Shown: piece after piece, positions 1 to 64,000 of the stretch | Layout of the letters: every line of letters begins with the position of its first letter | How positions within the stretch are numbered: position 1 is the stretch's first letter | NCBI RefSeq assembly: GCF_007833795.1 | Contig: NZ_CP032702.1 | Span: 2,232,001 to 2,296,000, forward strand | Direction: 5' to 3' | Length of the DNA stretch: 64,000 nt | Origin: Candidatus Pantoea soli | GTDB lineage: Bacteria > Pseudomonadota > Gammaproteobacteria > Enterobacterales > Enterobacteriaceae | Notes under the pieces: model-generated | Databases searched by the model: none | What the model was told of the DNA's origin: nothing | What the model saw: only the letters and a program-made list of their open reading frames with translations | Made by a program: the position numbers and the translations under genes

Positions 1-194
1 TGCCCCTGCTTATTGATCAGCGTGTCGAACCGCGCGGCATACTCTTTATCTTTGTATTCCCCGGCGTCAAACGCCAGCCAGTGGCCGGAAAGGGCTTCGG
101 TGTTGGTCTGCGCATAGTGGCGCATCTCTTTTAGCTGTGAGGTGACGTCACGCAGGTAGTCAGTTTTGGTCTTGATTGCCTCTGAATCACTCAT
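1..194 (-). CDS. Hypothetical protein, 3' part outside window
   Basis: Open leftward frame starting at ATG 194 (MSDSEAIKTKTDYLRDV...) and running off the left edge after about 64 residues. It is charged, largely helical in composition and has no signal peptide or membrane segment in the visible part. A purine stretch precedes the start. It is the fourth consecutive leftward gene below the divergent repressor region at 1807-1870, so it probably belongs to that phage-like unit. I do not recognise the family. Confidence 0.5.
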   Translation of the reverse strand, partial: MSDSEAIKTKTDYLRDVTSQLKEMRHYAQTNTEALSGHWLAFDAGEYKDKEYAARFDTLINKQG

Positions 195-345
195 GTTATT
201 TTCCTTTTTGCGTTAAAAGCCAGTTAAAATAACGTCTGAATGAATAAGGCTAGCTGAATATAGCGAAGCCGCACTAAGAATAATCGGAAGCGTGTAGCGG
301 ACCGGAGGTAAAACGGACTTCCCTGTCCTGATTCTATCCCTGTAG

Positions 346-975
346 TTAAGCGTATTTTTTCGCCAGGGCAATCAGCTCATCTTTTGCCGCGCCGCCCAGC
401 TTCAGCACACCCTGCTCTACGAAGCTAAACGCTTTGGCAAAATCCCGCACGCCGTCCGCCACCTCGTCCCGGACGGCGCTGGCCGCCGTAGCTGGCGCGC
501 TGGCAGAAGCTGCGTCCTGTGTCGCTGCGGCAGGTGCGCTGGCCGGGGCCGCATCCTGTGTCGCTGCGGCAGGCGCGCTGGCCGGGGCCGCGTCCTGCGT
601 CGCTGCGGCAGGTGCGCTGGCAGAAGCCGCGTGCGGCTCTGCCGTCACCGGCTGCTGATCCTGACGGATGCCAGGCGTCGCGGCGGTTGAGGCGCCGGCG
701 CTGGCTGAACCATTGGCCAGCGGATCCTGCGTTGCCAGCTGCTGGTCCAGATCCACCGGTGCATCAGCCGCAGCGGGCTGAGCCGCAACCTGCGGTGCCA
801 CCGCCGCGCTGTCACCCGGCGTCGCGCTGGCCGCCGGCGCGGCAGCCGGAGCCGGCGTCTCCGGGGTGGCCACGTGCGGTGCGGCCGCGGTCTCATTGGC
901 GAAACTCTCCAGCGGTGAAAAGTCGTGATCGCTGGCGCTGCTGGTTTTTGCGTTGATAACAGTTTGGTCAGTCAT
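346..975 (-). CDS. Ala/Pro-rich repeat protein of phage-like cassette
   Basis: 209-residue protein if started at ATG 975, which has a GGAGAAAACT ribosome site just upstream; an open frame extends further but lacks this support. Residues 1-100 are Ala/Pro/Ser/Thr-rich and look disordered. A 13-residue unit (SAPAAATQDAAPA type) then occurs three times with a partial fourth. The last 45 residues are a plausible helical domain ending DELIALAKKYA. No signal peptide. It lies downstream of two membrane/coiled-coil genes on the same strand. The function is unknown; the layout suggests a linker or scaffold with a folded C-terminal domain. Confidence 0.55.
   Translation of the reverse strand: MTDQTVINAKTSSASDHDFSPLESFANETAAAPHVATPETPAPAAAPAASATPGDSAAVAPQVAAQPAAADAPVDLDQQLATQDPLANGSASAGASTAATPGIRQDQQPVTAEPHAASASAPAAATQDAAPASAPAAATQDAAPASAPAAATQDAASASAPATAASAVRDEVADGVRDFAKAFSFVEQGVLKLGGAAKDELIALAKKYA
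494..631. repeat. 39-bp tandem repeat inside the Ala/Pro-rich gene
   Basis: Units begin at 494, 533, 572 and 611 (last one partial), each 39 bp, so copy-number change keeps the reading frame. Units differ by only a few bases. On the minus strand they encode the 13-residue SAPAAATQDAAPA-type repeat. Confidence 0.85.
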
Positions 976-1033
976 AGTTTTCTCCTTCATGCTAAATAAA
1001 GACCGCAACCGCCGTTGCGCGGCTGCGATCCGC

Positions 1034-1363
1034 TCAGTGATTCGCATCATGGCCTCCGTTACGTTGTGCTGGCGCGGGCGTTTCTGATGCCGGTGCCGGT
1101 TTGTGTGCCGTAAGAACATCCAGTTTCTTTTGCAGCACAATCAGCTGCCCGGTCAGTTCTGCGACCCGGGCTTCGCGGCGATCGGAGATCGCCCGGTACT
1201 GCTGCCGAATCTCTTCAACGCGCTCGTTAGCGTTGTTGCTGACATAAAGAAACAGAATGGTCATTGCCACACACACCAGCGACAGCAGCAGCAGCAGGCC
1301 TCCCAGCAGCAGATGTCGCCGATGGCTTTTCACCACCCATTCACTGTTTATCTGCACCATCAC
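1034..1363 (-). CDS. Small membrane protein with coiled coil, phage-like
   Basis: About 109 residues, starting at GTG 1363 or ATG 1360; a GGAGGAGAACC ribosome site serves either. A positively charged N-terminus (VKSHRRHLL) precedes one Leu-rich membrane segment at about residues 18-41. A heptad-like helix (NERVEEIRQQYRAISDRREA...) and a Pro-rich tail ending in QRNGGHDANH follow. Its 5' end overlaps the upstream gene by 23 bp, implying translational coupling. One membrane anchor plus coiled coil is typical of phage spanin- or lysis-accessory-like proteins, but no specific family is recognised. Confidence 0.5.
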   Translation of the reverse strand: MMVQINSEWVVKSHRRHLLLGGLLLLLSLVCVAMTILFLYVSNNANERVEEIRQQYRAISDRREARVAELTGQLIVLQKKLDVLTAHKPAPASETPAPAQRNGGHDANH

Positions 1364-1730
1364 GGTTCTCCTCCAGAGTAGTAATCAGTTGATTGATCTG
1401 ACTGCGGAACTTATCGCTGTGATCGGATTCGGTGGTCGCCAGCAGGATGCCGAGTGCGTTTTTGATTAACCGCAAATCGGTCTCCAGCGATGAGATACGC
1501 CGCAGGTTTTTATCGTGACGAATACGCAACTCATCGTTTTCCTGGCGCATCAGCGCGTGGCTCTCCTTGAGAAGCAGCACCTGCTCTTTGTAGCTGGTGA
1601 TGATCTCGCCGCCTGCGCGATTGCTGGTGACGATAGCGGCAATACCCGCCATTAACGGTTTCCAGAACACCGCTGCCGCGCCCCCGCCGAGAAGCAGTGC
1701 GCCAACGCTGGTGACCAAACTACTCTCCAT
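1341..1730 (-). CDS. Membrane-anchored coiled-coil protein, phage-like
   Basis: 129 residues from ATG 1730 with a GAGGTGAGGC ribosome site. A Gly/Ala-rich hydrophobic N-terminus (LVTSVGALLLGGGAAAVFW..., residues 5-35) could form one or two membrane segments. A long charged coiled coil follows (KEQVLLLKESHALMRQEND..., residues 48-100). It is the first gene of the leftward unit, about 100 bp from the operator/promoter region shared with the repressor. Size and layout recall phage holin-like or Rz-like proteins; this is inference only. Confidence 0.5.
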   Translation of the reverse strand: MESSLVTSVGALLLGGGAAAVFWKPLMAGIAAIVTSNRAGGEIITSYKEQVLLLKESHALMRQENDELRIRHDKNLRRISSLETDLRLIKNALGILLATTESDHSDKFRSQINQLITTLEENRDGADKQ

Positions 1731-1806
1731 GCCTCACCTCTCAACACTGGCAAGTTAGCCGAAGGCTGCACGCTGACCCCCTTGCCAGTCCCGCGGTCAG
1801 CGCCAG

Positions 1807-1824
1807 ATTTAAGTTTACTTTAAT
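1807..1824. promoter_or_regulatory. P22 c2-type operator, site 1
   Basis: ATTTAAGTTTACTTTAAT fits the lambdoid P22 repressor operator pattern ANTNAAG-N4-CTTNANT at every fixed position. It overlaps the -35 element (TTTACT, 1814-1819) of the rightward repressor promoter. Operator function is inferred from position beside a CI-type repressor gene and from the second copy 24 bp away. Confidence 0.6.
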
Positions 1825-1830
1825 CATTTA

Positions 1831-1848
1831 ATTTAAGTATACTTAAGT
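1831..1848. promoter_or_regulatory. P22 c2-type operator, site 2
   Basis: ATTTAAGTATACTTAAGT contains a perfect 14-bp palindrome (1833-1846) and fits ANTNAAG-N4-CTTNANT. It covers the -10 element of the rightward promoter (TATACT, 1838-1843, 18 bp after TTTACT) and abuts the -35 of a leftward promoter (TTGACT, complement of 1846-1851, 17-bp spacer, AATGAT). Both divergent units could therefore be repressed from this site. Confidence 0.65.
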
Positions 1849-1870
1849 CAACCATTGAGGAGTTGTCAAG

Positions 1871-2515
1871 ATGATGAATAAAGAATCCACCGGCGAACGT
1901 ATTCGTAACCGACGCAAAGCGCTGGCCCTGACACAACTGGCGCTGGCGAAAGAGATTGGGGTGTCACATGTGGCCGTTTCCCAGTGGGAAAAGGAGGAGA
2001 CCGTGCCGCGCGGAGAGAATCTGCTGCGGCTGGCCGCCCTGCTGCAGTGTACGCCCGCCTGGATCATTGATGGTGAAGGTGAACTGTTTACGACTGCCGT
2101 TAACAGCAGCCGTATCGCCACGGTGCCGTTGCTGTCTTTGCAGCAGGCTGCGGGCTGGCTGGAAGAGTCGCGCATTGCGCTGCAGCAGCAGGCAACGCAT
2201 TTTCTCTATTGCGATACACCACTCAGCGAAACGGCACTGGCGGTGACGCTGGAGGATAATGCGATGGAGCCGCACTACCGAGCAGGTGACCAGCTGATCT
2301 TTGATCCGTCACGACCTGCCCGGCCGGGTGAGGTGGTGCTGGCGATTGCTGGCGGGGAAGTGGTGGTACGAATTTATCGCCTGCTTTCAACGCGGGATGA
2401 TGACACGCTGTTTGCGTTGCGCGCGCTGAATGCAGATTTTCCGGCGCTGCGCAGCGATGAACAGAGGCTGCAACTGGTCGGCAGCCTGACCGAACTGCGC
2501 CGTCATTTCGGTTAA
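1871..2515 (+). CDS. CI/LexA-like repressor with inactive S24 peptidase domain
   Basis: 214-residue DNA-binding repressor. Residues 8-66 form an HTH_3 domain (LTQLALAKEIGVSHVAVSQWE). Residues 85-210 form an S24/LexA-fold C-terminal domain. The family cleavage-site context is kept (VPLLSLQQAAGW, Ala94-Gly95). The nucleophile position of the G-[ND]-S-M motif reads Asn130-Ala131-Met132, and the general-base Lys position reads Arg167. RecA-stimulated self-cleavage should therefore be impossible. The start at ATG 1871 has GAGGAG 8 bp upstream. It is divergent from the phage-like leftward genes and probably represses them and itself through the operators at 1807-1848. Confidence 0.85.
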   Translation: MMNKESTGERIRNRRKALALTQLALAKEIGVSHVAVSQWEKEETVPRGENLLRLAALLQCTPAWIIDGEGELFTTAVNSSRIATVPLLSLQQAAGWLEESRIALQQQATHFLYCDTPLSETALAVTLEDNAMEPHYRAGDQLIFDPSRPARPGEVVLAIAGGEVVVRIYRLLSTRDDDTLFALRALNADFPALRSDEQRLQLVGSLTELRRHFG

Positions 2516-2528
2516 CCCGGCAGAAAAA

Positions 2529-2548
2529 AACCCGCGATAACGCGGGTT
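2529..2548 (-). terminator. Rho-independent terminator of the leftward 82-aa gene
   Basis: Stem AACCCGCG / CGCGGGTT (2529-2536 with 2541-2548) with a 4-base loop. Read leftward it is followed by a run of Ts (As at 2524-2530 on the plus strand), so it ends the gene at 2577-2825. It may also stop rightward repressor transcription weakly. Confidence 0.75.
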
Positions 2549-2576
2549 AAGTCGGGCAAAAACTACGGCAAAATCC

Positions 2577-2825
2577 TTACAGCGTGTCGGTCAGACAATC
2601 GACAATCACCTTGCCGTGGCTGTCTGTCTGCGTAATACGGTAGCTTACCGGCCAGGAACGGCGCGTACCGAGTTTGTCACACAGCCGCACGCTGCCTTTA
2701 TCCTGTCCGGCGGCGCTCACAACGCGCCATTCCGTTACCTCTTCCTGCCCGCGGTTGCGCAGACGCTTCTGGCACGTGGCCACCAGACTGTCACTTAGCT
2801 CTAATTTCAAATAATCACGTAACAT
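2577..2825 (-). CDS. Hypothetical 82-aa protein
   Basis: Start chosen at ATG 2825 because GGAGGTGAGAAAC sits directly upstream; the open frame extends further without a better site. The protein (MLRDYLKLELSDSLVATCQKRL...) is soluble, mixed alpha/beta in composition, with two Cys and no recognised motif. It has its own terminator at 2529-2548 and stands alone between the repressor and the BLUF-EAL gene. Function unknown. Confidence 0.6.
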   Translation of the reverse strand: MLRDYLKLELSDSLVATCQKRLRNRGQEEVTEWRVVSAAGQDKGSVRLCDKLGTRRSWPVSYRITQTDSHGKVIVDCLTDTL

Positions 2826-3074
2826 GTTTCTCACCTCCGGATAACGCCTGTACCATACGCCTTTCATTTATCCATTCAATCTAATTTATTTATCGATAAA
2901 CCCGGTTCTGGCAGTATTATCCGGTATTTCCTCCCCTGAATTTGCTTTGCCGCTTCGGTTATCACCCTTTTTCGTAAAATAGTGGGCACTCAGTGTGTTA
3001 AGCGCTGGACAGGCCCCGCTATTGCCCTTTTACTGTAGGAACAAACACTCTTCTTTTTGGGCCGGACACTCTGC

Positions 3075-4286
3075 ATGCTGACTACCATCCTTTATCGCAG
3101 CCACCTTTATGACCATGTTCCTGTGAAAACACTGCAGGACATGGTGGATAAAGCTAACAGGAAAAATGAGCGGTGCGATGTCACCGGCATTTTACTGTTT
3201 GACGGGCTGCACTTCTTCCAGCTACTGGAGGGACCGGATAAGGAAGTACAGGGAATTTACGATCGTATATGCCAGGACGCACGCCACCATAACCTTGTTG
3301 AACTGATGCATGATTTTGCGCCTTCACGCCGTTTCGGTAACGTCGGCATGGAGTTGTTTGATCTGCGCGAACACGAAAAATCCACGGTGTTGCAGGCCGT
3401 GCTGGATAAAGGCACCTCCCGTTACCAGCTCACCTATGACGATCGCGCCCTGCAGTTTTTGCGCACCTTTGTCGAGGCGCGCGAGAAAGAGAACTATTTT
3501 GAGATCCCGCCGGCAAATACCTGGGAATTTGTTTCAGATACGGCATCGCTGCGGGAAATCAACAGCTTCCAGCATCACGTGCAGGACTGCCGTTTTGCTT
3601 TCCAGCCGATCGTTGATCCCTTTTCGCGCCGTGTCACCGCCTGGGAGGCGCTGATCCGCACGCCGGGCGGCGGTTCACCGCAGGAGTATTTCTCGGCGTT
3701 TGGCGGTGACGCTATCTATCATGCGGATATTCAGTCGAAGAGCCTCGCTTTCAGCCTGGCGAAATCACTGGGGCTGGGCGATCAGACGCTGACCATCAAC
3801 CTGCTGCCAATGTCGCTGGTGACGGTGCCGAATGCCGTTGAGTATCTGTTAAAAGAGATAGACGCCAGCGGGCTGATTCCGGAACAGATTGTGGTGGAAG
3901 TCACCGAAAACGAAATCATTTCCCGCGCGGAAGAGTTTGCCGCCGAAGTGAAAAAGCTCAAGGCGGCCGGTATCAGCCTGGCGCTGGACGATTTTGGTGC
4001 CGGTTTTGCCGGACTGTCGCTGCTGGCGAAGTTCCAGCCGGACAAAATCAAAATAGACCGTGAGATTATCAGCGATGTGCACAAAAGCGGCCCGAAGCAG
4101 GCGATTGTGCATGCGATTATCAAGTGCTGCGCCTCGCTGGAGATTGCGGTGATCGCAGAGGGCGTGGAAAAAGCCGAAGAGTGGATGTGGCTGGAAGCCG
4201 TAGGCATCAGCCAGTTTCAGGGTTACCTGTTTGCCCGTCCGCATTTCAATGGATTCCCGGTGGTCTCCTGGCCGGAGATCAGATAA
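3075..4286 (+). CDS. BLUF-EAL blue-light-regulated c-di-GMP phosphodiesterase (BlrP1-like)
   Basis: 403 residues. The N-terminal BLUF flavin photosensor (1-95) keeps Tyr7 (LYRS), Asn31 and Gln49 (HFFQLLEGP). A linker leads to an EAL domain (about 160-400). Unlike E. coli BluF, the metal and substrate residues appear intact: AWEALIR, TINLLP, VVEVTENE, LDDFGAGFAG, DKIKID, AEGVE and FQGYLFARP. It should thus hydrolyse c-di-GMP under blue light, as described for Klebsiella BlrP1, rather than act only as an antirepressor. ATG 3075 begins the family-typical MLTTILYRS; an upstream TTG at 3057 is possible. A YmgB/AriR-type gene lies about 460 bp downstream on the other strand, echoing the E. coli bluF-ymgB neighbourhood. 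Confidence 0.88.
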   Translation: MLTTILYRSHLYDHVPVKTLQDMVDKANRKNERCDVTGILLFDGLHFFQLLEGPDKEVQGIYDRICQDARHHNLVELMHDFAPSRRFGNVGMELFDLREHEKSTVLQAVLDKGTSRYQLTYDDRALQFLRTFVEAREKENYFEIPPANTWEFVSDTASLREINSFQHHVQDCRFAFQPIVDPFSRRVTAWEALIRTPGGGSPQEYFSAFGGDAIYHADIQSKSLAFSLAKSLGLGDQTLTINLLPMSLVTVPNAVEYLLKEIDASGLIPEQIVVEVTENEIISRAEEFAAEVKKLKAAGISLALDDFGAGFAGLSLLAKFQPDKIKIDREIISDVHKSGPKQAIVHAIIKCCASLEIAVIAEGVEKAEEWMWLEAVGISQFQGYLFARPHFNGFPVVSWPEIR

Positions 4287-4322
4287 CCCGCAGTGCCCCG
4301 CCGTCTTTCGGGCGGCGGGCAT

Positions 4323-4502
4323 TCAGCGTGTTTTCACCGGCTCATTGAGACGCTCGCCCAGTATCTTATATTTCATCAGTTCAAACGTCCGCTGCGTCAT
4401 GGGAACGGCACTGCAGGGGCGAAACCAGCCAAACTGCTTCTGGTAAAGCCACACTTCAGGAAAGCGTTCGCCATCTTTAACCCAGTAATAGCCATCTTGC
4501 AT
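4323..4502 (-). CDS. Small FYWV/PEVW-family protein, copy 1
   Basis: 59 residues (MQDGYYWVKDGERFPEVW...). It shares the pattern G-[FY]-Y-W-V, then PEVW, then an aromatic-rich middle and a C-terminal K/R-I-L-G-E-R-L segment with two other genes at 5912 and 6183. The shared spacing across three separate genes supports it being real. No signal peptide or membrane segment; Trp/Tyr-rich. It is convergent with the BLUF-EAL gene. I do not recognise a named family. Confidence 0.65.
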   Translation of the reverse strand: MQDGYYWVKDGERFPEVWLYQKQFGWFRPCSAVPMTQRTFELMKYKILGERLNEPVKTR

Positions 4503-4746
4503 AATCGTGCCTGTCGAAAAATTCAGTGATCAGTAAGCGATAAAGATCCGGCGCAACGCGCCCGCTGCGCCGGGATCGGGAAAACCGTCCTGACGGATCA
4601 CTTTAGCAGAAAGCGGCTCAGGCGTCTTTTGCGCTGCGCTTAGCGGGAAAGGTCAGAGGGGAAAATGGCCCCTGGCACAGGGGCAAACAGGTTGAAAACG
4701 AACGTCCCTGTTTCGTCAATGGAGCAGATAACGCAGACAACTTGCT

Positions 4747-5010
4747 TCAGGAAGGAATATCCTCAGGCACGCGCTGAACGATCAGCTCCAGCGCCTGACG
4801 GTAAATATCCAGCTGAACCACATCCTGTTCTGATTCCAGTCTTTCCAGCAGCGCCAGAATGATATCTTTGTTACTGACCCGTAATTTTACTGCGGCCAGC
4901 TGTTTGTAAATAATCGCAATCACTTCTTTTTCGCTGGTATATTGCGGACCGGCGTTTTTAATATATTCCGCTAACTGAGACTCTGTTGATACCGATGTTC
5001 TCTGTTCCAT
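4747..5010 (-). CDS. YmgB/AriR-family biofilm and acid-resistance regulator
   Basis: 87 residues from ATG 5010, with GAGG 7 bp upstream. The C-terminal half (SNKDIILALLERLESEQDV...LELIVQRV) closely follows the E. coli YmgB/AriR pattern NKNIILSLIHSLE...LEIVLRY. These are small helical dimeric proteins; E. coli YmgB lies in the BluR/BluF-controlled ycgZ-ymgABC operon and affects biofilm and acid survival through the Rcs system. The upstream region holds a MerR-type dyad at 5177-5205, and a BLUF-EAL photoreceptor lies downstream on the opposite strand. A paralogue such as YmgA cannot be excluded. Confidence 0.8.
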   Translation of the reverse strand: MEQRTSVSTESQLAEYIKNAGPQYTSEKEVIAIIYKQLAAVKLRVSNKDIILALLERLESEQDVVQLDIYRQALELIVQRVPEDIPS

Positions 5011-5176
5011 AACAAGCCTCACGATTTGATTTACAGCTGGCGCTGCCGCATTAACATGCAAAGAAGATTTGAATCAGCACAGTAAAAAAGGAGCCTCTGA
5101 AAGTGGAAATCCACAACACCTTCAGAGGCGATGCAATGCATCATTCGTTACGTGTGACTGATTGCCACACCGAGAA

Positions 5177-5205
5177 GTTATACAAAGTTCGTAAACTTGT
5201 ACAAC
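5177..5205. promoter_or_regulatory. MerR/MlrA-type dyad near ymgB-like promoter
   Basis: GTTATACAA-N11-TTGTACAAC, an inverted repeat with one mismatch. MlrA, the paralogue of the blue-light repressor BluR, is known to bind TTGTACA-N12-TGTACAA-type sites. The site lies about 170 bp upstream of the YmgB-like start. Binding by a BluR- or MlrA-like protein is inferred. Confidence 0.5.
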
Positions 5206-5408
5206 CCTTTCATTAGCATTTTGTGTGGTCAGAGGAGAATAAACGTTCACTTCTTCACACTTCCTCACCTGAAATAAACGAATTAAAACCGAAAAATCAT
5301 CAGGTTAAAATCCATTTTTGCCGAGCCTGCCTTCCAGGTCCTTCATTCTATTAAATAAAAATTTTTAGCTAAAAATTTCCAGTAATGGCTTCTATACAAC
5401 CCGCGCAA

Positions 5409-5438
5409 AGTTGTACAGGTATGCCAAACTGTACAACT
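5409..5438. promoter_or_regulatory. Perfect MerR/MlrA-type dyad upstream of acidic small gene
   Basis: AGTTGTACAG-N10-CTGTACAACT is a perfect 10-bp inverted repeat. In the register of the known MlrA site it reads TTGTACA-N12-TGTACAA exactly. It lies about 100 bp upstream of the start at 5541, consistent with a promoter-region operator. Confidence 0.6.
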
Positions 5439-5540
5439 TAACCCTTCTGCGTGTAGAGTGTGAAAACGATTTCGGCCAGCGCAACTGCCTGATCGGAACA
5501 GGGTATTCATCAAACCGTTAAGTGAGAGATGGAGAGCGAT

Positions 5541-5741
5541 ATGAAGCAACACAGTACCAATGAGGAGCGGAATAAAGAGGGTGATGTGCATAAAGGTCTG
5601 CCGGAAGCGGCACCGAATGCCGGCAATGCCTATGAAGAAGATGATCATCCGGCTACCGATAACGCTAATGAACATGGCGAAATCCCCCGCACGCGAGACG
5701 ACAGTGAGGATGATAAAAAAGATCCTTATCAGGATCAGTAA
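5541..5741 (+). CDS. Small acidic, disordered protein
   Basis: 66 residues (MKQHSTNEERNKEGDV...DPYQDQ), very rich in Asp, Glu and Asn, with no Cys, no membrane segment and almost no hydrophobic stretch. ATG 5541 is preferred over 5529 because GGAG lies 8 bp upstream. It is preceded by a perfect MerR-type dyad (5409-5438) and followed by a strong hairpin. It may belong to the same regulon as the divergent YmgB-like gene. Function unknown; composition resembles stress-protective hydrophilic proteins. Confidence 0.6.
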   Translation: MKQHSTNEERNKEGDVHKGLPEAAPNAGNAYEEDDHPATDNANEHGEIPRTRDDSEDDKKDPYQDQ

Positions 5742-5750
5742 CGAGGATTT

Positions 5751-5783
5751 AATAACGTCTGGACCGACCCACCAGACGTTATT
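5751..5783 (+). terminator. Terminator after the acidic gene
   Basis: Perfect 12-bp stem AATAACGTCTGG / CCAGACGTTATT with a 9-base loop, followed by TTTCTCTCT. It begins 9 bp after the stop codon at 5741. Confidence 0.7.
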
Positions 5784-5911
5784 TCTCTCTGCTGCACCCT
5801 GCGTGCTTAAATAAGCGCAGCGGCTATCTGGATTGATCATTGTGTTGAATTAATACATTATTTTGCGGAAATCAGCGAAGGCGTGCCTTCATTCATTTCT
5901 GGAGAGCACTA

Positions 5912-6088
5912 ATGGAAACGGGTTTTTACTGGGTAGGCAGCAGTACAACGGAGCCGGAAGTGTGGTATTGGGACGCCAGCCGCGGTTTTTACCGTCCAAT
6001 GGAGCCAATACCGCTCTCTCTGCCGCGTTTCAACTCTGCTGGCTTTAAACTTCTCAGTGGTAAACTAACGCCGCCGGAAGAACCGTAG
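5912..6088 (+). CDS. Small FYWV/PEVW-family protein, copy 2
   Basis: 58 residues (METGFYWVGSSTTEPEVW...). GGAG lies 7 bp upstream of ATG 5912. It aligns with the proteins at 4323 and 6183 through GFYWV, EPEVW, the aromatic centre, a Pro pair and the C-terminal F-K-L-L-S-G-K-L. It is about 95 bp upstream of copy 3 on the same strand, likely a tandem duplication. Function unknown. Confidence 0.65.
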   Translation: METGFYWVGSSTTEPEVWYWDASRGFYRPMEPIPLSLPRFNSAGFKLLSGKLTPPEEP

Positions 6089-6182
6089 TCGACTTTTGTT
6101 CTCGTCTGTTCCGGCGAATATTTCCGGTTACGCTGTTAAGCGCAGCGTAGCTGGACTATATTCCTCTCAGGAGGAGACGATG

Positions 6183-6356
6183 ATGCAGGAAGGATTTTAC
6201 TGGGTGCAGCGTGGCACAAGCGAACCGGAAGTGTGGTTCTATTCAGCTGACCAGGCCGGAGCCTGGTTTGAACCCACGAAGAATGAGCCAATCGATCAGC
6301 ATCGCTTTGCCGGGCTGGGTTACAGAGTGATCAGCGAACGGCTTTCACTCTCCTGA
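6183..6356 (+). CDS. Small FYWV/PEVW-family protein, copy 3
   Basis: 57 residues (MQEGFYWVQRGTSEPEVW...). Two adjacent ATGs exist; 6183 is chosen because GAGGAG at 6171-6176 then has the better spacing. It shares GFYWV, SEPEVW and the terminal RVISERL with the other two copies and ends in a strong terminator at 6364-6390. Soluble, aromatic-rich, no signal peptide. Family and role unrecognised. Confidence 0.68.
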   Translation: MQEGFYWVQRGTSEPEVWFYSADQAGAWFEPTKNEPIDQHRFAGLGYRVISERLSLS

Positions 6357-6363
6357 AACACAG

Positions 6364-6390
6364 ACCGCCTTTCCGCAGGCGGTTTTTATT
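6364..6390 (+). terminator. Rho-independent terminator
   Basis: Stem ACCGCCT / AGGCGGT (6364-6370 with 6377-6383) followed by TTTTTATTTT. It ends the small gene at 6183-6356. Confidence 0.85.
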
Positions 6391-6444
6391 TTCTGCCGCC
6401 CGGTGCGCCACGCGCGTTGTCCCTGCCCTGTCGCCGCCAGAAAA

Positions 6445-6464
6445 AAACCTCCCGCAGGAGGTTT
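6445..6464 (-). terminator. Terminator of the leftward 37-aa gene
   Basis: Stem AAACCTCC / GGAGGTTT with loop CGCA. Read leftward it is followed by a T run (As at 6441-6447). It lies just past the stop codon of the gene at 6470-6583. Confidence 0.75.
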
Positions 6465-6469
6465 CTTCA

Positions 6470-6583
6470 TCAGATGGATGTTGGCGCGTTTTCATCCGGG
6501 AATGTGGTGCCATCCTCGTCATCTTCATCCGGTAAAGGCTCATCATCTGGCAAAGGGATGGGATCATCAGGACGCTCAGACAT
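6470..6583 (-). CDS. Tiny acidic Pro/Asp-rich protein
   Basis: 37 residues (MSERPDDPIPLPDDEPLP...), too short for ordinary gene finders. Support comes from a near-perfect ribosome site (GGAGGTAGAT before ATG 6583), a matching terminator at 6445-6464 and a composition unlike random sequence: over a third Asp/Glu plus many Pro. Function unknown. Confidence 0.55.
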   Translation of the reverse strand: MSERPDDPIPLPDDEPLPDEDDEDGTTFPDENAPTSI

Positions 6584-6740
6584 ATCTACCTCCGTACCCC
6601 ACGTTGGGTAACTGAAAGTGTAGTCCTGCCACGCCTGCCTGCGCGCACTTTATCCCGCATCTGTGAATCAGGCGTAAGAAGTGAACAACGCCACCGCTGG
6701 CGCTGTGCTTATGGCAAAAACCTGGCTAGCCGGTCAGACG

Positions 6741-7052
6741 TTAGACCTGCATCCCCATAATCTCGCTATAGGCATTCACCAGCTTATTACGCACCTGCAC
6801 GCCCATCTGCATAGAAATGGCAGATTTCTGCAGATCGACCATCACGTCATTCAGCTGAATGCCGGGCTTGCCCATCTCAAAATCCTGCGCCTGGGTGCGG
6901 GCGGCCGTCTGAGTCGCGCTGATCTTGTCTAACGCGGCTTTCATCGTTGCCCCGAAATCCAGCTGATTGCCGCTGTCCACCGCCTTGCCACTGGCCTGCA
7001 GTGACGTCAGCTGCAGCTGCTGCAATACGCCATCAATCGCCTGAATCGACAT
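6741..7052 (-). CDS. fliE: Flagellar hook-basal body protein FliE
   Basis: 103 residues. FliE is the small adaptor between the MS ring and the proximal rod, exported by the flagellar type III system. The C-terminal signature is visible ([31 protein letters not shown]). Length matches the family (about 104). It is transcribed away from fliF, as in E. coli, with 277 bp between the two starts that should hold the FlhDC-dependent divergent promoters; I could not place the boxes with confidence. Confidence 0.96.
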
Positions 7053-7329
7053 GTCTTTACCTCATAAAGGAAGGGTTGAATTTTTTACGAAAGTAAAGTT
7101 AGCACACTGTCAATAGGACAAAGGCGCTAAATGACCGCAAAAAACCCGGCTTATCCAGCCATCGAAGTGAGGCAATTCATCAAATAATGCCAGGCATTAG
7201 AGTGGAATTTAATTTATCTCCTCCACTGTTCGTTCCGCACTGGCGTGAACAGGCAAAGGAGAGACGTAGCAGGGAGTCAGTTTTGTCACTACAACTTACC
7301 CGGTCAATTATGTCAGGCAGGAATCGGTC

Positions 7330-9045
7330 ATGAATGCGAGTGCAGCCGCCACCCAGGATACAGCAAAGAAAGGCTTCAGTGACCTTCTCGCCCGCCTGCG
7401 CGCCAATCCGCGAATTCCCTTAATCGTTGCCGCCGCCGCTGCTATCGCAGTGGTGCTGGCACTGGTGATGTGGGCAAAAGCGCCCGACTATCGCGTCCTT
7501 TATAACAACCTCTCTGATGAGGATGGCGGCGCAATCGTCACGCAGCTTACCCAGATGAACATCCCTTACCAGTTCGCCGAAAACGGCGGTGCCCTGATGG
7601 TACCAGCCGATAAAGTGCATGAACTGCGTCTGCGCCTCGCCCAGCAGGGGCTACCGAAAGGTGGCTCCGTGGGCTTTGAGCTGATGGATAAAGAGAAGTT
7701 CGGCATCAGCCAGTTCAGCGAGCAGATCAACTATCAGCGCGCGCTGGAAGGTGAACTGGCACGCACCATTGAAACGCTGGGCCCGGTGAAAAGCGCGCGT
7801 GTCCATCTCGCGATGCCAAAACCGACCCTGTTTGTGCGTGAGCAGAAATCCCCTTCTGCTTCGGTCACGTTAATCCTGCAGCCGGGTCGTGCGCTGGATG
7901 AAGGCCAGATTCAGGCCATCCAGCACATGGTCTCCAGCAGCGTTGCCGGCCTGCCGCCGGGTAACGTCACGGTGGTGGATCAGACCGGTCGCCTGCTGAC
8001 GCGCTCTGACAGCGAAGGCCGCGATCTGAATGACGCACAGCTGAAATATGCCTCTGAAGTAGAGAGCCGTTACCAGCAGCGCATTGAAGCCATCCTGAAT
8101 CCGATTGTCGGTCAGGGCAACGTACACGCGCAGGTTACCGCGCAGATTAACTTCGACCGCAGCGAACAGACGGACGAGAAATATCAGCCCAACGCCAACC
8201 CGAACAACACGGCGGTGCGTTCGCGTCAGACCAGCACCAGCGATCAGAATGGCAGCGCCTATCCGGGCGGCGTGCCGGGCGCGCTGTCTAACCAGCCGGC
8301 GCCGGCAAACACGGCACCGGTAGCGAATCAGCCGCAGAACACAGCGAACGGTCAGAATGGTCAGAGCAACGCGCAGTCTGCCGGCACCTCTGCCAGCACC
8401 GCACAGGCCAGCAGCGGTCCAAGCAGCTCCAGCCGTAACGATACGGTGAACTACGAGCTGGATCGCACCATTCGTCACACCAAACTGAACGTGGGCGAGG
8501 TACAGCGCCTGTCGGTGGCCGTGGTGGTGAACTACCGCGACGATGGCAAAGGCAAAGCGGTGGCGCTGAACGATCAGCAGATCAAGCAGATTGAAGACTT
8601 AACCCGTGAAGCGATGGGCTATTCGCAGACGCGTGGTGACAGCGTCAACGTGGTGAACTCGCAGTTCAACATGACGGAACCCGTGGGCGGCGACCTGCCC
8701 TTCTGGCAGCAGCAGTCGTTCTTTGATCAGCTGATGAATGCCGGTCGCTGGCTGCTGGTGGCGCTGGTTGCCTTCATCCTCTACCGCAAGATGGTGCGTC
8801 CGCAGCTGATGCGTAAGCGTGAAGCCGAAAAAGCCGCTGCAGAAAATGCCGCTGCCCGCGCTGAGGCCCGTCAGGAAGAGCAAGCGTACAGCGTACAGCT
8901 CAGCAAAGATGAGCTGGACCAGGAGCGCAAATCCAATAACCGCATGAGCGCCGAGGTGATGAGCCAGCGCATCCGCGATATGTCTGAAAACGATCCGCGC
9001 GTCGTCGCGCTGGTTATCCGCGAATGGATGAGTAACGAACTATGA
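7330..9045 (+). CDS. fliF: Flagellar MS-ring protein FliF
   Basis: 571 residues. FliF forms the membrane-embedded MS ring on which the C ring and export gate assemble. A membrane segment lies at about 32-50 ([18 protein letters not shown]) and a second near 470-490. Between them are the ring-building motifs and a low-complexity Ser/Asn/Gln/Ala-rich periplasmic linker at about 310-370. The C-terminus binds FliG. It is the first gene of the rightward fli cluster and its stop overlaps the fliG start by 4 bp. Confidence 0.97.
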
Positions 9046-10034
9046 GTCTGACCGGTACTGAGAAAAGCGCCATTCTGATGATGACCATTGGCGAAGAGCG
9101 CGCGGCCGAGGTGTTCAAACACCTCAACCAGCGTGAAGTGCAGCACCTGAGTGCGGCGATGGCCAGCATGAAGCAGATTTCGCATAAGCAGCTGACCGAC
9201 GTGCTGCGCGAGTTTGAAAGCGACGCCGAGCAGTTTGCGGCGCTGAGCGTCAACTCCAACGACTACCTGCGTTCCGTGCTGGTGAAAGCGCTGGGCGAGG
9301 AGCGGGCCTCCAGCCTGCTGGAAGATATTCTCGAAACGCGCGAGACCACCAGCGGCATGGAAACCCTCAACTTTATGGAGCCGCAGGCCGCAGCCGATCT
9401 GATCCGCGACGAGCATCCGCAGATTATCGCTACCATCCTGGTGCACCTCAAACGCGGCCAGGCTGCCGATATTCTGGCGCTGTTCGACGAACGTCTGCGT
9501 CACGATGTGATGCTGCGTATTGCCACCTTTGGCGGTGTGCAGCCGGCGGCGCTGGCGGAGCTGACCGAAGTGCTCAACAGCCTGCTGGACGGGACCAACC
9601 TCAAGCGCGCGAAGATGGGCGGCGTAAGAACCGCAGCCGAAATTATCAACCTGATGAAAACGCAGCAGGAAGAAGCGGTTATCGAAGCGGTTCGCGACTT
9701 CGACGGCGAACTGGCGCAGAAGATTATCGACGAGATGTTCCTGTTCGAAAACCTGGTGGAAGTGGACGACCGCAGCATCCAGCGCCTGCTGCAGGAAGTG
9801 GAATCCGAGCAGCTGCTGATTGCCCTGAAAGGTGCCGATCAGCCACTGCGCGAGAAGTTCCTCAAGAACATGTCCGCCCGTGCGGCCGATATTCTGCGCG
9901 ACGATCTGGCCAACCGCGGTCCGGTACGGATGTCTGCAGTCGAGAACGAACAGAAAGCCATTCTGCTTATCGTGCGCCGTCTGGCCGAAGCAGGCGAAAT
10001 GGTAATTGGTGGTGGCGAGGAAACCTATGTCTGA
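9042..10034 (+). CDS. fliG: Flagellar motor switch protein FliG
   Basis: 330 residues, the usual length. FliG couples the stator to rotor torque and sits between FliF and FliM. Visible features are the N-terminal FliF-binding region, the middle segment with [13 protein letters not shown] and the C-terminal charged torque helix ([17 protein letters not shown]). The start overlaps the fliF stop as ATGA. Confidence 0.97.
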
Positions 10035-10731
10035 TGCCTTCTCAGCCCGTGCCTGGCAACTGTGGCAGCCTGAGGATCTCGGCCGCCCGCTGGACCTGCC
10101 GGCTGAACCGTTACTGAGTGAAGAACCTGAAGCTGACCTGGTGCTGAGCGAGGAAGACGAACAGCAGCAGCTGCTGGAGCGTATGCAGCAGCAGATGCGT
10201 AAAGATGCCCAGACGCAGGGCTACAGCGAAGGCTATCAGAAAGGGTTCGCCGAAGCGCAGCAAAACGGCTATGACGCCGGTTTTCAGCAGGGCCTTGCCG
10301 ATGCCCAGCAGCAGCAGGCGCCGCTGCAGGCGCGGATGCAGCAGCTGGTGACCGAGTTCCACCATACGCTGGAAGCGCTGGATAGCGTGATTGCCTCCCG
10401 CCTGATGCAGCTGGCGCTGGAAGCCGCGCGCACGGTGATTGGCCAGGCCACCCAGGTGGACGGCAGCGCCCTGCTGCGCCAGATCCAGCAGCTGATCCAG
10501 CAGGAACCGATGTTCAGCGGCAAACCGCAGCTGCGCGTGCACCCGGACGATTTACAGCGGGTTGAGCAGACGCTTGGCCCGACGCTGGATCTGCACGGCT
10601 GGCGTCTGCTGGCGGACAGCACGCTGCACCCCGGCGGCTGCAAACTCAGCGCCGAAGATGGTGACCTTGATGCCAGCGTGGCAACGCGCTGGCAGGAGCT
10701 GTGCCGCCTGGCCGCTCCGGGAGCGCTGTGA
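10027..10731 (+). CDS. fliH: Flagellar export apparatus protein FliH
   Basis: 234 residues from ATG 10027 ([18 protein letters not shown]), overlapping the fliG end by 8 bp. FliH is the peripheral stalk that binds and restrains the FliI ATPase and docks on FliN. The Trp-containing N-terminus, Gln-rich coiled coil ([21 protein letters not shown], with GxxxG-like repeats) and VHPDDL C-terminal domain are typical. Confidence 0.95.
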
Positions 10732-12086
10732 TGACCTCTCGCCTGTCACGCTGGCTCGGGGCGCTTGACGCCTTCGAAACCCGTATCAGTCAGGTTCAGA
10801 CCGTGCGCCGCTACGGCCGGCTGACGCGCGCCACCGGCCTGGTGCTGGAAGCCACCGGCTTACAGCTGCCGCTGGGCGCCACCTGCATTATTGAGCGTCA
10901 CGACAACGGCAACATCAATGAAGTTGAAAGTGAAGTGGTGGGCTTTAACGGGCAGAAGCTGTTTCTGATGCCGCTGGAAGAAGTGGACGGCATTCTGCCG
11001 GGCGCGCGCGTCTATGCGCGCCTGAACGGCGACCACAGCGGCAAACAGCTGCTGCTGGGCCCGGAACTGCTGGGTCGCGTGCTGGACGGCAGCGGTAAAC
11101 CGCTGGATGGTCTGCCCGCGCCGGAAACCGGCTACCGCGCGCCATTAATTACCGCCCCCTTTAACCCGCTGCAGCGCACGCCGATTCACGATGTGCTGGA
11201 TACCGGCGTGCGCGCCATTAACGCGCTGCTGACGGTCGGTCGCGGCCAGCGTATGGGCCTGTTTGCCGGCTCCGGCGTGGGGAAATCGGTGCTGCTCGGC
11301 ATGATGGCGCGCTACACCAAAGCCGATGTGATCGTGGTCGGGCTGATTGGTGAGCGTGGCCGTGAAGTGAAAGAGTTCATCGAGAATATTCTCGGTGCCG
11401 AGGGGCGTGCCCGTTCCGTCGTTATTGCTGCACCGGCGGACGTCTCGCCGCTGCTGCGTATGCAGGGTGCGGCCTATGCTACGCGTATCGCAGAAGATTT
11501 TCGCGATCGCGGTCAGCATGTCCTGCTGATCATGGATTCCCTCACCCGCTACGCCATGGCGCAGCGTGAGATCGCCCTGGCGATCGGTGAGCCGCCGGCC
11601 ACCAAAGGCTATCCACCGTCGGTGTTTGCCAAGCTGCCGGCGCTGGTGGAACGCGCCGGTAACGGCATCCACGGCGGCGGTTCGATCACCGCGTTTTATA
11701 CCGTATTAACCGAAGGCGACGACCAGCAGGACCCGATTGCTGACTCCGCGCGCGCCATTCTGGACGGCCACATTGTGCTGTCGCGCCGCCTCGCCGAGGC
11801 CGGACACTATCCGGCAATTGATATTGAAGCCTCAATCAGCCGTGCCATGACGTCGCTGATTGATGAAACGCACTATGCACGCGTGCGTCAGTTTAAGCAG
11901 CTGCTCTCCAGCTATCAGCGTAACCGCGATCTGGTGAGCGTCGGCGCCTATGCCGCAGGCAGCGATCCGATGCTGGACCGGGCCATCTCGCTTTATCCGC
12001 AGATGGAAGCCTTCCTGCAGCAGGGCATCTTTGAGCGCAGCGATTATGACAATGCCTGTCTGCATCTGCAGGCGATGTTTGGTTAA
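10731..12086 (+). CDS. fliI: Flagellar type III export ATPase FliI
   Basis: 451 residues from ATG 10731, which shares one base with the fliH stop. It is an F1-beta-like ATPase powering or timing substrate entry to the flagellar export gate. Walker [16 protein letters not shown] and Walker B region [12 protein letters not shown] are present, as is GERGREV. Length is close to E. coli FliI. Confidence 0.97.
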
Positions 12087-12106
12087 CCCGCAAAGCGAGG
12101 TGAGCG

Positions 12107-12550
12107 ATGAAAACGGCGAACGCAATTGACACGCTACGCGATCTGGCTGAACAGGACCTGGAACAGGCCGTGGTGCATTTAGGCAATATGCGGCGCGGTC
12201 AGCAGCAGGCCGACCAGCAGCTCAGCATGCTGCTCGACTATCAGGATGAATACCGCAACAAGCTGAATCAGGACATGAGCGGCGGCATTGCCAGCACGCG
12301 CTGGAGTAACTACCACCAGTTTATTCAGACGCTGGAAAAAGCCATTGAACAGCACCGCCAGCAGCTGAACCAGTGGAATCAGCGGCTGGAACAGGCGCTG
12401 GGCAACTGGCGCGACAAGCATAAAAAGCTGAATGCCTATCAGACGCTGATCACCCGCGCTGAAGAAAACGCATTACGACAGGAAAGCCGTCTCGATCAGA
12501 AACGGATGGATGAATTTGCCCAACGGGCCGCATTGAGGAAAGGCGAATGA
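12107..12550 (+). CDS. fliJ: Flagellar export chaperone/stalk FliJ
   Basis: 147 residues, almost entirely heptad-rich charged helix, matching the FliJ coiled-coil fold that inserts into the FliI hexamer like F1 gamma. The stop overlaps the fliK start by 4 bp. Confidence 0.95.
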
Positions 12551-13830
12551 ATACGCTGCCAACACTGCTGACGCACACCGCCACCAAAGCGGGTAAAGCG
12601 GCACCTGCCGCTGCAACGGATAGCCTGCTGGCGGGTGACTCCCTGCCGCAGGGGTTTATCACGGAACTGGGTAACCGCCTGCTGACGCTGGCCAGACAGC
12701 AGGGTACGGACGTGCAGTCCACTGATCCTGCTGCAGAAATGCAGGAAAAAGGCCTGACAAAAGCGTCGCTGGCGGCGCTGCTGCAGGCGCTGGACAAACC
12801 AGAAGCGCTAAACGCACTTTTACAGCCTGAAAAGGCTAAAGCCGGGCTGAAATCAGCCGATGATACAGATAAGTCTGAAGCAACTTCGTTAACTGCCAGC
12901 GACTTACAGAATGTGCAGGCGCTGTTTGCGATGTTGCCCGTCGCGGTGGAAAACCGCAGCGCGCAGCCGGCAGTGGCGGAAAACAATACTGCCACGCTGA
13001 CCGGGACGCGTGCTTCGCTGACCGCAGCGCTGAGCGGCACGCTGCAGAGCGCAGTGCAGGAAGACGCCACGCCAGGTGACGGCACCGCGAAAAAAGGCAG
13101 CAGCGCGCTGGCCTCGCTTGTCGGTAACGCCAGCACCAGCGCGACCGCCGGCACTGCGCATACCGCCAGTGCCAGCACAAGCGCCAGCAGCAGCAACGGA
13201 CTGACGCTGGACGCACAGTTTCAGCAGGTGCTGAACACGCTGAGCAAGCCGGAAGAGCGGCACAGCGATAGCGGCAGCAGTAACAGCAGCCTGAACGCCG
13301 TGCATAACATGCTTAGCAGCACGGCACCGCTGGTCAGCCCTGCGGCCAGCAGCAGCAACGCAGCCCCTTCCACGCCGATGCTGAATGCCCAGCTGGGCAG
13401 CCATGAATGGCAGCAGGCGCTGGGTCAGCAGATTGTGATGTTCAGCCGTAACGGACAGCAAAACGCCGAGTTACGCCTGCATCCGGAAGATTTAGGTGCC
13501 ATCCAGATCAGCCTGACGCTGGATAAAGATCAGGCACAGTTGAATATGGTTTCCGGTCACAGCCACGTGCGGGCTGCGCTGGAAGCCGCGCTTCCCCAGC
13601 TGCGTAGCGCGCTGGCGGAAAGCGGTATTAACCTGGGACAGAGTAACGTCAGCAGTGACGCCTTCGCGCAGGGCCAGAGTTATCAGGGCCAGCAGGAAGG
13701 ACGGCGTGACGGCCAGTACGGCAGCTTTACCCTCTCCCAGGACAGTGACAACGAGATAACGCCTATTGCCGTCCCGGCAGCCCTCCAGGCGCGCGCGGCA
13801 GGCAATGGCGCTGTCGATATCTTTGCCTGA
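12547..13830 (+). CDS. fliK: Flagellar hook-length control protein FliK
   Basis: 427 residues. FliK measures hook length and switches the export gate from hook to filament substrates. The N-terminal two thirds are Ala/Ser/Thr-rich and variable. The conserved C-terminal switch domain holds [15 protein letters not shown] and [15 protein letters not shown]. The protein is exported and has no Sec signal peptide. It is followed by a gap of about 130 bp before fliL. Confidence 0.95.
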
Positions 13831-13861
13831 CAGCGACTAAACGCTGAAGGTAAGCGTAAAA

Positions 13862-13906
13862 CCCGCGTCTTTTCTTCCCATTGTTTGACTTAAGACGCGG
13901 GATAAT
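13862..13906 (+). promoter_or_regulatory. Inverted repeat and possible sigma-28 promoter upstream of fliL
   Basis: A 10-bp inverted repeat CCCGCGTCTT / AAGACGCGGG (13862-13871 with 13892-13901) fills the fliK-fliL gap. A sigma-28-like pair CATTGTTT-N11-CGGGATAA (13879-13886 and 13898-13905) overlaps it with the expected spacing but imperfect boxes. fliL promoters of this class are known in E. coli. Confidence 0.4.
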
Positions 13907-13961
13907 CTGTCCCGGGTCAGACGAAAGCCTGACCCATAATTCACAGGAAGTAACTGCAACC

Positions 13962-14447
13962 ATGTCTGATAACGCGAAAGCTAAAGGCCGCAAACGTTCA
14001 ATACTGATCCCGGTGTTACTGATTGTAACGCTGGCCGCTTGCAGCGTGGCAGGCTATGCAGTCTGGCGAATGATGAACAAACACGAGGGTGACAAGCCTG
14101 AAGCGGCGAAAGTTGAGCCACCGGCGGCCCCCGTATTTTTTGCAATGGATACGTTTACGGTTAACCTGGTCAACCCCGATAACGATCCCGACCGCGTGCT
14201 GTACGTTGGCTTTACGCTGCGTCTGCCGGACGAGGAGACCCGTCGTCGGATGAATGACTACCTGCCGGAAGTCCGCAGCCGCCTGCTGTTGCTGCTGTCG
14301 CGCCAGAACGCGAACGCGCTGGCAAGCGAGCAAGGCAAACAGGCCCTGATTGATCAAATCAAACAGGTGCTGGCGCCGCCGCTGGTGAAAGGTCAGCCCG
14401 CACAGGTAGTCAATGACGTATTGTTTACCGCCTTCATTTTGAGGTGA
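13962..14447 (+). CDS. fliL: Flagellar basal body-associated protein FliL
   Basis: 161 residues from ATG 13962 ([20 protein letters not shown]). One membrane segment at about 15-36 is followed by a periplasmic stomatin-like domain ([14 protein letters not shown]...). FliL surrounds the stators and supports torque under load. It opens the fliLMNOPQR block. Confidence 0.95.
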
Positions 14448-14451
14448 CTTA

Positions 14452-15459
14452 ATGGGCGACAGCATTCTCTCCCAGGCTGAAATTGACGCGCTGCTCAATG
14501 GCGACAGTGACAGCGCGGAAGTAGAGAACAGTTCCAAAGGGGCCGATGGCGATATCCGCCCCTATGATCCCAATACCCAGCGTCGCGTGGTACGCGAGCG
14601 TCTGCAGGCGCTGGAGATCATCAACGAGCGTTTCGCCCGTCAGTTCCGTATGGCGCTGTTCAACCTGCTGCGTCGCAGCCCGGACATCAGCGTGGGCGCG
14701 ATTAAAATTCAGCCGTACCATGAGTTTGCCCGCAACCTGCCGGTGCCAACCAACCTGAACCTGATCCACCTGCAGCCGCTGCGCGGTACCGCACTGGTGG
14801 TGTTTTCGCCCAGCCTGGTGTTTATCGCCGTGGATAACCTGTTTGGCGGCGACGGTCGTTTTCCGACCAAAGTAGAAGGGCGTGAATTTACGCACACCGA
14901 ACAGCGCGTGATCCGCCGCATGCTCAAGCTGGCGCTGGAAGGCTACAGCGATGCATGGAAAGCCATTTACCCGCTGGAAGTGGAATACGTGCGTTCTGAG
15001 ATGCAGGTGAAGTTCACCAACATCACCACTTCACCGAACGACATCGTGGTCAACACGCCGTTCCAGGTGGAGATTGGTAACCTGGTGGGTGAATTTAACA
15101 TCTGTATCCCGTTTTCGATGATTGAGCCGCTGCGCGAGCTGCTGGTCAATCCACCGCTGGAGAACTCGCGTCAGGAAGATAACCACTGGCGTGACAATCT
15201 GGTGAAACAGGTGCAGCACTCGGAGCTGGAGCTGATTGCCCACTTCGCTGAAACATCGCTGCGTCTGTCGCGCATTTTGCAACTGAAACCTGGTGACGTC
15301 CTGCCGATTGAGAAGCCGGACCGCATTATTGCCCACGTGGATGGTGTACCGGTCCTGACGAGCCAGTATGGCACGATCAACGGCCAGTATGCGCTGCGTG
15401 TCGAACACCTGATTAACCCGATTTTGAATTCGCTGAATGAGGAACAGCCCAATGAGTGA
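14452..15459 (+). CDS. fliM: Flagellar motor switch protein FliM
   Basis: 335 residues. The N-terminus carries the CheY-P-binding peptide (ILSQAEIDALLNG). The middle CheC-like domain is followed by a C-terminal SpoA domain that pairs with FliN. Length is typical. The end overlaps the fliN start by 8 bp. Confidence 0.97.
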   Translation: MGDSILSQAEIDALLNGDSDSAEVENSSKGADGDIRPYDPNTQRRVVRERLQALEIINERFARQFRMALFNLLRRSPDISVGAIKIQPYHEFARNLPVPTNLNLIHLQPLRGTALVVFSPSLVFIAVDNLFGGDGRFPTKVEGREFTHTEQRVIRRMLKLALEGYSDAWKAIYPLEVEYVRSEMQVKFTNITTSPNDIVVNTPFQVEIGNLVGEFNICIPFSMIEPLRELLVNPPLENSRQEDNHWRDNLVKQVQHSELELIAHFAETSLRLSRILQLKPGDVLPIEKPDRIIAHVDGVPVLTSQYGTINGQYALRVEHLINPILNSLNEEQPNE

Positions 15460-15865
15460 CAGCAAAAAACCGTCCGATGATATTTCTGCGGACGATCTGT
15501 GGGCTGAGGCGATGAACGAGCAGGCAGCAACCAGCACCAGCGCGCCGGACCCGACGGAAAACGTCTTTAAGTCCTTTGACGCCGGCGCGGCCAGCGGTGC
15601 GCTGCAGGATATCGATTTGATCATGGATATCCCGGTCAAACTGACGGTAGAACTTGGCCGCACCAAAATGACCATCAAAGAGCTGCTGCGCCTGACGCAG
15701 GGTTCGGTGGTGGCGCTGGATGGCCTGGCGGGTGAGCCACTGGATATCCTGATTAACGGCTATCTGATTGCGCAGGGTGAAGTGGTGGTGGTGAACGACA
15801 AATATGGCGTGCGCATTACCGACATCATCACCCCTTCTGAACGTATGCGTCGCCTGAGTCGCTAA
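15452..15865 (+). CDS. fliN: Flagellar motor switch protein FliN
   Basis: 137 residues from ATG 15452 ([20 protein letters not shown]). The C-terminal SpoA domain is clear ([20 protein letters not shown]...[18 protein letters not shown]). FliN forms the base of the C ring and docks FliH for export. Confidence 0.97.
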
Positions 15866-15867
15866 CA

Positions 15868-16263
15868 ATGTTAAAAAACGCGCAAACCGTCCAGCCGGTT
15901 CATGCCCAGCCGGTGGTCTCCACCGGTTCGGTAGTGGGCCAGGTCAGCAGCGTGCTGGCGGTTATTGTCCTGCTGATTCTGGCGTGTGGCTGGATTGCCA
16001 GACGTTTGGGTTTTGCACCGAAGGCCGTGAGCGGCCAGGCGCTGAAAGTCAGCGCCAGCGTGCAGGTTGGCCGGCAGGAGCGCGTGGTGATTGTGGATAC
16101 CGCCGATGCCCGTCTGGTGCTGGGCGTGACCGCGCAGCAGATTACGCATCTGCATTCGCTGCCGCCGGTCTCGCCGGAAGAGCAGGCCAGCCAGCAGGCG
16201 GCGCCAGCCGATTTTCGTCAGTTATTAAACACCCTGGTCAAACGTCCCGGAAAACCTCAATGA
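15868..16263 (+). CDS. fliO: Flagellar export gate assembly protein FliO
   Basis: 131 residues with one membrane segment at about 26-46 ([22 protein letters not shown]) and a cytosolic region. FliO helps FliP assemble. It sits two bases after fliN, and its stop overlaps the fliP start. Confidence 0.93.
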
Positions 16264-16997
16264 TGCGTCGATCCCTTGCTTTTCTGCCGCTGCTGATGCT
16301 GCTGGCACCAGCCGCCCATGCGCAGCTGCCGGGCTTAATCAGCCAGCCGCTGGCCAATGGCGGACAGAGCTGGACGCTCCCCGTACAGACGCTGGTGTTT
16401 ATCACCGCGCTGACGTTTATTCCGGCCGTACTGCTGATGATGACCAGCTTTACGCGCATCATTATTGTGTTTGGTCTGCTGCGTAACGCGCTGGGCACCC
16501 CGTCAGCGCCACCGAATCAGGTAATGCTGGGCCTGGCGCTGTTTCTGACCTTTTTCATCATGGCCCCGACCTTCGATAAAATTTACAGCGACGCTTACCT
16601 GCCGTTCAGTCAGGACAAGATCAGCATGGATGTGGCGCTCGAGAAAGGCGCGCAGCCGCTGCGTGAATTTATGCTGCGCCAGACGCGCGAAGCGGATCTG
16701 GCGCTGTTTGCCCGGCTGGCAAACAGCACGCCGATTCAGGGGCCGGAAGCGGTACCCATGCGCATTCTGCTGCCGGCTTACGTCACCAGCGAACTGAAAA
16801 CCGCTTTCCAGATTGGTTTTACCGTATTTATTCCGTTTCTGATTATCGACCTGGTGGTCGCCAGCGTGCTGATGGCGCTGGGGATGATGATGGTGCCGCC
16901 GGCGACGATTTCACTGCCGTTTAAGCTGATGCTGTTTGTTCTGGTGGATGGCTGGCAGCTGCTGGTGGGTTCACTGGCACAGAGTTTTTACTCCTGA
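16260..16997 (+). CDS. fliP: Flagellar export gate protein FliP
   Basis: 245 residues from ATG 16260 ([21 protein letters not shown]), equal to the E. coli length; a longer open frame upstream is not used. An N-terminal cleavable signal precedes four membrane segments, with the family motif [19 protein letters not shown] at the end. FliP forms the core of the export gate with FliQ and FliR. Confidence 0.96.
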
Positions 16998-17037
16998 GTG
17001 GCCTCCGCCCTCATCCTTCTTCCTGCTGGAGCGTAAC

Positions 17038-17307
17038 ATGACACCTGAATCCGTAATGGTAATGGGCCAGGAAGCGATGCGTGTCGCCCTGATGATGGCC
17101 GCGCCGCTGCTGCTGGTCGCTATGGTCAGCGGTTTGATCATCAGTATTCTGCAGGCCGCCACGCAGATTAACGAACAGACGTTATCCTTTATCCCGAAAA
17201 TTCTCGCGGTGGCGGCGACCGCCGTGGTCGCCGGTCCGTGGATGCTGAATCTGATGCTGGATTACATCCGTACCCTGTTCAGCAACCTGCCTTATCTCAT
17301 CGGCTAA
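17038..17307 (+). CDS. fliQ: Flagellar export gate protein FliQ
   Basis: 89 residues from ATG 17038 ([18 protein letters not shown]), the family length. Two membrane helices flank a loop containing [15 protein letters not shown] sequence ([15 protein letters not shown]). Its stop TAA shares bases with the fliR ATG. Confidence 0.96.
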
Positions 17308-18095
17308 TGGTTACCCTCGACAGCAGTCAGCTGATTCACTGGGTCGCGCAGTTCTTCTGGCCCATGGCGCGTTTACTGGCTTTATTTGCCAGCGCGCCGG
17401 TTTTAAATGAACGAAATATCCCCAAGCGGGTCAAAATCGGACTGGCGGTGGTCATCACCTGGATACTGATGCCGCTGCTGCCGCCGGTAGAGGTGACGCT
17501 GTTTACGCCGGCCGGCTTCTGGATGCTGCTGCAGCAAATGCTGATTGGTATTGGCATCGGCCTGACCATGCAGTTTGCTTTTTCCGCGGTACGTCTCGCC
17601 GGTGAGCTGATTGGTTTACAGATGGGCTTGTCCTTTGCCACGCTGCTTGATCCGAACACCCGGATGAACATGCCGTTAACGGCACGCTTCCTCGACATGC
17701 TGGCCATGCTGCTGTTTCTGACCTTTAACGGTCACCTGTGGCTGATCTCCCTGCTGGTGGACAGTTTTCATACGCTGCCGATTAACGCTCAGCCATTGAA
17801 CGCCAACGCCTTCATGGCGCTAACCCGCTCAGCGGGTTTAATTTTCCTTAATGGCATGATGTTAGCCCTACCCTTAATAATTCTGCTTCTCACGCTTAAC
17901 CTGGCACTAGGTTTGTTAAACCGTGTTTCACCACAACTGTCGGTTTTTGCCATCGGCTTCCCGATTACCTTAACGGTCGGGATCCTGAGCCTGAGTATGA
18001 TGATGCCGTTACTTGCTCCCTTCTGTGAGCATCTGTTCGGGGAAGTCTTTGATTTACTCGCGCAGTTTGTGTCAGAACTTTCCCCTACCCGTTGA
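17307..18095 (+). CDS. fliR: Flagellar export gate protein FliR
   Basis: 262 residues from ATG 17307 ([20 protein letters not shown]). Several membrane helices are visible, with the family segments [19 protein letters not shown] and [14 protein letters not shown]. It is the last gene of the rightward export block. No clear rho-independent terminator follows; a 628-bp AT-rich gap leads to rcsA. Confidence 0.96.
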
Positions 18096-18723
18096 TTAAC
18101 GATACTGTTAGCATCCTTATGCGATAGTTAAGCTTTCAAAATCATTCTGCCTGTTTTTCGAACCATATTTCTCAGAAATCAACTGAGGTTATTCTGATAA
18201 ATGCGCATTTCAGGTGAAAAATATTCTTATTAAACGGCGCTTCGCGTATTTTAGTCAGACGATTCCTAAGGCGATTAAGCCAGTGAATTGGTTGATTAAA
18301 TGCTCAAAGGGCTGTTTTTAAACAGAAAAAATTTCACAACGATTTTTCTTGTCTAAATCCCTTTTTTCCGGCATTGTCAACGCTCGCTGAAACGTCACAC
18401 TTTCGCGAAACAAATGTTTTTAAGATTTGTCCTATCAGATTTGTCTGTGACTTGCGCGATAGTGACATGGCTCTCAAAAACAGAGTGATTTGCATACTTA
18501 AAACAAATTCCTGGCGATTCCCACTGTCGCCGGGTAAAGAGTGACGTGTAAGTAACACAAAAAACTTCGCAGAACGGGTCAGGGACGAGTCATGATGGCG
18601 TACGGATACAATTCGCCAGGCTGCCGAGCAGAATAAAAAAGTGTCTTTGGAAATCTCTCTCGTACCGCAAACGCGTATTCATCGTTGATTTAAACGGATA
18701 ACAAATTGGTGAGGGTCGCTATA
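18096..18723 (+). promoter_or_regulatory. Long AT-rich rcsA upstream region with RcsAB-like box
   Basis: 628 bp without a credible gene, much richer in A/T than its neighbours. GAAAAATATTCTTA at 18216-18229 resembles the RcsAB box TAAGAATATTCCTA (11 of 14 positions), in line with the known RcsAB autoregulation of rcsA in E. coli, though it lies farther upstream of the start codon. AT-richness also suits H-NS silencing, which is inference. A leftward 74-codon open frame here is not supported. Confidence 0.5.
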
Positions 18724-19359
18724 ATGCCAACGATTATTATGGATTCATGTAACTACACACGCCTGGGTTTGTCAGACTATATGTCTGCAAAAGGAGTCAA
18801 AAAGAAAAATATTACCTCCGTGTCGGATATCGAGCAATTGCAGCAGCGCTGTGAGCAATTGAAACCGGGCGTAGTATTTATTAATGAAGAGTGCTTCATT
18901 CATGAATCCGATTCCAGCGATCGCATTCGTTCCATTATTATGCAGCATCCCGATACGCTATTTTTCATCTTTATGGCGATTTCGAATATCCATTTTGAGG
19001 AATACCTCTACGTTCGTAAAAACCTGATTATTACGTCAAAATCGATAAAAACTTCGACTCTGGACTCGCTGCTGGGGACCTACCTGCAAAAGAAACTCAA
19101 CGCGTCCCCGCGTATTTCTGCCGGACTGGATATTCACCCGCTGACATTAAGTCAGACTGAATCAAACATGCTGAAAATGTGGATGTCAGGGCATGATACC
19201 ATTCAGATCTCTGACAAGATGCAAATTAAAGCCAAAACCGTTTCGTCTCACAAAGGCAATATTAAACGTAAGATCAAAACCCATAATAAACAGGTTATTT
19301 ATCATGTGGTGCGTCTGACGGATAACGTGACCTCCGGCATTTATGTCAACGTGCGATAA
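18724..19359 (+). CDS. rcsA: Transcriptional activator of capsule synthesis RcsA
   Basis: 211 residues from ATG 18724, with GAGGG upstream. RcsA is the unstable partner of RcsB that activates exopolysaccharide genes and represses flagella. The N-terminal receiver-like region lacks a phosphorylation pocket. The C-terminal LuxR-type HTH (about 145-205) reads [17 protein letters not shown] and [16 protein letters not shown]. It lies between fliR and dsrB as in E. coli and ends in a strong terminator. Confidence 0.95.
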
Positions 19360-19390
19360 TTTCACGTTTCACTGATTGGCATTGCCTGCA

Positions 19391-19423
19391 GGGGCCAGCA
19401 TCGCGCTGGCCCCTGTTGTTTTT
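19391..19423 (+). terminator. rcsA terminator
   Basis: Stem GGGGCCAGC / GCTGGCCCC (19391-19399 with 19405-19413) followed by TGTTGTTTTT. It is about 30 bp after the rcsA stop. Confidence 0.88.
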
Positions 19424-19457
19424 GCGCGTTTTGCGAGCGCGATCCCACTTCCCTGCC

Positions 19458-19484
19458 TAAGTGTTTACGCCTCGCTGCCGATGC
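19458..19484 (+). promoter_or_regulatory. Sigma-28 (FliA) promoter for the chemoreceptor
   Basis: TAAGTGTT-N11-GCCGATGC, compared with the FliA consensus TAAAGTTT-N11-GCCGATAA. Spacing is exact and most positions match. It is 38 bp upstream of the chemoreceptor ATG, fitting class 3 flagellar regulation. Confidence 0.7.
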
Positions 19485-19521
19485 TTGTTTTCAGAACACC
19501 TACCACTATGAGAGCAAGGAA

Positions 19522-21225
19522 ATGAAAACAGCATCGATTGAGGGGCAACATAAGCTCAGCATCTGGCAGAACCTGCGCCTGATGCCTCTGTTCAGCATGA
19601 TCTTCGGTGGCATTCTGCTGCTTTTTGCCCTGTGCATTGGACTCGCCAGCTACTTTCTGATTCAAAGCAATCACTCCCTGAATGACGCGACCGACGAAAT
19701 CCAGGTACGCATGGGCATTTCAAACAGCTCAAACCACCTGCGCACGGCACGTCTGAACGTACTGCAATCGGGAGCCGCCGCGCGTATTGGCGAAATGGAT
19801 GGCTACCGTGCCGATCTGGCGCGCAGCCAGCTGCGCATTCAGCAGGCGCGCGACGGATTTAATCTGTATATGAACCGCAAGGTAAAAACGCCCGCAGACC
19901 TGGCGCTGGACGCGCCGCTGACTGCCAGCTTCAATCAGTACGTTGATAAAGGGCTGAAGCCGATGATTGAATCGGCCAAACAGGGCAGTTTTGAAGGCAT
20001 TGTGGCGCAGGAAACGGATGTGACGCGTAAGCTCGACGACGCCTACAACGACGTGCTGCTGAAGGCGATTAAGATCCGTACCGAACGGGCGGAAGCCATT
20101 AACGCCGGCGCGGCGCATCAGGCCCGCTTAGGCTTTATCGCGATGGCGGTGGCTTTTGTCGCGGCGCTGGTGCTGGTTGCGCTGACCTTTATCTTCCTGC
20201 GCCGGGTGGTGATTCAGCCGCTGCGCGAATCGGTGTCCCGCATTGAGCGCATCGCGCAGGGCGACCTCACGGCGCCTGATCAGGCGTGCGGGCGCAGTGA
20301 GATTGGCAGCCTGCTGCATAACCTGCAGCTGATGCAGGCCGCGCTGGTGCGCACCGTTGGTACTGTGCGTGAAGGTGCCGTCGCCATTTATCAGGGTTCC
20401 AGCGAAATTACCGCCGGCAATACCGATCTCTCCTCGCGGACAGAAGAGCAGGCGTCAGCGCTGGAGCAGACCGCTGCCAGTATGGAACAGCTGACTGCGA
20501 CCGTGAAGCAGAATGCGGAAAACGCGCATCACGCCAGTCAGCTGGCGGCCGACGCCTCCGGGAAAGCACACAGCGGCGGTGAGCTGGTCAGTGGCGTGGT
20601 GCAAACCATGAATAACATTTCCGGCAGCTCGAAAAAGATTGCGGAGATCACCAACGTCATTAACAGCATCGCCTTCCAGACCAACATTCTGGCGCTGAAC
20701 GCCGCGGTTGAAGCGGCGCGCGCCGGTGAACAGGGACGCGGTTTTGCCGTGGTGGCAAGCGAAGTGCGTAATCTGGCCCAGCGCAGTGCACAGGCGGCAA
20801 AAGAGATTGATTCACTGATTGCGGAATCAGTGGCGCTGATCAATAACGGTTCGCAGCAGGTGGGTGCCGCTGGTGCCACCATGGGGGAAATTGTCGAGGC
20901 CGTGCGCCGCGTAACCGATATCATGGCGGAGATCGCTGCCGCGTCCGATGAGCAGAGCCGGGGGATTCAGCAGGTGAGCCTGGCGGTCACCGAGATGGAC
21001 AATGTCACGCAGCAGAACGCCTCGCTGGTGGAAGAAGCCTCTTCGGCAGCCGCTTCGCTGGAAGATCAGGCAGGCAGGCTGACCCAGGCCGTGGCGGCCT
21101 TCCGGCTGAATGACAGTGCGCCGCTGCGCACATCGGCCGCGCCGCAGACGGTGAGCAAAGCATCCGCTTTAGCCCCGCGCCCGGCGTTAGCCACATCGGG
21201 TAATGACAACTGGGAAACTTTTTAA
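19522..21225 (+). CDS. Methyl-accepting chemotaxis protein (Tar/Tsr type)
   Basis: 567 residues. TM1 at about 27-48, a periplasmic four-helix ligand domain with LRTARLNVL (Arg positions like those that bind amino acids in Tar/Tsr), TM2 at about 201-225 and HAMP at 226-280. The cytoplasmic hairpin has methylation-region helices (EEQASALEQTAASMEQL) and the canonical tip around residues 383-410 (IAFQTNILALNAAVEAARAG). The C-terminus ends in the pentapeptide NWETF that tethers CheR and CheB, so this is a major high-abundance type receptor. A sigma-28 promoter lies upstream. The ligand cannot be named from sequence alone. Confidence 0.95.
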   Translation: MKTASIEGQHKLSIWQNLRLMPLFSMIFGGILLLFALCIGLASYFLIQSNHSLNDATDEIQVRMGISNSSNHLRTARLNVLQSGAAARIGEMDGYRADLARSQLRIQQARDGFNLYMNRKVKTPADLALDAPLTASFNQYVDKGLKPMIESAKQGSFEGIVAQETDVTRKLDDAYNDVLLKAIKIRTERAEAINAGAAHQARLGFIAMAVAFVAALVLVALTFIFLRRVVIQPLRESVSRIERIAQGDLTAPDQACGRSEIGSLLHNLQLMQAALVRTVGTVREGAVAIYQGSSEITAGNTDLSSRTEEQASALEQTAASMEQLTATVKQNAENAHHASQLAADASGKAHSGGELVSGVVQTMNNISGSSKKIAEITNVINSIAFQTNILALNAAVEAARAGEQGRGFAVVASEVRNLAQRSAQAAKEIDSLIAESVALINNGSQQVGAAGATMGEIVEAVRRVTDIMAEIAAASDEQSRGIQQVSLAVTEMDNVTQQNASLVEEASSAAASLEDQAGRLTQAVAAFRLNDSAPLRTSAAPQTVSKASALAPRPALATSGNDNWETF

Positions 21226-21387
21226 GCGCCGCGCCCGCTGCCCGGACATGGGCTGAACAACGGTGCCGGAACGGCAGGCACAGCTGCCTGTTGATACCCG
21301 GCGCACGCCAGTTGCGGGCCGCCGCTATACGAGGTGATGGCCCGCGCTTGACGGCACGGCGAGCCGGATCAACGCGCCGGGCAGAGG

Positions 21388-21582
21388 CTATTCGTCGCGA
21401 TAAGGCTCAACAAATACCCCTTCGGCATGGTCGCTTTCATTAAAGAACCAGATGCCGAGGGGATAATCCTCCAGCGCGACCAGATACATCGTACCTTCGT
21501 TAAAGCCTTCTACGGCCAGCACCGTTCCCACACGGCGCGGGCCGCCGTCGGTTTTCACCGTAACGCGATCGTTCACCTTCAT
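21388..21582 (-). CDS. dsrB: DsrB family protein
   Basis: 64 residues from ATG 21582 with GGAGAGAAATCA upstream. It follows E. coli DsrB closely ([26 protein letters not shown]...[10 protein letters not shown]). The exact role is unknown; in E. coli it lies by rcsA and dsrA and is reported as sigma-S and H-NS influenced. Small, soluble, SH3-like composition. Confidence 0.95.
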
Positions 21583-21649
21583 TGATTTCTCTCCGGAAAA
21601 AGTCCTGCGCACAGTGTAACGGAAGATACCCGTCGCTGCCCGATCGCGA

Positions 21650-21808
21650 TCAACGTCGGGCGATTACCCACACGGCGTGAATAATGCCCGGAATGTAACC
21701 CAGCAGCGTCAGTAAAATGTTCAGCCAGAACGCACCGCCGAAACCAACCTGCAGAAAAACCCCCAGCGGTGGCAGTAAAATCGCCACAATAATGCGGATA
21801 ATATCCAT
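21650..21808 (-). CDS. yqaE: YqaE/Pmp3 family small membrane protein
   Basis: 52 residues ([20 protein letters not shown]...). The two hydrophobic helices and family motifs [14 protein letters not shown] and [15 protein letters not shown] are complete. Pmp3-family proteins sit in the inner membrane and are linked to cation and osmotic stress. Too short for ordinary ORF cut-offs. The location next to dsrB differs from E. coli yqaE, so this may be a paralogue. Confidence 0.88.
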
Positions 21809-21957
21809 ACTAACTCCCTGATATTCATCATTATCAACCAGAACTAAGCATAGCTGCTTTCCGTGCGGATGCTGCCCGCCTGACGTAAAGATGTGTCAAA
21901 GCCGGGCTTTTCACTTTCTTAACACTTCACAGAGAGATTTCTGACGCCGCGACGCCG

Positions 21958-22040
21958 TACACTGCCAGCACTGCACCAACCCCAAAGGGGCAGTCAACCT
22001 AAAAGTAACAAGGATTTTTGCCCGCGCAGCGCGGGCTTTT
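21958..22040 (+). ncRNA. Candidate small RNA with strong terminator
   Basis: A -10-like element TACACT (21958-21963), of sigma-S-tolerant type, is followed by about 70 nt with a small hairpin (CCCC AAA GGGG, 21980-21990) and an A-rich single-stranded stretch. A textbook terminator follows (GCCCGCGCAGCGCGGGC then eight Ts, ending near 22040). No open frame fits between promoter and terminator, and no upstream gene on this strand needs the terminator, as the preceding genes run leftward. It does not match the sRNAs I can recall. The alternative is a leader or terminator for a missed short transcript. Confidence 0.4.
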
Positions 22041-22083
22041 TTTTGCCTGCTGTCCCCTGCCTCCCCCACTTTTCACCACCGTC

Positions 22084-22089
22084 TATACT
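22084..22089 (+). promoter_or_regulatory. Possible sigma-S -10 of yodD
   Basis: TCTATACTT contains CTATACT, the extended -10 preferred by RpoS holoenzyme, 34 bp before the yodD start. YodD is known in E. coli as a stress-induced small protein. Confidence 0.45.
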
Positions 22090-22122
22090 TGCAGAGAACC
22101 CATCCGCCTCCGGGAGGCCACG

Positions 22123-22356
22123 ATGACGACGGCAAAAGAGTACAGCGAAAATGTTCAGCGCGAAGTGAGCATCGACGTCGACGCGCTGCTGGACGCGATC
22201 CAGCGCAAAACCTCAGGGGAAGTTAAAGAGTTTATGGATGCGGAAGATGCACACCGGGTGCACGTTAACGGCCGGGCGTTCGATTCTTACACCGAACTCG
22301 CCGAGGCGTTTGAAATGGACATCCGCGACTTTACGATCGCGGAAGTCAACCGGTGA
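22123..22356 (+). CDS. yodD: Stress-induced protein YodD
   Basis: 77 residues from ATG 22123 with CGGGAGG upstream. It follows E. coli YodD (MKTAKEYSDTAKREVSVDVDALL...FSVSEVNR) at both ends: MTTAKEYSENVQREVSIDVDALL and FTIAEVNR. Small, acidic, soluble. Its 3' end lies 10 bp from the 3' end of dsrA on the other strand. Confidence 0.93.
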   Translation: MTTAKEYSENVQREVSIDVDALLDAIQRKTSGEVKEFMDAEDAHRVHVNGRAFDSYTELAEAFEMDIRDFTIAEVNR

Positions 22357-22366
22357 AATCGATTAC

Positions 22367-22437
22367 AAAAAAATACCCGGCGTGATGGCCGGGTAAAATA
22401 AAACAGTGAATTCGTTACACCAGGATATTCCTGACAC
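22367..22437 (-). ncRNA. dsrA: DsrA regulatory small RNA
   Basis: The minus strand carries UCCUGGUGUAACGAAUU (complement of 22409-22425), identical to the rpoS-pairing segment of E. coli DsrA as I recall it. It is preceded by TTGTCT-N16-TACTCT (-35 at 22471-22466, -10 at 22449-22444) placing the start near 22437. It ends in stem TACCCGGC / GCCGGGTA (22374-22395) with seven Us. DsrA opens the rpoS leader with Hfq and, in E. coli, pairs with hns through the next segment. Here that segment (CACUGUUUUAUUUU) is different and the middle stem-loop is missing, giving about 71 nt instead of 87. It lies between yodD and yedP, near dsrB and rcsA as expected. Confidence 0.85.
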
Positions 22438-22714
22438 CCGGTCAGAGTACGCTTTCGCCACATTAAGACAAGTCTCATTTCTGCACGCTAACCGAACAAA
22501 TCTGCATAATCATGCGTGACTGTTACCGAAAACATCGCGTCGCGGCTGATAAAACCCCTGCGCAAGGCAGGCAACATGCAGCGCGCCTGACCGTTTTTTT
22601 AAGAATTATCCTGGATATCAGCAGCCCGCCGCGCCCGCCGGAGTGCGATCGCGATAACGTTATTATACTGATATCACATCGTTTTTAAGGATGCCTTTGG
22701 GCTTGAGGAGTGTG

Positions 22715-23512
22715 ATGATGATCCCGCTTGATTCTTCCCTGCTGGTCGTCACCGATCTTGATGGTTCACTGCTGGACCATCATGACTATAACTGGGATGC
22801 CGCCAGCGAGTGGCTGGCACGCCTTAAACAACATCAGATTCCGCTGGTCATTTGCTCCAGCAAGACCGCTGCTGAAATCGTTCCGCTGCAGAAAAAACTG
22901 GGTATCAGCGGTGCCCCCTTTATTGCCGAAAACGGGGCCTGCGTCTCGCCTGACGGCGACTATCCGCTTGCCGATGAACCGGGCGAGGCCTACCGCGCAC
23001 TGTGCCAGACGCTGCAAGAACTGCAGGCCGACTTCCGCTTTGAGGGCTTTCATCAGTTCAGCGATGCCGACGTTGCGCGCTTTACCGGCCTGACGCTGAC
23101 TGAAGCCAGTCAGAGCCGCCGGCGCGATGCCTCCGAAGTGGTGCTGTGGCGCGATGAGGAAGCGCGGCTTGATGACTTCCGCGCGGCGCTGGCGGCCCAT
23201 CAGCTGGCGCTGACGCAGGGCGGTCGCTTCTGGCACGTGATGCCGGCTGGCAGCGGCAAAGGGGTGGCCCTGCAGCAGATCCAGCAGCACATGGCGCAGC
23301 ACGGCGGCAGGCGCACCACCATTGGCCTGGGCGATGGTCCGAATGACGCGCCCATGCTGGAGCAGGTTGATTATGCCGTGGTGATCAAAGGCTTCAGCAA
23401 AACGCCGGTTGTCCTGCAGCGCACCGATACTGCCCATGTCTATTACACCACGCACACTGGCCCTGAGGGCTGGCGTGAAGGCCTTGATTACTTTCTTGCC
23501 CAATCCGCTTAA
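22715..23512 (+). CDS. yedP: Mannosyl/glucosyl-3-phosphoglycerate phosphatase (YedP), HAD family
   Basis: 265 residues from ATG 22715 (22718 is equally possible; GAGGAG lies at 22705-22710). HAD motif I is VVTDLDGSLLD with nucleophile Asp, motif II SSKTAAEI, and motif IV GLGDGPNDAPML. The family removes phosphate from mannosyl- or glucosyl-3-phosphoglycerate. The next gene, 26 bp downstream, is a matching glycosyltransferase, so the likely product is glucosylglycerate, a compatible solute. E. coli has yedP without this partner. Confidence 0.88.
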   Translation: MMIPLDSSLLVVTDLDGSLLDHHDYNWDAASEWLARLKQHQIPLVICSSKTAAEIVPLQKKLGISGAPFIAENGACVSPDGDYPLADEPGEAYRALCQTLQELQADFRFEGFHQFSDADVARFTGLTLTEASQSRRRDASEVVLWRDEEARLDDFRAALAAHQLALTQGGRFWHVMPAGSGKGVALQQIQQHMAQHGGRRTTIGLGDGPNDAPMLEQVDYAVVIKGFSKTPVVLQRTDTAHVYYTTHTGPEGWREGLDYFLAQSA

Positions 23513-23538
23513 CGGCAACCGATCAGAAGGATGAGACG

Positions 23539-24759
23539 ATGAGTGATTTTTACCAGAACGGCGTCATTACTAACTTTCATAATCTCACCCACCGCAGCGT
23601 GGAATCGCTGGAAAAAGAGATGGTCCGTTTTGCCCGCAAGCGCAAAATGGGGCTGATTCTGCCTTCGCTGTTCTCTGAACTGGAAGGCCCGGCGCTGGAT
23701 AATATCGTCAATGAACTGGCGAAAGTGCCTTACCTGGAAGAGATCGTCATTGGCCTCGATCGCGCCGATCGCGATCAGTTTCTGTTCGCCCGCGACTTTT
23801 TCTCGCGCCTGCCGCAGCGGCACCGCATTCTGTGGAACGATGGTCCGCGCCTGAAAGCGCTGGATGCGGAGCTGGATAAAGAGGGCTTGTCCCCGAGCCA
23901 GCCGGGCAAAGGGCGCAACGTGTGGTTCTGTACCGGCTATACGCTGGCATCAGATCGCAGCCAGTGCGTCGCGCTGCACGACTGCGATATCGTCACCTAT
24001 GAACGCGGTATGCTGGCGCGCCTGCTCTATCCGCTGGCGAACCCGGCGTTCCAGTATGAGTTCTGCAAAGGCTTTTATGCCCGCGTGGCGGACGGCAAGC
24101 TCAATGGCCGCGTCGGGCGTCTGCTGGTCGGGCCGCTGCTGCGCTCGCTGCAAAAAGTGTACGGTCATTCCGAATATCTGGATTATCTCACCAGCTTCCG
24201 CTATCCGCTCTCCGGCGAGTTTGCCATGCGCACCCACGTGCTCAACGGCATCAAAATTCCCGGCGACTGGGGGCTGGAAATTGGCGTGCTGTCGGAGATC
24301 TACCGTAACTACACCACCCGGCAAACCTGTCAGGTGGAGATCGCTGACAACTACGATCACAAACACCAGCCGCTGGCCGAGGATGACGGCACCGGCGGCC
24401 TGAAACGCATGAGTAATGACATTGTGCAGTCGCTGCTGCGTAAGCTGGCCACCATGGGGGTGCCGCTTACCAGTGACTCGTTCCGCGTGCTGAAAGCCAC
24501 CTACTATCGCAATGCGCTGGACATGATGGAGATTTACAACCACGAGGCCACCATGAACGGGCTGAAGTTCGATCAGCACATTGAGGAGGCCGCCGTGGAG
24601 ATGTTTACCCAGGCGATTCTGGATGCCGGCCAGTCATTTATTGAACGGCCAAATGAAAAACCCTTTATCCCCAGCTGGAGCCGCGTGCAGTCCGCTTTTC
24701 CGGATATCCTGCAGCGCATTTATCAGGCGGTGGAAGAGGACAACGACGGCAAGGTTTAA
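23539..24759 (+). CDS. Glucosyl-3-phosphoglycerate synthase-like glycosyltransferase (GT81 type)
   Basis: 406 residues. GT-A fold features: an N-terminal nucleotide-binding region (LPSLFSELEGPALDNIV, EIVIGLDRADRDQF), a DxD metal site Asp148-Cys-Asp150 (ALHDCDIVTY) and a later acceptor region (SGEFAMRTHVLNGIKIPGDWGLEIGVL). This pattern is known from GpgS-type enzymes that join an NDP-sugar to 3-phosphoglycerate. Coupled to yedP just upstream, it should supply the phosphatase substrate. The sugar donor (GDP-mannose or NDP-glucose) is not proven by sequence. Its 3' end overlaps the convergent cyclase gene by 4 bp. Confidence 0.82.
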   Translation: MSDFYQNGVITNFHNLTHRSVESLEKEMVRFARKRKMGLILPSLFSELEGPALDNIVNELAKVPYLEEIVIGLDRADRDQFLFARDFFSRLPQRHRILWNDGPRLKALDAELDKEGLSPSQPGKGRNVWFCTGYTLASDRSQCVALHDCDIVTYERGMLARLLYPLANPAFQYEFCKGFYARVADGKLNGRVGRLLVGPLLRSLQKVYGHSEYLDYLTSFRYPLSGEFAMRTHVLNGIKIPGDWGLEIGVLSEIYRNYTTRQTCQVEIADNYDHKHQPLAEDDGTGGLKRMSNDIVQSLLRKLATMGVPLTSDSFRVLKATYYRNALDMMEIYNHEATMNGLKFDQHIEEAAVEMFTQAILDAGQSFIERPNEKPFIPSWSRVQSAFPDILQRIYQAVEEDNDGKV

Positions 24760-26399
24760 TCCGCAGCGCACACCTGATTGCGGCCGCCGCTTTTCGCCTG
24801 ATACAGGCGGCGGTCCGCCACCGCCTGCAGGCTTTCCGCATGGTAATCCCCCTGCTCTTCACTGCTGCTGACGCCTGCGGAGAGCGTCACGCTGAAGGTC
24901 GTGCTGGCATTCACGAGGATGGTTTTGGCTGCCAGCCGGGCACGGATACGCTCCGCAACCTGAACCGCCTCTGCCAGCGTGGTTTCCGGCAGTACAATAC
25001 AGAACTCCTCGCCGCCAATGCGGCCCGCCACATCATAGCGGCGCAGCGTATGACCTATCACGGCCGCCACCCGCATCAGCGCCTGATCGCCCGCGTGGTG
25101 TCCCCAGGTGTCGTTCACTTTCTTGAAATGATCCACATCCAGCTGTATCACGGCGATCGGCTGCTGCTGCTGCTGACAGCGCGCGGCCAGCGCCACAAAC
25201 TGCTCAAAAAAAGCGCTGCGATTCAGCAGCCGCGTCAGGCCATCGTAGTTAGCCCGCCATGCCAGCCGGGCGGAGAGATCGTCCATCCGGCGCACCAGAC
25301 GGAACATGACCTGATGCGCCACGACCAGCAGCAGGATAAACAGCCCCCAGCTGCCCAGCACAAACAGGGCGACACGCCCCAGCTCCTGAGACAGCCCCTG
25401 AGGCAAACTCTGAATATTCACCAGACAGGCATCGACGTTTTTCAGTTTGCTCCAGCTGGCAAACCGGGTACCGAGCCGCAGCACGCCGGCAGGCTGCTGG
25501 CGTATCTGCTGTGCCAGCTGTGCCTGCTGCGCCGGTGTCAGCACCGGGTCATCCGGTGCCGTCAGCCCGGTGACCGGCTGTTGACGGCGATCCAGCAGCA
25601 GTAAACTGCCCTGCGGCAGGTTCTGGCGGGCGTGCATCAGCAGCGCTCTGATGCGGGCCTGAGTGAAGTCCATCGCCAGCACGCCGTACCAGTAGCCTTC
25701 GCTGATAACCGGAGAACTCACCGTCAGCATCAGCCCTTCGCCGAAACCGCCCTGATAGGCTTGCGTCCAGCGCTGCCGGGCGTGCTGCGGATTCGCCGGA
25801 TTCTGATCGCGAAAATAGGGGCGGCGGATCATGGTGGCATAGCTCTGTTCCAGCGCCTGCGCGCTCTGCGGCGGACGCGAGCTGATAAAAAATCCGGCCC
25901 GGGAGAGATACCAGAAGCGCGAATGGAAATCCTGCGTTTCATCGCCAAACTGCATAATAAAGCTGAACTCCAGCGCAGCCCGCAGCTCCTGCTCCAGCCG
26001 GGCGTCATCGCGCGCCAGCAGCGGATCGCGTGCCAGCCAGCTATCGCCTACGCCGTTCACCGGCATACTGCGTGCGTTGGGCAGCTGCAGTTGCCACACC
26101 GGTTGCTGGCGCAGTTGCTGCATGCGCTGCAACGCAGCCCGACCGTAGTCGGCATCCAGCGGATGCGTCAGCGCATAGCTCAGCATCTTCTGGTAGTAAT
26201 TCAGTTCATCCATGCTCTCCTGAAACTGGCTGTCCAGGGTTTGCTGTACCGCAGCAAGCTGCGCCTGCTGTCGGGTTGCATAGCTATTTTTGAGCTCCAG
26301 CGCTTCATGCGCGGTCAGAAATGCCGAGAACAGAAACACCGCAAGAAAGCAGAGATGAACGCGCAAATAAGGGTTAATGCGGCGGTGCGGGATAGGCAT
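24756..26399 (-). CDS. dgcQ: CHASE7-type diguanylate cyclase (YedQ/DgcQ-like)
   Basis: About 547 residues from ATG 26399; an in-frame TTG at 26423 is an alternative. TM1 at about 15-35, a large periplasmic sensor domain (CHASE7-like), and TM2 at about 340-365. A C-terminal GGDEF domain follows with GRIGGEEFCIVLPE (residues 462-466 GGEEF), preceded five residues earlier by RRYD, the RxxD inhibitory site. It should make c-di-GMP and be product-inhibited. The genomic slot (yedP-yedQ-yodC) matches E. coli dgcQ, which influences cellulose production. Confidence 0.85.
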   Translation of the reverse strand: MPIPHRRINPYLRVHLCFLAVFLFSAFLTAHEALELKNSYATRQQAQLAAVQQTLDSQFQESMDELNYYQKMLSYALTHPLDADYGRAALQRMQQLRQQPVWQLQLPNARSMPVNGVGDSWLARDPLLARDDARLEQELRAALEFSFIMQFGDETQDFHSRFWYLSRAGFFISSRPPQSAQALEQSYATMIRRPYFRDQNPANPQHARQRWTQAYQGGFGEGLMLTVSSPVISEGYWYGVLAMDFTQARIRALLMHARQNLPQGSLLLLDRRQQPVTGLTAPDDPVLTPAQQAQLAQQIRQQPAGVLRLGTRFASWSKLKNVDACLVNIQSLPQGLSQELGRVALFVLGSWGLFILLLVVAHQVMFRLVRRMDDLSARLAWRANYDGLTRLLNRSAFFEQFVALAARCQQQQQPIAVIQLDVDHFKKVNDTWGHHAGDQALMRVAAVIGHTLRRYDVAGRIGGEEFCIVLPETTLAEAVQVAERIRARLAAKTILVNASTTFSVTLSAGVSSSEEQGDYHAESLQAVADRRLYQAKSGGRNQVCAAD

Positions 26400-26531
26400 C
26401 GGCAGCCAGGCTCCGGAAAGCAATGAATGCGGAAAGTGTAGCCAGCCGGTGAATGCACGTACAGCAGAACGAAACGGGAAAAGCAGGAAAAACCTGAAGG
26501 GCAGCGGGACGGCGGCACCGTCCCGACGCGT

Positions 26532-26711
26532 TTAGCTGGCCAGTTGATGCGCGGTCGACACGTGACTGAGCTCGTCACTATGGAACGCCTCACGGCGCAC
26601 GCTGTAGCCATCATACCAACGACACTCTACCATTCCGCTGGCATAGCCGGTCACCACCATAGTGGGTCCGCCCTCTTTGTGCTGAACTTCGTCACTGATC
26701 GCAAAGGTCAT
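26532..26711 (-). CDS. yodC: YodC family protein
   Basis: 59 residues (MTFAISDEVQHKEGGPTMVV...). It follows E. coli YodC nearly residue by residue (VTGYxSGMVECRWYDGY.V+REAFHxxEL). GGGAGGG precedes the start. Function unknown; the protein is small and soluble with a KTSC/DUF2158-like core. Confidence 0.93.
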   Translation of the reverse strand: MTFAISDEVQHKEGGPTMVVTGYASGMVECRWYDGYSVRREAFHSDELSHVSTAHQLAS

Positions 26712-26841
26712 ACCGCGCCCTCCCTTTTAACCGTTGAATGAACAGATCAAGGTATAGCAGCTGCGCCGGGTTTGTGCCTATAGGATAATGTTATTACTGT
26801 GACAAATTCGGAATAAGTAGTTAAAAATGTCGTAAATAAAA

Positions 26842-26869
26842 AAAGCCGATAAAAATTATTATCGGCTTT
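26842..26869 (-). terminator. Terminator of the leftward yedI group
   Basis: 11-bp stem AAAGCCGATAA / TTATCGGCTTT with a 6-base loop. Read leftward it is followed by a T run (As at 26838-26844). It lies 26 bp past the 44-aa gene. Confidence 0.85.
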
Positions 26870-26894
26870 GAACGCTTTCCCGGGTAAAGGGAAA

Positions 26895-27029
26895 TCAGAT
26901 TTTGCACCCTTCGCAATCCGCTTCGTCGCTCAGATCGGCGGGCACTTCGCTGGCTTTTTCTGCCGCTTTGGCTTCCGCCTGTTCCAGCTGTGCATCGATA
27001 TCAAACTCAAACATATCGTCGTTCATCAT
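26895..27029 (-). CDS. 44-aa acidic micro-protein with C-terminal CxxC
   Basis: MMNDDMFEFDIDAQLEQAEA... ending DCEGCKI. AGGAGAACG sits right before ATG 27029 and a strong terminator follows, so it is probably expressed. Acidic N-terminus, Ala/Glu helix, then Cys-Glu-Gly-Cys two residues from the end. It is 35 bp downstream of yedI on the same strand. Family not recognised; metal or redox function is possible but unproven. Confidence 0.6.
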   Translation of the reverse strand: MMNDDMFEFDIDAQLEQAEAKAAEKASEVPADLSDEADCEGCKI

Positions 27030-27064
27030 CGTTCTCCTGACCCGTGATTAAAATTTCCTGCGCT

Positions 27065-27976
27065 TTATACCGATTTCCCGCGCAGCTTCGCAACCAGATT
27101 TACCACCAACAGCACGATCGACCCAACGATAAAGCCCAGCACCAGATTGGCACCGTTGCTTAGCAGGCTGGACACCATGCCCGGAAAGCCGCTGCTGTAT
27201 TCGCTGATGGCGTGATGCAGTGGCGTAATGCCGTGCACGATAATCCCGCCCCCCACCAGAAACATGGCCAGCGTGCCCACTACCGTCAGAATCTTCATCA
27301 GCCAGGGGGCCATTGCCAGCAGCGCACTGCCCAGCGCCTGCGCCATCCCGGAGGATTTTTCCCGCAGCCAGTAGCCCAGATCGTCAATTTTCACGATCAT
27401 CGCCACAATACCGTAGACGCCGATCGTCACCAGAATGGCAATGCCGGCGAGGATCAGGACCTGATTCAGTAAAGGGGCTTCTGACACAATACCCAGCGTA
27501 ATGGCGACGATTTCGGCAGAAAGGATGAAGTCCGTCCGTACCGCCCCTTTTACTTTATCTTTTTCATACTGGCGCGGGTCCTGCTGCGCCAGCTTATCCA
27601 GCCGCTGCTGGCGCGCTTCCGGGCTTTTTTCCGCCTTATCGTGATTCAGGCTGTGCAGCACCTTCTCTACCCCTTCATAGCAAAGGTAGGCGCCGCCCAG
27701 CATCAGCAGCGGCGTGATCAGCCACGGCGCAAAGGCTGAAATCACCAGCGCCAGCGGCACCAGGATCAGCTTGTTGAGAAAAGAGCCTTTTGCCACGCCC
27801 CAGACCACCGGCAGTTCCCGGTTGGCTTTTACGCCGGTCACCTGCTGGGCATTCAGAGAGAGGTCGTCGCCTAATACGCCAGCGGTCTTTTTCGCCGCCA
27901 CTTTACCCATGACGGAAATGTCATCAAGCAGCGTAGCAATGTCATCCAGAAGCGTCAGTAAACTGGTTCCTGCCAA
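27065..27976 (-). CDS. yedI: Inner membrane protein YedI (DUF808)
   Basis: 303 residues starting at TTG 27976 ([20 protein letters not shown]), which matches the E. coli YedI start and has AGGAAG upstream; the longer frame adds residues not found in the family. Several membrane helices. Conserved core [20 protein letters not shown]...VWGVAKGS is complete. Role unknown. It lies between the CPCC gene and the 44-aa gene, apparently as one unit. Confidence 0.92.
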
Positions 27977-27987
27977 AGTAATCTTCC

Positions 27988-28263
27988 TTATTCCGGTTCG
28001 TGATCCTGACAACAGGGGCAGCGCTCAACGGCCGTCACCGTCATGTCAGCAATGCCCGCACAGTCCCATTCGACGCGCAACGTTTTCCCGTGCAGATCGC
28101 CGGCATGCAGATATTTGCTTACCGGACTTTCCGTCATCCCGCTGATTGCCTCCGTGGCCACCAGCCGATCACCCACATAAATGCGCGCGGTGGCCTGGGT
28201 GTTGACCATGCGTTCGTCGCGCAGCTGATACAGGCGTTTGACCGTCAGTTTGATACTGCTCAT
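27988..28263 (-). CDS. Hypothetical 91-aa protein with C-terminal CPCC
   Basis: Starts at ATG 28263 and ends 11 bp before yedI. It is beta-rich in composition ([35 protein letters not shown]...), with CPCC near the end ([11 protein letters not shown]). No signal peptide. It is encoded between vsr and yedI; E. coli has nothing here that I recall. The CPCC could bind zinc. Function unknown. Confidence 0.7.
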
Positions 28264-28330
28264 GGTTCTGTTCCGCGTCCCAGAGAAAGAGGCGATCTAA
28301 ACGGTTATCGCCCTGAAAAGCAACACCGTT

Positions 28331-28810
28331 TCAGGGTGCTGCCCGGTAGTGATGCAGCCCCTGATGATCCATTTCGCTGCTGTGCGAGGCGGCCAGCAGC
28401 CACTCTTCCAGCCGCTCAATCAGATCGCCATCTTCCAGCCGCAGCCGGCCACGCAGCGCGCACTCCCAGACAATCAGCACCTTCCAGCCTGCCTCCTGCA
28501 ACTGCTGCACGTAGCGCTGGTCGCGCTCCACGTTGCTGTTAATTTTGCCTTTCCAGAATTCGGTGCGCGTGGCGGGCATTTTAAACAGATAGCAGTGGTG
28601 GCGGTGCCAGAAACAGCCGTGCACAAAAATGATCGCCTTCTGCGGCGGCAGCACAAAATCCGGCCGCCCCGGCAGCGCTTTATCCTGCACCCGGTAGCTA
28701 AAGCCACGATCTTTCAGGATCAGCGCTATACGCTGCTCAATCGCCGTATCCTGATTGCGGATGGCGCGCATATTTTTGCTGCGAATCGCGTGTGAATGGA
28801 CGTCTGCCAT
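28331..28810 (-). CDS. vsr: Very short patch repair endonuclease Vsr
   Basis: 159 residues from ATG 28810. Vsr nicks 5' of T in T:G mismatches produced by deamination of Dcm-methylated C. The family motifs are present: SKNMRAIRNQDTAIE, GRPDFVLPPQKAIIFVHGCFWHRH (catalytic Asp and His residues) and W..KI..N..RD. Unlike E. coli, where vsr overlaps the dcm 3' end on the same strand, here vsr is divergent from dcm with 166 bp between the starts. Confidence 0.95.
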   Translation of the reverse strand: MADVHSHAIRSKNMRAIRNQDTAIEQRIALILKDRGFSYRVQDKALPGRPDFVLPPQKAIIFVHGCFWHRHHCYLFKMPATRTEFWKGKINSNVERDQRYVQQLQEAGWKVLIVWECALRGRLRLEDGDLIERLEEWLLAASHSSEMDHQGLHHYRAAP

Positions 28811-28976
28811 GGCGTCTCCTTTTTTCGGGACTTATTCAACTTTAGCGGTTTGAGGCAAAAGCGAAAGCCAGCGGGTAAAAGAGTGCGAGCGGGCTTCCGC
28901 GTGATGGCATCCCGCGCCAATTTCCACGCCGCGCCAGGAGTGGTAGCATAGCCGCTTCACAGTTAAGGAAAAACGC

Positions 28977-30380
28977 ATGCTTGCACTTGATCCCGCCGCA
29001 CCGGCTTCGCCCTCCCCGCTCACTGCTGCTCAGGACGACGCGCTGTCGCTGCTTACTCAGGTGCTTGATATCTATGCGCCGCGCGATGTGCTCAGCGTGC
29101 TGCAGGCCGCCGGCGGACGCGACTGGAGCCTGCCGAAGCTGACCCGCATCCGCAGCGGCAAAAGCGCAGCACCGGCGCTCTCCGCAGCGGAAGTCAACAC
29201 CCTGCAGACGCTGCTGCCGTCCCGGCCGGCCCACTATGCGGCACCCGCGTTTCAGTTTGTCGATCTGTTTGCCGGCATTGGCGGTATCCGCCGCGGGTTT
29301 GAGCAGATCGGCGGTCAGTGCGTGTTCACCAGCGAATGGAATAAAGAGGCGGTGCGCACGTATAAAGCTAATCACTACTGCGACCCGTACCAGCACCAGT
29401 TCAACAGCGATATCCGGCTGGTGACGCAGCCTGCCGGGCTGCAGGATGAGCAGGCCATTTATCAGCACATCGACCGCACCCTGCCGGATCACCAGGTGCT
29501 GCTGGCTGGTTTTCCCTGTCAGCCCTTTTCGCTGGCCGGCGTCAGCAAGAAAAACGCCCTCGGGCGCGCTCACGGGTTTGAATGTGAAGCGCAGGGCACG
29601 CTGTTTTTTGACGTGGCGCGCATTCTGGCTGCCAAAAAGCCACCGTTCTTTGTGCTGGAGAACGTGAAAAACCTCAAAAGCCACGATAAAGGCCGTACTT
29701 TTGCGGTGATCATGGCCACGCTGGACGAGCTGGGTTACGACGTGGCCAATGCGCAGGACGACGGTCTGCCTGACGCGAAGGTGATTGACGCACGGCATTT
29801 CCTGCCGCAGCACCGCGAACGCATCGTGCTGGTGGGCATCCGCCGCGATACCGGTCTGAGCGCCGGTTTTTCACTGCGCGCGCTGCCGGCGCTCTACCCG
29901 GCGCAGGTGCCTGCGCTGCACCTGCTGCTGGAACCTGAGCCGGATGCCAAATACACCCTGTCCCCAACGCTCTGGCACTACCTTTATCAGTATGCCAAAA
30001 AGCACAAAGCCAAAGGCAACGGCTTTGGCTTCGGCCTTAACGACCCGCGCAATCTTAGCTGCTGCGTGCGCACGCTCTCGGCGCGCTATTACAAAGACGG
30101 TTCGGAAATTCTTATCGATCGCGGCTGGGATTACGCGCTGGGCGAAACTGATTTCCGCCAGCCGGAGAATATGGCACGCCGTCCACGCCGCTTAACGCCG
30201 CGCGAATGCGCCCGGCTGATGGGGTTTGAAGCACCGGGCGAAGCGCGTTTCCGCATTCCGGTTTCCGACACCCAGGCGTACAAACAGTTTGGCAACTCCG
30301 TGGTGGTGCCGGTGTTTGCTGCGGTGGCGCGGCTGCTGCTGCCGCTGATTGAGCGCTATCAGCAACAGAACGGCCAGTGA
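28977..30380 (+). CDS. dcm: DNA (cytosine-5) methyltransferase Dcm
   Basis: 467 residues. Motif [17 protein letters not shown], motif [13 protein letters not shown] with catalytic Cys181, motif [10 protein letters not shown], motif [14 protein letters not shown] and motif [11 protein letters not shown] are all present. A Dcm-type N-terminal extension (about 1-85) is also there. It should methylate the second C of CCWGG, the sequence whose damage Vsr repairs; specificity is inferred from similarity to E. coli Dcm. Confidence 0.96.
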
Positions 30381-30503
30381 TTCAGGGCTCCAGTTTTATT
30401 TAGGGGCGCGCGTTGTGCTGTTTTACCGGCCGGCGTGCGCCCTGTCACCAAACTGTCACTCATCAAACCAATACTCCTGTTTTTATTTTCCGGAGCTGTT
30501 TTG

Positions 30504-32099
30504 ATGTCTCTCCTTACCCTGATCACCCTGCCGCGGCGCCTGCGCGGCCGCTTCACATTGCCCCTGTGGCTGACCAGTCTGCGCAATCAGTTCCTGCTGT
30601 TTATCCTGCTGTTTTGCCTGCTGCAGTTTGCCGGTGTCCTACTGTTAAACCAACACGTTAATCAGACGCAGATTTCACTGCAGCAGGCCGGTCAGCTGCG
30701 GGAACGGCTGACGCTGCTCGATAAAGCGCGGATAGAACTGCTGACCGCGAGTGATAACAGTCACCGCGCCGGAATCTATCTGATGCAGGATCAGCAAAGT
30801 GGCTCGGTGGATAGCTGGAAAAGCCTGGCGGCCGCAGCCAGCCTCTCGCTTGATCAGGCGCGGACGCTGTTTACCGCCTATCATGCCCGGCCGGAAAGCG
30901 GGCTGGCTCAGGGCTTTGCGCTGCTGACCGATGGCCTGCAGGAGCAGTTAAAAGGCCTGGCAGCGAACGACATCAACGCCTTTTTTATGGTGCCGATGCA
31001 GGCGTTCCAGCAGCAGTTTAACGACGCCTGGTTCAGCGAAATCGCGCAGGCCAATCAGCAACTCAGCGCCGTAAACCAGACCACGCTGGATATGCTCAGG
31101 CAGAGCCGCAATCTGTCACTGGTGGTCAGCGCGGTGCTGACGCTGCTGCTGATGCTGGCCACCGGCCTGCTGATGCGCGGCGTGCTGCTGCCGCTGCGCC
31201 GGGCCAACGCGCAGCTGGCGCAGATTGCCACCGGCGATCTGCTGGCCTCCCAGGCGATGCCACGCCGTCAGTCGCTGGAAACGCGGCAGCTGTTTCACTC
31301 AATGGATACCATGCGCCTCGGCCTGCAGCAGATTGTCAGCGATATCAGCACGGTGGCGGTCAGCGTCGCTGCCGGCGCAGAAGCGATGCAGCAGCATAAT
31401 CAGCAGGTCATGCAGCAGCACCAGGCGCAGAATGCCAGCTTTCATCATTTGTCACAGCGTCTGCATCGCGTTGCGGAAGAGGTGGAAAACGGCGCGCACT
31501 TCTCGCAGCAGGCTGCCCGCGAAGCGGAATCGGCCGATACCCTGATGCGCCACTGCGCGCAGGAAGTGGCGAACGTGGAAAATCAGATGCAGCAGATTGT
31601 GGCGGCCGCAGGGGATATTGCCGGCATTGTCGGCATGCTGGATAACCTCTCAACCCAGACGCGCCTGCTGTCGCTGAATGCGGCGATTGAATCCGCCCAT
31701 GCCGGCAGCCTGGGCCGCAGTTTTGCCGTGGTGGCCGAAGAGATGGGACTGCTGTCACAGCAGAGCGGTGCCTCCACGCGGCAGATCGACGGGCTGATCC
31801 AGCATACCCGTCAGCATGTGGATGACGGCTTTGAAAAAGTGCAGGCGCTGGAGATGCTGTTTGCGCAGATCAGCGGCGCGGTATCAGGGGTGGTTACCCA
31901 GCTCAGCGAACTGCAGGCCAACAGCAGCGCGCAGAGTCATCGCGTCAGCCGGATTGCGCAGGAGGTGATTGGAATGAGCGATGAGCTGCAGCAAAATGAA
32001 GCACTGACGGCCCGTCAGGTACAGGCGGCAGCGCAACTGCGCGAACTGGCTGAGCGGCTGGCCGGGCACGCCCGGCAGTTCCGCGTCGCGTCTGCGTGA
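30504..32099 (+). CDS. Chemoreceptor-like protein with divergent signalling tip
   Basis: 531 residues from ATG 30504, which has GGAG 8 bp upstream. TM1 at about 30-52, a periplasmic helical domain, TM2 at about 208-232, HAMP, then a cytoplasmic helical hairpin. At the tip (near residue 382) the usual [20 protein letters not shown] reads LSTQTRLLSLNAAIESAHAG, and GEQGRGFAVVA becomes GSLGRSFAVVA. No NWETF tail. Residues that contact CheA/CheW are therefore altered, so it may signal weakly or to another partner. It is monocistronic between dcm and a ribbon-helix-helix gene. Confidence 0.85.
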   Translation: MSLLTLITLPRRLRGRFTLPLWLTSLRNQFLLFILLFCLLQFAGVLLLNQHVNQTQISLQQAGQLRERLTLLDKARIELLTASDNSHRAGIYLMQDQQSGSVDSWKSLAAAASLSLDQARTLFTAYHARPESGLAQGFALLTDGLQEQLKGLAANDINAFFMVPMQAFQQQFNDAWFSEIAQANQQLSAVNQTTLDMLRQSRNLSLVVSAVLTLLLMLATGLLMRGVLLPLRRANAQLAQIATGDLLASQAMPRRQSLETRQLFHSMDTMRLGLQQIVSDISTVAVSVAAGAEAMQQHNQQVMQQHQAQNASFHHLSQRLHRVAEEVENGAHFSQQAAREAESADTLMRHCAQEVANVENQMQQIVAAAGDIAGIVGMLDNLSTQTRLLSLNAAIESAHAGSLGRSFAVVAEEMGLLSQQSGASTRQIDGLIQHTRQHVDDGFEKVQALEMLFAQISGAVSGVVTQLSELQANSSAQSHRVSRIAQEVIGMSDELQQNEALTARQVQAAAQLRELAERLAGHARQFRVASA

Positions 32100-32112
32100 G
32101 GCTGGCAAAAAA

Positions 32113-32134
32113 AAACCCGTCAGGCGACGGGTTT
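32113..32134. terminator. Bidirectional terminator
   Basis: Stem AAACCCGTC / GACGGGTTT with loop AGGC, with As before it and Ts after it. It lies between the convergent chemoreceptor-like gene and the ribbon-helix-helix gene; the leftward T run (nine) is stronger. Confidence 0.85.
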
Positions 32135-32142
32135 TCAGAGAC

Positions 32143-32388
32143 TTATTTTTTCTTTTTACTTTTCTTCAGCAGCGCTCGCACCTGCTTCAGCTCGGTAGCG
32201 GAGAGCTTATCGTCCGCTTCTTCGGTATGCAGATTGTCGACCGCCGGTTCCGCAACGGTATCCAGACTGGCCTGCAGGCGGTTAACAATCTCCTGGCTCA
32301 TCGAGAGTTGATTATCGGCGGCTAACTGTTTGATCTGCTCTTTCAGCGCCGGGTCAATTTTAATGGTTAAGTTAACAGTCTCGGTCAT
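32143..32388 (-). CDS. Small Arc/ribbon-helix-helix-like protein
   Basis: 81 residues from ATG 32388, where GGAG has better spacing than for the ATG at 32394. The N-terminus MTETVNLTIKIDPALKEQIK...MSQEIVNRLQASL has the beta-strand plus two-helix pattern of Arc-family RHH proteins. The C-terminus is acidic and then Lys-rich (KKSKKKK). DNA binding is likely; no toxin gene accompanies it, so an antitoxin role is not supported. Confidence 0.75.
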   Translation of the reverse strand: MTETVNLTIKIDPALKEQIKQLAADNQLSMSQEIVNRLQASLDTVAEPAVDNLHTEEADDKLSATELKQVRALLKKSKKKK

Positions 32389-32464
32389 CTTCATACTCCC
32401 TATTGATTTACCACAACGTAGCGGAAGAGACCGAAAGTTAACAGACTGTCATAAAAATTTAATA

Positions 32465-33163
32465 CTACGCGTGTATGGCACTGAAATCCCTTAACACCGA
32501 TTCGTCGGGTGTGGTGAGATTGCCCTGCAGTTCAGCGCACAGTTTTGCCATATAGTGCACCAGAAAATCGGCGTTATACTCCGCCAGCTGGCGGCCGGTT
32601 TCTGTCTGCATGGTCTCCGGCAGGCGCAGCAGTTTCTTCTGAAAATGGTCCAGCGTCCACTTCACGTCATCCAGCTCCCGATCCCTGCCTAGCGGGTCGT
32701 CATTATCGAACAGCGGCCGGCCCAGCGCGCCGGCGGTGTAGAACACCCGTGCCAGACCAATTGCCCCAAGGGATTCAAGCCGGTCTGCATCCTGCACAAT
32801 CTTCGCTTCCAGCGTATGGGGCGTAATGCGCGCGCTGAAACTGTGGGCCTGCACGGCGTGCGCCACGCTGTCCAGCAGCGCCGCCGGGAAATCCGGGAAG
32901 TCCTGCTGCAGAATGCGGCGCGTCTCCTCTGCCGCATAGGTAGAGGCGAGATGACGTTCGGGATGGTTTTTCGGCAGGTTAACGACATCGTGAAAATAGC
33001 AGGCGGTCAGCACCACCAGCGGATCGGCTTCCGTGTTCTGCATAATGCGGTTTGCGCTCATCCAGACGCGGCGCAGGTGCGCGATATCATGGGCTTTATC
33101 GTCATGCAGCCAGTTCAGCTGCAGCCAGTGCTCATAACGTTGTTGCCAGTGAGTAAGTGACAT
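32465..33163 (-). CDS. yedJ: HD-domain phosphohydrolase YedJ
   Basis: 232 residues from ATG 33163 with AGGAGAAGCACG upstream; E. coli YedJ is 231. HD-domain metal residues are visible: H in HDIAHLRRVW, HD in ACYFHDVVNLPKNHP, and D in IVQDADRLESLGAIG. Soluble metal-dependent phosphohydrolase; substrate unknown. Confidence 0.92.
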   Translation of the reverse strand: MSLTHWQQRYEHWLQLNWLHDDKAHDIAHLRRVWMSANRIMQNTEADPLVVLTACYFHDVVNLPKNHPERHLASTYAAEETRRILQQDFPDFPAALLDSVAHAVQAHSFSARITPHTLEAKIVQDADRLESLGAIGLARVFYTAGALGRPLFDNDDPLGRDRELDDVKWTLDHFQKKLLRLPETMQTETGRQLAEYNADFLVHYMAKLCAELQGNLTTPDESVLRDFSAIHA

Positions 33164-33748
33164 CGTGCTTCTCCTGTTGTTGCTGTTATCTCGCACCGGG
33201 AAAAGTGCGCCATCCTGTCTGCATCATAGCGGCCGGATGATGACACTTTCCTGACACGCTTCCGGCGTGTGCAAAGTGAGAAAATGCGATCCCGATCATG
33301 TTATAGCGCTGTTAACAAGGAAAGCCCAGCGTGGCGTGTGTTTTCGGTATTTCCTTATTCCATTCGGGATAATTGATAATGTTTAATAATGGTTATGTAT
33401 TTATTTGCCGCTGCGGTTGTCAGAAAAGCCGCTTTTCCAGTAAATGCGGCTGTGCCCAAGCATTAAACCGGGCTAAAGTATAGCGACATATTCTGAAAAG
33501 ATTCCCATTACGGTCGTTATAACGTACTGTATAGGAGAAATTTCCGGCTTACTCATTACTGTGCTGCATGTCGCAACACGCATTTTCTTTATGAGCCATT
33601 TTTTACACCGGAAACTGCCAGACGTGCCTGATACTGAGGCGATAAATAATTAAGCAAATTGATTTAAAGCAATGATGCTCACACACGCCCGCTGTCAGGG
33701 ATGTGGCGTTGAGGTTTTCCGGGCTCGTGACATAACAAGAGGTAAATA
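33164..33748. other. 585-bp intergenic region, no confident gene
   Basis: AT-rich spacer between yedJ and the phage-type gene. A 34-codon frame at 33379-33483 (MFNNGYVFICRCGCQKSRFS...) with five Cys is the only notable coding possibility; it lacks a clear ribosome site. A ribosome-site-like TAGGAG at 33531 is not followed by a start codon. Confidence 0.4.
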
Positions 33749-34429
33749 ATGAAAGAACGGCCGATTCTTTTTTCCGAACAGCGGGTCCGCGCCCTGTTGG
33801 TTGGCCAGCAAACACAGACCCGGCGCATTATGAAGACTCAGGCCTTTGGCCCGGGTCAGGATCATCACGAAGGTGTTCACGCGTTTGACGTTAAAGCCAA
33901 CCATCTGCACGGCTATAAGCTGATGTCGATGTCCGATATCAGCGCGCACTGCCCGTTCGGACAGGTGGGCGATCGCCTGTGGGTGCGTGAAACCTGGCGT
34001 GGCCCAATCGTGCCGGAAGATCAGCTGGCGGAGTATGACCGCGATGCGCAACCGTTTCGCAATCCGGCGTACTGCCAGTACCGTGCTGACAGCAATGAAC
34101 TGGGCCAGCTGGACGAAAACCTGCAGGATGCCGAACAGTTTGGCTGGCAGACCGCCATCCACATGCCGCGCTGGGCCAGCCGTATCGATCTGGAAATTAC
34201 CGCAGTACGTGCTGAGAAGATTCAGGACATCAGCGAAGATGACATCATGGCGGAAGGTGTACAGACTGACTCCCACTTCCTTAACAACTTCTTTACCATG
34301 AATATGAATTCGGAATCGCCGAAAGAAGCCTATCGCAAAGCGTGGCAGAAGCAGTATGGCGCCACCAGCTGGGAAGTGAACCCGTGGGTGTGGGTTATTG
34401 AGTTTCAGCGCATTGCGCGTGAAAGCTGA
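33749..34429 (+). CDS. Phage-type protein of the KERPILFS / ASCH-like family
   Basis: 226 residues from ATG 33749, with AGAGGT upstream. It resembles proteins common in lambdoid prophages and annotated as morphogenetic or ASCH-like: KERPILFSEQRVRALLVGQQTQTRRI, GDRLWVRETW, HMPRWASRIDLEIT, DISEDDIMAEGV and NPWVWVIEF. No other phage genes adjoin it, so it is probably a domesticated or stranded copy. The ASCH fold suggests RNA or nucleotide binding; the role is not established. Confidence 0.72.
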   Translation: MKERPILFSEQRVRALLVGQQTQTRRIMKTQAFGPGQDHHEGVHAFDVKANHLHGYKLMSMSDISAHCPFGQVGDRLWVRETWRGPIVPEDQLAEYDRDAQPFRNPAYCQYRADSNELGQLDENLQDAEQFGWQTAIHMPRWASRIDLEITAVRAEKIQDISEDDIMAEGVQTDSHFLNNFFTMNMNSESPKEAYRKAWQKQYGATSWEVNPWVWVIEFQRIARES

Positions 34430-34629
34430 TTAACCGGCCACTGCCTGCCCTCTTCAGGCCGCGCCGTGACGCGGCCTGCGTTTTATCTGCCGGTCAAATC
34501 TCCGCTTTGCCACGTCAGTCACAGACAAATCCGACACTTACAGGTTGAATATTGCGCTCCTGTTTCGCGCAGACCGTGCAGGCGGCGCTGCACCAGAATT
34601 CCTTTTCGCCCAGCCCAGTGAGAAACCCA

Positions 34630-35406
34630 ATGTTCAGATGGCCGTGGAGTGCGCAGATTGAAGCTTCCGTTGCCGCGCTGCCGTGGCAAGCGGCGCTGGC
34701 GCAGCCGATTTTTTCCCTGCTGACGGATGATGAACAGCTGGCCCTGATCGCGCTGGCCCGGCGTTTTCTGCAGCAGAAAAAAATCACGCCGCTGCAGGGC
34801 CCTGAGCCGGATGCGCTTTTGCTGGCACGGCTGGCGCTGCTGTTCTGCCTGCCGGTGCTGAAACTGGGCCTGGAGTGGCTGGACGGTTTTCATGAGGTGC
34901 TGATTTACCCGGCCCCGTTCAGCGTGGATGACCGCTGGGAGGATGACCACGGCCTGGTGCATCAGGCCAGCGCGGTGCATGCGGGACAAAGCTGGACCCA
35001 GGGGCCGATAGTGCTTAACACGCTGGATATTCTCGATGCCTTTGACCTCTCCGGCTACAACCTGGTGATTCATGAAGTGGCGCACAAACTGGATGCGCGC
35101 GGCAGCGGCTATACCAGCGGCATTCCGGCGATTCCCCTGCGGGACGTCGCCGGCTGGGAAAAAGATCTGCTGCAGGCGATGCAGGAGATTGAAGCCGAAG
35201 TGGACAGTGTCGGAGAACAGGCGGCCACTATCGATCCTTACGCCGCCAGCGATCCGGCGGAGTGTTTTGCCGTGCTGTCAGAATATTTTTTCAGCGCGCC
35301 CGATCTGCTGATGCAGCGCTTTCCGGCCATGTACCAGCATCTGAAGCAGTTTTACCGGCAGGATCCCGGCGCCCGGCTGGCGCGTTCAGCACCGGAATCT
35401 GCTTAA
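34630..35406 (+). CDS. mtfA: Mlc titration factor A, zinc peptidase
   Basis: 258 residues from ATG 34630 ([19 protein letters not shown]). MtfA sequesters the glucose repressor Mlc and has aminopeptidase activity. The zinc motif HEVAHKLD is at residues 148-155. The downstream acidic region [14 protein letters not shown] supplies further active-site residues. As in E. coli it precedes an asn tRNA. Confidence 0.93.
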
Positions 35407-35462
35407 ATCGCGATCGCTTTGTATTATTGCCAGCCAGTTGAATACAAATGTGTTTTTTGCTG

Positions 35463-35491
35463 TTGACACACCACAGGGGTGCCATTAATAT
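35463..35491 (+). promoter_or_regulatory. tRNA-Asn promoter 1
   Basis: TTGACA (35463-35468), 17-bp spacer, TAATAT (35486-35491), 18 bp before the tRNA 5' end. Consensus -35. Confidence 0.8.
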
Positions 35492-35509
35492 GCGCCTCGT
35501 TCACACGAT

Positions 35510-35585
35510 TCCTCTGTAGTTCAGTCGGTAGAACGGCGGACTGTTAATCCGTATGTCACTGGTTCGAGTCCAGTCAGAGGAGCCA
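35510..35585 (+). tRNA. tRNA-Asn(GTT), copy 1
   Basis: 76 nt, equal to the E. coli tRNA-Asn as recalled. The anticodon is GTT within CTGTTAATC. Acceptor stem TCCTCTG / CAGAGGA, T-loop GGTTCGAGTCC, encoded CCA. Its 3' end is repeated at 44357, marking it as the attachment point of the Rhs island. Confidence 0.97.
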
Positions 35586-35632
35586 GATTCAGAAAAGCCC
35601 GCTCAGGGAAACCCGAGCGGGCTTTTTGCTTT
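35562..35632 (+). repeat. Left direct repeat of Rhs island (tRNA 3' end + terminator)
   Basis: 71 bp from the tRNA T-arm (GTTCGAGTCC) through the terminator to GCTTTTTGCTTT. The same 71 bp recur at 44357-44427 with two substitutions. att-like duplication inferred. Confidence 0.8.
35593..35627 (+). terminator. tRNA-Asn 1 terminator
   Basis: Stem AAAAGCCCGCTC / GAGCGGGCTTTT (35593-35604 with 35615-35626) followed by Ts. Confidence 0.88.
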
Positions 35633-35965
35633 CTGTCAATTGGTTAACCCTTCAAGCTTGTCCGCACAGGCTCTTAAAAACCCTCAGCTATACCCTTTTG
35701 CAGGTAAAAATACGGTTGAAACTGAATCGTTAATTTTCATCAAAATGTAAGTATCGATCGATTTTACAGATCGATAATTCGATGAGTCGTGTGATTAATC
35801 GACTGCTTTTGTATTTCAGGGCAGATATTTGCTCAACCAGCCTGCTTCTGAAAAGGTGTCTGACTCAGAACACGCAGCTTCCGCAGGCAAATAAAACCTC
35901 TGTATAGCAAGCCGTCTGCCCCTGTGGCACACTTAAACCGTCCTGAAGCATACGGAAGCTGCTTA
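35633..35965 (+). other. Left end of island, upstream region of the Eag-Rhs operon
   Basis: 333 bp without a supported gene. It includes nested ATCGAT repeats (ATCGATCGATTTTACAGATCGAT at about 35753-35775) and presumably the promoter for the Eag/Rhs genes. No integrase or excisionase gene is found here. Confidence 0.5.
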
Positions 35966-36403
35966 ATGTCTGAAAATCTCCCTCTCTGCGTTTTTACCGA
36001 AGGCCGCATCACCCTTCCCGATCACTATCAGGATCGCACCGTTAATGTCTTCGCCTTTCCCGGTGAGAATACGCCTGCTTTTAACATCTCCCGCGATTCG
36101 CTGAATGATGTCGAAACGCTGTCTGCTTACATTGATCGACAGTTAACGCTGATGCAGAAGCATCTGAAAGGCTGGAAGCAAACCGAACGGGTGCCTGCTG
36201 TGCTAGGCAATAACCTGTTGCAGGGTGAATGTGTGCATGCCAGCTACCTGCGTGACGGTAAGCGGATTTTCCAGCAACAGGCGGTATTCAACACCTCTGA
36301 AAACCACGTTCTGGTATTCACAATGACCTGCACCGCGATACTAACGGCCGGGAACAATCAACAGTTCCAGGCTCTGCTTGCCAGCTTTTCTTTTAACACC
36401 TGA
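35966..36403 (+). CDS. Eag chaperone (DUF1795) for Rhs effector
   Basis: 145 residues from ATG 35966 (MSENLPLCVFTEGRITLPDH). DcrB/DUF1795-like beta-rich fold: FNISRDSL...ETLSAYIDRQLTLMQKHLKGW and a C-terminal LVFTMTCTA strand. Eag proteins bind the N-terminal membrane helices of Rhs effectors and load them onto the type VI secretion VgrG-PAAR spike. It lies 18 bp upstream of the Rhs gene, as expected for its partner. Confidence 0.85.
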   Translation: MSENLPLCVFTEGRITLPDHYQDRTVNVFAFPGENTPAFNISRDSLNDVETLSAYIDRQLTLMQKHLKGWKQTERVPAVLGNNLLQGECVHASYLRDGKRIFQQQAVFNTSENHVLVFTMTCTAILTAGNNQQFQALLASFSFNT

Positions 36404-36421
36404 CAATTAAGGAACGTTGTT

Positions 36422-39400
36422 ATGTTTGAAGCGGCACGCGTGGGTGATGATATTGGCCATTCTCATGCGCTGGCAGGGATGATTGCCGGTACGATTGTCG
36501 GTGGACTGATTGCCGCAGCAGGGGGTATTGCCGCCGGGGCCTTGATGATTGCCGGTATCGGTGCGTCATGCCTGGGTATAGGTGTGCTGCTGGTCGGCAC
36601 CAGCCTGGCGGTGGGGTATTTTACGGGCGAACTGGCAACGAAGGCCAGAGACAGCATTGCGGATGCCGGGGCCGCCAGTATGGCGAAGGAAGGCATTATC
36701 GCCACCGGCTCGCATAACGTGTTCATTAATGGCAGACCTGCCGCCCTTGCCACCAATAGCATGGTGGAATGTGCCCGGGATGCTGGCTCTCAGCAGATGG
36801 CTGAAGGCTCCTCACGCGTTTACATCAATGGCCTGCCTGCTGCCCGCCTCGGCGATCAGACCACCTGTGGTGGTAAGGTCATGACCGGTTCCGCAGATGT
36901 GATTATCGGCGGTGAGCCGGAACAGACCCTGCCAATACAGTCAGAAGTCCCGGAATGGCTCTATAAAGCCTCTGACATGACGCTGTTATTTGCCGGACTG
37001 CTCGGTGGCGCGGGCGGAGCAGCAGGCAAAGTCGGGGCGCTGGGAAAACTGCTCAGTAAAATTCCGGGTATCAACAAACTGGCCCGCGTCGCCTGTCGCG
37101 CTGGTGTGCTGATGACCAGTGCCGCCGCCGTGGGGATTATCGCCCGCCCGGTCGACATTGTCAGCGGGCAGAAGTTTCTCGCCGGTGATGACGAACTGGA
37201 CTTTGTATTACTGTCCCGTCTGCCGGTTGTCTGGCAGCGTTACTGGCGCAGTGGTAATCCCGGCGACAGCGTGCTGGGCCGTGGCTGGTCACTTTTCTGG
37301 GAAACCCGACTTGAAAAATATCACGACGGGCTGGTGTGGCGTGCACCGTCCGGTGATTACGTTCCCTTTCCTCTCGTGCCGAAAGGACAGCGAACCTTCT
37401 GTGAACCGGAGAAGCGCTGGCTGGAACACCATCAGGACGATACCTGGTCAGTGTATGACATCAGCGGCGAACGCTGGTGTTACTCACCTCTGCGTAACAA
37501 TTCCCCTTCCCTGCCGCTGCGACTCACCGAACCCTGTGGTAACGATATTCTTTTTGACTGGAATGACGACCATACCCTGCATGCACTCACCGACAGCGCC
37601 GGGCAGCGCGTAGTCTGCCATTATCAGACCGCCAGTGGCCAAAACCGCCTTGCCGGAGTCTGGCTGGATGATGAAATCTGCCTGGTCAGCTACCGCTACG
37701 ATGACAAGGCCAGGCTGATGAGCGTCACCGGACGCGGCGGTCAGGTACGCCGCCGTTTCAGCTGGTATGACGACGGGGACGGTACGGATTTACTGCGCAG
37801 CCATGAGGACAGCAACGGGCTTCTGAATGAATACCTGTGGCGGAACATTGATGGTCTGCCGCGCGTGGTAGCATATCGCAACAGCGCGGGCGAGCAGCTT
37901 GATTTTGAATACGATTTTATGAACGGCACCCGTCGCGCCATCCGCGAAGATGGCGCACAGGCACACTGGCTGGTTGACGACGATGACGATGTTGCACGTT
38001 TCACCGATTATGACGGTCGCCAGACCGGCTTCGTCTGTCGTGATGGCGAGTTGTGCGACATTATCCTGCCCGATGGAGCCATGCGGCGCAGTCAGTGGGA
38101 CCGTTATGGCCGTCTCACGTCAGAAACTGACCCGGCAGGACGCACCACTGAGTATTACTGGTTCAGAAACACTGATCGCATTACCCGAACAGTTTTCCCG
38201 GATTCAACAGCCACTCAGTCTGTATATGACCTGAACGGTCGCCTGCTGTCGGAAACCGATGCACTGAATCACACCACCACGTATCACTACCCTGATGAAG
38301 AAGAAACGCTGCCTGACCGCATCACCGATGCGAGGGGCGGAGACGTGCTGCTGGTGTGGAACCATCAGGGACTGCTGACGCAACGCACTGACTGCTCCGG
38401 CAGCGTGACCCGCTTTACCTATGATCGGTTCGGTCAGCTTATCACCAGTGAGGACGCCGAAGGCAACCTCACACGCCGCGAATGGAACGATGCAGGACAG
38501 CTTACCGCCGTCATTCGGGCTGATGGCAGTCATGAAACGTTACGATGGAACGAGCATGGGCAACTTGCGGCCTGGCGAGACCCGCTGGAAAGTGAGGTTC
38601 GCTGGCACTATTCCGCGCTTGGACTGCCAGAAAGCGTTACCGACCGCACGGGACGAACCCGCCGCTGGCACTATGATCCGAGAGGCAATCTGCTGCGTCT
38701 GGAAAACGGCAACGGTGGCGAGTACCGTTTTACATATGACCCGACAGGCCACCCTCTGAGCGAAGACCGCCCGGACGACACCATCCGTCAGATGGAATGG
38801 AACGCGCGTGGACTGCTCACCACGCTGATGGAAAGCGGCAGGCCGGACGACGATGGCGGCATCCCGCGACGCGCTCAGCAGTTCAGCTATGACAGTAGCG
38901 GCCTGCTGACCACACGCACTACCCGTGATGCTCAGTACCATTACCAGCGTAACAACAGCGGGCAGCTTACCGGCCTGACCCGCAAGCCAACCGCCGATGG
39001 CATGGCGCGGGGAATTGAAGCAGATGAAATTCAGTTTACCTTTGACGCGGCAGGAAACCTGCTCGCTGAACAGGGAGCCAACGGTGAACTGCATTCTGCG
39101 TATGACGTTCTGGGTAATCTTACTGCGCTGACCCTGCCCGGCGGCCAGCAGATAAGCTGGCTGCATTACGGTTCCGGCCACGTCAGTGCCATCCGCTTTA
39201 ATCAGCAAATCATATCCGAATTGACCCGCGACCGCCTTCACAGGGAGGTGGCCCGCACTCAGGGAACCCGTGAACAGACCCGCCAGTATGACAGTCTCGG
39301 CAGACGTACCCGGCAGCGCAGCTTCACACCCGACCTGCCGGAACAGACAATCTTCGAACGCGCCTTCAGCTACACCGGGCGGGGGGAACTATCAGACGTC

Positions 39401-40633
39401 AGTGACACCCTGCGTGGCAATACAATTTATGGCTATGATGAGGAAGGCCGTTTTCTCAGGCACTACGAAGCCCGCCCGGACCACACTAACAGGACGTTCC
39501 GCTACGACGCTGCGGATAACCTGCTGCCGGATAATGACCTCCCTGCCCTGCCGCTGAGGGATAACCGCCTGACGCACTGGCAGAACCTGTTTATGAAATA
39601 TGACTGGTGGGGTAACCTCGTCAGTCGCCGAAGTGGTCTGTATGAACAGCATTATGAATACGACGCGGAAAACCGGCTGATACGGGCAGAAGGCACCGGA
39701 CCGGAAGGCCGATTTACCGCACACTACCATTATGATGGACTGGGCCGCCGCACCCGCAAGACGATCACCACACAACACGGCACCACGGAGACGCGCTTCC
39801 TCTGGCAGGGCTTGCGACTGTTGCAGGAACAGCAGCAGAACGGGCAATGCCAGACCTATGTTTACGACCCGAACGAAACATACAGCCCGCTGGCGCGTAT
39901 TGACCATTTGCGTGACGAAAATAGTGGGGAGGTTCTGTGGTTCACAACCGATCTGAACGGTGCACCGCTGGATATCACTGATGAACAGGGACAGCTCCGA
40001 TGGAGCGGTCATTACGGGAGTTTTGGTGAGGTTGCACGGCAGACGGAAGGCTTCCACAGACTCGCGCAGCAAACTGCCCTCGCTCATCAGCCACTGCGCT
40101 ATGCCGGGCAGTACGCGGACAATGAAACGGGTCTGCACTATAATCTTTTCAGGTATTACGATCCTAAGATTGGACGCTTTACGGTTCAAGACCCCATAGG
40201 ATTACAGGGAGGCTGGAATCTTTATCAGTATGCTCCGAATCCGCTGGGTTGGATTGATCCGTGGGGACTGTCAAGATATCCTGGGGTCGATTTCTCAGGA
40301 AGCGATGCACTTTATCCTCATGGTGAAAATATTGTAAAAATACCAATGACAGGCAGTCGTTATGGCGACTTTAAGGCAGCAAACGAATTGGCAAATTACA
40401 AAAACTCAGTTGGGAATATTACAGGTAAATCACATCCAGATGGCTATACCTGGCACCATTTAAATGATTATGATCCCATAACGAATACTTCTACCATGCA
40501 ACTTGTAGAGACAAGCGCTCATGAAGCCACTTTCCCTCACTCCGGCTCAGTGAGCCAATATGAACAGTATCATGGTGTTAAATATGAATCACTTGAAGCC
40601 AAGAAAACTGCAAAATCATTGAATTGTAAATAG
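36422..40633 (+). CDS. PAAR-Rhs polymorphic toxin with WHH nuclease tip
   Basis: 1403 residues. Two N-terminal membrane helices (about 17-70) are followed by a PAAR-like domain (about 90-170: GSHNVFINGRPAALATNS, GLPAARLGDQTTCGG) and another helix pair (185-240). A long YD-repeat Rhs shell ends at residues 1240-1281 with the hyperconserved FRYYDPKIGRFTVQDPIG and NPLGWIDPWGL. The tip (1283-1403) contains GYTWHHLNDYDP...MQLVETSAHEATFPHSG with Trp1344-His-His, the WHH variant of HNH/EndoVII nucleases. It is probably a type VI-delivered DNase. No T6SS structural gene is in the window. The tip and everything after it are AT-rich, unlike the shell, as usual for exchanged tips. Confidence 0.93.
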   Translation: MFEAARVGDDIGHSHALAGMIAGTIVGGLIAAAGGIAAGALMIAGIGASCLGIGVLLVGTSLAVGYFTGELATKARDSIADAGAASMAKEGIIATGSHNVFINGRPAALATNSMVECARDAGSQQMAEGSSRVYINGLPAARLGDQTTCGGKVMTGSADVIIGGEPEQTLPIQSEVPEWLYKASDMTLLFAGLLGGAGGAAGKVGALGKLLSKIPGINKLARVACRAGVLMTSAAAVGIIARPVDIVSGQKFLAGDDELDFVLLSRLPVVWQRYWRSGNPGDSVLGRGWSLFWETRLEKYHDGLVWRAPSGDYVPFPLVPKGQRTFCEPEKRWLEHHQDDTWSVYDISGERWCYSPLRNNSPSLPLRLTEPCGNDILFDWNDDHTLHALTDSAGQRVVCHYQTASGQNRLAGVWLDDEICLVSYRYDDKARLMSVTGRGGQVRRRFSWYDDGDGTDLLRSHEDSNGLLNEYLWRNIDGLPRVVAYRNSAGEQLDFEYDFMNGTRRAIREDGAQAHWLVDDDDDVARFTDYDGRQTGFVCRDGELCDIILPDGAMRRSQWDRYGRLTSETDPAGRTTEYYWFRNTDRITRTVFPDSTATQSVYDLNGRLLSETDALNHTTTYHYPDEEETLPDRITDARGGDVLLVWNHQGLLTQRTDCSGSVTRFTYDRFGQLITSEDAEGNLTRREWNDAGQLTAVIRADGSHETLRWNEHGQLAAWRDPLESEVRWHYSALGLPESVTDRTGRTRRWHYDPRGNLLRLENGNGGEYRFTYDPTGHPLSEDRPDDTIRQMEWNARGLLTTLMESGRPDDDGGIPRRAQQFSYDSSGLLTTRTTRDAQYHYQRNNSGQLTGLTRKPTADGMARGIEADEIQFTFDAAGNLLAEQGANGELHSAYDVLGNLTALTLPGGQQISWLHYGSGHVSAIRFNQQIISELTRDRLHREVARTQGTREQTRQYDSLGRRTRQRSFTPDLPEQTIFERAFSYTGRGELSDVSDTLRGNTIYGYDEEGRFLRHYEARPDHTNRTFRYDAADNLLPDNDLPALPLRDNRLTHWQNLFMKYDWWGNLVSRRSGLYEQHYEYDAENRLIRAEGTGPEGRFTAHYHYDGLGRRTRKTITTQHGTTETRFLWQGLRLLQEQQQNGQCQTYVYDPNETYSPLARIDHLRDENSGEVLWFTTDLNGAPLDITDEQGQLRWSGHYGSFGEVARQTEGFHRLAQQTALAHQPLRYAGQYADNETGLHYNLFRYYDPKIGRFTVQDPIGLQGGWNLYQYAPNPLGWIDPWGLSRYPGVDFSGSDALYPHGENIVKIPMTGSRYGDFKAANELANYKNSVGNITGKSHPDGYTWHHLNDYDPITNTSTMQLVETSAHEATFPHSGSVSQYEQYHGVKYESLEAKKTAKSLNCK
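40022..40266 (+). repeat. Rhs core 3' segment, master copy
   Basis: 245 bp that recur nearly unchanged and without gaps at 42748-42992 (constant offset 2726). It encodes the end of the Rhs shell through NPLGWIDPWG. Decayed relatives are at 41935-42075 and 43785-43978. This is the homology used for tip exchange. Confidence 0.88.
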
Positions 40634-40644
40634 TGAGGTACATT

Positions 40645-41034
40645 ATGCAATCAGAAGACTTAAAATTTTATGAAGATGATGAAGGCATTGCTGTCGATTT
40701 GAAGTTGAAAGCATTCGGTCCGGATGAAGTACAATGTGTTAATCTTGAATCTGAACTATCAGATAAAAAGATGGAAAATGATATACTCTGTTTAATTAAT
40801 CACCAAAATGAATTTTCACAAAAAATTCAAAAAGCAGCTCATGAGTATTGTATTAAAATTTACAATCAAAAGCCGTCTGATCTTAAACTTATAAAAATTT
40901 ACATCTTCCCAGATAAAGAAAATGAATATGGTTTTATGTTCTCCACAAAAATTGATAGTGAGCATGGAGTTGGTGTAAAAATGATAAATGGAAATATAGA
41001 AAAAATTGGCAGTAGTGAAACGGCATTTTTGTAA
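40645..41034 (+). CDS. Putative immunity protein for the WHH tip
   Basis: 129 residues from ATG 40645, 11 bp after the rhs stop, with GTGAGGT upstream. Acidic and AT-rich (MQSEDLKFYEDDEGIAVDLK...). Position directly behind the toxin tip, size, charge and base composition are those of a cognate immunity protein. It is not similar to the SUKH protein that follows the second WHH tip. Family not recognised. Confidence 0.7.
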   Translation: MQSEDLKFYEDDEGIAVDLKLKAFGPDEVQCVNLESELSDKKMENDILCLINHQNEFSQKIQKAAHEYCIKIYNQKPSDLKLIKIYIFPDKENEYGFMFSTKIDSEHGVGVKMINGNIEKIGSSETAFL

Positions 41035-41080
41035 AATATCTCTATATTCAATAAAATAAATAAAATATCGTAGAAAATTG

Positions 41081-41123
41081 AACTGTACCTTAATATAGAC
41101 AATATATTAAGGTACAGTTTTTA
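41081..41123 (+). terminator. Terminator after the rhs-immunity pair
   Basis: Perfect 17-bp stem AACTGTACCTTAATATA / TATATTAAGGTACAGTT (41081-41097 with 41103-41119) with a 5-base loop, followed by TTTTTA. It probably ends the Eag-Rhs-immunity operon, leaving the downstream modules without this promoter. Confidence 0.85.
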
Positions 41124-41186
41124 CATTAACAACAGATTTTGTTAGAGTTGAAATTTTTCGATTCGCATTTAATATAATTTTTAACA

Positions 41187-41474
41187 TTGGATGTCAATCC
41201 GGATGTAACTATAAGTTATTCTGGTGATTCCGTTCTTGACTTTCAGTCAGCAAATGAAATCGCCGATCTTATTCAAAAATCTACTCCAGAAGGCTATGTA
41301 TGGCACCATTTAGATGATTATGGCCCTAAAATCAACACAGGTACGAGGCAACTTGTAGAACAGAATGCGCATTCAGGAATTCCCCATAGCGGCGGTGTAA
41401 TTCAATATAAAGCTGCTACTGGAAAAAGCTATACACCCCCAGCGAAATTCGGAGAAAAAAAATCATATTCTTAG
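41187..41474 (+). pseudogene. Orphan Rhs tip with WHH nuclease motif
   Basis: An open frame (first possible start TTG 41187) encodes a toxin tip with no Rhs core: NPDVTISYSGDSVLDFQSANE...EGYVWHHLDDYGPKINTGTRQLVEQNAHSGIPHSG. It parallels the tip of the full Rhs protein (GYTWHHLNDYDP...QLVETSAHEATFPHSG) but differs widely elsewhere. No ribosome site or core homology precedes it, so it should be silent unless recombined onto the core. Confidence 0.75.
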
Positions 41475-42057
41475 TTTTGGAAGAATCGGAAAAAAAATTA
41501 TTTTAGATGATATAATAAGTTTTGAAACTTCTAATAAGATAGCTTTACCAATAGATTTTATTGATTTTTATTTGAGAAATAATAGTGGCTATTTGCCCAA
41601 AGAAAATGAGCCTAAACCATTTCTGCTTGGTGGCTTTTTGTCATTTTCCCATGGGAAACTCCCAATTGAAAAACGCTACAAAGAATTATTAGAAGATTGG
41701 CCTAATCTTTTAGGTATGATTCCATTCGCATATGATGATGGTGAAAACCTATTTCTAATATCTACTGTTTCAGAAAGTTATGGTGAAGTGAAAATCTGGC
41801 TCATTGACGAAAATGAGTTAGATATAGTCTCAGCGTCGTTTTCATCATTCATCAATAAACTGAAAAAAAAATTGATTTATTTCATTCTAAACTGGTGCAT
41901 CAGGTATCTGCACCAGTCCATGTTCGCCAAAAAGACAAATCGCCAGCTATCATTCCCGGAATTACGATCCTCAAAATGGTCGCTTTACGGAACAGGACCC
42001 TATAGGATTGCCGGGCGGCTGGAACCTTTACAGTATGCACCGAATCCGCTGGGTTAA
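41467..42057 (+). pseudogene. SUKH (SMI1/KNR4) immunity gene without canonical start, running into core debris
   Basis: The frame is open from before 41467 and matches SUKH immunity proteins: ISFETSNKIALPIDFIDFYLRNNSG, KPFLLGGFLSFS and LIGMIPFAYDDGENLFLIS-like. No ATG or GTG exists upstream in frame; only ATT 41467 or an internal TTG 41572 could start it. After residue about 135 the frame continues through Rhs core debris to 42057, so the native stop is probably lost in a poly-A frameshift near 41870. It partners the orphan WHH tip. A second, more decayed copy lies at 44098-44325. Confidence 0.7.
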
Positions 42058-42075
42058 ATTGACCTGTAAGGGCTG
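41935..42075 (+). pseudogene. Decayed Rhs core 3' remnant, different lineage
   Basis: One frame reads ASYHSRNYDPQNGRFTEQDP then IGLPGGWNLY, the Rhs core end with residues unlike the master copy (which has PKIGRFTVQDPIGLQGG). A base is missing after AACCTTTA, and the WIDP stretch carries a stop (TAA 42067-42069). It leads in frame into the TNT tip. Confidence 0.75.
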
Positions 42076-42411
42076 AGTACCGAACTCGTTTCATACTGGC
42101 CACCAAATGATGGTGCTTATGGTGAAACCAAAATTTCATTTTTGGAGCCTGGAAAAATAATTTTTCGTTATGGATATCCGGGGGGTACATATACTTCACC
42201 GGTTGGTACACCATATTCGATGTGTGCATTGCCCGTTGCGAATAATAATAAAGATTATACTGTTTATGAACTTCTTAAACCCATGACAAATGTACAGAAA
42301 AGCAAAATTGCTCCCTGGTTTGGTGAAATCGGCTTGGGGACGCAGTATAAATTATGTCAATCAGTGCGGAAATACGTAGATTCTGGACACCTGAAAGAAA
42401 TAAAAAAATAA
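42070..42411 (+). pseudogene. Orphan Rhs tip with TNT-type NAD glycohydrolase domain
   Basis: About 113 codons, open from the stop at 42069 to TAA 42411. It matches the TNT (tuberculosis necrotising toxin) fold pattern: WPPNDGAYGETKISFLEPGK, IFRYGYPGGTYTSPVGTPYS, LLKPMTNVQKSKIAPWFGE and GLGTQYKL. TNT toxins cleave NAD(P)+. It is cut off from a working core by frameshift and stop, so it is stored or dead rather than expressed as part of Rhs. Immunity gene follows at 42423. Confidence 0.78.
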
Positions 42412-42422
42412 AGGAAAATCTT

Positions 42423-42644
42423 GTGGATAAAGAAGAATTGATAAAAAATCTGAATAAATTGAGCATCCCAAATGATAGCTATTCTATTGGAAGCATTGAG
42501 GACGAAGCCCTGTGTATGATCTTTGATGGCTTGACGTGGTGTATTTTTTATAGTGAGAAAGGACATCGTACGGAACCCGAATATTTTGCAAGCGAAAATG
42601 ATGCCTGTCATGCTTTTATAAACCGAATTAAAAAATGGTTTTGA
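42423..42644 (+). CDS. Putative immunity protein for the TNT tip
   Basis: 73 residues from GTG 42423 (VDKEELIKNLNKLSIPNDSY...), with AAGGAAAAT upstream and 11 bp after the TNT stop; the longer frame starting inside the toxin is unlikely. Small, AT-rich, ending HAFINRIKKWF. Order and spacing suggest the cognate antitoxin. Still intact although the toxin's core is broken. Confidence 0.65.
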   Translation: MDKEELIKNLNKLSIPNDSYSIGSIEDEALCMIFDGLTWCIFYSEKGHRTEPEYFASENDACHAFINRIKKWF

Positions 42645-42747
42645 TTTTTTAGCATCATCATAAATCCTCTTTCATGCCCAAAAAAGGTGGCAATGAATCG
42701 TGTATTGTGAATTGGGACAGATCCTGTGGAGCTGGCAGTGTGTGGGC

Positions 42748-42992
42748 TTTGGCGAGGTTGCATCACAGATGGAAGGTTTCCACAGATTCACGCAACAAAC
42801 TGCCCTCGCTCATCAGCCATTGCGCTATGCCGGGCAGTACGCAGACAGTGAAACGGGTCTGCACTATAATCTTTTCAGGTATTACGATCCTCAGATTGGA
42901 CGCTTTACGGTACAGGACCCCATAGGATTACAGGGAGGCTGGAATCTTTATCAGTATGCTCCGAATCCGCTGGGTTGGATTGATCCGTGGGG
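42748..42992 (+). repeat. Rhs core 3' segment, second copy
   Basis: Ungapped near-copy of 40022-40266 (offset 2726). It encodes GFHRFTQQTALAHQPLRYAG...YYDPQIGRFTVQDPIG to NPLGWIDPWGL. Conservation this high, beside two decayed copies, suggests recent duplication or gene conversion with the master core. Confidence 0.88.
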
Positions 42993-43307
42993 GTTAACAT
43001 CACGGAGAGCGGCATTCAGAACGGCAAAAGAACAGGCAAAAATTCCTAAAAGTAGCCAGTTTACAACACACAAATATGTTTACGATAACGATGTTGAAAA
43101 CAGGACTGTCTGCGAATTTGATGTTAATAGTAGTAAAAATATGTTGTCCTCCACGAAGAGGATAAATTTGGGCGAGGGCCACATTTCCATGCTGCGGATG
43201 ACCTGAGAAACAATCCAATGGAAAAAGGAAAATACAATCAATACCCAAGCCATCACCCTGAAGATGTTAATGGATTTAATTCTAAAAAAAAGATGAGCTG
43301 CTCATGA
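42748..43307 (+). pseudogene. Truncated Rhs core with frameshifted HNH-like toxin tip
   Basis: The core end continues in frame into the tip TSRRAAFRTAKEQAKIPKSSQF...YDNDVENRTVCEFDVNSSKN, then shifts near 43140. The rest reads in another frame: EEDKFGRGPHFHAADDL and YNQYPSHHPEDVNGFN, ending in TGA 43305-43307. The GRGPHFHAADD plus SHHPED pattern is typical of HNH-like polymorphic toxin tips. One base change could restore the full tip. It overlaps the immunity start by ATGA. Confidence 0.75.
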
Positions 43308-43762
43308 AAAAAGAATTATCAAGAATTGAGGCACTAAAAGAAAAAATTGATCAAAAGAAAATTGCGTTAGATATATTTGGAGAAAAAGAAGGAAACTTCA
43401 TCTTTCTTGATAGCATTTCATCCAGGGAAATTATTTTACAAGCCGATAAAATAGCATACAAAAACATCATAACCAGAATAAAAAAAGAAGACGACAAATC
43501 AAATGATATCATCAAAAAATTTGACTTGATGGTGTTTGATTTGTCAAGCTCAAATCTCTCAGATATATCGTTTTTTGTTTTCAGCGAAAAAATATACGAT
43601 GTAACAACTTCTGTACCTGTTTTTTTAAGTGTTTATGAGAAAATAAAAAATAAATCAAGCTATCATGATATTATCATTCACAGTAAAAATTTAAATTTTG
43701 GATTATGCTTACTCCTTGATGAACATTATATCTCCATCTCGCACTGGAAAAATAATAGTTAA
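43304..43762 (+). CDS. Putative immunity protein for the HNH-like tip
   Basis: 152 residues from ATG 43304, overlapping the toxin stop as ATGA. Lys/Ile/Asp-rich and very AT-rich (MKKELSRIEALKEKIDQKKI...). Soluble. Order and coupling imply the cognate immunity protein; family not recognised. Intact despite the toxin frameshift. Confidence 0.65.
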   Translation: MKKELSRIEALKEKIDQKKIALDIFGEKEGNFIFLDSISSREIILQADKIAYKNIITRIKKEDDKSNDIIKKFDLMVFDLSSSNLSDISFFVFSEKIYDVTTSVPVFLSVYEKIKNKSSYHDIIIHSKNLNFGLCLLLDEHYISISHWKNNS

Positions 43763-43784
43763 CTTTCTCATGGAGGCAAATTTA

Positions 43785-43978
43785 GCGATATGCCTGGCTC
43801 ATCAGCTGCTGCGCTACGCCAGGCATTACACTGACAGTGAAACCGGGCTGCACTACAATTTTTTTCAGCTATTACGACCCGCGGATTGGGCGGTTTACGA
43901 TGCATGACCCGATAAGATTAATGGGAGTCTGGAACCTTTATCGATATGCGCCGAATCCGTTAAAATGGATTGATTAAC
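43785..43978 (+). pseudogene. Decayed Rhs core 3' remnant
   Basis: Frames combine to LAHQLLRYARHYTDSETGLH, then YYDPRIGRFTMHDPIRLMGV and WNLYRYAPNPLKWID followed by a stop. An extra T in the TTTTTT run and the stop after WID disable it. No toxin tip follows directly. Confidence 0.75.
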
Positions 43979-44097
43979 CTGGATTGGCTGTTAATCCTGT
44001 TTCCAGAATACCATTTAGAATAATTATAAAATAACATTAACTTATAAGACATGTAACGCCATGAAAATTATAACCATTTTACTTTACCAAAGGATCT

Positions 44098-44325
44098 TAT
44101 TGATTTTTTATTTGAAAGATAATGGCATTTATTTACCCAAAGAAGATGAATAAAAACCTTTCTTACTTGGTGGCTTTTCTTTTTTTCCATGGGGAAATTT
44201 CACTTGAGAAACGCCACAAAAAACTGTTAGAAGATTGGTCTAATCTTATAGGTATGATTTCATTCGCCTATAATGATGGTGGAAACCTATTTCTGATATC
44301 TGCTTTTTCAGATAGTTTTTTGTAA
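44098..44325 (+). pseudogene. SUKH immunity remnant
   Basis: Translated with two in-frame stops it reads LKDNGIYLPKEDE.KPFLLGGF and LLEDWSNLIGMISFAYNDGG then NLFLISAFSDSF. It is clearly a second copy of the SUKH gene at 41467 but lacks both ends. Sequence between 43979 and 44097 holds nothing recognisable. Confidence 0.75.
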
Positions 44326-44356
44326 GGTTAAGCTCTGACTCACTAATGAAAATGAA

Positions 44357-44427
44357 GTTCGAGTGCAGTCAGAGGAGCCAGATTCAGAAAAGCCCGCTCA
44401 GGGAAAACCGAGCGGGCTTTTTGCTTT
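44357..44427 (+). repeat. Right direct repeat of Rhs island (att-like)
   Basis: 71 bp matching 35562-35632 at 69 positions. It includes the tRNA-Asn T-arm, acceptor 3' strand, CCA and the whole terminator hairpin. It is not a complete tRNA. It marks the right edge of the inserted segment. Confidence 0.8.
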
Positions 44428-44469
44428 TCACACTGGCGGGCACGTCTTCCGGGCTGGCGCTCACCCGGG

Positions 44470-45222
44470 TTAAAAACGGCGACGTGCAAAGGCCAGCATA
44501 CGTTCGGCCAGCGCCTGCGGCGTCTGCATCGGCATCAGATGTCCGGCACCCTCAATGATTTCCAGTTCGCCCTGTGGCAGATGCGTGCGCATGATGTCAC
44601 GCTGCGCCTCCACTCCCGGTACGTTGCCATCCTCGCTGCCCAGCACCATCAGCGCTGGCAGAGTAAGACGGCCGATGCGGTCGCCCCACGCTTCACGGCT
44701 GCCGTACAGCGGCCAGGCGTGCCACGCCGTCAGGCTGGCGCTTTGCGCATCGGCAATGGCCACCTCGCGCAGCGCATCCGGCAGCCGCGCTGAACAGGCA
44801 CCGTCGACAAAGGCTTCTGCCTCCTGCCGCGTGCCCTGATAGGCCGCCTGCGCCTGGCGATCCTGTTCGCTCATCGGCTGCGGGCCGGGCGGCGACGGTG
44901 CTACCAGCACCAGCCGCGTCAGATAGTCGGGCTGCTGCGCCGCCAGCGCCAGCGCCACTTTGCCGGTCATTGAGTGGCCGACCAGAATCACTTTCCGCAA
45001 CTGCAGCGCACGAATGGTTTCATCCACCTGTCGCGCCATGGCGGCAACATCATAACCTTCAGCCTGTGCCGCATCGCCAAAGCCGGGCGTGTTGATCGCC
45101 ACGCAGCGATAGTCGCGATCCAGATACGGCAGCGTGGGAAACCAGGTGCGGTGTGACCCGCCCAGATAGTGCATTAATACAAAGGTGGTTTCGCCCTGCC
45201 CCTGTATGCTGTATGGCAGCAT
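44470..45222 (-). CDS. Alpha/beta hydrolase
   Basis: 250 residues. Nucleophile elbow GHSMTG with Ser84, acid in LGSEDGNVPG and His in EGAGHLMPM form the triad. The oxyanion region is LMHYLGGSHRTW. Soluble esterase- or hydrolase-like enzyme; substrate unknown. Start ATG 45222 is 8 bp after the stop of the isomerase-like gene, so it is the last gene of a three-gene leftward operon. Confidence 0.85.
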   Translation of the reverse strand: MLPYSIQGQGETTFVLMHYLGGSHRTWFPTLPYLDRDYRCVAINTPGFGDAAQAEGYDVAAMARQVDETIRALQLRKVILVGHSMTGKVALALAAQQPDYLTRLVLVAPSPPGPQPMSEQDRQAQAAYQGTRQEAEAFVDGACSARLPDALREVAIADAQSASLTAWHAWPLYGSREAWGDRIGRLTLPALMVLGSEDGNVPGVEAQRDIMRTHLPQGELEIIEGAGHLMPMQTPQALAERMLAFARRRF

Positions 45223-45230
45223 AAAACCTC

Positions 45231-46295
45231 CTATTTTAGCGTGCCGCTGGGATCGCCCAGCTGTGCGATCGCCGCCTCGTCATAGCCCGCCTGACGCAGC
45301 GGCGCAATCACCTCACGCGCCAGGTCCGGCACGTAACCAACCAGCAGCTCACCGGCCTCGCGCAGCGTCACCGCCTCAAGCGCGGCAGGCAGCAGCAGCG
45401 ATTCAGCACGACCCAGTTCCACGCTGACGCCATTGGCTTCCACCGTTAGCGGATCGCCGAGGTTAGAAAGAATACGCGCGCTGCTGAAATGGACATGCTG
45501 CGGCTGCTGAAAACGCCAGCGCTCCAGCGCAAAGTAAGGCCCGGCGCAGCAGAACAGCCGCGTTAAATCCTGCTGCTGCAGGGTCAGACCGCGTTGCGGC
45601 CGGGCGCGCAGTTCTGGACGCAGTTCCGCCAGCAGCGCGTCGATATTTTTCTCCTGCACGTTGCGCGGGATAGGCGCGCCATCCTCCATCTGCCACGGCA
45701 TCGCGTGCTGCTGGATATTGGAGGTCTGCTCGATTTCATAAATCAGCGTGTCCGGGCCAAAACTGTGCAGCAGACCGCCAGGCACGTAGAAGGTATCACC
45801 GGTTTTCACCGGCACGCGATGCATCACCGCGTCATACTCTTCCGCCAGCAGCGCTGCCTTCAGCTGCGCGTTATCCACGCCGTCACGCACGCCCAGCAGG
45901 CAGGTCGCGTCCGGCGCCGCCCACAAAATATGCCAGGCTTCGGTTTTGCCGTTCGGCTGCTGTTCACGCTGCTGCGCCAGCGCATCATTCGCGTGCAGAT
46001 GGACCGGCAGCATGCCGGTTCCGTCGATAAATTTGCTGAGCAGCGGAAAATGCGGGCCGCGCCAGCCGGGCGCAACCATCTCATCCGGATAGCGTTCAAC
46101 CAGCTCGCGCAGCGTCCTGCCTGCCAGCGCACCGTTGGTTACCGAGGCAATCATGCCGTCAACATCGCTGATTTCCCAGGTTTCCGCCACGCGCGTGTCT
46201 GGCAGCCCGGCCTTACCAAGCTGCTGCTGAATGCGCTGACCACCAAAGATATGCGTGGCCAGCGGCGTGGTCAGCTTCAGAGGATAAGCCTGCAT
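45231..46295 (-). CDS. Mannose-6-phosphate isomerase-like protein (type I PMI, cupin)
   Basis: 354 residues from ATG 46295, preceded by a near-perfect AAGGAGGTGACG. PMI features: WEISD near the N-terminus, LPVHLHANDALAQQ and EAWHILWAAPDATCLLGV (metal-binding His and Glu), VPVKTGDTFYVPGGLLHSFG, and YEIEQTSN. Shorter than E. coli ManA, resembling the class often found as second copies. Likely interconverts a hexose-6-phosphate pair; actual substrate unproven. Confidence 0.82.
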   Translation of the reverse strand: MQAYPLKLTTPLATHIFGGQRIQQQLGKAGLPDTRVAETWEISDVDGMIASVTNGALAGRTLRELVERYPDEMVAPGWRGPHFPLLSKFIDGTGMLPVHLHANDALAQQREQQPNGKTEAWHILWAAPDATCLLGVRDGVDNAQLKAALLAEEYDAVMHRVPVKTGDTFYVPGGLLHSFGPDTLIYEIEQTSNIQQHAMPWQMEDGAPIPRNVQEKNIDALLAELRPELRARPQRGLTLQQQDLTRLFCCAGPYFALERWRFQQPQHVHFSSARILSNLGDPLTVEANGVSVELGRAESLLLPAALEAVTLREAGELLVGYVPDLAREVIAPLRQAGYDEAAIAQLGDPSGTLK

Positions 46296-46314
46296 CGTCA
46301 CCTCCTTAAGCTGC

Positions 46315-47172
46315 TCAGATAACCGCGACACCGCCCGTAACGGCAATGGTCGCGCCGGAGATATAGCTGGCCTCATCGCTCGCCAGCATCACGTAGGTGG
46401 GGGCCAGTTCAGCCGGCTGTCCCATACGCTGCAGCGGCACTTCACCGCCAAAGCTCTCGACCTGTTCCGGCGGCATGGTGGCCGGAATCAGCGGCGTCCA
46501 GATAGGCCCTGGGGCGACGGCGTTGGCGCGGATGCCCTTTTCCGCCAGCAGCGCGGCAAGGCTGCCGGAGAAATTCACAATCGCCGCTTTCGTCGCCGAG
46601 TAAGCCAGCAGCTTCGGTTTCGGCTGGTCGGCATTCACGGACGCAGTATTGATGATGGAGCCGCCGGACGGCATATGCGGTACCGCAGCCTTACAGATAT
46701 AAAACATCGCGTAGAGATTGGTCTTCATGGTGCGGTCAAACTCATCATCGCTGATCTCATCCAGCGACTGGCGCGTCATCTGAAACGCTGCATTATTGAC
46801 CACGATATCGATTTTACCGAAGCGTTCCGCCGTCTGCGCCACAATGCTGCGGCAGTGGGCCGCTTCGGTAATATCGCCGGCAATCAGCAGCGCCTGCTGG
46901 CCCGCTTCTTCCACCAGCTTCGCGGTGTCCCGGGCGTCATCATGCTCATCAAGGTAGGAAATCACCACGTCGGCGCCTTCCCGGGCATAGGCGATAGCCA
47001 CGGCGCGACCAATACCGGAATCGCCACCGGTAATCAGGGCGGTTTTTCCTTTCAGGCGGCCGGAACCCTGGTAGCGGGTTTCACCGTGATCGGGTTTCGG
47101 TTCCATCTGCAGAAAACTGCCGGGCCATGCCTGCTGTTGTGCCTGTTGCGGATGTTGTGGACGGTCTGTCAT
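46315..47172 (-). CDS. Short-chain dehydrogenase/reductase (YghA-like)
   Basis: 285 residues from ATG 47172 (MTDRPQHPQQAQQQAWPGSF), with AGGAGACAGCGT upstream; the longer frame is not needed. NAD(P) motif ITGGDSGIGRAVA, NNAA (IVVNNAAFQ), the catalytic Ser in NTASVNA and YxxxK (AYSATKAA). The long N-terminal tail is typical of the YghA/YdaD/YhdF group, some linked to stress. First gene of the SDR-isomerase-hydrolase operon. Confidence 0.88.
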   Translation of the reverse strand: MTDRPQHPQQAQQQAWPGSFLQMEPKPDHGETRYQGSGRLKGKTALITGGDSGIGRAVAIAYAREGADVVISYLDEHDDARDTAKLVEEAGQQALLIAGDITEAAHCRSIVAQTAERFGKIDIVVNNAAFQMTRQSLDEISDDEFDRTMKTNLYAMFYICKAAVPHMPSGGSIINTASVNADQPKPKLLAYSATKAAIVNFSGSLAALLAEKGIRANAVAPGPIWTPLIPATMPPEQVESFGGEVPLQRMGQPAELAPTYVMLASDEASYISGATIAVTGGVAVI

Positions 47173-47514
47173 ACGCTGTCTCCTGGTTAGAAGGCCACGC
47201 GGCACCTGGCGCGCGCTGCCTGTATGAATGGGCGCTGAATCGTTACCAGCAACGTCACTAAGTGTAGCAGCCGTCCTGAAATCGCAAGGGCGGTTGCCGG
47301 CGGTAACAGTTTGAGTGGAAACTATTTTTGCCAAAATCCCGGTAAAATAAGGCGTTAACGGCGATGGGAATCGATAAGGGAAACGGCAGATTTTTCGCCC
47401 GGTTGCGGAATAAACGCGCAGGCTGCTGAAACCTTCAGCAAACAGCCGCGCCGGGTGCAAACTCGCTTTGACTCCGCTGCCCGGCTCGATTATCCTGCGC
47501 CCCGTTCAGACAAT
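47173..47514. other. Intergenic region with promoter of tRNA-Asn 2
   Basis: 342 bp between the SDR start and tRNA-Asn copy 2. TTGACT-N17-TATCCT at 47468-47496 is the tRNA promoter. The leftward operon promoter must also lie here but I cannot fix it. No gene seen. Confidence 0.6.
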
Positions 47515-47590
47515 TCCTCTGTAGTTCAGTCGGTAGAACGGCGGACTGTTAATCCGTATGTCACTGGTTCGAGTCCAGTCAGAGGAGCCA
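47515..47590 (+). tRNA. tRNA-Asn(GTT), copy 2
   Basis: 76 nt, identical to the copy at 35510-35585, with its own promoter and a terminator at 47598-47632 (AAAAGCCCGC / GCGGGCTTTT). E. coli also carries several asn tRNAs between mtfA and amn. Confidence 0.97.
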
Positions 47591-47597
47591 GATTCAG

Positions 47598-47634
47598 AAA
47601 AGCCCGCGCCGGGAAAACCGGGCGGGCTTTTTGC
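47598..47634 (+). terminator. tRNA-Asn 2 terminator
   Basis: Stem AAAAGCCCGC with GCGGGCTTTT around a CGGG/CCCG-like inner part, then Ts. Related to, but distinct from, the hairpin after copy 1. Confidence 0.85.
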
Positions 47635-47652
47635 TGTCAGCAGATTTGCCAT

Positions 47653-47680
47653 AAAAAAACCCGCTTCGGCCGGAAGCGGG
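47653..47680 (-). terminator. Terminator of the leftward 56-aa gene
   Basis: Stem CCCGCTTC / GAAGCGGG (47660-47667 with 47673-47680). Read leftward it is followed by seven Ts. Confidence 0.75.
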
Positions 47681-47728
47681 TCTGCAGGTGCCCGCGGGCA
47701 GCGTCAGCGGCCCGGGTGGCAAAAAGCG

Positions 47729-47899
47729 TCAGCGCTCATGGTAGCGCCAGGCGGAAGGAGGCAGCTCGATACCGTACAGCTGACTGAACGGCAGCAGCAG
47801 TTCCGCGGGCTGCGGGGCTTCGGTATCATGCGGTACGGCTGGCCGGGCACTGCGCAGGGTCACGCGCTGCCACCATTGCTGCATGCGTTGTTTCATCAT
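47729..47899 (-). CDS. Hypothetical 56-aa protein
   Basis: MMKQRMQQWWQRVTLRSARP... ending WRYHER. GGAGAGCCTG precedes ATG 47899 and a terminator follows, supporting expression. Basic, Trp-rich N-terminus; no membrane segment. Not recognised. Confidence 0.5.
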   Translation of the reverse strand: MMKQRMQQWWQRVTLRSARPAVPHDTEAPQPAELLLPFSQLYGIELPPSAWRYHER

Positions 47900-48007
47900 C
47901 AGGCTCTCCGTTTGGGGGAATGCGGACAGTTAAACGCACATCCGCCGCCACACCAAACGATCCCTTCTGCTTTCCATTTGCGAAAAACGCATATGCCGGC
48001 CGCCGCG

Positions 48008-49429
48008 TCAGGCCCGCTCACCGCCCATCTTTGCCAGCATGCGGCGATAATTATTCAGCCATTTACCGCTGTTCAGCCGCCACCAGAAAAACACCCCGCG
48101 CACCGTCCAGTCGAGGAACATGCCCAGCCAGACGCCAATCACCCCCATACCAAGTTCGATCCCCAGCAGGTAGCCGGCAACCACGCGCGCGCCCCACATG
48201 CTGAACATGGAGACATACATGGTGTAGCGCGCATCGCGTGCGCCTTTCAGGCCCGCCGGTAACACCCAGGAAGCGGTCCAGATCGGCATAAACGCGGCGT
48301 TCAGCCAGATAAGGTGCTTAGTCACCTCAATCACCTCCGGATCGCGGGTGTAGAATTTCGCCAGCGTGCCCGCCAGCGGCACGGTAATCAGCGCCAGCGT
48401 GCACAAGCCAATCATCGCCAGCCAGAACACATGCTTGATCTGCCGTTCTGCCTGCATCACCTGATTGCGTCCCAGCCGTTTGCCGGTGATGATCGTCGAG
48501 GCCGAGCCCAGCGCATTGCCTGGCAGGTTGATGAGGGTGGCGATTGAGAAGGCAATAAAATTCCCGGCAATTTCATTGGTGCCCATGCCGGCAACAAAAA
48601 TCTGCGTCAGCAGTTTACCGCCGTTGAACAGCACCGATTCGATACTGGCCGGCACGCCGATGCCCAGCACTTCCATCAGAATGGTGCGGTCCCAGCGGCG
48701 AAAGTAGCTGGCGAGGGTAATTTTCAGCGCCGGCGAGATGCCGCGATAGAGTACATAAATGGCCGCCGCCGCGCCGATGTAACGTGAAATGGTCAGTCCC
48801 AGACCTGCCCCGACAAAGCCCATCCCTTCCCAGCCCAGCGCGCCATAAATCAGCACGCTGCTGATAACGATATTCAGGATGTTCATGCCGCCGTTGATCA
48901 GCATCGGGATCTTCGTGTTGCCTGCCCCGCGCAGCGCCCCGCTGCCGATAAGCGCAATCGCCGCCGCCGGGTAGCTCCACGCGGAGGTCTGCAGATAGCT
49001 CAGCGCCAATTGTTTGACCTGGGGCTCCGCGCTTCCGGCAATCACATCAATGATCAGATGCCCCCAGAATTCAATGGCGATAACCAGCGCAAACGCCAGC
49101 ACCGTCATTAACCCCAGCGATTGCCGCGTGGCGGCACGCGCCCGCTTGCCGTTGCGTTTTGCCAGGCTGAAGGCCACCACCACCGTGGTGCCGAGATCGA
49201 TGGCGGCAAAAAAGGAGATCACCACCATATTGAAGCTGTCTGCCAGCCCCACGCCCGCCATCGCCTCTTTACCCAGCCAGCTGACGAGGAAGGTGCTGAG
49301 CACCCCCATCAGCATCACGCAAAGGTTTTCAATAAAAATGGGCACGGCCAGAGGGGTAATCTCACGCCAGAACAGCGTGCGGTAAGCGCGGCGCTTCGGA
49401 TACCACGCCGTGTTTCTTACCGCCCGCAT
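48008..49429 (-). CDS. yeeO: MATE-family multidrug/peptide/flavin exporter (YeeO-like)
   Basis: 473 residues from ATG 49429; an in-frame TTG at 49453 is possible. Twelve hydrophobic segments in two bundles. The MATE pattern is visible in LAVPIFIENLCVMLMGVLSTFLVSWLG and GVPASIESVLFNGGKL. Inner-membrane cation-coupled exporter. E. coli yeeO lies beside amn and an asn tRNA, matching this position, so the name is used on synteny plus family. Confidence 0.82.
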   Translation of the reverse strand: MRAVRNTAWYPKRRAYRTLFWREITPLAVPIFIENLCVMLMGVLSTFLVSWLGKEAMAGVGLADSFNMVVISFFAAIDLGTTVVVAFSLAKRNGKRARAATRQSLGLMTVLAFALVIAIEFWGHLIIDVIAGSAEPQVKQLALSYLQTSAWSYPAAAIALIGSGALRGAGNTKIPMLINGGMNILNIVISSVLIYGALGWEGMGFVGAGLGLTISRYIGAAAAIYVLYRGISPALKITLASYFRRWDRTILMEVLGIGVPASIESVLFNGGKLLTQIFVAGMGTNEIAGNFIAFSIATLINLPGNALGSASTIITGKRLGRNQVMQAERQIKHVFWLAMIGLCTLALITVPLAGTLAKFYTRDPEVIEVTKHLIWLNAAFMPIWTASWVLPAGLKGARDARYTMYVSMFSMWGARVVAGYLLGIELGMGVIGVWLGMFLDWTVRGVFFWWRLNSGKWLNNYRRMLAKMGGERA

Positions 49430-49732
49430 CACTGCTACGCCAGGATTTTGCAAGGGAATACCAAATCACTTTGGAGAAGAAGAGGAGTAATAATGATGAT
49501 AGGCCACTGACAATTATGCAAAGTGTTTACCCTTACCATTTAATCATTATTACAAACTTTTCTCGTCGGCCTCGCCGGATAAGCCCGGCGCATTGCTCGG
49601 TTATGCTGCCGCGCCTGTCCGCTGACGATCGGCTGCCGGGCAGAAAGCAGCCGATCGCAGAATATTCATCGTGATGCGAGCGGAATCCGCTATGCTCTGG
49701 TCAACCTGGTCTGTGTTTCCCAAGGAGAACCT
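49430..49732. other. Intergenic region yeeO-amn
   Basis: 303 bp between divergent genes. AAGGAGAACCT before ATG 49733 is the amn ribosome site. Nothing else is recognised in the stretch. Confidence 0.5.
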
Positions 49733-51187
49733 ATGAATACGCAACGGAACGGATTAACTACCCGGCAGGCGCTGGATGAACTGGAGCGGCTGTATGACGC
49801 TGCCGTTGACGCATTGCGCAACGCCATCCGTGACTTCACTGAGCAGGGCACGCTGCCTGATGAAACAGCCCGGCGTCAGGGGCTGTTTGTCTATCCTGAA
49901 CTGCGCATTACCTGGCAGGGTGAAGGCCCGCAGCAGAATCGTACCCGCGCCTGGGGCCGCTTTACCCATACCGGCCGCTACAGCACCACCATTACGCGTC
50001 CGGCGCTGCTGCGTCACTATCTCAGCGAGCAGCTGCAGATGATTGAAAAAGAGTACGACGTGCTGATCGAGGTGGGCCCGTCGCAGCAGGAGATCCCTTA
50101 TCCCTATGTGATTGACGGCTCTGACCTGTCGCTGGATCGCTCCATGAGCGCCAGCATTGCGCGCCACTTCCCTACCACCGAGCTGTCGCAGATTGGCGAT
50201 GAAACCGCCGACGGGCTGTTTAATGCCGATGCGCTGTTCCCGCTGTCGCACTTTGATGCGCTGCGCACCGACTTCTCGCTGGCGCGCCTGCGCCACTATA
50301 CCGGCACCGCGGTGGATCACTTCCAGCCGTTTGTTCTGTTTACCAACTACACGCGCTACGTCGATGAGTTTGTCCGCTGGGCGATTGAGCAGGTGCAGGA
50401 TCCGGATACGCCTTACGACAGTCTGGCCTGCGCCGGTGACGTGGTAATTACCGCTGAGACCGCCGACCCGACGGCGCTGATGTCAGACCTGGCGTGGAAG
50501 AAACATCAGATGCCCGCCTGGCACCTGACCTCACCTAATCGCCGTGGCATTACGCTGGTTAACATCGGCGTCGGCCCCTCTAACGCGAAAACCATCTGCG
50601 ATCACCTCGCCGTGGTACGTCCGCACGCCTGGCTGATGATTGGTCACTGTGGCGGGCTGCGTGAAAGCCAGAGCATTGGCGATTATGTGCTGGCGCACGC
50701 CTATCTGCGTGACGATCACGTGCTGGACAGCGTGCTGCCGCCGGATATCCCGATTCCGAGCATCGCTGAAGTACAGCGCGCGCTGTATGACGCCACCAAA
50801 GCCGTCAGCGGTATGCCGGGCGAAGAGGTTAAACAACGGCTGCGTACCGGTACGGTGGTGACCACCGATGACCGTAACTGGGAGCTACGCTACGCGGCTT
50901 CCGCGCTGCGCTTTAATCTCAGCCGTGCCGTGGCGGTGGATATGGAGAGCGCCACCATCGCGGCGCAGGGCTACCGCTTCCGCGTGCCCTATGGCACCTT
51001 GCTGTGCGTGTCCGACAAGCCTCTGCACGGTGAAATCAAGCTGCCCGGCCAGGCTAACCGCTTCTATGAAGGCGCCATCTCTGAACACCTGCAGATTGGC
51101 ATCTGCGCGGTAGAGCTGCTGCGCGCCGAGGGCGACAAGCTGCACTCACGCAAGCTGCGCACCTTCAACGAGCCGCCGTTCCGCTAG
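49733..51187 (+). CDS. amn: AMP nucleosidase
   Basis: 484 residues, the E. coli length. Hydrolyses AMP to adenine and ribose-5-phosphate, balancing adenylate pools. An N-terminal AMN domain (YPELRITWQGEGPQQNRTRAWGRF) precedes a PNP/UDP-like catalytic domain with NIGVGPSNAKTICDHLA, GHCGGLRESQSIGDYVLA and AVDMESATIAAQGY. The neighbouring purine permease, read toward it, fits purine salvage. Confidence 0.96.
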   Translation: MNTQRNGLTTRQALDELERLYDAAVDALRNAIRDFTEQGTLPDETARRQGLFVYPELRITWQGEGPQQNRTRAWGRFTHTGRYSTTITRPALLRHYLSEQLQMIEKEYDVLIEVGPSQQEIPYPYVIDGSDLSLDRSMSASIARHFPTTELSQIGDETADGLFNADALFPLSHFDALRTDFSLARLRHYTGTAVDHFQPFVLFTNYTRYVDEFVRWAIEQVQDPDTPYDSLACAGDVVITAETADPTALMSDLAWKKHQMPAWHLTSPNRRGITLVNIGVGPSNAKTICDHLAVVRPHAWLMIGHCGGLRESQSIGDYVLAHAYLRDDHVLDSVLPPDIPIPSIAEVQRALYDATKAVSGMPGEEVKQRLRTGTVVTTDDRNWELRYAASALRFNLSRAVAVDMESATIAAQGYRFRVPYGTLLCVSDKPLHGEIKLPGQANRFYEGAISEHLQIGICAVELLRAEGDKLHSRKLRTFNEPPFR

Positions 51188-51242
51188 CGCGGACCGGCCG
51201 CGGGCAGGGATTGCGCATTTCTGCCCCACGACAACCTCAGAC

Positions 51243-51272
51243 ACGGAAGCCCGGACGGGCTTCCGTTTTTTT
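51243..51272 (+). terminator. amn terminator
   Basis: 11-bp stem ACGGAAGCCCG / CGGGCTTCCGT with a 2-base gap and seven Ts. The convergent permease gene ends at 51274. Confidence 0.88.
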
Positions 51273-51273
51273 A

Positions 51274-52575
51274 TCAGGCGCTCAGCCAGCCGAGCTTGAT
51301 CACGAACAGAAGGGAGAGAATAACCAGCGCGGCGTTGACTTCACGGGTGCGCCCGCTCAGCAGCTTGACCACGGTCCAGGTGATAAAGCCGAAGGCGATG
51401 CCGTTGGCGATAGAGTACGTCAGCGGCATGGTCAGCGCGGTTACGGTGACCGGCGCGGCGGTGGTGACATCTTTCCAGTCAATTTCTGCCAGCCCGGACG
51501 CCATCAGAACGGCGACAAACAGCAGCGCGGGCGCGGTCGCATAAACCGGCACGCTGCCTGCCAGCGGTGAGAAGAACAGGCTGAGCAGAAACAGGATCGC
51601 CACCACGATGGCGGTCAGACCGGTACGGCCGCCGGCACTCACGCCCGCGGCCGATTCCACATAGCTGGTGGTGGTAGAGGTGCCCAGCAGCGAACCAAAC
51701 AGCGCCGCGGCGCTGTCGGCGATCAGCGCGCGTCCCATCTTCGGCACGTTGCCCTGCTCATCCGCCAGACCGGCGCGTTTGGTCACACCCAGCAGCGTAC
51801 CGGTGTTGTCGAACACATCCACAAACAGGAAAGCAAAGATCACGCTCACCAGGCCTACGTTAAAGGCACCGGCAATATCCAGCTGCATAAAGGTGGGCGC
51901 GAGAGAAGGCGGTGCAGAGAACACGCCGCCAAACGGCGTCAGGCCAATGCCCATGGAGATAAAGGTCACCACCAGAATGCCAATCAGCACCGCCCCGGTG
52001 ACGCGGCGCGCTTCCAGCACCACAATGATAAAGAACCCCAGCAGCGCCAGCAGCGGACCGGGTTTCGTCAGATCGCCCAGGCCCACCAGCGTGGCCGGGT
52101 TGTCCACCACGATGCCTGCACCTTCCAGCGCAATCAGCGCCAGAAACAGACCAATTCCCGCCGCAATGCCGGCACGCAGCGGCAGCGGAATGCTGGCGAT
52201 GATCCACTCACGGATTTTGAAAATTGACAGGGCAAAGAAAATCACCGCTGACAGGAATACCGCACCCAGCGCAATCTGCCAGGTATAACCCATGTGCAGC
52301 ACCACGGTGTAGGTAAAGAACGCGTTGAGCCCCATCCCCGGCGCTAAAGCGATAGGATAGTTGGCAATCAGGCCCATCAGTATCGAGCCGATCGCCGCCG
52401 CCAGGCAGGTCGCCACAAACACCGAGCCTTTATCCATGCCGGTCGCACCCAGAATGCTCGGGTTGACAAACAGGATGTAGGCCATGGCCAGGAAGGTGGT
52501 GATCCCGGCGATGATTTCCGTGCGCACCGTGGTGTGATGCGCTTTCAGTTTGAACAGTTTTTCTAACATCATCAT
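51274..52575 (-). CDS. Purine permease, NCS2/AzgA family
   Basis: 433 residues starting in a run of three ATGs. The pattern follows E. coli AdeP: TVRTEIIAGITTFLAMAYILFVNPSILG, ALAPGMGLNAFF, FDNTGTLLGVT, SVTAYIESSSG-like STTTSYVESAAGVSAGGRTG. About 12-14 membrane segments. It should import adenine, hypoxanthine or guanine by proton symport; which one is not decidable here. PurR-like boxes lie upstream. Confidence 0.88.
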   Translation of the reverse strand: MMMLEKLFKLKAHHTTVRTEIIAGITTFLAMAYILFVNPSILGATGMDKGSVFVATCLAAAIGSILMGLIANYPIALAPGMGLNAFFTYTVVLHMGYTWQIALGAVFLSAVIFFALSIFKIREWIIASIPLPLRAGIAAGIGLFLALIALEGAGIVVDNPATLVGLGDLTKPGPLLALLGFFIIVVLEARRVTGAVLIGILVVTFISMGIGLTPFGGVFSAPPSLAPTFMQLDIAGAFNVGLVSVIFAFLFVDVFDNTGTLLGVTKRAGLADEQGNVPKMGRALIADSAAALFGSLLGTSTTTSYVESAAGVSAGGRTGLTAIVVAILFLLSLFFSPLAGSVPVYATAPALLFVAVLMASGLAEIDWKDVTTAAPVTVTALTMPLTYSIANGIAFGFITWTVVKLLSGRTREVNAALVILSLLFVIKLGWLSA

Positions 52576-52702
52576 CTCTCATAAGCGGAGACGGCACAGG
52601 GCCGGTTCTCACTTGCCAATGTGGTTAATTCGCTGATTATTGTATTGATGAAAGCGAGCTCGCCGGACGTAAGGCTGGTCACCTTCCGCTTTCCCCTGTC
52701 CA

Positions 52703-52718
52703 CATAGCAATTGCTATG
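52703..52718. promoter_or_regulatory. Perfect 16-bp palindrome
   Basis: CATAGCAATTGCTATG, about 130 bp upstream of the permease start and 11 bp from a PurR-like box. Operator for an unknown dimeric regulator inferred; it has no T run, so not a terminator. Confidence 0.5.
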
Positions 52719-52728
52719 CCACTCCCCT

Positions 52729-52744
52729 GCGCAATCGTTTACGT
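52729..52744. promoter_or_regulatory. PurR-like box 1
   Basis: GCGCAATCGTTTACGT against the PurR consensus ANGCAANCGNTTNCNT: 10 of 11 fixed positions agree. Fits purine repression of the adjacent permease gene. Confidence 0.6.
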
Positions 52745-52817
52745 TTCCGGGCGCCGCTGTGGTTAGGAAAATTCTGAACCAGAACGAGGCGCGATTATGG
52801 TGCATTGCACCTGATCT

Positions 52818-52833
52818 GCGCAATCGTTTTCCC
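52818..52833. promoter_or_regulatory. PurR-like box 2
   Basis: GCGCAATCGTTTTCCC, 9 of 11 fixed positions of the PurR consensus, 89 bp from box 1. Sharing GCGCAATCGTTT with box 1 makes chance less likely. Confidence 0.45.
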
Positions 52834-52986
52834 CCGGCCAGCAGAAAGCGCGGCAAATATTGCGGTAACGCACGCTTTCAGACACTGCCAGGCGATACCG
52901 CTCACGTTTCTGAAGTGTGAATAAGCGGCGTAAAAACGCCGGGTTACACTGCTGTTAACCCTTTCGCCCTGACAAGAGGCAGAGCC

Positions 52987-53733
52987 ATGAAGCCCGCGAT
53001 TCTGGTCGTTGATGATGATCGTGCCATCTGTGCATTGCTGCACGATGTACTGAGTGAACATGTGTTTACCGTCTACAGCTGTCACCAGGGACGCGACGCG
53101 CTGGCGCTGCTGGCACAGCATCCGGAGATCTCACTGGTGATGCTGGATATGATGCTGCCGGACACCAACGGCCTGCTGGTTTTACAGCAGATGCAGCGGC
53201 AGCGTCCCGATCTGCTGGTCATCATGCTCACCGGCATGGGATCGGAGGCGGATATGGTGGTAGGGCTGGAGATGGGTGCCGACGACTACATTGCCAAGCC
53301 GTTTAACCCGCGCGTGGTGGTGGCACGGGCGCGGGCCGCACTGCGGCGCTGCGGCCGACTGGCGCAGCCGCAGGGCATGGCAGACGCGGGCTGGCAGTTT
53401 AACGGCTGGCGCCTGGATGACAGCCGCTGTCAGCTGTTTAATCCGCAGCGTGAAAGCGTGCCGCTGACGCAGGGCGAATATGCGTTGCTGCGCGCGCTGG
53501 TCGCGCATGCGCGTAAAGTGCTGACGCGTGACCAGCTGCTGGAGTTAACCCACAGTGAAACGCTGGATGTGTTTGATCGCACCATTGACGTCCTGATCAT
53601 GCGGCTGCGCCGCAAAATTGAAGCTAACCCGCACCAGCCCAGCCTGATCCGCACCATTCGCGGGCTGGGCTATGTGTTTTCCGCCGACGTCGTGCGCCCG
53701 CCATCCGCCGCACGTGAGACGCAGATTGCCTGA
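52987..53733 (+). CDS. OmpR-family response regulator
   Basis: 248 residues. Receiver domain with acidic pocket Asp9-Asp10-Asp11, phospho-acceptor Asp54 (VMLDMMLPD), Thr and Lys of the switch (MLTGMG, AKPFNP). C-terminal winged helix (about 140-235) ends in RTIRGLGYVF. No kinase gene adjoins; the nearest is the hybrid kinase at 60032, on the far side of the sugar operon. The last 64 bp overlap the 3' end of the convergent sugar kinase gene. Confidence 0.92.
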   Translation: MKPAILVVDDDRAICALLHDVLSEHVFTVYSCHQGRDALALLAQHPEISLVMLDMMLPDTNGLLVLQQMQRQRPDLLVIMLTGMGSEADMVVGLEMGADDYIAKPFNPRVVVARARAALRRCGRLAQPQGMADAGWQFNGWRLDDSRCQLFNPQRESVPLTQGEYALLRALVAHARKVLTRDQLLELTHSETLDVFDRTIDVLIMRLRRKIEANPHQPSLIRTIRGLGYVFSADVVRPPSAARETQIA

Positions 53734-54722
53734 CTCATCCAGTGTTGCATCTCGCGCAGCGGGCGCGTGCCGTCCAGCGCGTTCGCTGCGCGCAGGTTGA
53801 AACAGGCGCAGGTATGCGCCAGCCTCAGCGTCTCCTGCAATCGGTAGCCCTGATGGCTGGCGTACAGCACGCCCGCGCAGAAAGCATCCCCTGCCCCGAC
53901 GCTGCCGACAATCGCTTCTGCGGGCAGCCGCCATGCGGGCTGCCAGTGTGCCTCACCGTCACGTTCCTGCCCCCACGCGCCCTCCGGCGCATGAATCACC
54001 ACCCGCTGCCGCACGCCCTGCGTCAGCAGCCAGTCAGCCGCGCGGCCAAACGCCGCCGGGGCAGCCAGCTGGTTTTGATGGCGTAACGTCACGCCGGTCA
54101 GCGACTGCGCCTCCAGTTCGTTAATCACCAGATAATCAAGCCAGCGCAGCGCCGGCACCACCAGCGGACGATACTCACCGGGGCGCGTGACCAGATCCAG
54201 CGACGTGAGATAGCCGCGCTGCTGCATCTGTGCCAGCAGCCGCGCGCTGCGCGTGCCGAACTGCGCATCCGGCACGTCCAGACGGTCCAGCAGCAGCAGA
54301 TAGCCAAGATGGAAGATCCGGTGCGGGGTGATCACTGCGTCAAAGTGCGGCAGATCCAGCAGCGCGTTGGCGCCGCGCGCATGAAAAAAGGTGCGCTGGC
54401 CGTCCGGCGCAGTCATCACCTGCGTCATCGCGGTGCCTGCCTGCCCGGTGCGCTGCACAAAGCGGCGCTCCACCTGATGCGCGTCCATCAGCTGCAGCAG
54501 GTAGTCGCCGTCGCTGTCTTCACCGATCATGCCCGCACAGGCCAGCGGCAGGCCCACCTGCATCCGCGCCAGGGTAAACAGCACATTGAGCGCCGCCCCA
54601 CCGCTGCACGCTTCGCGCGCGGTGATCTCCGTCAGCCAGCCCTGTTGTGGCCAGTGGCTGATGCGCTGGACGTGGTCTACCAGCAGCGTGCCGGCGGCAA
54701 GAATACCGTTGCGCGCCGTCAC
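53670..54722 (-). CDS. PfkB-family sugar kinase
   Basis: 350 residues from GTG 54722, just after the aldolase stop; a TTG at 54746 inside the aldolase gene is an alternative. PfkB motif 1 is near CSGGAALNVLFTLARM and motif 2 is VGSVGAGDAFCAGVLY with the catalytic Asp. Last gene of the leftward sugar operon. It probably phosphorylates the ketose made by the isomerase, to feed the class II aldolase. The C-terminal 20 residues are encoded antisense to the response regulator's end. Confidence 0.88.
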   Translation of the reverse strand: MTARNGILAAGTLLVDHVQRISHWPQQGWLTEITAREACSGGAALNVLFTLARMQVGLPLACAGMIGEDSDGDYLLQLMDAHQVERRFVQRTGQAGTAMTQVMTAPDGQRTFFHARGANALLDLPHFDAVITPHRIFHLGYLLLLDRLDVPDAQFGTRSARLLAQMQQRGYLTSLDLVTRPGEYRPLVVPALRWLDYLVINELEAQSLTGVTLRHQNQLAAPAAFGRAADWLLTQGVRQRVVIHAPEGAWGQERDGEAHWQPAWRLPAEAIVGSVGAGDAFCAGVLYASHQGYRLQETLRLAHTCACFNLRAANALDGTRPLREMQHWMSQAICVSRAADGGRTTSAENT

Positions 54723-54723
54723 C

Positions 54724-55584
54724 TCAGGCCTGCCCGGCGCTGCCAAAAATCTGCATCTGCTCCGCCACGACCTGCGTAATGCCCTGCTCTGCCGCCATTA
54801 ACAGCTCGGCAAAGGCGTCATAACGCGCATCGCGCGCCCCCATCTGCTGTTCAATGGCGTTCAGCGCGGCCTGCGACATGCCGGTGTAGAAATTGATTTT
54901 ATGGATGCCAAGCGAGATGGCGTGACGGAAATCTGCCTCGCTGATGCCGGAGCCGCCGTGCAGCACCAGCGGAATACCGGCCTGCGCGCGAATCGCCGCC
55001 AGCCGGGCAAAATCCAGCTTCGGTTCGCCTTTGTATTTGCCGTGCGCATTGCCGATGGCCACGGCCAGGCAGTCGATGCCGGTGGCCTGCACAAATTCTG
55101 CCGCCAGCGCCGGATCGGTAAATTTCTCGCTGTCCGCTTCGCCAAACAGCGCGCCGCCCTCATCGCCGCCTACCGCGCCCAGCTCGGCTTCCACCGACAC
55201 GTCCAGCGCATGGCACATCTTCACCACTTCCCGCGTCTGCCGCACGTTTTCCTCATAGCTGAGGGCGGAGCCGTCAAACATCACCGAGGTAAAGCCAAGG
55301 CGAATCGCCTGCATCACCGCCTCAAAATGCAGGCCGTGATCGAGATTCAGCACCACCGGAATGGCATGACGCGCGGCTTCGGTCCGGATCGCGGCCACCA
55401 GCGATTCGAGGCTGACATATTTAAAATGCACCTCGGCGATATTGATGATAAACGGCGAGCGCTGCTGTTGCGCCGCCTGAAACAGCGCGCGCAGAAAGTG
55501 GGTGTCCAGCACGTTAAACGCGCCAAGCGCGTAGCCCTGCTGTTGCGCGTGGGCCAGCCCCTGCGCCAGAGAAATCAGTGCCAT
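54724..55584 (-). CDS. Class II ketose-bisphosphate aldolase
   Basis: 286 residues from ATG 55584 with AGGAGG upstream. Zn-aldolase features: NLDHGLHFEAVMQAIRLGFTSVMFDGS, VEAELGAVGGDEGG, GNAHGKYKGEPKLD and LHGGSGISEADF, with metal His residues in each. Cleaves a ketose-1,6-bisphosphate or tagatose/ketose analogue to DHAP and an aldehyde. It is 13 bp downstream of the isomerase gene. Confidence 0.9.
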   Translation of the reverse strand: MALISLAQGLAHAQQQGYALGAFNVLDTHFLRALFQAAQQQRSPFIINIAEVHFKYVSLESLVAAIRTEAARHAIPVVLNLDHGLHFEAVMQAIRLGFTSVMFDGSALSYEENVRQTREVVKMCHALDVSVEAELGAVGGDEGGALFGEADSEKFTDPALAAEFVQATGIDCLAVAIGNAHGKYKGEPKLDFARLAAIRAQAGIPLVLHGGSGISEADFRHAISLGIHKINFYTGMSQAALNAIEQQMGARDARYDAFAELLMAAEQGITQVVAEQMQIFGSAGQA

Positions 55585-55597
55585 GAAAAACCTCCTG

Positions 55598-56281
55598 TTA
55601 AGCCAGCCAGCGGTGATATTCGTTACACAGCAGCCAGCGCGGCGTTTCATCCTCGTCGAGCGGATTGAAGCGCGCCAGCGGCGTCAGAAACACATTGTCG
55701 TGCTCGTCGTCATTGGGCATCGAGACTTCCCCGGCCAGCACATCGCCGTAGCCGGGTTCGCCCCAGAAGCTGTGCCAGATACCGGGCAGCAGCGTCACGC
55801 TTTCGCCCGGCGACAGCCGCAGCTGTGAGCCAGCAGCATGCGTCTGGCGCAGGCCGTCCAGCGTCACCTGCACCGGCGAATCCGCCAGCCGATCGCCGTC
55901 GCGGTTGTGCAGCGTGACGATCAGGTTGCCGCCTCCCCGGTTAATGATGTCTTCCATCTTGTGCGGGTGATAATGCATCGGCGTCACCTGCCCTTCGCGC
56001 ACGTGCATGATTTTCTCCGCGTAGGGTTTGTGCCACGGCTGGCCGCCGCGCGAACCGTTGCGCAGGGTAAACAATGTCAGGCCGCTCTGCGTAAAGTCGT
56101 CAGCACCGAAGCTGGTCACGTCCCAGCCGAGGTGCAGCTCCAGCAGTTCAGCGGCGGCATGCCGGTCAAGCGCGCGCCACTGCGGCAGGCCGTAATCGGC
56201 CCACGGCGGCAGATGCACGTCCTGGCGCATAAAAAATTCACGGGTCAGTTGCAGAATGGCGTTTACGTCGGATCGTCGCAT
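55598..56281 (-). CDS. D-lyxose ketol-isomerase-like cupin
   Basis: 227 residues. The cupin core has HYHPHKMEDIINRGGGNLIV (metal His and Glu) and LPGIWHSFWGE (metal His). The family converts D-lyxose to D-xylulose and D-mannose to D-fructose. With an ABC sugar importer, PfkB kinase and aldolase in the same operon, it should carry out the first cytosolic step. Confidence 0.85.
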   Translation of the reverse strand: MRRSDVNAILQLTREFFMRQDVHLPPWADYGLPQWRALDRHAAAELLELHLGWDVTSFGADDFTQSGLTLFTLRNGSRGGQPWHKPYAEKIMHVREGQVTPMHYHPHKMEDIINRGGGNLIVTLHNRDGDRLADSPVQVTLDGLRQTHAAGSQLRLSPGESVTLLPGIWHSFWGEPGYGDVLAGEVSMPNDDEHDNVFLTPLARFNPLDEDETPRWLLCNEYHRWLA

Positions 56282-56361
56282 CTCAGCGTCTCCGGTGATG
56301 GCGCGGCGCAGGGCAACAGCCAGGCTGCCCGTACGCCGCAGTGGCGAAGCGTGAGCCGGGG

Positions 56362-57300
56362 TTATTTCACCGTCCAGCCTTTGTAGCTGCCGACATTGTT
56401 GCGGTCGATCAGCGTCACCGGAATCAGTACCGGCTTATCCGGTGCCGGTTTGCCCTGCAGGATGTCGTAGCCAATCTCTACCGCTTTGGCTGCCATCACC
56501 TGCGGGTCCTGAGCCGGGGTAGCGACAAACAGCGAGCCTTTGCGCTTCAGCGCTTCTTCGCCATCCGGCGATCCATCCACGCCGACAATGAAGAATTCAC
56601 TGCGCTGCGCCTGTTTGGCGGCAAGGTCAGCGCCGATGGCGGTCGGGTCATTGATGGCAAACACCGCATCAATTTTCGGGTTGGCCGACAGCAGGCCGGT
56701 CATCACTTCCAGGCCACCTTCACGGCTGCCTTTGGCGTTCTGGTTATAGGAGAGCAGTTTGATATCCGGATGGGTTTTCAGCTCGTTCATGCAGCCTTCC
56801 ACACGGTTCTGCACCGCCGAAACCGGTGGCCCGTTGATGATCACCACGTTGCCTTTGTCCTTCAGGCGATCGGCAATGTATTTACACGCCATGGCACCGG
56901 CCTGGGTGTTATCCGAGGTGATGGTCGCATTCGCCCCCTCGGCCGCCACGTCCACCGCCACCACCACAATGCCGGCATCGCGCGCGCGTTTCACCGCCGG
57001 GGCAATGCCTTTGGAGTCAGCGGCATTGAGGATAATCATGTCCACTTTGGCGGCAATGAAGTTATCAATCTGCGCCACCTGCTGACCAAGATCGTAGCCG
57101 CTGGACACCAGCGTCACATTGACCTTGTCACCGGCCAGCTGGCGCGCCTTCAGCTCCGCCCCTTTGGTGATCTGCACGAAGAACGGGTTGGCGAGATCGC
57201 CGACGGTGACACCAATGGCTTTCAGTTCTTTGGCCTGCACCAGCGGCGCACTGAACAGCGTTGCCGCCAGCAGTCCGGTAATAATCGGATTAAAACGCAT
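56362..57300 (-). CDS. Periplasmic sugar-binding protein of ABC transporter (RbsB-like)
   Basis: 312 residues with a Sec signal peptide (MRFNPIITGLLAATLFSAPLVQA). Type I periplasmic fold: IGVTVGDLANPFFVQITKGAE, FIAAKVDMIILNAAD, VFAINDPTAIGAD and FIVGVDGSPDGEEALKRKG. Delivers a monosaccharide to the permease encoded just upstream, and could also report to the hybrid kinase, which is inference. Confidence 0.93.
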   Translation of the reverse strand: MRFNPIITGLLAATLFSAPLVQAKELKAIGVTVGDLANPFFVQITKGAELKARQLAGDKVNVTLVSSGYDLGQQVAQIDNFIAAKVDMIILNAADSKGIAPAVKRARDAGIVVVAVDVAAEGANATITSDNTQAGAMACKYIADRLKDKGNVVIINGPPVSAVQNRVEGCMNELKTHPDIKLLSYNQNAKGSREGGLEVMTGLLSANPKIDAVFAINDPTAIGADLAAKQAQRSEFFIVGVDGSPDGEEALKRKGSLFVATPAQDPQVMAAKAVEIGYDILQGKPAPDKPVLIPVTLIDRNNVGSYKGWTVK

Positions 57301-57386
57301 AGTCGATGTTCTCCTGCTTTTTGGTTTTTATGGCCGCCATGGCTGGCAACCCGTTATAAAACACACTTTTGCCAGACGGCGTGCCG

Positions 57387-58370
57387 TCAGCCGACATGAT
57401 GGCGGGTGCGATATTTGTCAATCAGCACCGCAATGATGATGACCGCGCCCTTGATCACCAGCTGCCAGAAGTAGGAAACGCCCATCAGCGTCATGCCATT
57501 ATTCAGCGTGGCGATGATCAGGGCACCAATCAGCGTGCCGGTAATGGTGCCGATACCGCCGACAAAGCTGGTACCGCCGAGGATCACCGCCGCAATCGCA
57601 TCCAGCTCGTAGCCAACCCCCAGGTTGCCGTTGGCGCTGTAAAGCCGCGACGCACTCATCAGCCCGCCCAGCCCGGAGAGCAAGCCGCTCATGGCATAAA
57701 CGAACACCAGCACTGCGCCGACTTTAATCCCGGTCAGGCGTGCCGCCTGCATGTTGCCGCCGACCGCATAGATGTGCACGCCCAGCGTGGTGCGGCGCAG
57801 GATAAACCAGCACAGCGCAATCACCGCGAAGGCGATGATAATCAGCCACGGCACCGGCCCGAGGTAGCCATTGCCTATCCATTCGAAGTTGATATCGGAG
57901 TTAATCACCGTGGTGCCGTTAGCCAGCAGATAAGCCGCGCCGCGCAGCGCGGTATAGGTGCCGAGGGTGACAATAAACGGCGGCAGGCCGGCCGCGGCCA
58001 CCAGCAGGCCGTTAAACAGCCCCATGATCAGCCCGGCGCCCAGCGCGGCAGGAATGGTCAGCCCGGCAAACGCCGGATCGAGCGAGACCACCATCGCCAC
58101 CACCGCCGTGGTGCCCAGCATTGAACCTACCGATAAATCGATACCGCCGGTCAGGATCACGAAGGTCATGCCGGCCGCCAGCACGATATTGATCGACGCC
58201 TGCCGGGTGATATTCAGCAGATTCGCTTCGGTAAAGAAGTTCGGGGCGACAAAGCCAAACACCGCCACAATCAGAATCAGGATGGGTAAAATGCCGACGG
58301 TTTGCAGCAGATCGCTCATTAAGGCCCGTTTCAGCGTCGGGCTTTTTACGCGTGCGGTTTCACTGGTCAT
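57387..58370 (-). CDS. ABC sugar transporter permease (RbsC-like)
   Basis: 327 residues, about ten membrane helices, with GGIDLSVGSMLG and AAVILGGTSFVGGIGTI, both characteristic of RbsC/XylH/AraH. Starts 10 bp after the ATPase stop. Confidence 0.94.
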   Translation of the reverse strand: MTSETARVKSPTLKRALMSDLLQTVGILPILILIVAVFGFVAPNFFTEANLLNITRQASINIVLAAGMTFVILTGGIDLSVGSMLGTTAVVAMVVSLDPAFAGLTIPAALGAGLIMGLFNGLLVAAAGLPPFIVTLGTYTALRGAAYLLANGTTVINSDINFEWIGNGYLGPVPWLIIIAFAVIALCWFILRRTTLGVHIYAVGGNMQAARLTGIKVGAVLVFVYAMSGLLSGLGGLMSASRLYSANGNLGVGYELDAIAAVILGGTSFVGGIGTITGTLIGALIIATLNNGMTLMGVSYFWQLVIKGAVIIIAVLIDKYRTRHHVG

Positions 58371-58380
58371 TGCGCTCTCC

Positions 58381-59886
58381 TCAGGCCTGAGCCGGCTGCG
58401 CGCCGGTGGCCAGTGTCATAATATTTTCCTGGCTAATTGCTTCACCGCTCAGCTCCCCGGCCACCGTGCCTTCGCGCATCACATAAACGCGATCGCTCAT
58501 GCCCACCACTTCCGGCAGCTCGCTGGAGATCATCAGAATGGCCACGCCCTGCTGCGCCATGTCGTTCATCATGCGGTAGATTTCACTTTTCGCGCCGACG
58601 TCGACGCCACGCGTTGGCTCATCCAGAATCAGAATGCGCGGCGCAATCGACACCCAGCGCGAGATCAGCAGCTTTTGCTGGTTGCCGCCGGATAATCCGC
58701 CGGCCCGCACCTGGGCATGCGGCACGCGAATATTGAGGGTGCTGATTGCCTCGCTGGCAATCTTCTGTCCTTTACGCCGGTTCAGCAGGCCATAGCTGGC
58801 GTCGCGCTCCAGCGTGGCCATCACAATGTTCTCCTGCGCCGCCATCTCCAGGAACAGCCCCTGCTCTTTGCGGTTCTCGGTGAGAAAGCCGATGCCATGC
58901 GCGATCGCTTCCCGCGGTGAACGGATTTGCACTTTGCTGCCATCCAGCCAGATGTCGCCGCCGGTGGGCTTGCTGACGCCAAAAATCAGCTGCGCCAGTT
59001 CGCTGCGGCCGGCCCCGACCAGTCCCGCCAGCCCGACAATCTCGCCGGCGCGTACCGCCAGGCTGCTGGGGTGCACTTTGCGGCCGTCGGTCAGATGATT
59101 AACCGCCAGCCGGATCTCGCCGAACGGAATATCGCGGGTTTTATTAAACAGATCGCTCAGCGGACGGCCGACCATCATGCGCACCAGTTCACTGGCGTTC
59201 AGCTGATCGCGCGTCAGGCTGCCAACGTACTGGCCATCGCGCAGCACGCTGACGCGATCGGAAAGCTCATACACCTCCGCCATGCGGTGGCTGATGTAGA
59301 TGATGGCCATGCCTTCGCTGCGCAGGCGCTTTATCAGCGCAAACAGCTGTTCGGTTTCGCGATTGGAGAGTGCGGCGGTGGGTTCATCCATCACCAGAAT
59401 GCGGCTGTTGCGGTGCAGCGCACGGGCAATCTCGACCTGCTGCTGCTCGGCGATGCTCAGCCGGCTGACCAGATCGGTCGCGCTGAACTGCGCCCCCAGC
59501 CGGTTGATCACCTGCTGCGCCTCTTCAGCCATCTGGCGGCGCCTCACCAGCACGCCGCGTGTCAGCTCGCTGCCGAGAAAAATGTTCTCCGCCACCGTGA
59601 GATTGGGTGCCAGATTGATCTCCTGGTAAATCAGGGTAATGCCCGCCGCCAGCGCCTCTTTTGGCCCTTTAATGGCGTAAGGCTGGCCCGCAATCAGAAT
59701 CTCTCCACTGCTGGCGGTATAAGCACCGGCCAGAATTTTCATCAGGGTACTTTTTCCGGCACCGTTTTCGCCCATCAGCGCATGCACCTCACCGGGCCAG
59801 ACCGTCAGGTCTACGCCCTTGAGCGCATAAAAGCTGCCAAAGCGTCGGGTAATGCCCCGCATTTCTAATATCGGTGTCGCCGCCAT
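58381..59886 (-). CDS. ABC sugar transporter ATPase (RbsA-like, two NBDs)
   Basis: 501 residues from ATG 59886, best spaced from AGGAGC; ATG 59892 is possible. First NBD: Walker [10 protein letters not shown], signature [15 protein letters not shown], Walker [12 protein letters not shown]. Second NBD: degenerate P-loop GLVGAGRSE, signature LSGGNQQK, Walker [15 protein letters not shown]. First gene of the leftward sugar operon, divergent from the hybrid kinase gene with 145 bp between starts. Confidence 0.94.
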
Positions 59887-60031
59887 CGCCATGCTCCTGC
59901 CACCTGTAGTTGCCAGCGAGTTAAGCAACGCCAGATAAATGGAAAATGTCAGCGGCCGTTCATATTTGTCATAGTTCGCCCGGACGGCGCTTCTATACTC
60001 GCCGGACAATGAGCGTGATAAGGAGGCTGCC

Positions 60032-62617
60032 ATGCGGCACAGTCTGCACTGGCACGCAGGCGCGCGCGGTCGTCTGCTGCTGTTTAACCTGCTGGTGGTG
60101 AGCGTTACGCTGGCGGTGAGTCTGGTGGCGATTTTTGGTTTTCGCCACGCGGGTCACATTCAGGAACAGGCGCAGGCGCAGACGCTGGCCGATATGAACG
60201 GCAGCCTGGCGCTGGCGCGCGATACCGCCAACGTTGCCACGGCGGCGGTGCGGCTCTCCCAGGTGGTGGGCGCCCTGGAGTATCAGAGCGAATCCGCCCG
60301 CCTGCAGCAGACGCAGCAGGCACTGCAGCAGGCGCTGGCACAGCTGGGCCGCGCACCGCTGGCGGCGCAGCAGCCGGTGTTGCTGGGCCACATTCGCGAA
60401 GGCAGCCAGAGGCTGGAGCAGAGCATCAGTCAGCTGCTGCTCCGGGGCCATCAGCGCCACCTGCAGCGCAACGACATGCTGAGCGGTCTGTGGCAGGCGC
60501 AGCTGTTACTGGCCCATATCAATGACCTCACCGGCGACGCCGCCTTTCTGCCGCTGCGCCAGCAGACCGAAGCGCTGCTGAACGTGGCGATCCACTCCGC
60601 CGCGCCGCAGGCGGCGGTGCAGCAGCTCAGCCGCGTGCTGCCGGTCTGGGCGGCCCTGCCGCTGCCGGACACACTGGGGGTGCAGCGCGACCGGCTGCTC
60701 AGCACGCTGAAACAGCTGCAGCCGGTGGCCGGACAGCTGGAGCAGAGCGATATCGCCATTGCGTATGCCACCTACCGCATCAAGGCGCTGGTGGCGATGC
60801 TGAACGAGGACATCACCCGCTATGTGCAGCTGGTGGCGCGGCAGAGCGAGACGCGCAGTGCCACCGCCCATCATGAGCTGGACTCTATTATCGGTTTTAT
60901 CGGCCTGTTTATGCTGCTGGCGCTGCTGATTACCGGCTACGCCGGCTTCTACATTTACCGCAATCTGGGCTCCAGCCTGACGGCCATCGCGCAGGCGATG
61001 ACGCAGCTGGCGCAGGGTGAAAAAAGCGTTAACGTGCCGGGAGTGGCCCGGCGGGATGAGCTGGGCGATTTGGCTCGCGCCTTCAACGTCTTTGCGCGCA
61101 ACACCGCCTCGCTGGCCCACACCTCACAGCTGTTGCGCGAGAAAAGCACACAGCTGGAATCCACCTTCCTTGCCATGCGCGACGGCTTTGCGCTGTTCGA
61201 TAACAGCGGCCAGCTGGTGGTATGGAACGCGCAGTACGCCGAACTGCTGGGCATTGCCCCGCGTGAACTGCACCGCGGCCTGCACTATCAGCAGCTTCTG
61301 ACGCGCATGGGCGTCCGGCTCAGCAGCCTGCACGATGCGCAGGAAGTGCGGCTGGCGGACGGCCGCACGCTGGAGCTGCGCTTCAGCCCGGTGCCGCGGC
61401 GCGGAATGGTGAACACCGTGCTGGAACGCACCACACGTAAAGCGCTGGAAGCCGCCCTGCTGCACAGTCAGAAAATGAAGGCCGTGGGTCAGCTGACCGG
61501 CGGTCTGGCACACGATTTTAATAACCTGCTGGCGGTGATCATCGGCAGCCTGGCGCTGACCGTCGATCAGCTGCCGCCCGGCACGCTGGCGACCCGCATT
61601 GAACGGGCGCGGCAGGCCGCTGACCGCGCGGCGCAACTGACCCAGCGCCTGCTGGCCTTTTCGCGCAAACAGGCCCTTTATCCGCGCGCTGTGTCGGTGG
61701 TGGAACTGGTGGAAAATCTGCAGTCGCTGTTACAGCATTCGCTGCTGCCAGGTCAGCAGCTGGTGGTGGATGCGCAGCGCCCCGGCTGGCCGGCGTGGAT
61801 TGATGCCGGTCAGCTGGAGAACGCCCTGATGAATCTGGTGGTGAACGCGCGCGATGCCATGGAAAAGCAGAGCGGCGAAATCCGTCTGCGTATCTGGAAT
61901 CAGCGGACGGTGGAAGCGGCGGGTAAACGCGATTGCGTCACCATTGAGGTCATCGATCATGGCTGTGGCATGTCTGCCGCCGTGCGGGAACAGGTGTTTG
62001 AACCCTTTTTCACCACCAAAGCCACCGGCAGCGGCAGCGGCCTCGGGCTGTCGATGGTGTATGGCTTTGTGCGCCAGTCCGGCGGGCAGATTGAACTGGA
62101 AACCGCGCCGGGTCAGGGCACCACGGTGCGCCTGCGTCTGCCGCGCGCACCGGAAGCGGCGCAGCCGCTGACGCCGGCACCGCAGGTGGTGCCGCCTCTC
62201 CGGCCGGACCGTCTGGTGCTGGTGCTGGATGACGAACCGGCGGTACGCCAGACGTTATGCGATCATCTGCACCAGCTGGGCTACCTGACGCTGGAGTGCG
62301 GCGACGGCGAAAGCGCGCTGGCGCTGCTGCGCCAGACGCCGGATATCGATCTGCTGATCAGCGACCTGATGCTGCCCGGTGCACTGAACGGGGCCGATGT
62401 GATTCGCCAGGCGCAGCAGCAGTGGCCGCAGCTGGCGACGCTGTTAATTAGCGGACAGGATCTGCGCCAGAGCCAGGTGATGCTGCCGCTGTGTGAGCGG
62501 CTGGCAAAGCCCTGGCATCAGGCGCAGCTGGAGCAGGCGCTGGCGCGCGCCTGGCAGCGCAGCGAACGCCTCAGTCGCGCGCGGCAGGCTGCCACAGCGG
62601 CACCGCTTTCCCGCTGA
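60032..62617 (+). CDS. Hybrid sensor histidine kinase
   Basis: 861 residues from ATG 60032 with AAGGAGG upstream. TM1 at about 15-37, a helical periplasmic sensor domain (about 40-285), TM2 at about 288-310, HAMP, a PAS-like segment ([20 protein letters not shown]), HisKA with His494 (GGLAHDFNN), HATPase with [10 protein letters not shown] and [14 protein letters not shown], and a C-terminal receiver with Asp778 (LISDLMLP). No HPt or output domain, so a partner is needed; the regulator at 52987 is the candidate. Divergent from the sugar ABC operon. Its last 47 bp overlap the convergent permease gene. Confidence 0.9.
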
Positions 62618-63455
62618 TATAGCGCCTGCGCAGCCGGCTGGAGATCGCATCCATCGTCATCACCACTGCAACCAGGATCAGCGTAAGGAACATCACGACG
62701 TCCCAGTTCCACAGGCGCATGTTCTCGGCGTAGACCAGCCCGACACCGCCCGCGCCAACAAAGCCCAGCACCGCCGCCGAGCGGGTGTTGGACTCTATCT
62801 GATAGAGACTGAGCGCCAGAAAGGTCGGGAAGGACTGCGTAAAAATGCCGAAGCGGTATTTCTGCAGGCTGTTGGCTCCGGCCGCGCTCAGGCCGCGCCC
62901 CGGTCCGCGTTCGACCGCTTCGTGCCCTTCAGCGTAGAGCTTGCCGAGCAGCCCGATGTCCTGCATGACAATCGCCAGCACGCCCGCCAGTGGCCCCATG
63001 CCGACGGCACGCACAAAAATCAGCCCCCAGATCGCCATATCAATACCGCGCAGCACATCCAGCAGGCGACGTACCAGCAGCGAAACCGGGCGCGTCAGCC
63101 GATCGTGCATCACATTGCGGGCGGCCAGAAACGACAGCGGCAGCGCCAGCAGCGAAGCGGTGAGCGTACCGGCAAACACAATCGCCAGCGTGATCCCCAC
63201 CTGCTGAAAATAGTAACCAAACGGCCAGTTGCGGAAATCCTGCCAGACAAACATGCGCAGAAAGTAGCGCCCGAGCTGCTGGCAGCCCAGCAAAAACCGG
63301 CTCCACTCAATGCCGTAGACGGCGAAAAAGAACAGGTAATAGAGCAGCACCGCCAGCGCCAGCAGCGCAATGCGACGCAGGTAGCGGTTTTGCGCGGCAA
63401 ACAGGGCGGCGTGCTGCTGTTTCAGATGGGCCACATCCGGCGCTAAGCTGATCAT
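62571..63455 (-). CDS. PhnE-type phosphonate/phosphite ABC permease, subunit 2
   Basis: 294 residues. Binding-protein-dependent permease with PhnE features: AIVFAGTLTASLLALPLSFLAARNV, IDMAIWGLIFVRAVGMGPLAGVLA, and the EAA loop AAGANSLQKYRFGIFTQSFPTFLALSLYQIE then VGAGGVGLVY. Starts as ATG 63455, overlapping the upstream permease stop by 4 bp. No PhnC or PhnD homologue is within the window; they should lie beyond the right edge. Confidence 0.88.
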   Translation of the reverse strand: MISLAPDVAHLKQQHAALFAAQNRYLRRIALLALAVLLYYLFFFAVYGIEWSRFLLGCQQLGRYFLRMFVWQDFRNWPFGYYFQQVGITLAIVFAGTLTASLLALPLSFLAARNVMHDRLTRPVSLLVRRLLDVLRGIDMAIWGLIFVRAVGMGPLAGVLAIVMQDIGLLGKLYAEGHEAVERGPGRGLSAAGANSLQKYRFGIFTQSFPTFLALSLYQIESNTRSAAVLGFVGAGGVGLVYAENMRLWNWDVVMFLTLILVAVVMTMDAISSRLRRRYISGKAVPLWQPAARD

Positions 63456-64000
63456 GCTTTTACTCCTTCCACTACGCGGCGGCGCAGCCAGCCGGAGAGC
63501 GTATCCAGCAGTGACACCACCACAATGATCAGCAGCAGCGTCATGCTGACCTGATCGTAACGGTCCAGTTTGATATTGGTCATCAGCTCCTGGCCAATGC
63601 CGCCTGCCCCAACCAGCCCGAGAATGGTGGAGGAGCGAAAGTTGATCTCCAGCCGCATAAAGCTGTAGGAGAGAAACGCGGGCTTAACCTGTGGCCAGAA
63701 GGCAAATCGCATGCGCTGCAGTTTGCTGGCGCCGCAGGCGGCCAGCCCGCGTACCGGCTTGTCCGATGCACTCTCAATCGCTTCATAGAACAGCTTGGTG
63801 AGGCTGCCGATGGTGTGCAGCGCCAGCGCCAGAAAGCCGGGAATTGCGCCGATACCAAACGCCATGACAAACATCACCGCCCACGCCAGCTCCGGCATGG
63901 TGCGCAGAAAGGCCACAAAGGCGCGGATGGCGATACGCAGGCTGCGCGGCGTCTGGGTGTTATCGGCGGCGAAAAAGGCCAGCACGCCGGCGATGCCCAC
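63452..64000 (-). CDS. PhnE-type ABC permease, subunit 1, 5' part outside window
   Basis: 182 codons open to the right edge. The visible part has RTMPELAWAVMFVMAFGIGAIPGFLALALHTIGSLTKLFYEAIE, the EAA loop CGASKLQRMRFAFWPQVKPAFLSY and LVGAGGIGQEL. Paralogue of the downstream gene, overlapping it by 4 bp; paired permeases of this kind serve phosphonate, phosphite or related importers. Confidence 0.88.
   Translation of the reverse strand: MGIAGVLAFFAADNTQTPRSLRIAIRAFVAFLRTMPELAWAVMFVMAFGIGAIPGFLALALHTIGSLTKLFYEAIESASDKPVRGLAACGASKLQRMRFAFWPQVKPAFLSYSFMRLEINFRSSTILGLVGAGGIGQELMTNIKLDRYDQVSMTLLLIIVVVSLLDTLSGWLRRRVVEGVKA

What the first reader, a model, noticed from the sequence alone, without database searches (positions are those of the whole stretch)
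40267..44340. Storage array of displaced Rhs toxin tips and immunity genes
Behind the working Rhs gene lie, in order: its own immunity gene, an orphan WHH tip with SUKH immunity, a TNT tip with immunity, an HNH-like tip (one frameshift) with immunity, and a SUKH remnant, separated by four generations of core 3' ends. One core copy is an ungapped match over 245 bp to the active core. This records successive tip replacement and could allow switching back by recombination.
Basis: partly seen in the sequence, partly recalled or inferred. Interest (0 to 1): 0.76.

Follow-up and report, generated by a model that had tools for sequence, protein, structure and literature searches.

The report
Graveyard of swapped-out Rhs toxin tips
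Behind a bacterial killing gene lie the worn-out toxin ends and antidote genes it probably carried before, a well-known kind of arrangement; here the old toxin ends look broken, so they read as history and possibly spare antidotes rather than a working stock of weapons.

Summary
The array is real. Behind an intact PAAR-Rhs gene (36422-40633, WHH tip) and its immunity gene lie displaced modules: WHH tip + SUKH, TNT tip + small immunity gene, HNH-like tip + YxiF-like immunity gene, and a SUKH remnant. There are three displaced core ends plus the active one; the WHH/SUKH module has none. The 245-bp ungapped core match is confirmed at 92.7% identity. Relatives support successive displacement: two of the three tips displaced here sit on cores in other genomes, tips displaced in two relatives are active in others, and another genus carries the same run of modules (imm1, WHH, SUKH, TNT remnant, TNT immunity) in the same order. 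This is rhs C-terminal displacement, published in 2009; switching back was shown in Salmonella in 2014. Switching back is not supported here: the displaced tips are truncated without a core, cut off by a frameshift and stops at the core-tip junction, or frameshifted. Two of three displaced immunity genes are full length, too weak a contrast to prove selection. An addition: the whole locus lies between a tRNA-Asn and a 71-bp repeat of its 3' end, as in an integrative island without its integrase. Ordinary in kind.

The parts
35510..35585 (+). tRNA-Asn (gtt), left border of the island
   Evidence: ARAGORN; Rfam RF00005
35562..35632 (+). left copy of the 71-nt repeat: tRNA-Asn 3' end plus terminator (attL-like)
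   Evidence: in many of the listed same-genus matches homology ends at query 231-239, that is 35630-35638
35633..35715 (+). 83 nt resembling the stretch after tRNA-Asn in G010 and in G012, where a tyrosine integrase follows; no integrase here
   Evidence: scores 43 and 40, best of 500 base shuffles 24 in each; integrase Pfam
35924..36403 (+). DcrB-family gene, presumed Rhs chaperone/adaptor (role recalled)
   Evidence: PF08786 E 7e-36
36422..40633 (+). intact Rhs effector: prePAAR/PAAR, RHS repeats, core ending at 40270, then a 120-residue WHH nuclease tip
40633..41034 (+). cognate immunity gene imm1 (DUF6985)
   Evidence: PF22481 27.2 bits, cut-off 24.5; 76% aa identity in ErVv1 behind the same tip
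41081..41119 (.). strong hairpin between imm1 and the displaced modules; listed as terminator-like on the minus strand only
   Evidence: -23.3 kcal/mol, z -7.15
41187..41474 (+). displaced WHH tip, N-terminally truncated, no core end found before it
   Evidence: PF14414
41476..41898 (+). SUKH-family immunity gene of the displaced WHH tip; domain complete, canonical start codon lacking
   Evidence: PF09346
41949..42075 (+). displaced core 3' end 1, frameshifted, stops at the junction
42076..42411 (+). displaced TNT tip
   Evidence: PF14021
42423..42644 (+). small immunity gene imm3 (73 aa; one relative, P0007, is named Immunity protein 35 domain-containing in UniRef)
42708..42996 (+). displaced core 3' end 2 (42752-42996 ungapped, 92.7% to active core)
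42997..43303 (+). displaced HNH-like tip, broken by a frameshift (open to 43206, rest in another frame)
43304..43762 (+). immunity gene imm4 (YxiF-like, below cut-off; 152 aa, three relatives of 151-153 aa)
43793..43986 (+). displaced core 3' end 3, no tip recognised behind it
44014..44355 (+). second SUKH copy, decayed; its similarity stops at the right repeat
44357..44427 (+). right copy of the 71-nt repeat (attR-like), 69 of 71 identical

Best explanation
This is an rhs locus shaped by repeated C-terminal displacement. An incoming piece carrying [core 3' end + tip + immunity gene] recombines with the resident core by homology on its left side and joins on its right side upstream of, or inside, the old tip, so the new tip becomes the expressed one and the old tip and immunity gene are pushed downstream, away from the gene's start and export parts. 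At least three earlier tips are recorded. The latest event (the current WHH tip) may have joined inside the old WHH tip, which would explain why that module lacks a core end and its N-terminus. The toxins then decay; some immunity genes stay open and may still protect. Shown: anatomy, homology, decay, two of the tips attached elsewhere, shared module order with another genus. Inferred: order of events, joining mechanism, any protection, silence of the displaced genes.
For: Anatomy. Two of three displaced tips sit on cores elsewhere: WHH2 + SUKH on an open 1430-aa frame in G002 (62% and 42-43%); TNT on an open 1364-aa frame in G006, cut by the contig end (65%). The current tip and imm1 follow an rhs core in Erwinia sp. 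ErVv1 (96% and 76% aa). In other loci (by eye, tails printed) a tip displaced in E. oleae is active in E. typographi, and one displaced in G002 is active in Ewingella. In a tree of 20 core-end rows the own active end and two of its three displaced ends form a clade (98/97), as do the E. oleae pair (96/94) and three G002 ends (98/95). G228, another genus, has the same module order. The genome has a T6SS gene, VasE/TssK.
Against: One genome per species, so no before/after pair. The displaced WHH module has no core end, which insertion of a circle by a single crossover does not predict without a later deletion. In the tree, core remnant 3 is a long branch of unsure place and the two G011 ends are not sisters. 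The ErVv1 assembly is broken up over its rhs genes. The HNH-like tip was not found on a core (2 of 61 genomes match, own and one displaced). In G228 the core remnants lie at other places in the run than here, several other ORFs lie between its active gene and the imm1 homologue, and the TNT remnant is weak (32% over 63 residues).
Confidence: 0.9

Rival explanations
1. Functional storage: the displaced tips are a working reserve and cells switch back to them by recombination between core copies.
For: Switching of this kind was shown in Salmonella over 522 bp of 95% identity (PMC3967940, passages). Here one core copy keeps 245 bp at 92.7%, longest exact run 77 bp, enough for recombination in principle (recalled).
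Against: The three displaced tips are broken or lack a usable core. A crossover at the one good core copy would join a frameshifted tip and delete imm1, SUKH and imm3 (inference from the map).
Confidence: 0.05
2. Immunity archive (compatible with the best explanation): the displaced immunity genes are kept by selection because they protect against relatives that still deploy the old tips, while the tips decay.
For: Two of three displaced immunity genes are full length (imm3, imm4) against none of three displaced tips. G228 keeps an imm1 homologue with no separate WHH match in front of it, and a full-length imm3 behind a TNT remnant. Protection by an orphan Rhs immunity protein against a TNT-like tip was shown in Serratia (PMC10539506, passages); immunity arrays are described in Vibrio (PMC5361080, passages).
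Against: The neutral simulation (substitutions only, 2000 runs each) does not exclude chance: imm3 stays open in 28% of runs at 0.22 changes per site (the TNT remnant's branch); imm4 in 82% and 60% at 0.013 and 0.034 (branches of its own remnant), 7% at 0.22; SUKH 1 in 8% at 0.22. Synonymous sites are saturated in 18 of 29 pairs computed, and the displaced tips show low ratios too (0.18-0.19). SUKH 1 lacks a canonical start and SUKH 2 is decayed. Promoter-like sites are no more frequent than in shuffles.
Confidence: 0.4
3. Block arrival (compatible with displacement): the locus came as a ready-made island at tRNA-Asn, so the displacements happened elsewhere.
For: 71-bp repeat of the tRNA-Asn 3' end at both borders; no rhs DNA match in the stretches read at 27 same-genus tRNA-Asn sites; near-empty sites in G007 and G027; left-end sequence like that in front of an integrase in G012.
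Against: No integrase was recognised in the island. Two displaced cores group with the resident active core, which says only that they share a lineage.
Confidence: 0.45

Closest known systems
rhs C-terminal displacement arrays of Enterobacteriaceae (Jackson 2009, PMC2935791; passages)
   Same: Active rhs followed by strings of dissociated tips with core fragments of the same clade.
   Different: A passage there reports core regions always identical within a locus; here the closest differs by 7%. One module has no core end. The word tRNA does not occur in that paper's held text.
Orphan rhs of Salmonella Typhimurium LT2 (Koskiniemi 2014, PMC3967940; passages)
   Same: Main rhs plus displaced tip and immunity gene sharing core homology.
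   Different: There the displaced tip is functional and recombines onto the main gene; here the tips are broken and the homology is shorter.
Snodgrassella alvi Rhs loci (Steele 2017 PMC5727410, Steele 2021 PMC8125069; passages)
   Same: Arrays with orphan tips and immunity genes; two S. alvi contigs fetched here carry a relative of the current WHH tip and imm1 (L044, L046).
   Different: The 2017 passages say many S. alvi orphan tips are transcribed and active.
[quoted passage not shown] passages) and orphan Rhs immunity in Serratia (PMC10539506; passages)
   Same: Old effectors displaced, immunity genes kept downstream; a model with homology on one side and illegitimate joining on the other.
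   Different: Here remnants of the tips are still present and protection is untested.

Membership tests
rhs locus with C-terminal displacement | Intact rhs gene with conserved core ending in a DPxGL-type motif and a variable tip | tested here: met
   core ends ...WIDPWGL at residue 1283, then the WHH tip
rhs locus with C-terminal displacement | Downstream unrelated tips preceded by a fragment of the same core | tested here: met
   three core remnants; the displaced WHH tip is an exception
rhs locus with C-terminal displacement | Displaced tips occur as attached tips elsewhere | tested here: met
   for two of three: WHH2 in G002, TNT in G006; not found for the HNH-like tip
T6SS PAAR-Rhs effector | PAAR domain, with T6SS genes in the genome | tested here: met
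   PF05488 E 4.8e-19 and PF25799; one T6SS family searched and found, PF05936 486.8 bits
Switchable orphan tip (Salmonella type) | Displaced tip intact and in frame with a homologous core fragment | tested here: not met
tRNA integrative genomic island | Direct repeat of the tRNA 3' end at both borders | tested here: met
   69 of 71 nt
tRNA integrative genomic island | Integrase gene | tested here: not met
   none seen among the ORFs of 60 aa or more and the ten proteins given to Pfam; the smaller ORFs were not each searched
Orphan immunity array | Displaced immunity genes expressed and protective | not testable with these tools
   needs bench work

The most novel reading that the evidence does not exclude
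The array is a slowly decaying, order-preserving immunity archive that persists across genera as a block and moves as a tRNA-Asn island: tips rot but the antidotes of past weapons are kept, so the order of antidotes records which weapons a lineage has met.
Probability: 0.15. Interest if true: 0.5.

Novelty: new member of a known kind. Interest (0 to 1): 0.27.

Why it matters
It adds a clear case to a known process. Two details are useful: a similar run of displaced modules in another genus suggests that such arrays can keep their order over long times, and the displaced WHH tip without a core end favours one-sided homologous joining with an illegitimate right joint over insertion of a circle. 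The tRNA-Asn borders suggest how a whole rhs locus may move.

Tried and rejected
Selection on displaced immunity genes: synonymous sites were saturated in 18 of the 29 pairs computed, three further SUKH pairs were dropped because the G126 stretch held a stop, and the neutral simulation lacked power; left open. Concerted evolution of core copies: not supported, since the HNH remnant differs from the active core at 18 of 245 bases. Solved structures for imm3: none up to E 1. NCBIfam named none of the displaced tips or immunity genes at E 0.1 (the HNH piece matched only through its core part). Promoter-like sites in the array: 13 against a shuffle mean of 16.4, terminator-like 2 against 2.8, so no signal by count. 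The core-end tree used only rows with at least 200 aligned nt to the own active end, plus the three own remnants, so many shorter remnants, those of own locus 2 and of Snodgrassella among them, were left out. tRNA genes near other relatives' rhs: none by ARAGORN in L038, L040, L041, L042, L043, L045 or L100, L101, L104, L113, and no tRNA-Asn 3' end at up to 4 mismatches in L066, L067 or L070-L078; a tRNA-Asn lies before rhs in E. typographi (L037) and Ewingella (L039), and ErVv1 (L043) has an 89% match to the last 16 tRNA bases plus terminator about 0.8 kb before its dcrB match. A literature search for rhs + type VI secretion + tRNA-Asn + genomic island listed 2 papers, neither about such a locus by title and abstract start; a search for Pantoea + rhs + type VI secretion + orphan held 24, 15 listed, of which I saw passages of three: PMC3235180, PMC3942780 and PMC10539506. 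The word tRNA occurs in none of the three.

Tallies, own genome included: imm1 2 of 61 same-genus genomes, TNT tip 9 of 61, imm4 1 of 61, SUKH 2 of 61, WHH2 4 of 61 and 9 of 256 in the family, HNH-like piece 2 of 61, imm3 5 of 198 in the family; the family sets were drawn from a larger group.
Full report
Setting. The window lies in a contig of 3.76 Mb. The genus is the one that also holds G035, whose rhs core end is identical to that of a Pantoea rwandensis contig, so a Pantoea species is likely (inference). The intact gene 36422-40633 encodes 1403 residues with prePAAR and PAAR motifs, RHS repeats, and a WHH nuclease tip after the core end ...WIDPWGL. A DcrB-family gene precedes it, and imm1 (DUF6985) overlaps its stop. 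The genome has a VasE/TssK gene. It also has a second rhs locus at C1:612445-627603 with seven further core ends behind the first.

The observation. Core ends: active, then 41949-42075, 42708-42996 and 43793-43986. The 245-bp ungapped match is 40026-40270 against 42752-42996 with 18 mismatches. The displaced WHH tip (41187-41474) has no core end in front of it; against the attached tip in G002 about 36-38 N-terminal residues are missing. The SUKH gene behind it has a complete domain but no ATG, GTG or TTG in frame before 41572, and runs on into the next core remnant. The TNT tip covers its Pfam profile but is not in frame with its core remnant, which is frameshifted and followed by stops. The HNH-like tip is open to 43206 and continues in another frame, seen by eye against the open 109-aa tip of G034. 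The array ends with a second SUKH copy (265 of 334 aligned bases identical) that stops at the right-hand repeat.

What relatives show. WHH2 and a SUKH gene are on an open 1430-aa frame in G002, and the TNT tip on an open 1364-aa frame in G006 up to the contig end. The HNH-like tip was found in only one other of 61 genomes, and there displaced. The current tip and imm1 are behind an rhs core in Erwinia sp. ErVv1 at 96% and 76% identity, in an assembly that is broken up there. The pattern repeats elsewhere: by the tails printed, E. oleae's displaced tip is E. typographi's active one, and a tip displaced in G002 is Ewingella's active one. A tree of 20 core-end rows (18 different) groups the own active end with two of its three displaced ends (98/97), and likewise for E. 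oleae (96/94) and G002 (98/95); the third own remnant is a long branch of unsure place and the two G011 ends are not sisters.

A second genus. In G228, another genus of the family, behind a different active tip and several other ORFs, the array runs: imm1 homologue (52%), core remnant, WHH2 (59%), SUKH (44%), TNT remnant (32% over 63 residues), imm3 homologue (64%, full length), core remnant. The genes are in the order seen here; the core remnants are not all at the same places (here one lies between SUKH and TNT, there one lies before WHH2). What follows imm3 differs. imm1 was found in 2 of 61, WHH2 in 9 of 256 and imm3 in 5 of 198 genomes, so independent assembly of the same run seems unlikely (my estimate; no formal test).

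How it arose. One published model has homologous recombination at the core, through a circular intermediate, bring in a new tip and shunt the old one downstream (PMC2935791, passages); a variant has homology on one side and illegitimate joining on the other (PMC5361080, passages). The coreless, truncated WHH tip behind imm1 and its hairpin fits the second: the right joint would have fallen inside the old tip. The core remnants of the other modules begin about 290, 130 and 190 bp before the core end. This is inference from anatomy.

What it does now. I do not expect any displaced tip to return intact by a single crossover between cores. The longest exact runs shared with the last 1270 bases of the active core are 77 bp (HNH module), 16 bp (TNT module) and 10 bp (third). 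Two of three displaced immunity genes are full length against relatives. That would fit kept orphan immunity, as shown for a TNT-like Rhs tip in Serratia (PMC10539506, passages). But in the simulation imm3 stays open by chance in 28% of runs at the rate read from the TNT remnant (0.22), and imm4 in 82% and 60% at the rates read from its own remnant (0.013, 0.034); imm4 and SUKH 1 stay open in 7% and 8% at 0.22. Selection is therefore not shown. A hairpin of -23.3 kcal/mol (0 of 200 shuffles as good) lies between imm1 and the array; the pattern scan lists it as terminator-like on the minus strand only, and promoter-like sites are no more frequent than in shuffles.

Borders. The whole locus lies between tRNA-Asn 35510-35585 and a second copy of its 3' end plus terminator at 44357-44427, 69 of 71 bases identical. 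At 27 same-genus tRNA-Asn sites read, up to about 14 kb beyond the tRNA, none gave an rhs DNA match. Two (G007, G027) go almost straight from the tRNA into the right-flank genes; two (G009, G019) enter that flank further in; one (G029) has about 3.6 kb of other genes and then a degenerate copy of the repeat; in 22 the right flank was not seen within the stretch read. The 83 nt after the left repeat resemble the corresponding stretch in G010 and G012; G012 has a tyrosine integrase there (Phage_integrase E 4.3e-21), while in G010 I saw none by eye. No integrase was recognised here. The same rhs lineage lies about 160 bp behind a tRNA-Asn in Ewingella and about 3 kb behind one in E. typographi.

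Verdict. A genuine displacement array, a new member of a known kind. The storage-and-switching reading is not supported for this genome.

Noticed in passing
35562-35632 and 44357-44427: 71-nt direct repeat of the tRNA-Asn 3' end and terminator brackets the whole rhs locus, with an integrative-element-like left end and no integrase recognised.
   Followed up: yes
L067 (G000:C1:614000-632500): The same genome has a second rhs locus with seven more displaced core ends; one displaced HNH tip (Tox-HNH-EHHH) is followed about 115 bp on by two ORFs that look like an IS3-type transposase pair (name recalled), and an Ntox21 tip is present.
   Followed up: partly
47515-47590: A second complete tRNA-Asn 12 kb from the first; further matches to tRNA-Asn plus terminator lie at C1:2319027 and C1:2409059.
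   Followed up: no
P0005 (Pantoea ananatis): A 141-aa protein reads from part of the TNT tip straight into an imm3-like immunity protein in one frame.
   Followed up: no
L044 and L046 (Snodgrassella alvi): Snodgrassella arrays carry a relative of the current WHH tip and imm1 at about 71% and 66.5% DNA identity, so this module has crossed a wide taxonomic distance.
   Followed up: no
L030 (G029): The same tRNA-Asn slot holds about 3.6 kb with an AsnC-like regulator and a LysE-like exporter before a degenerate repeat copy (names from sequence, recalled).
   Followed up: no
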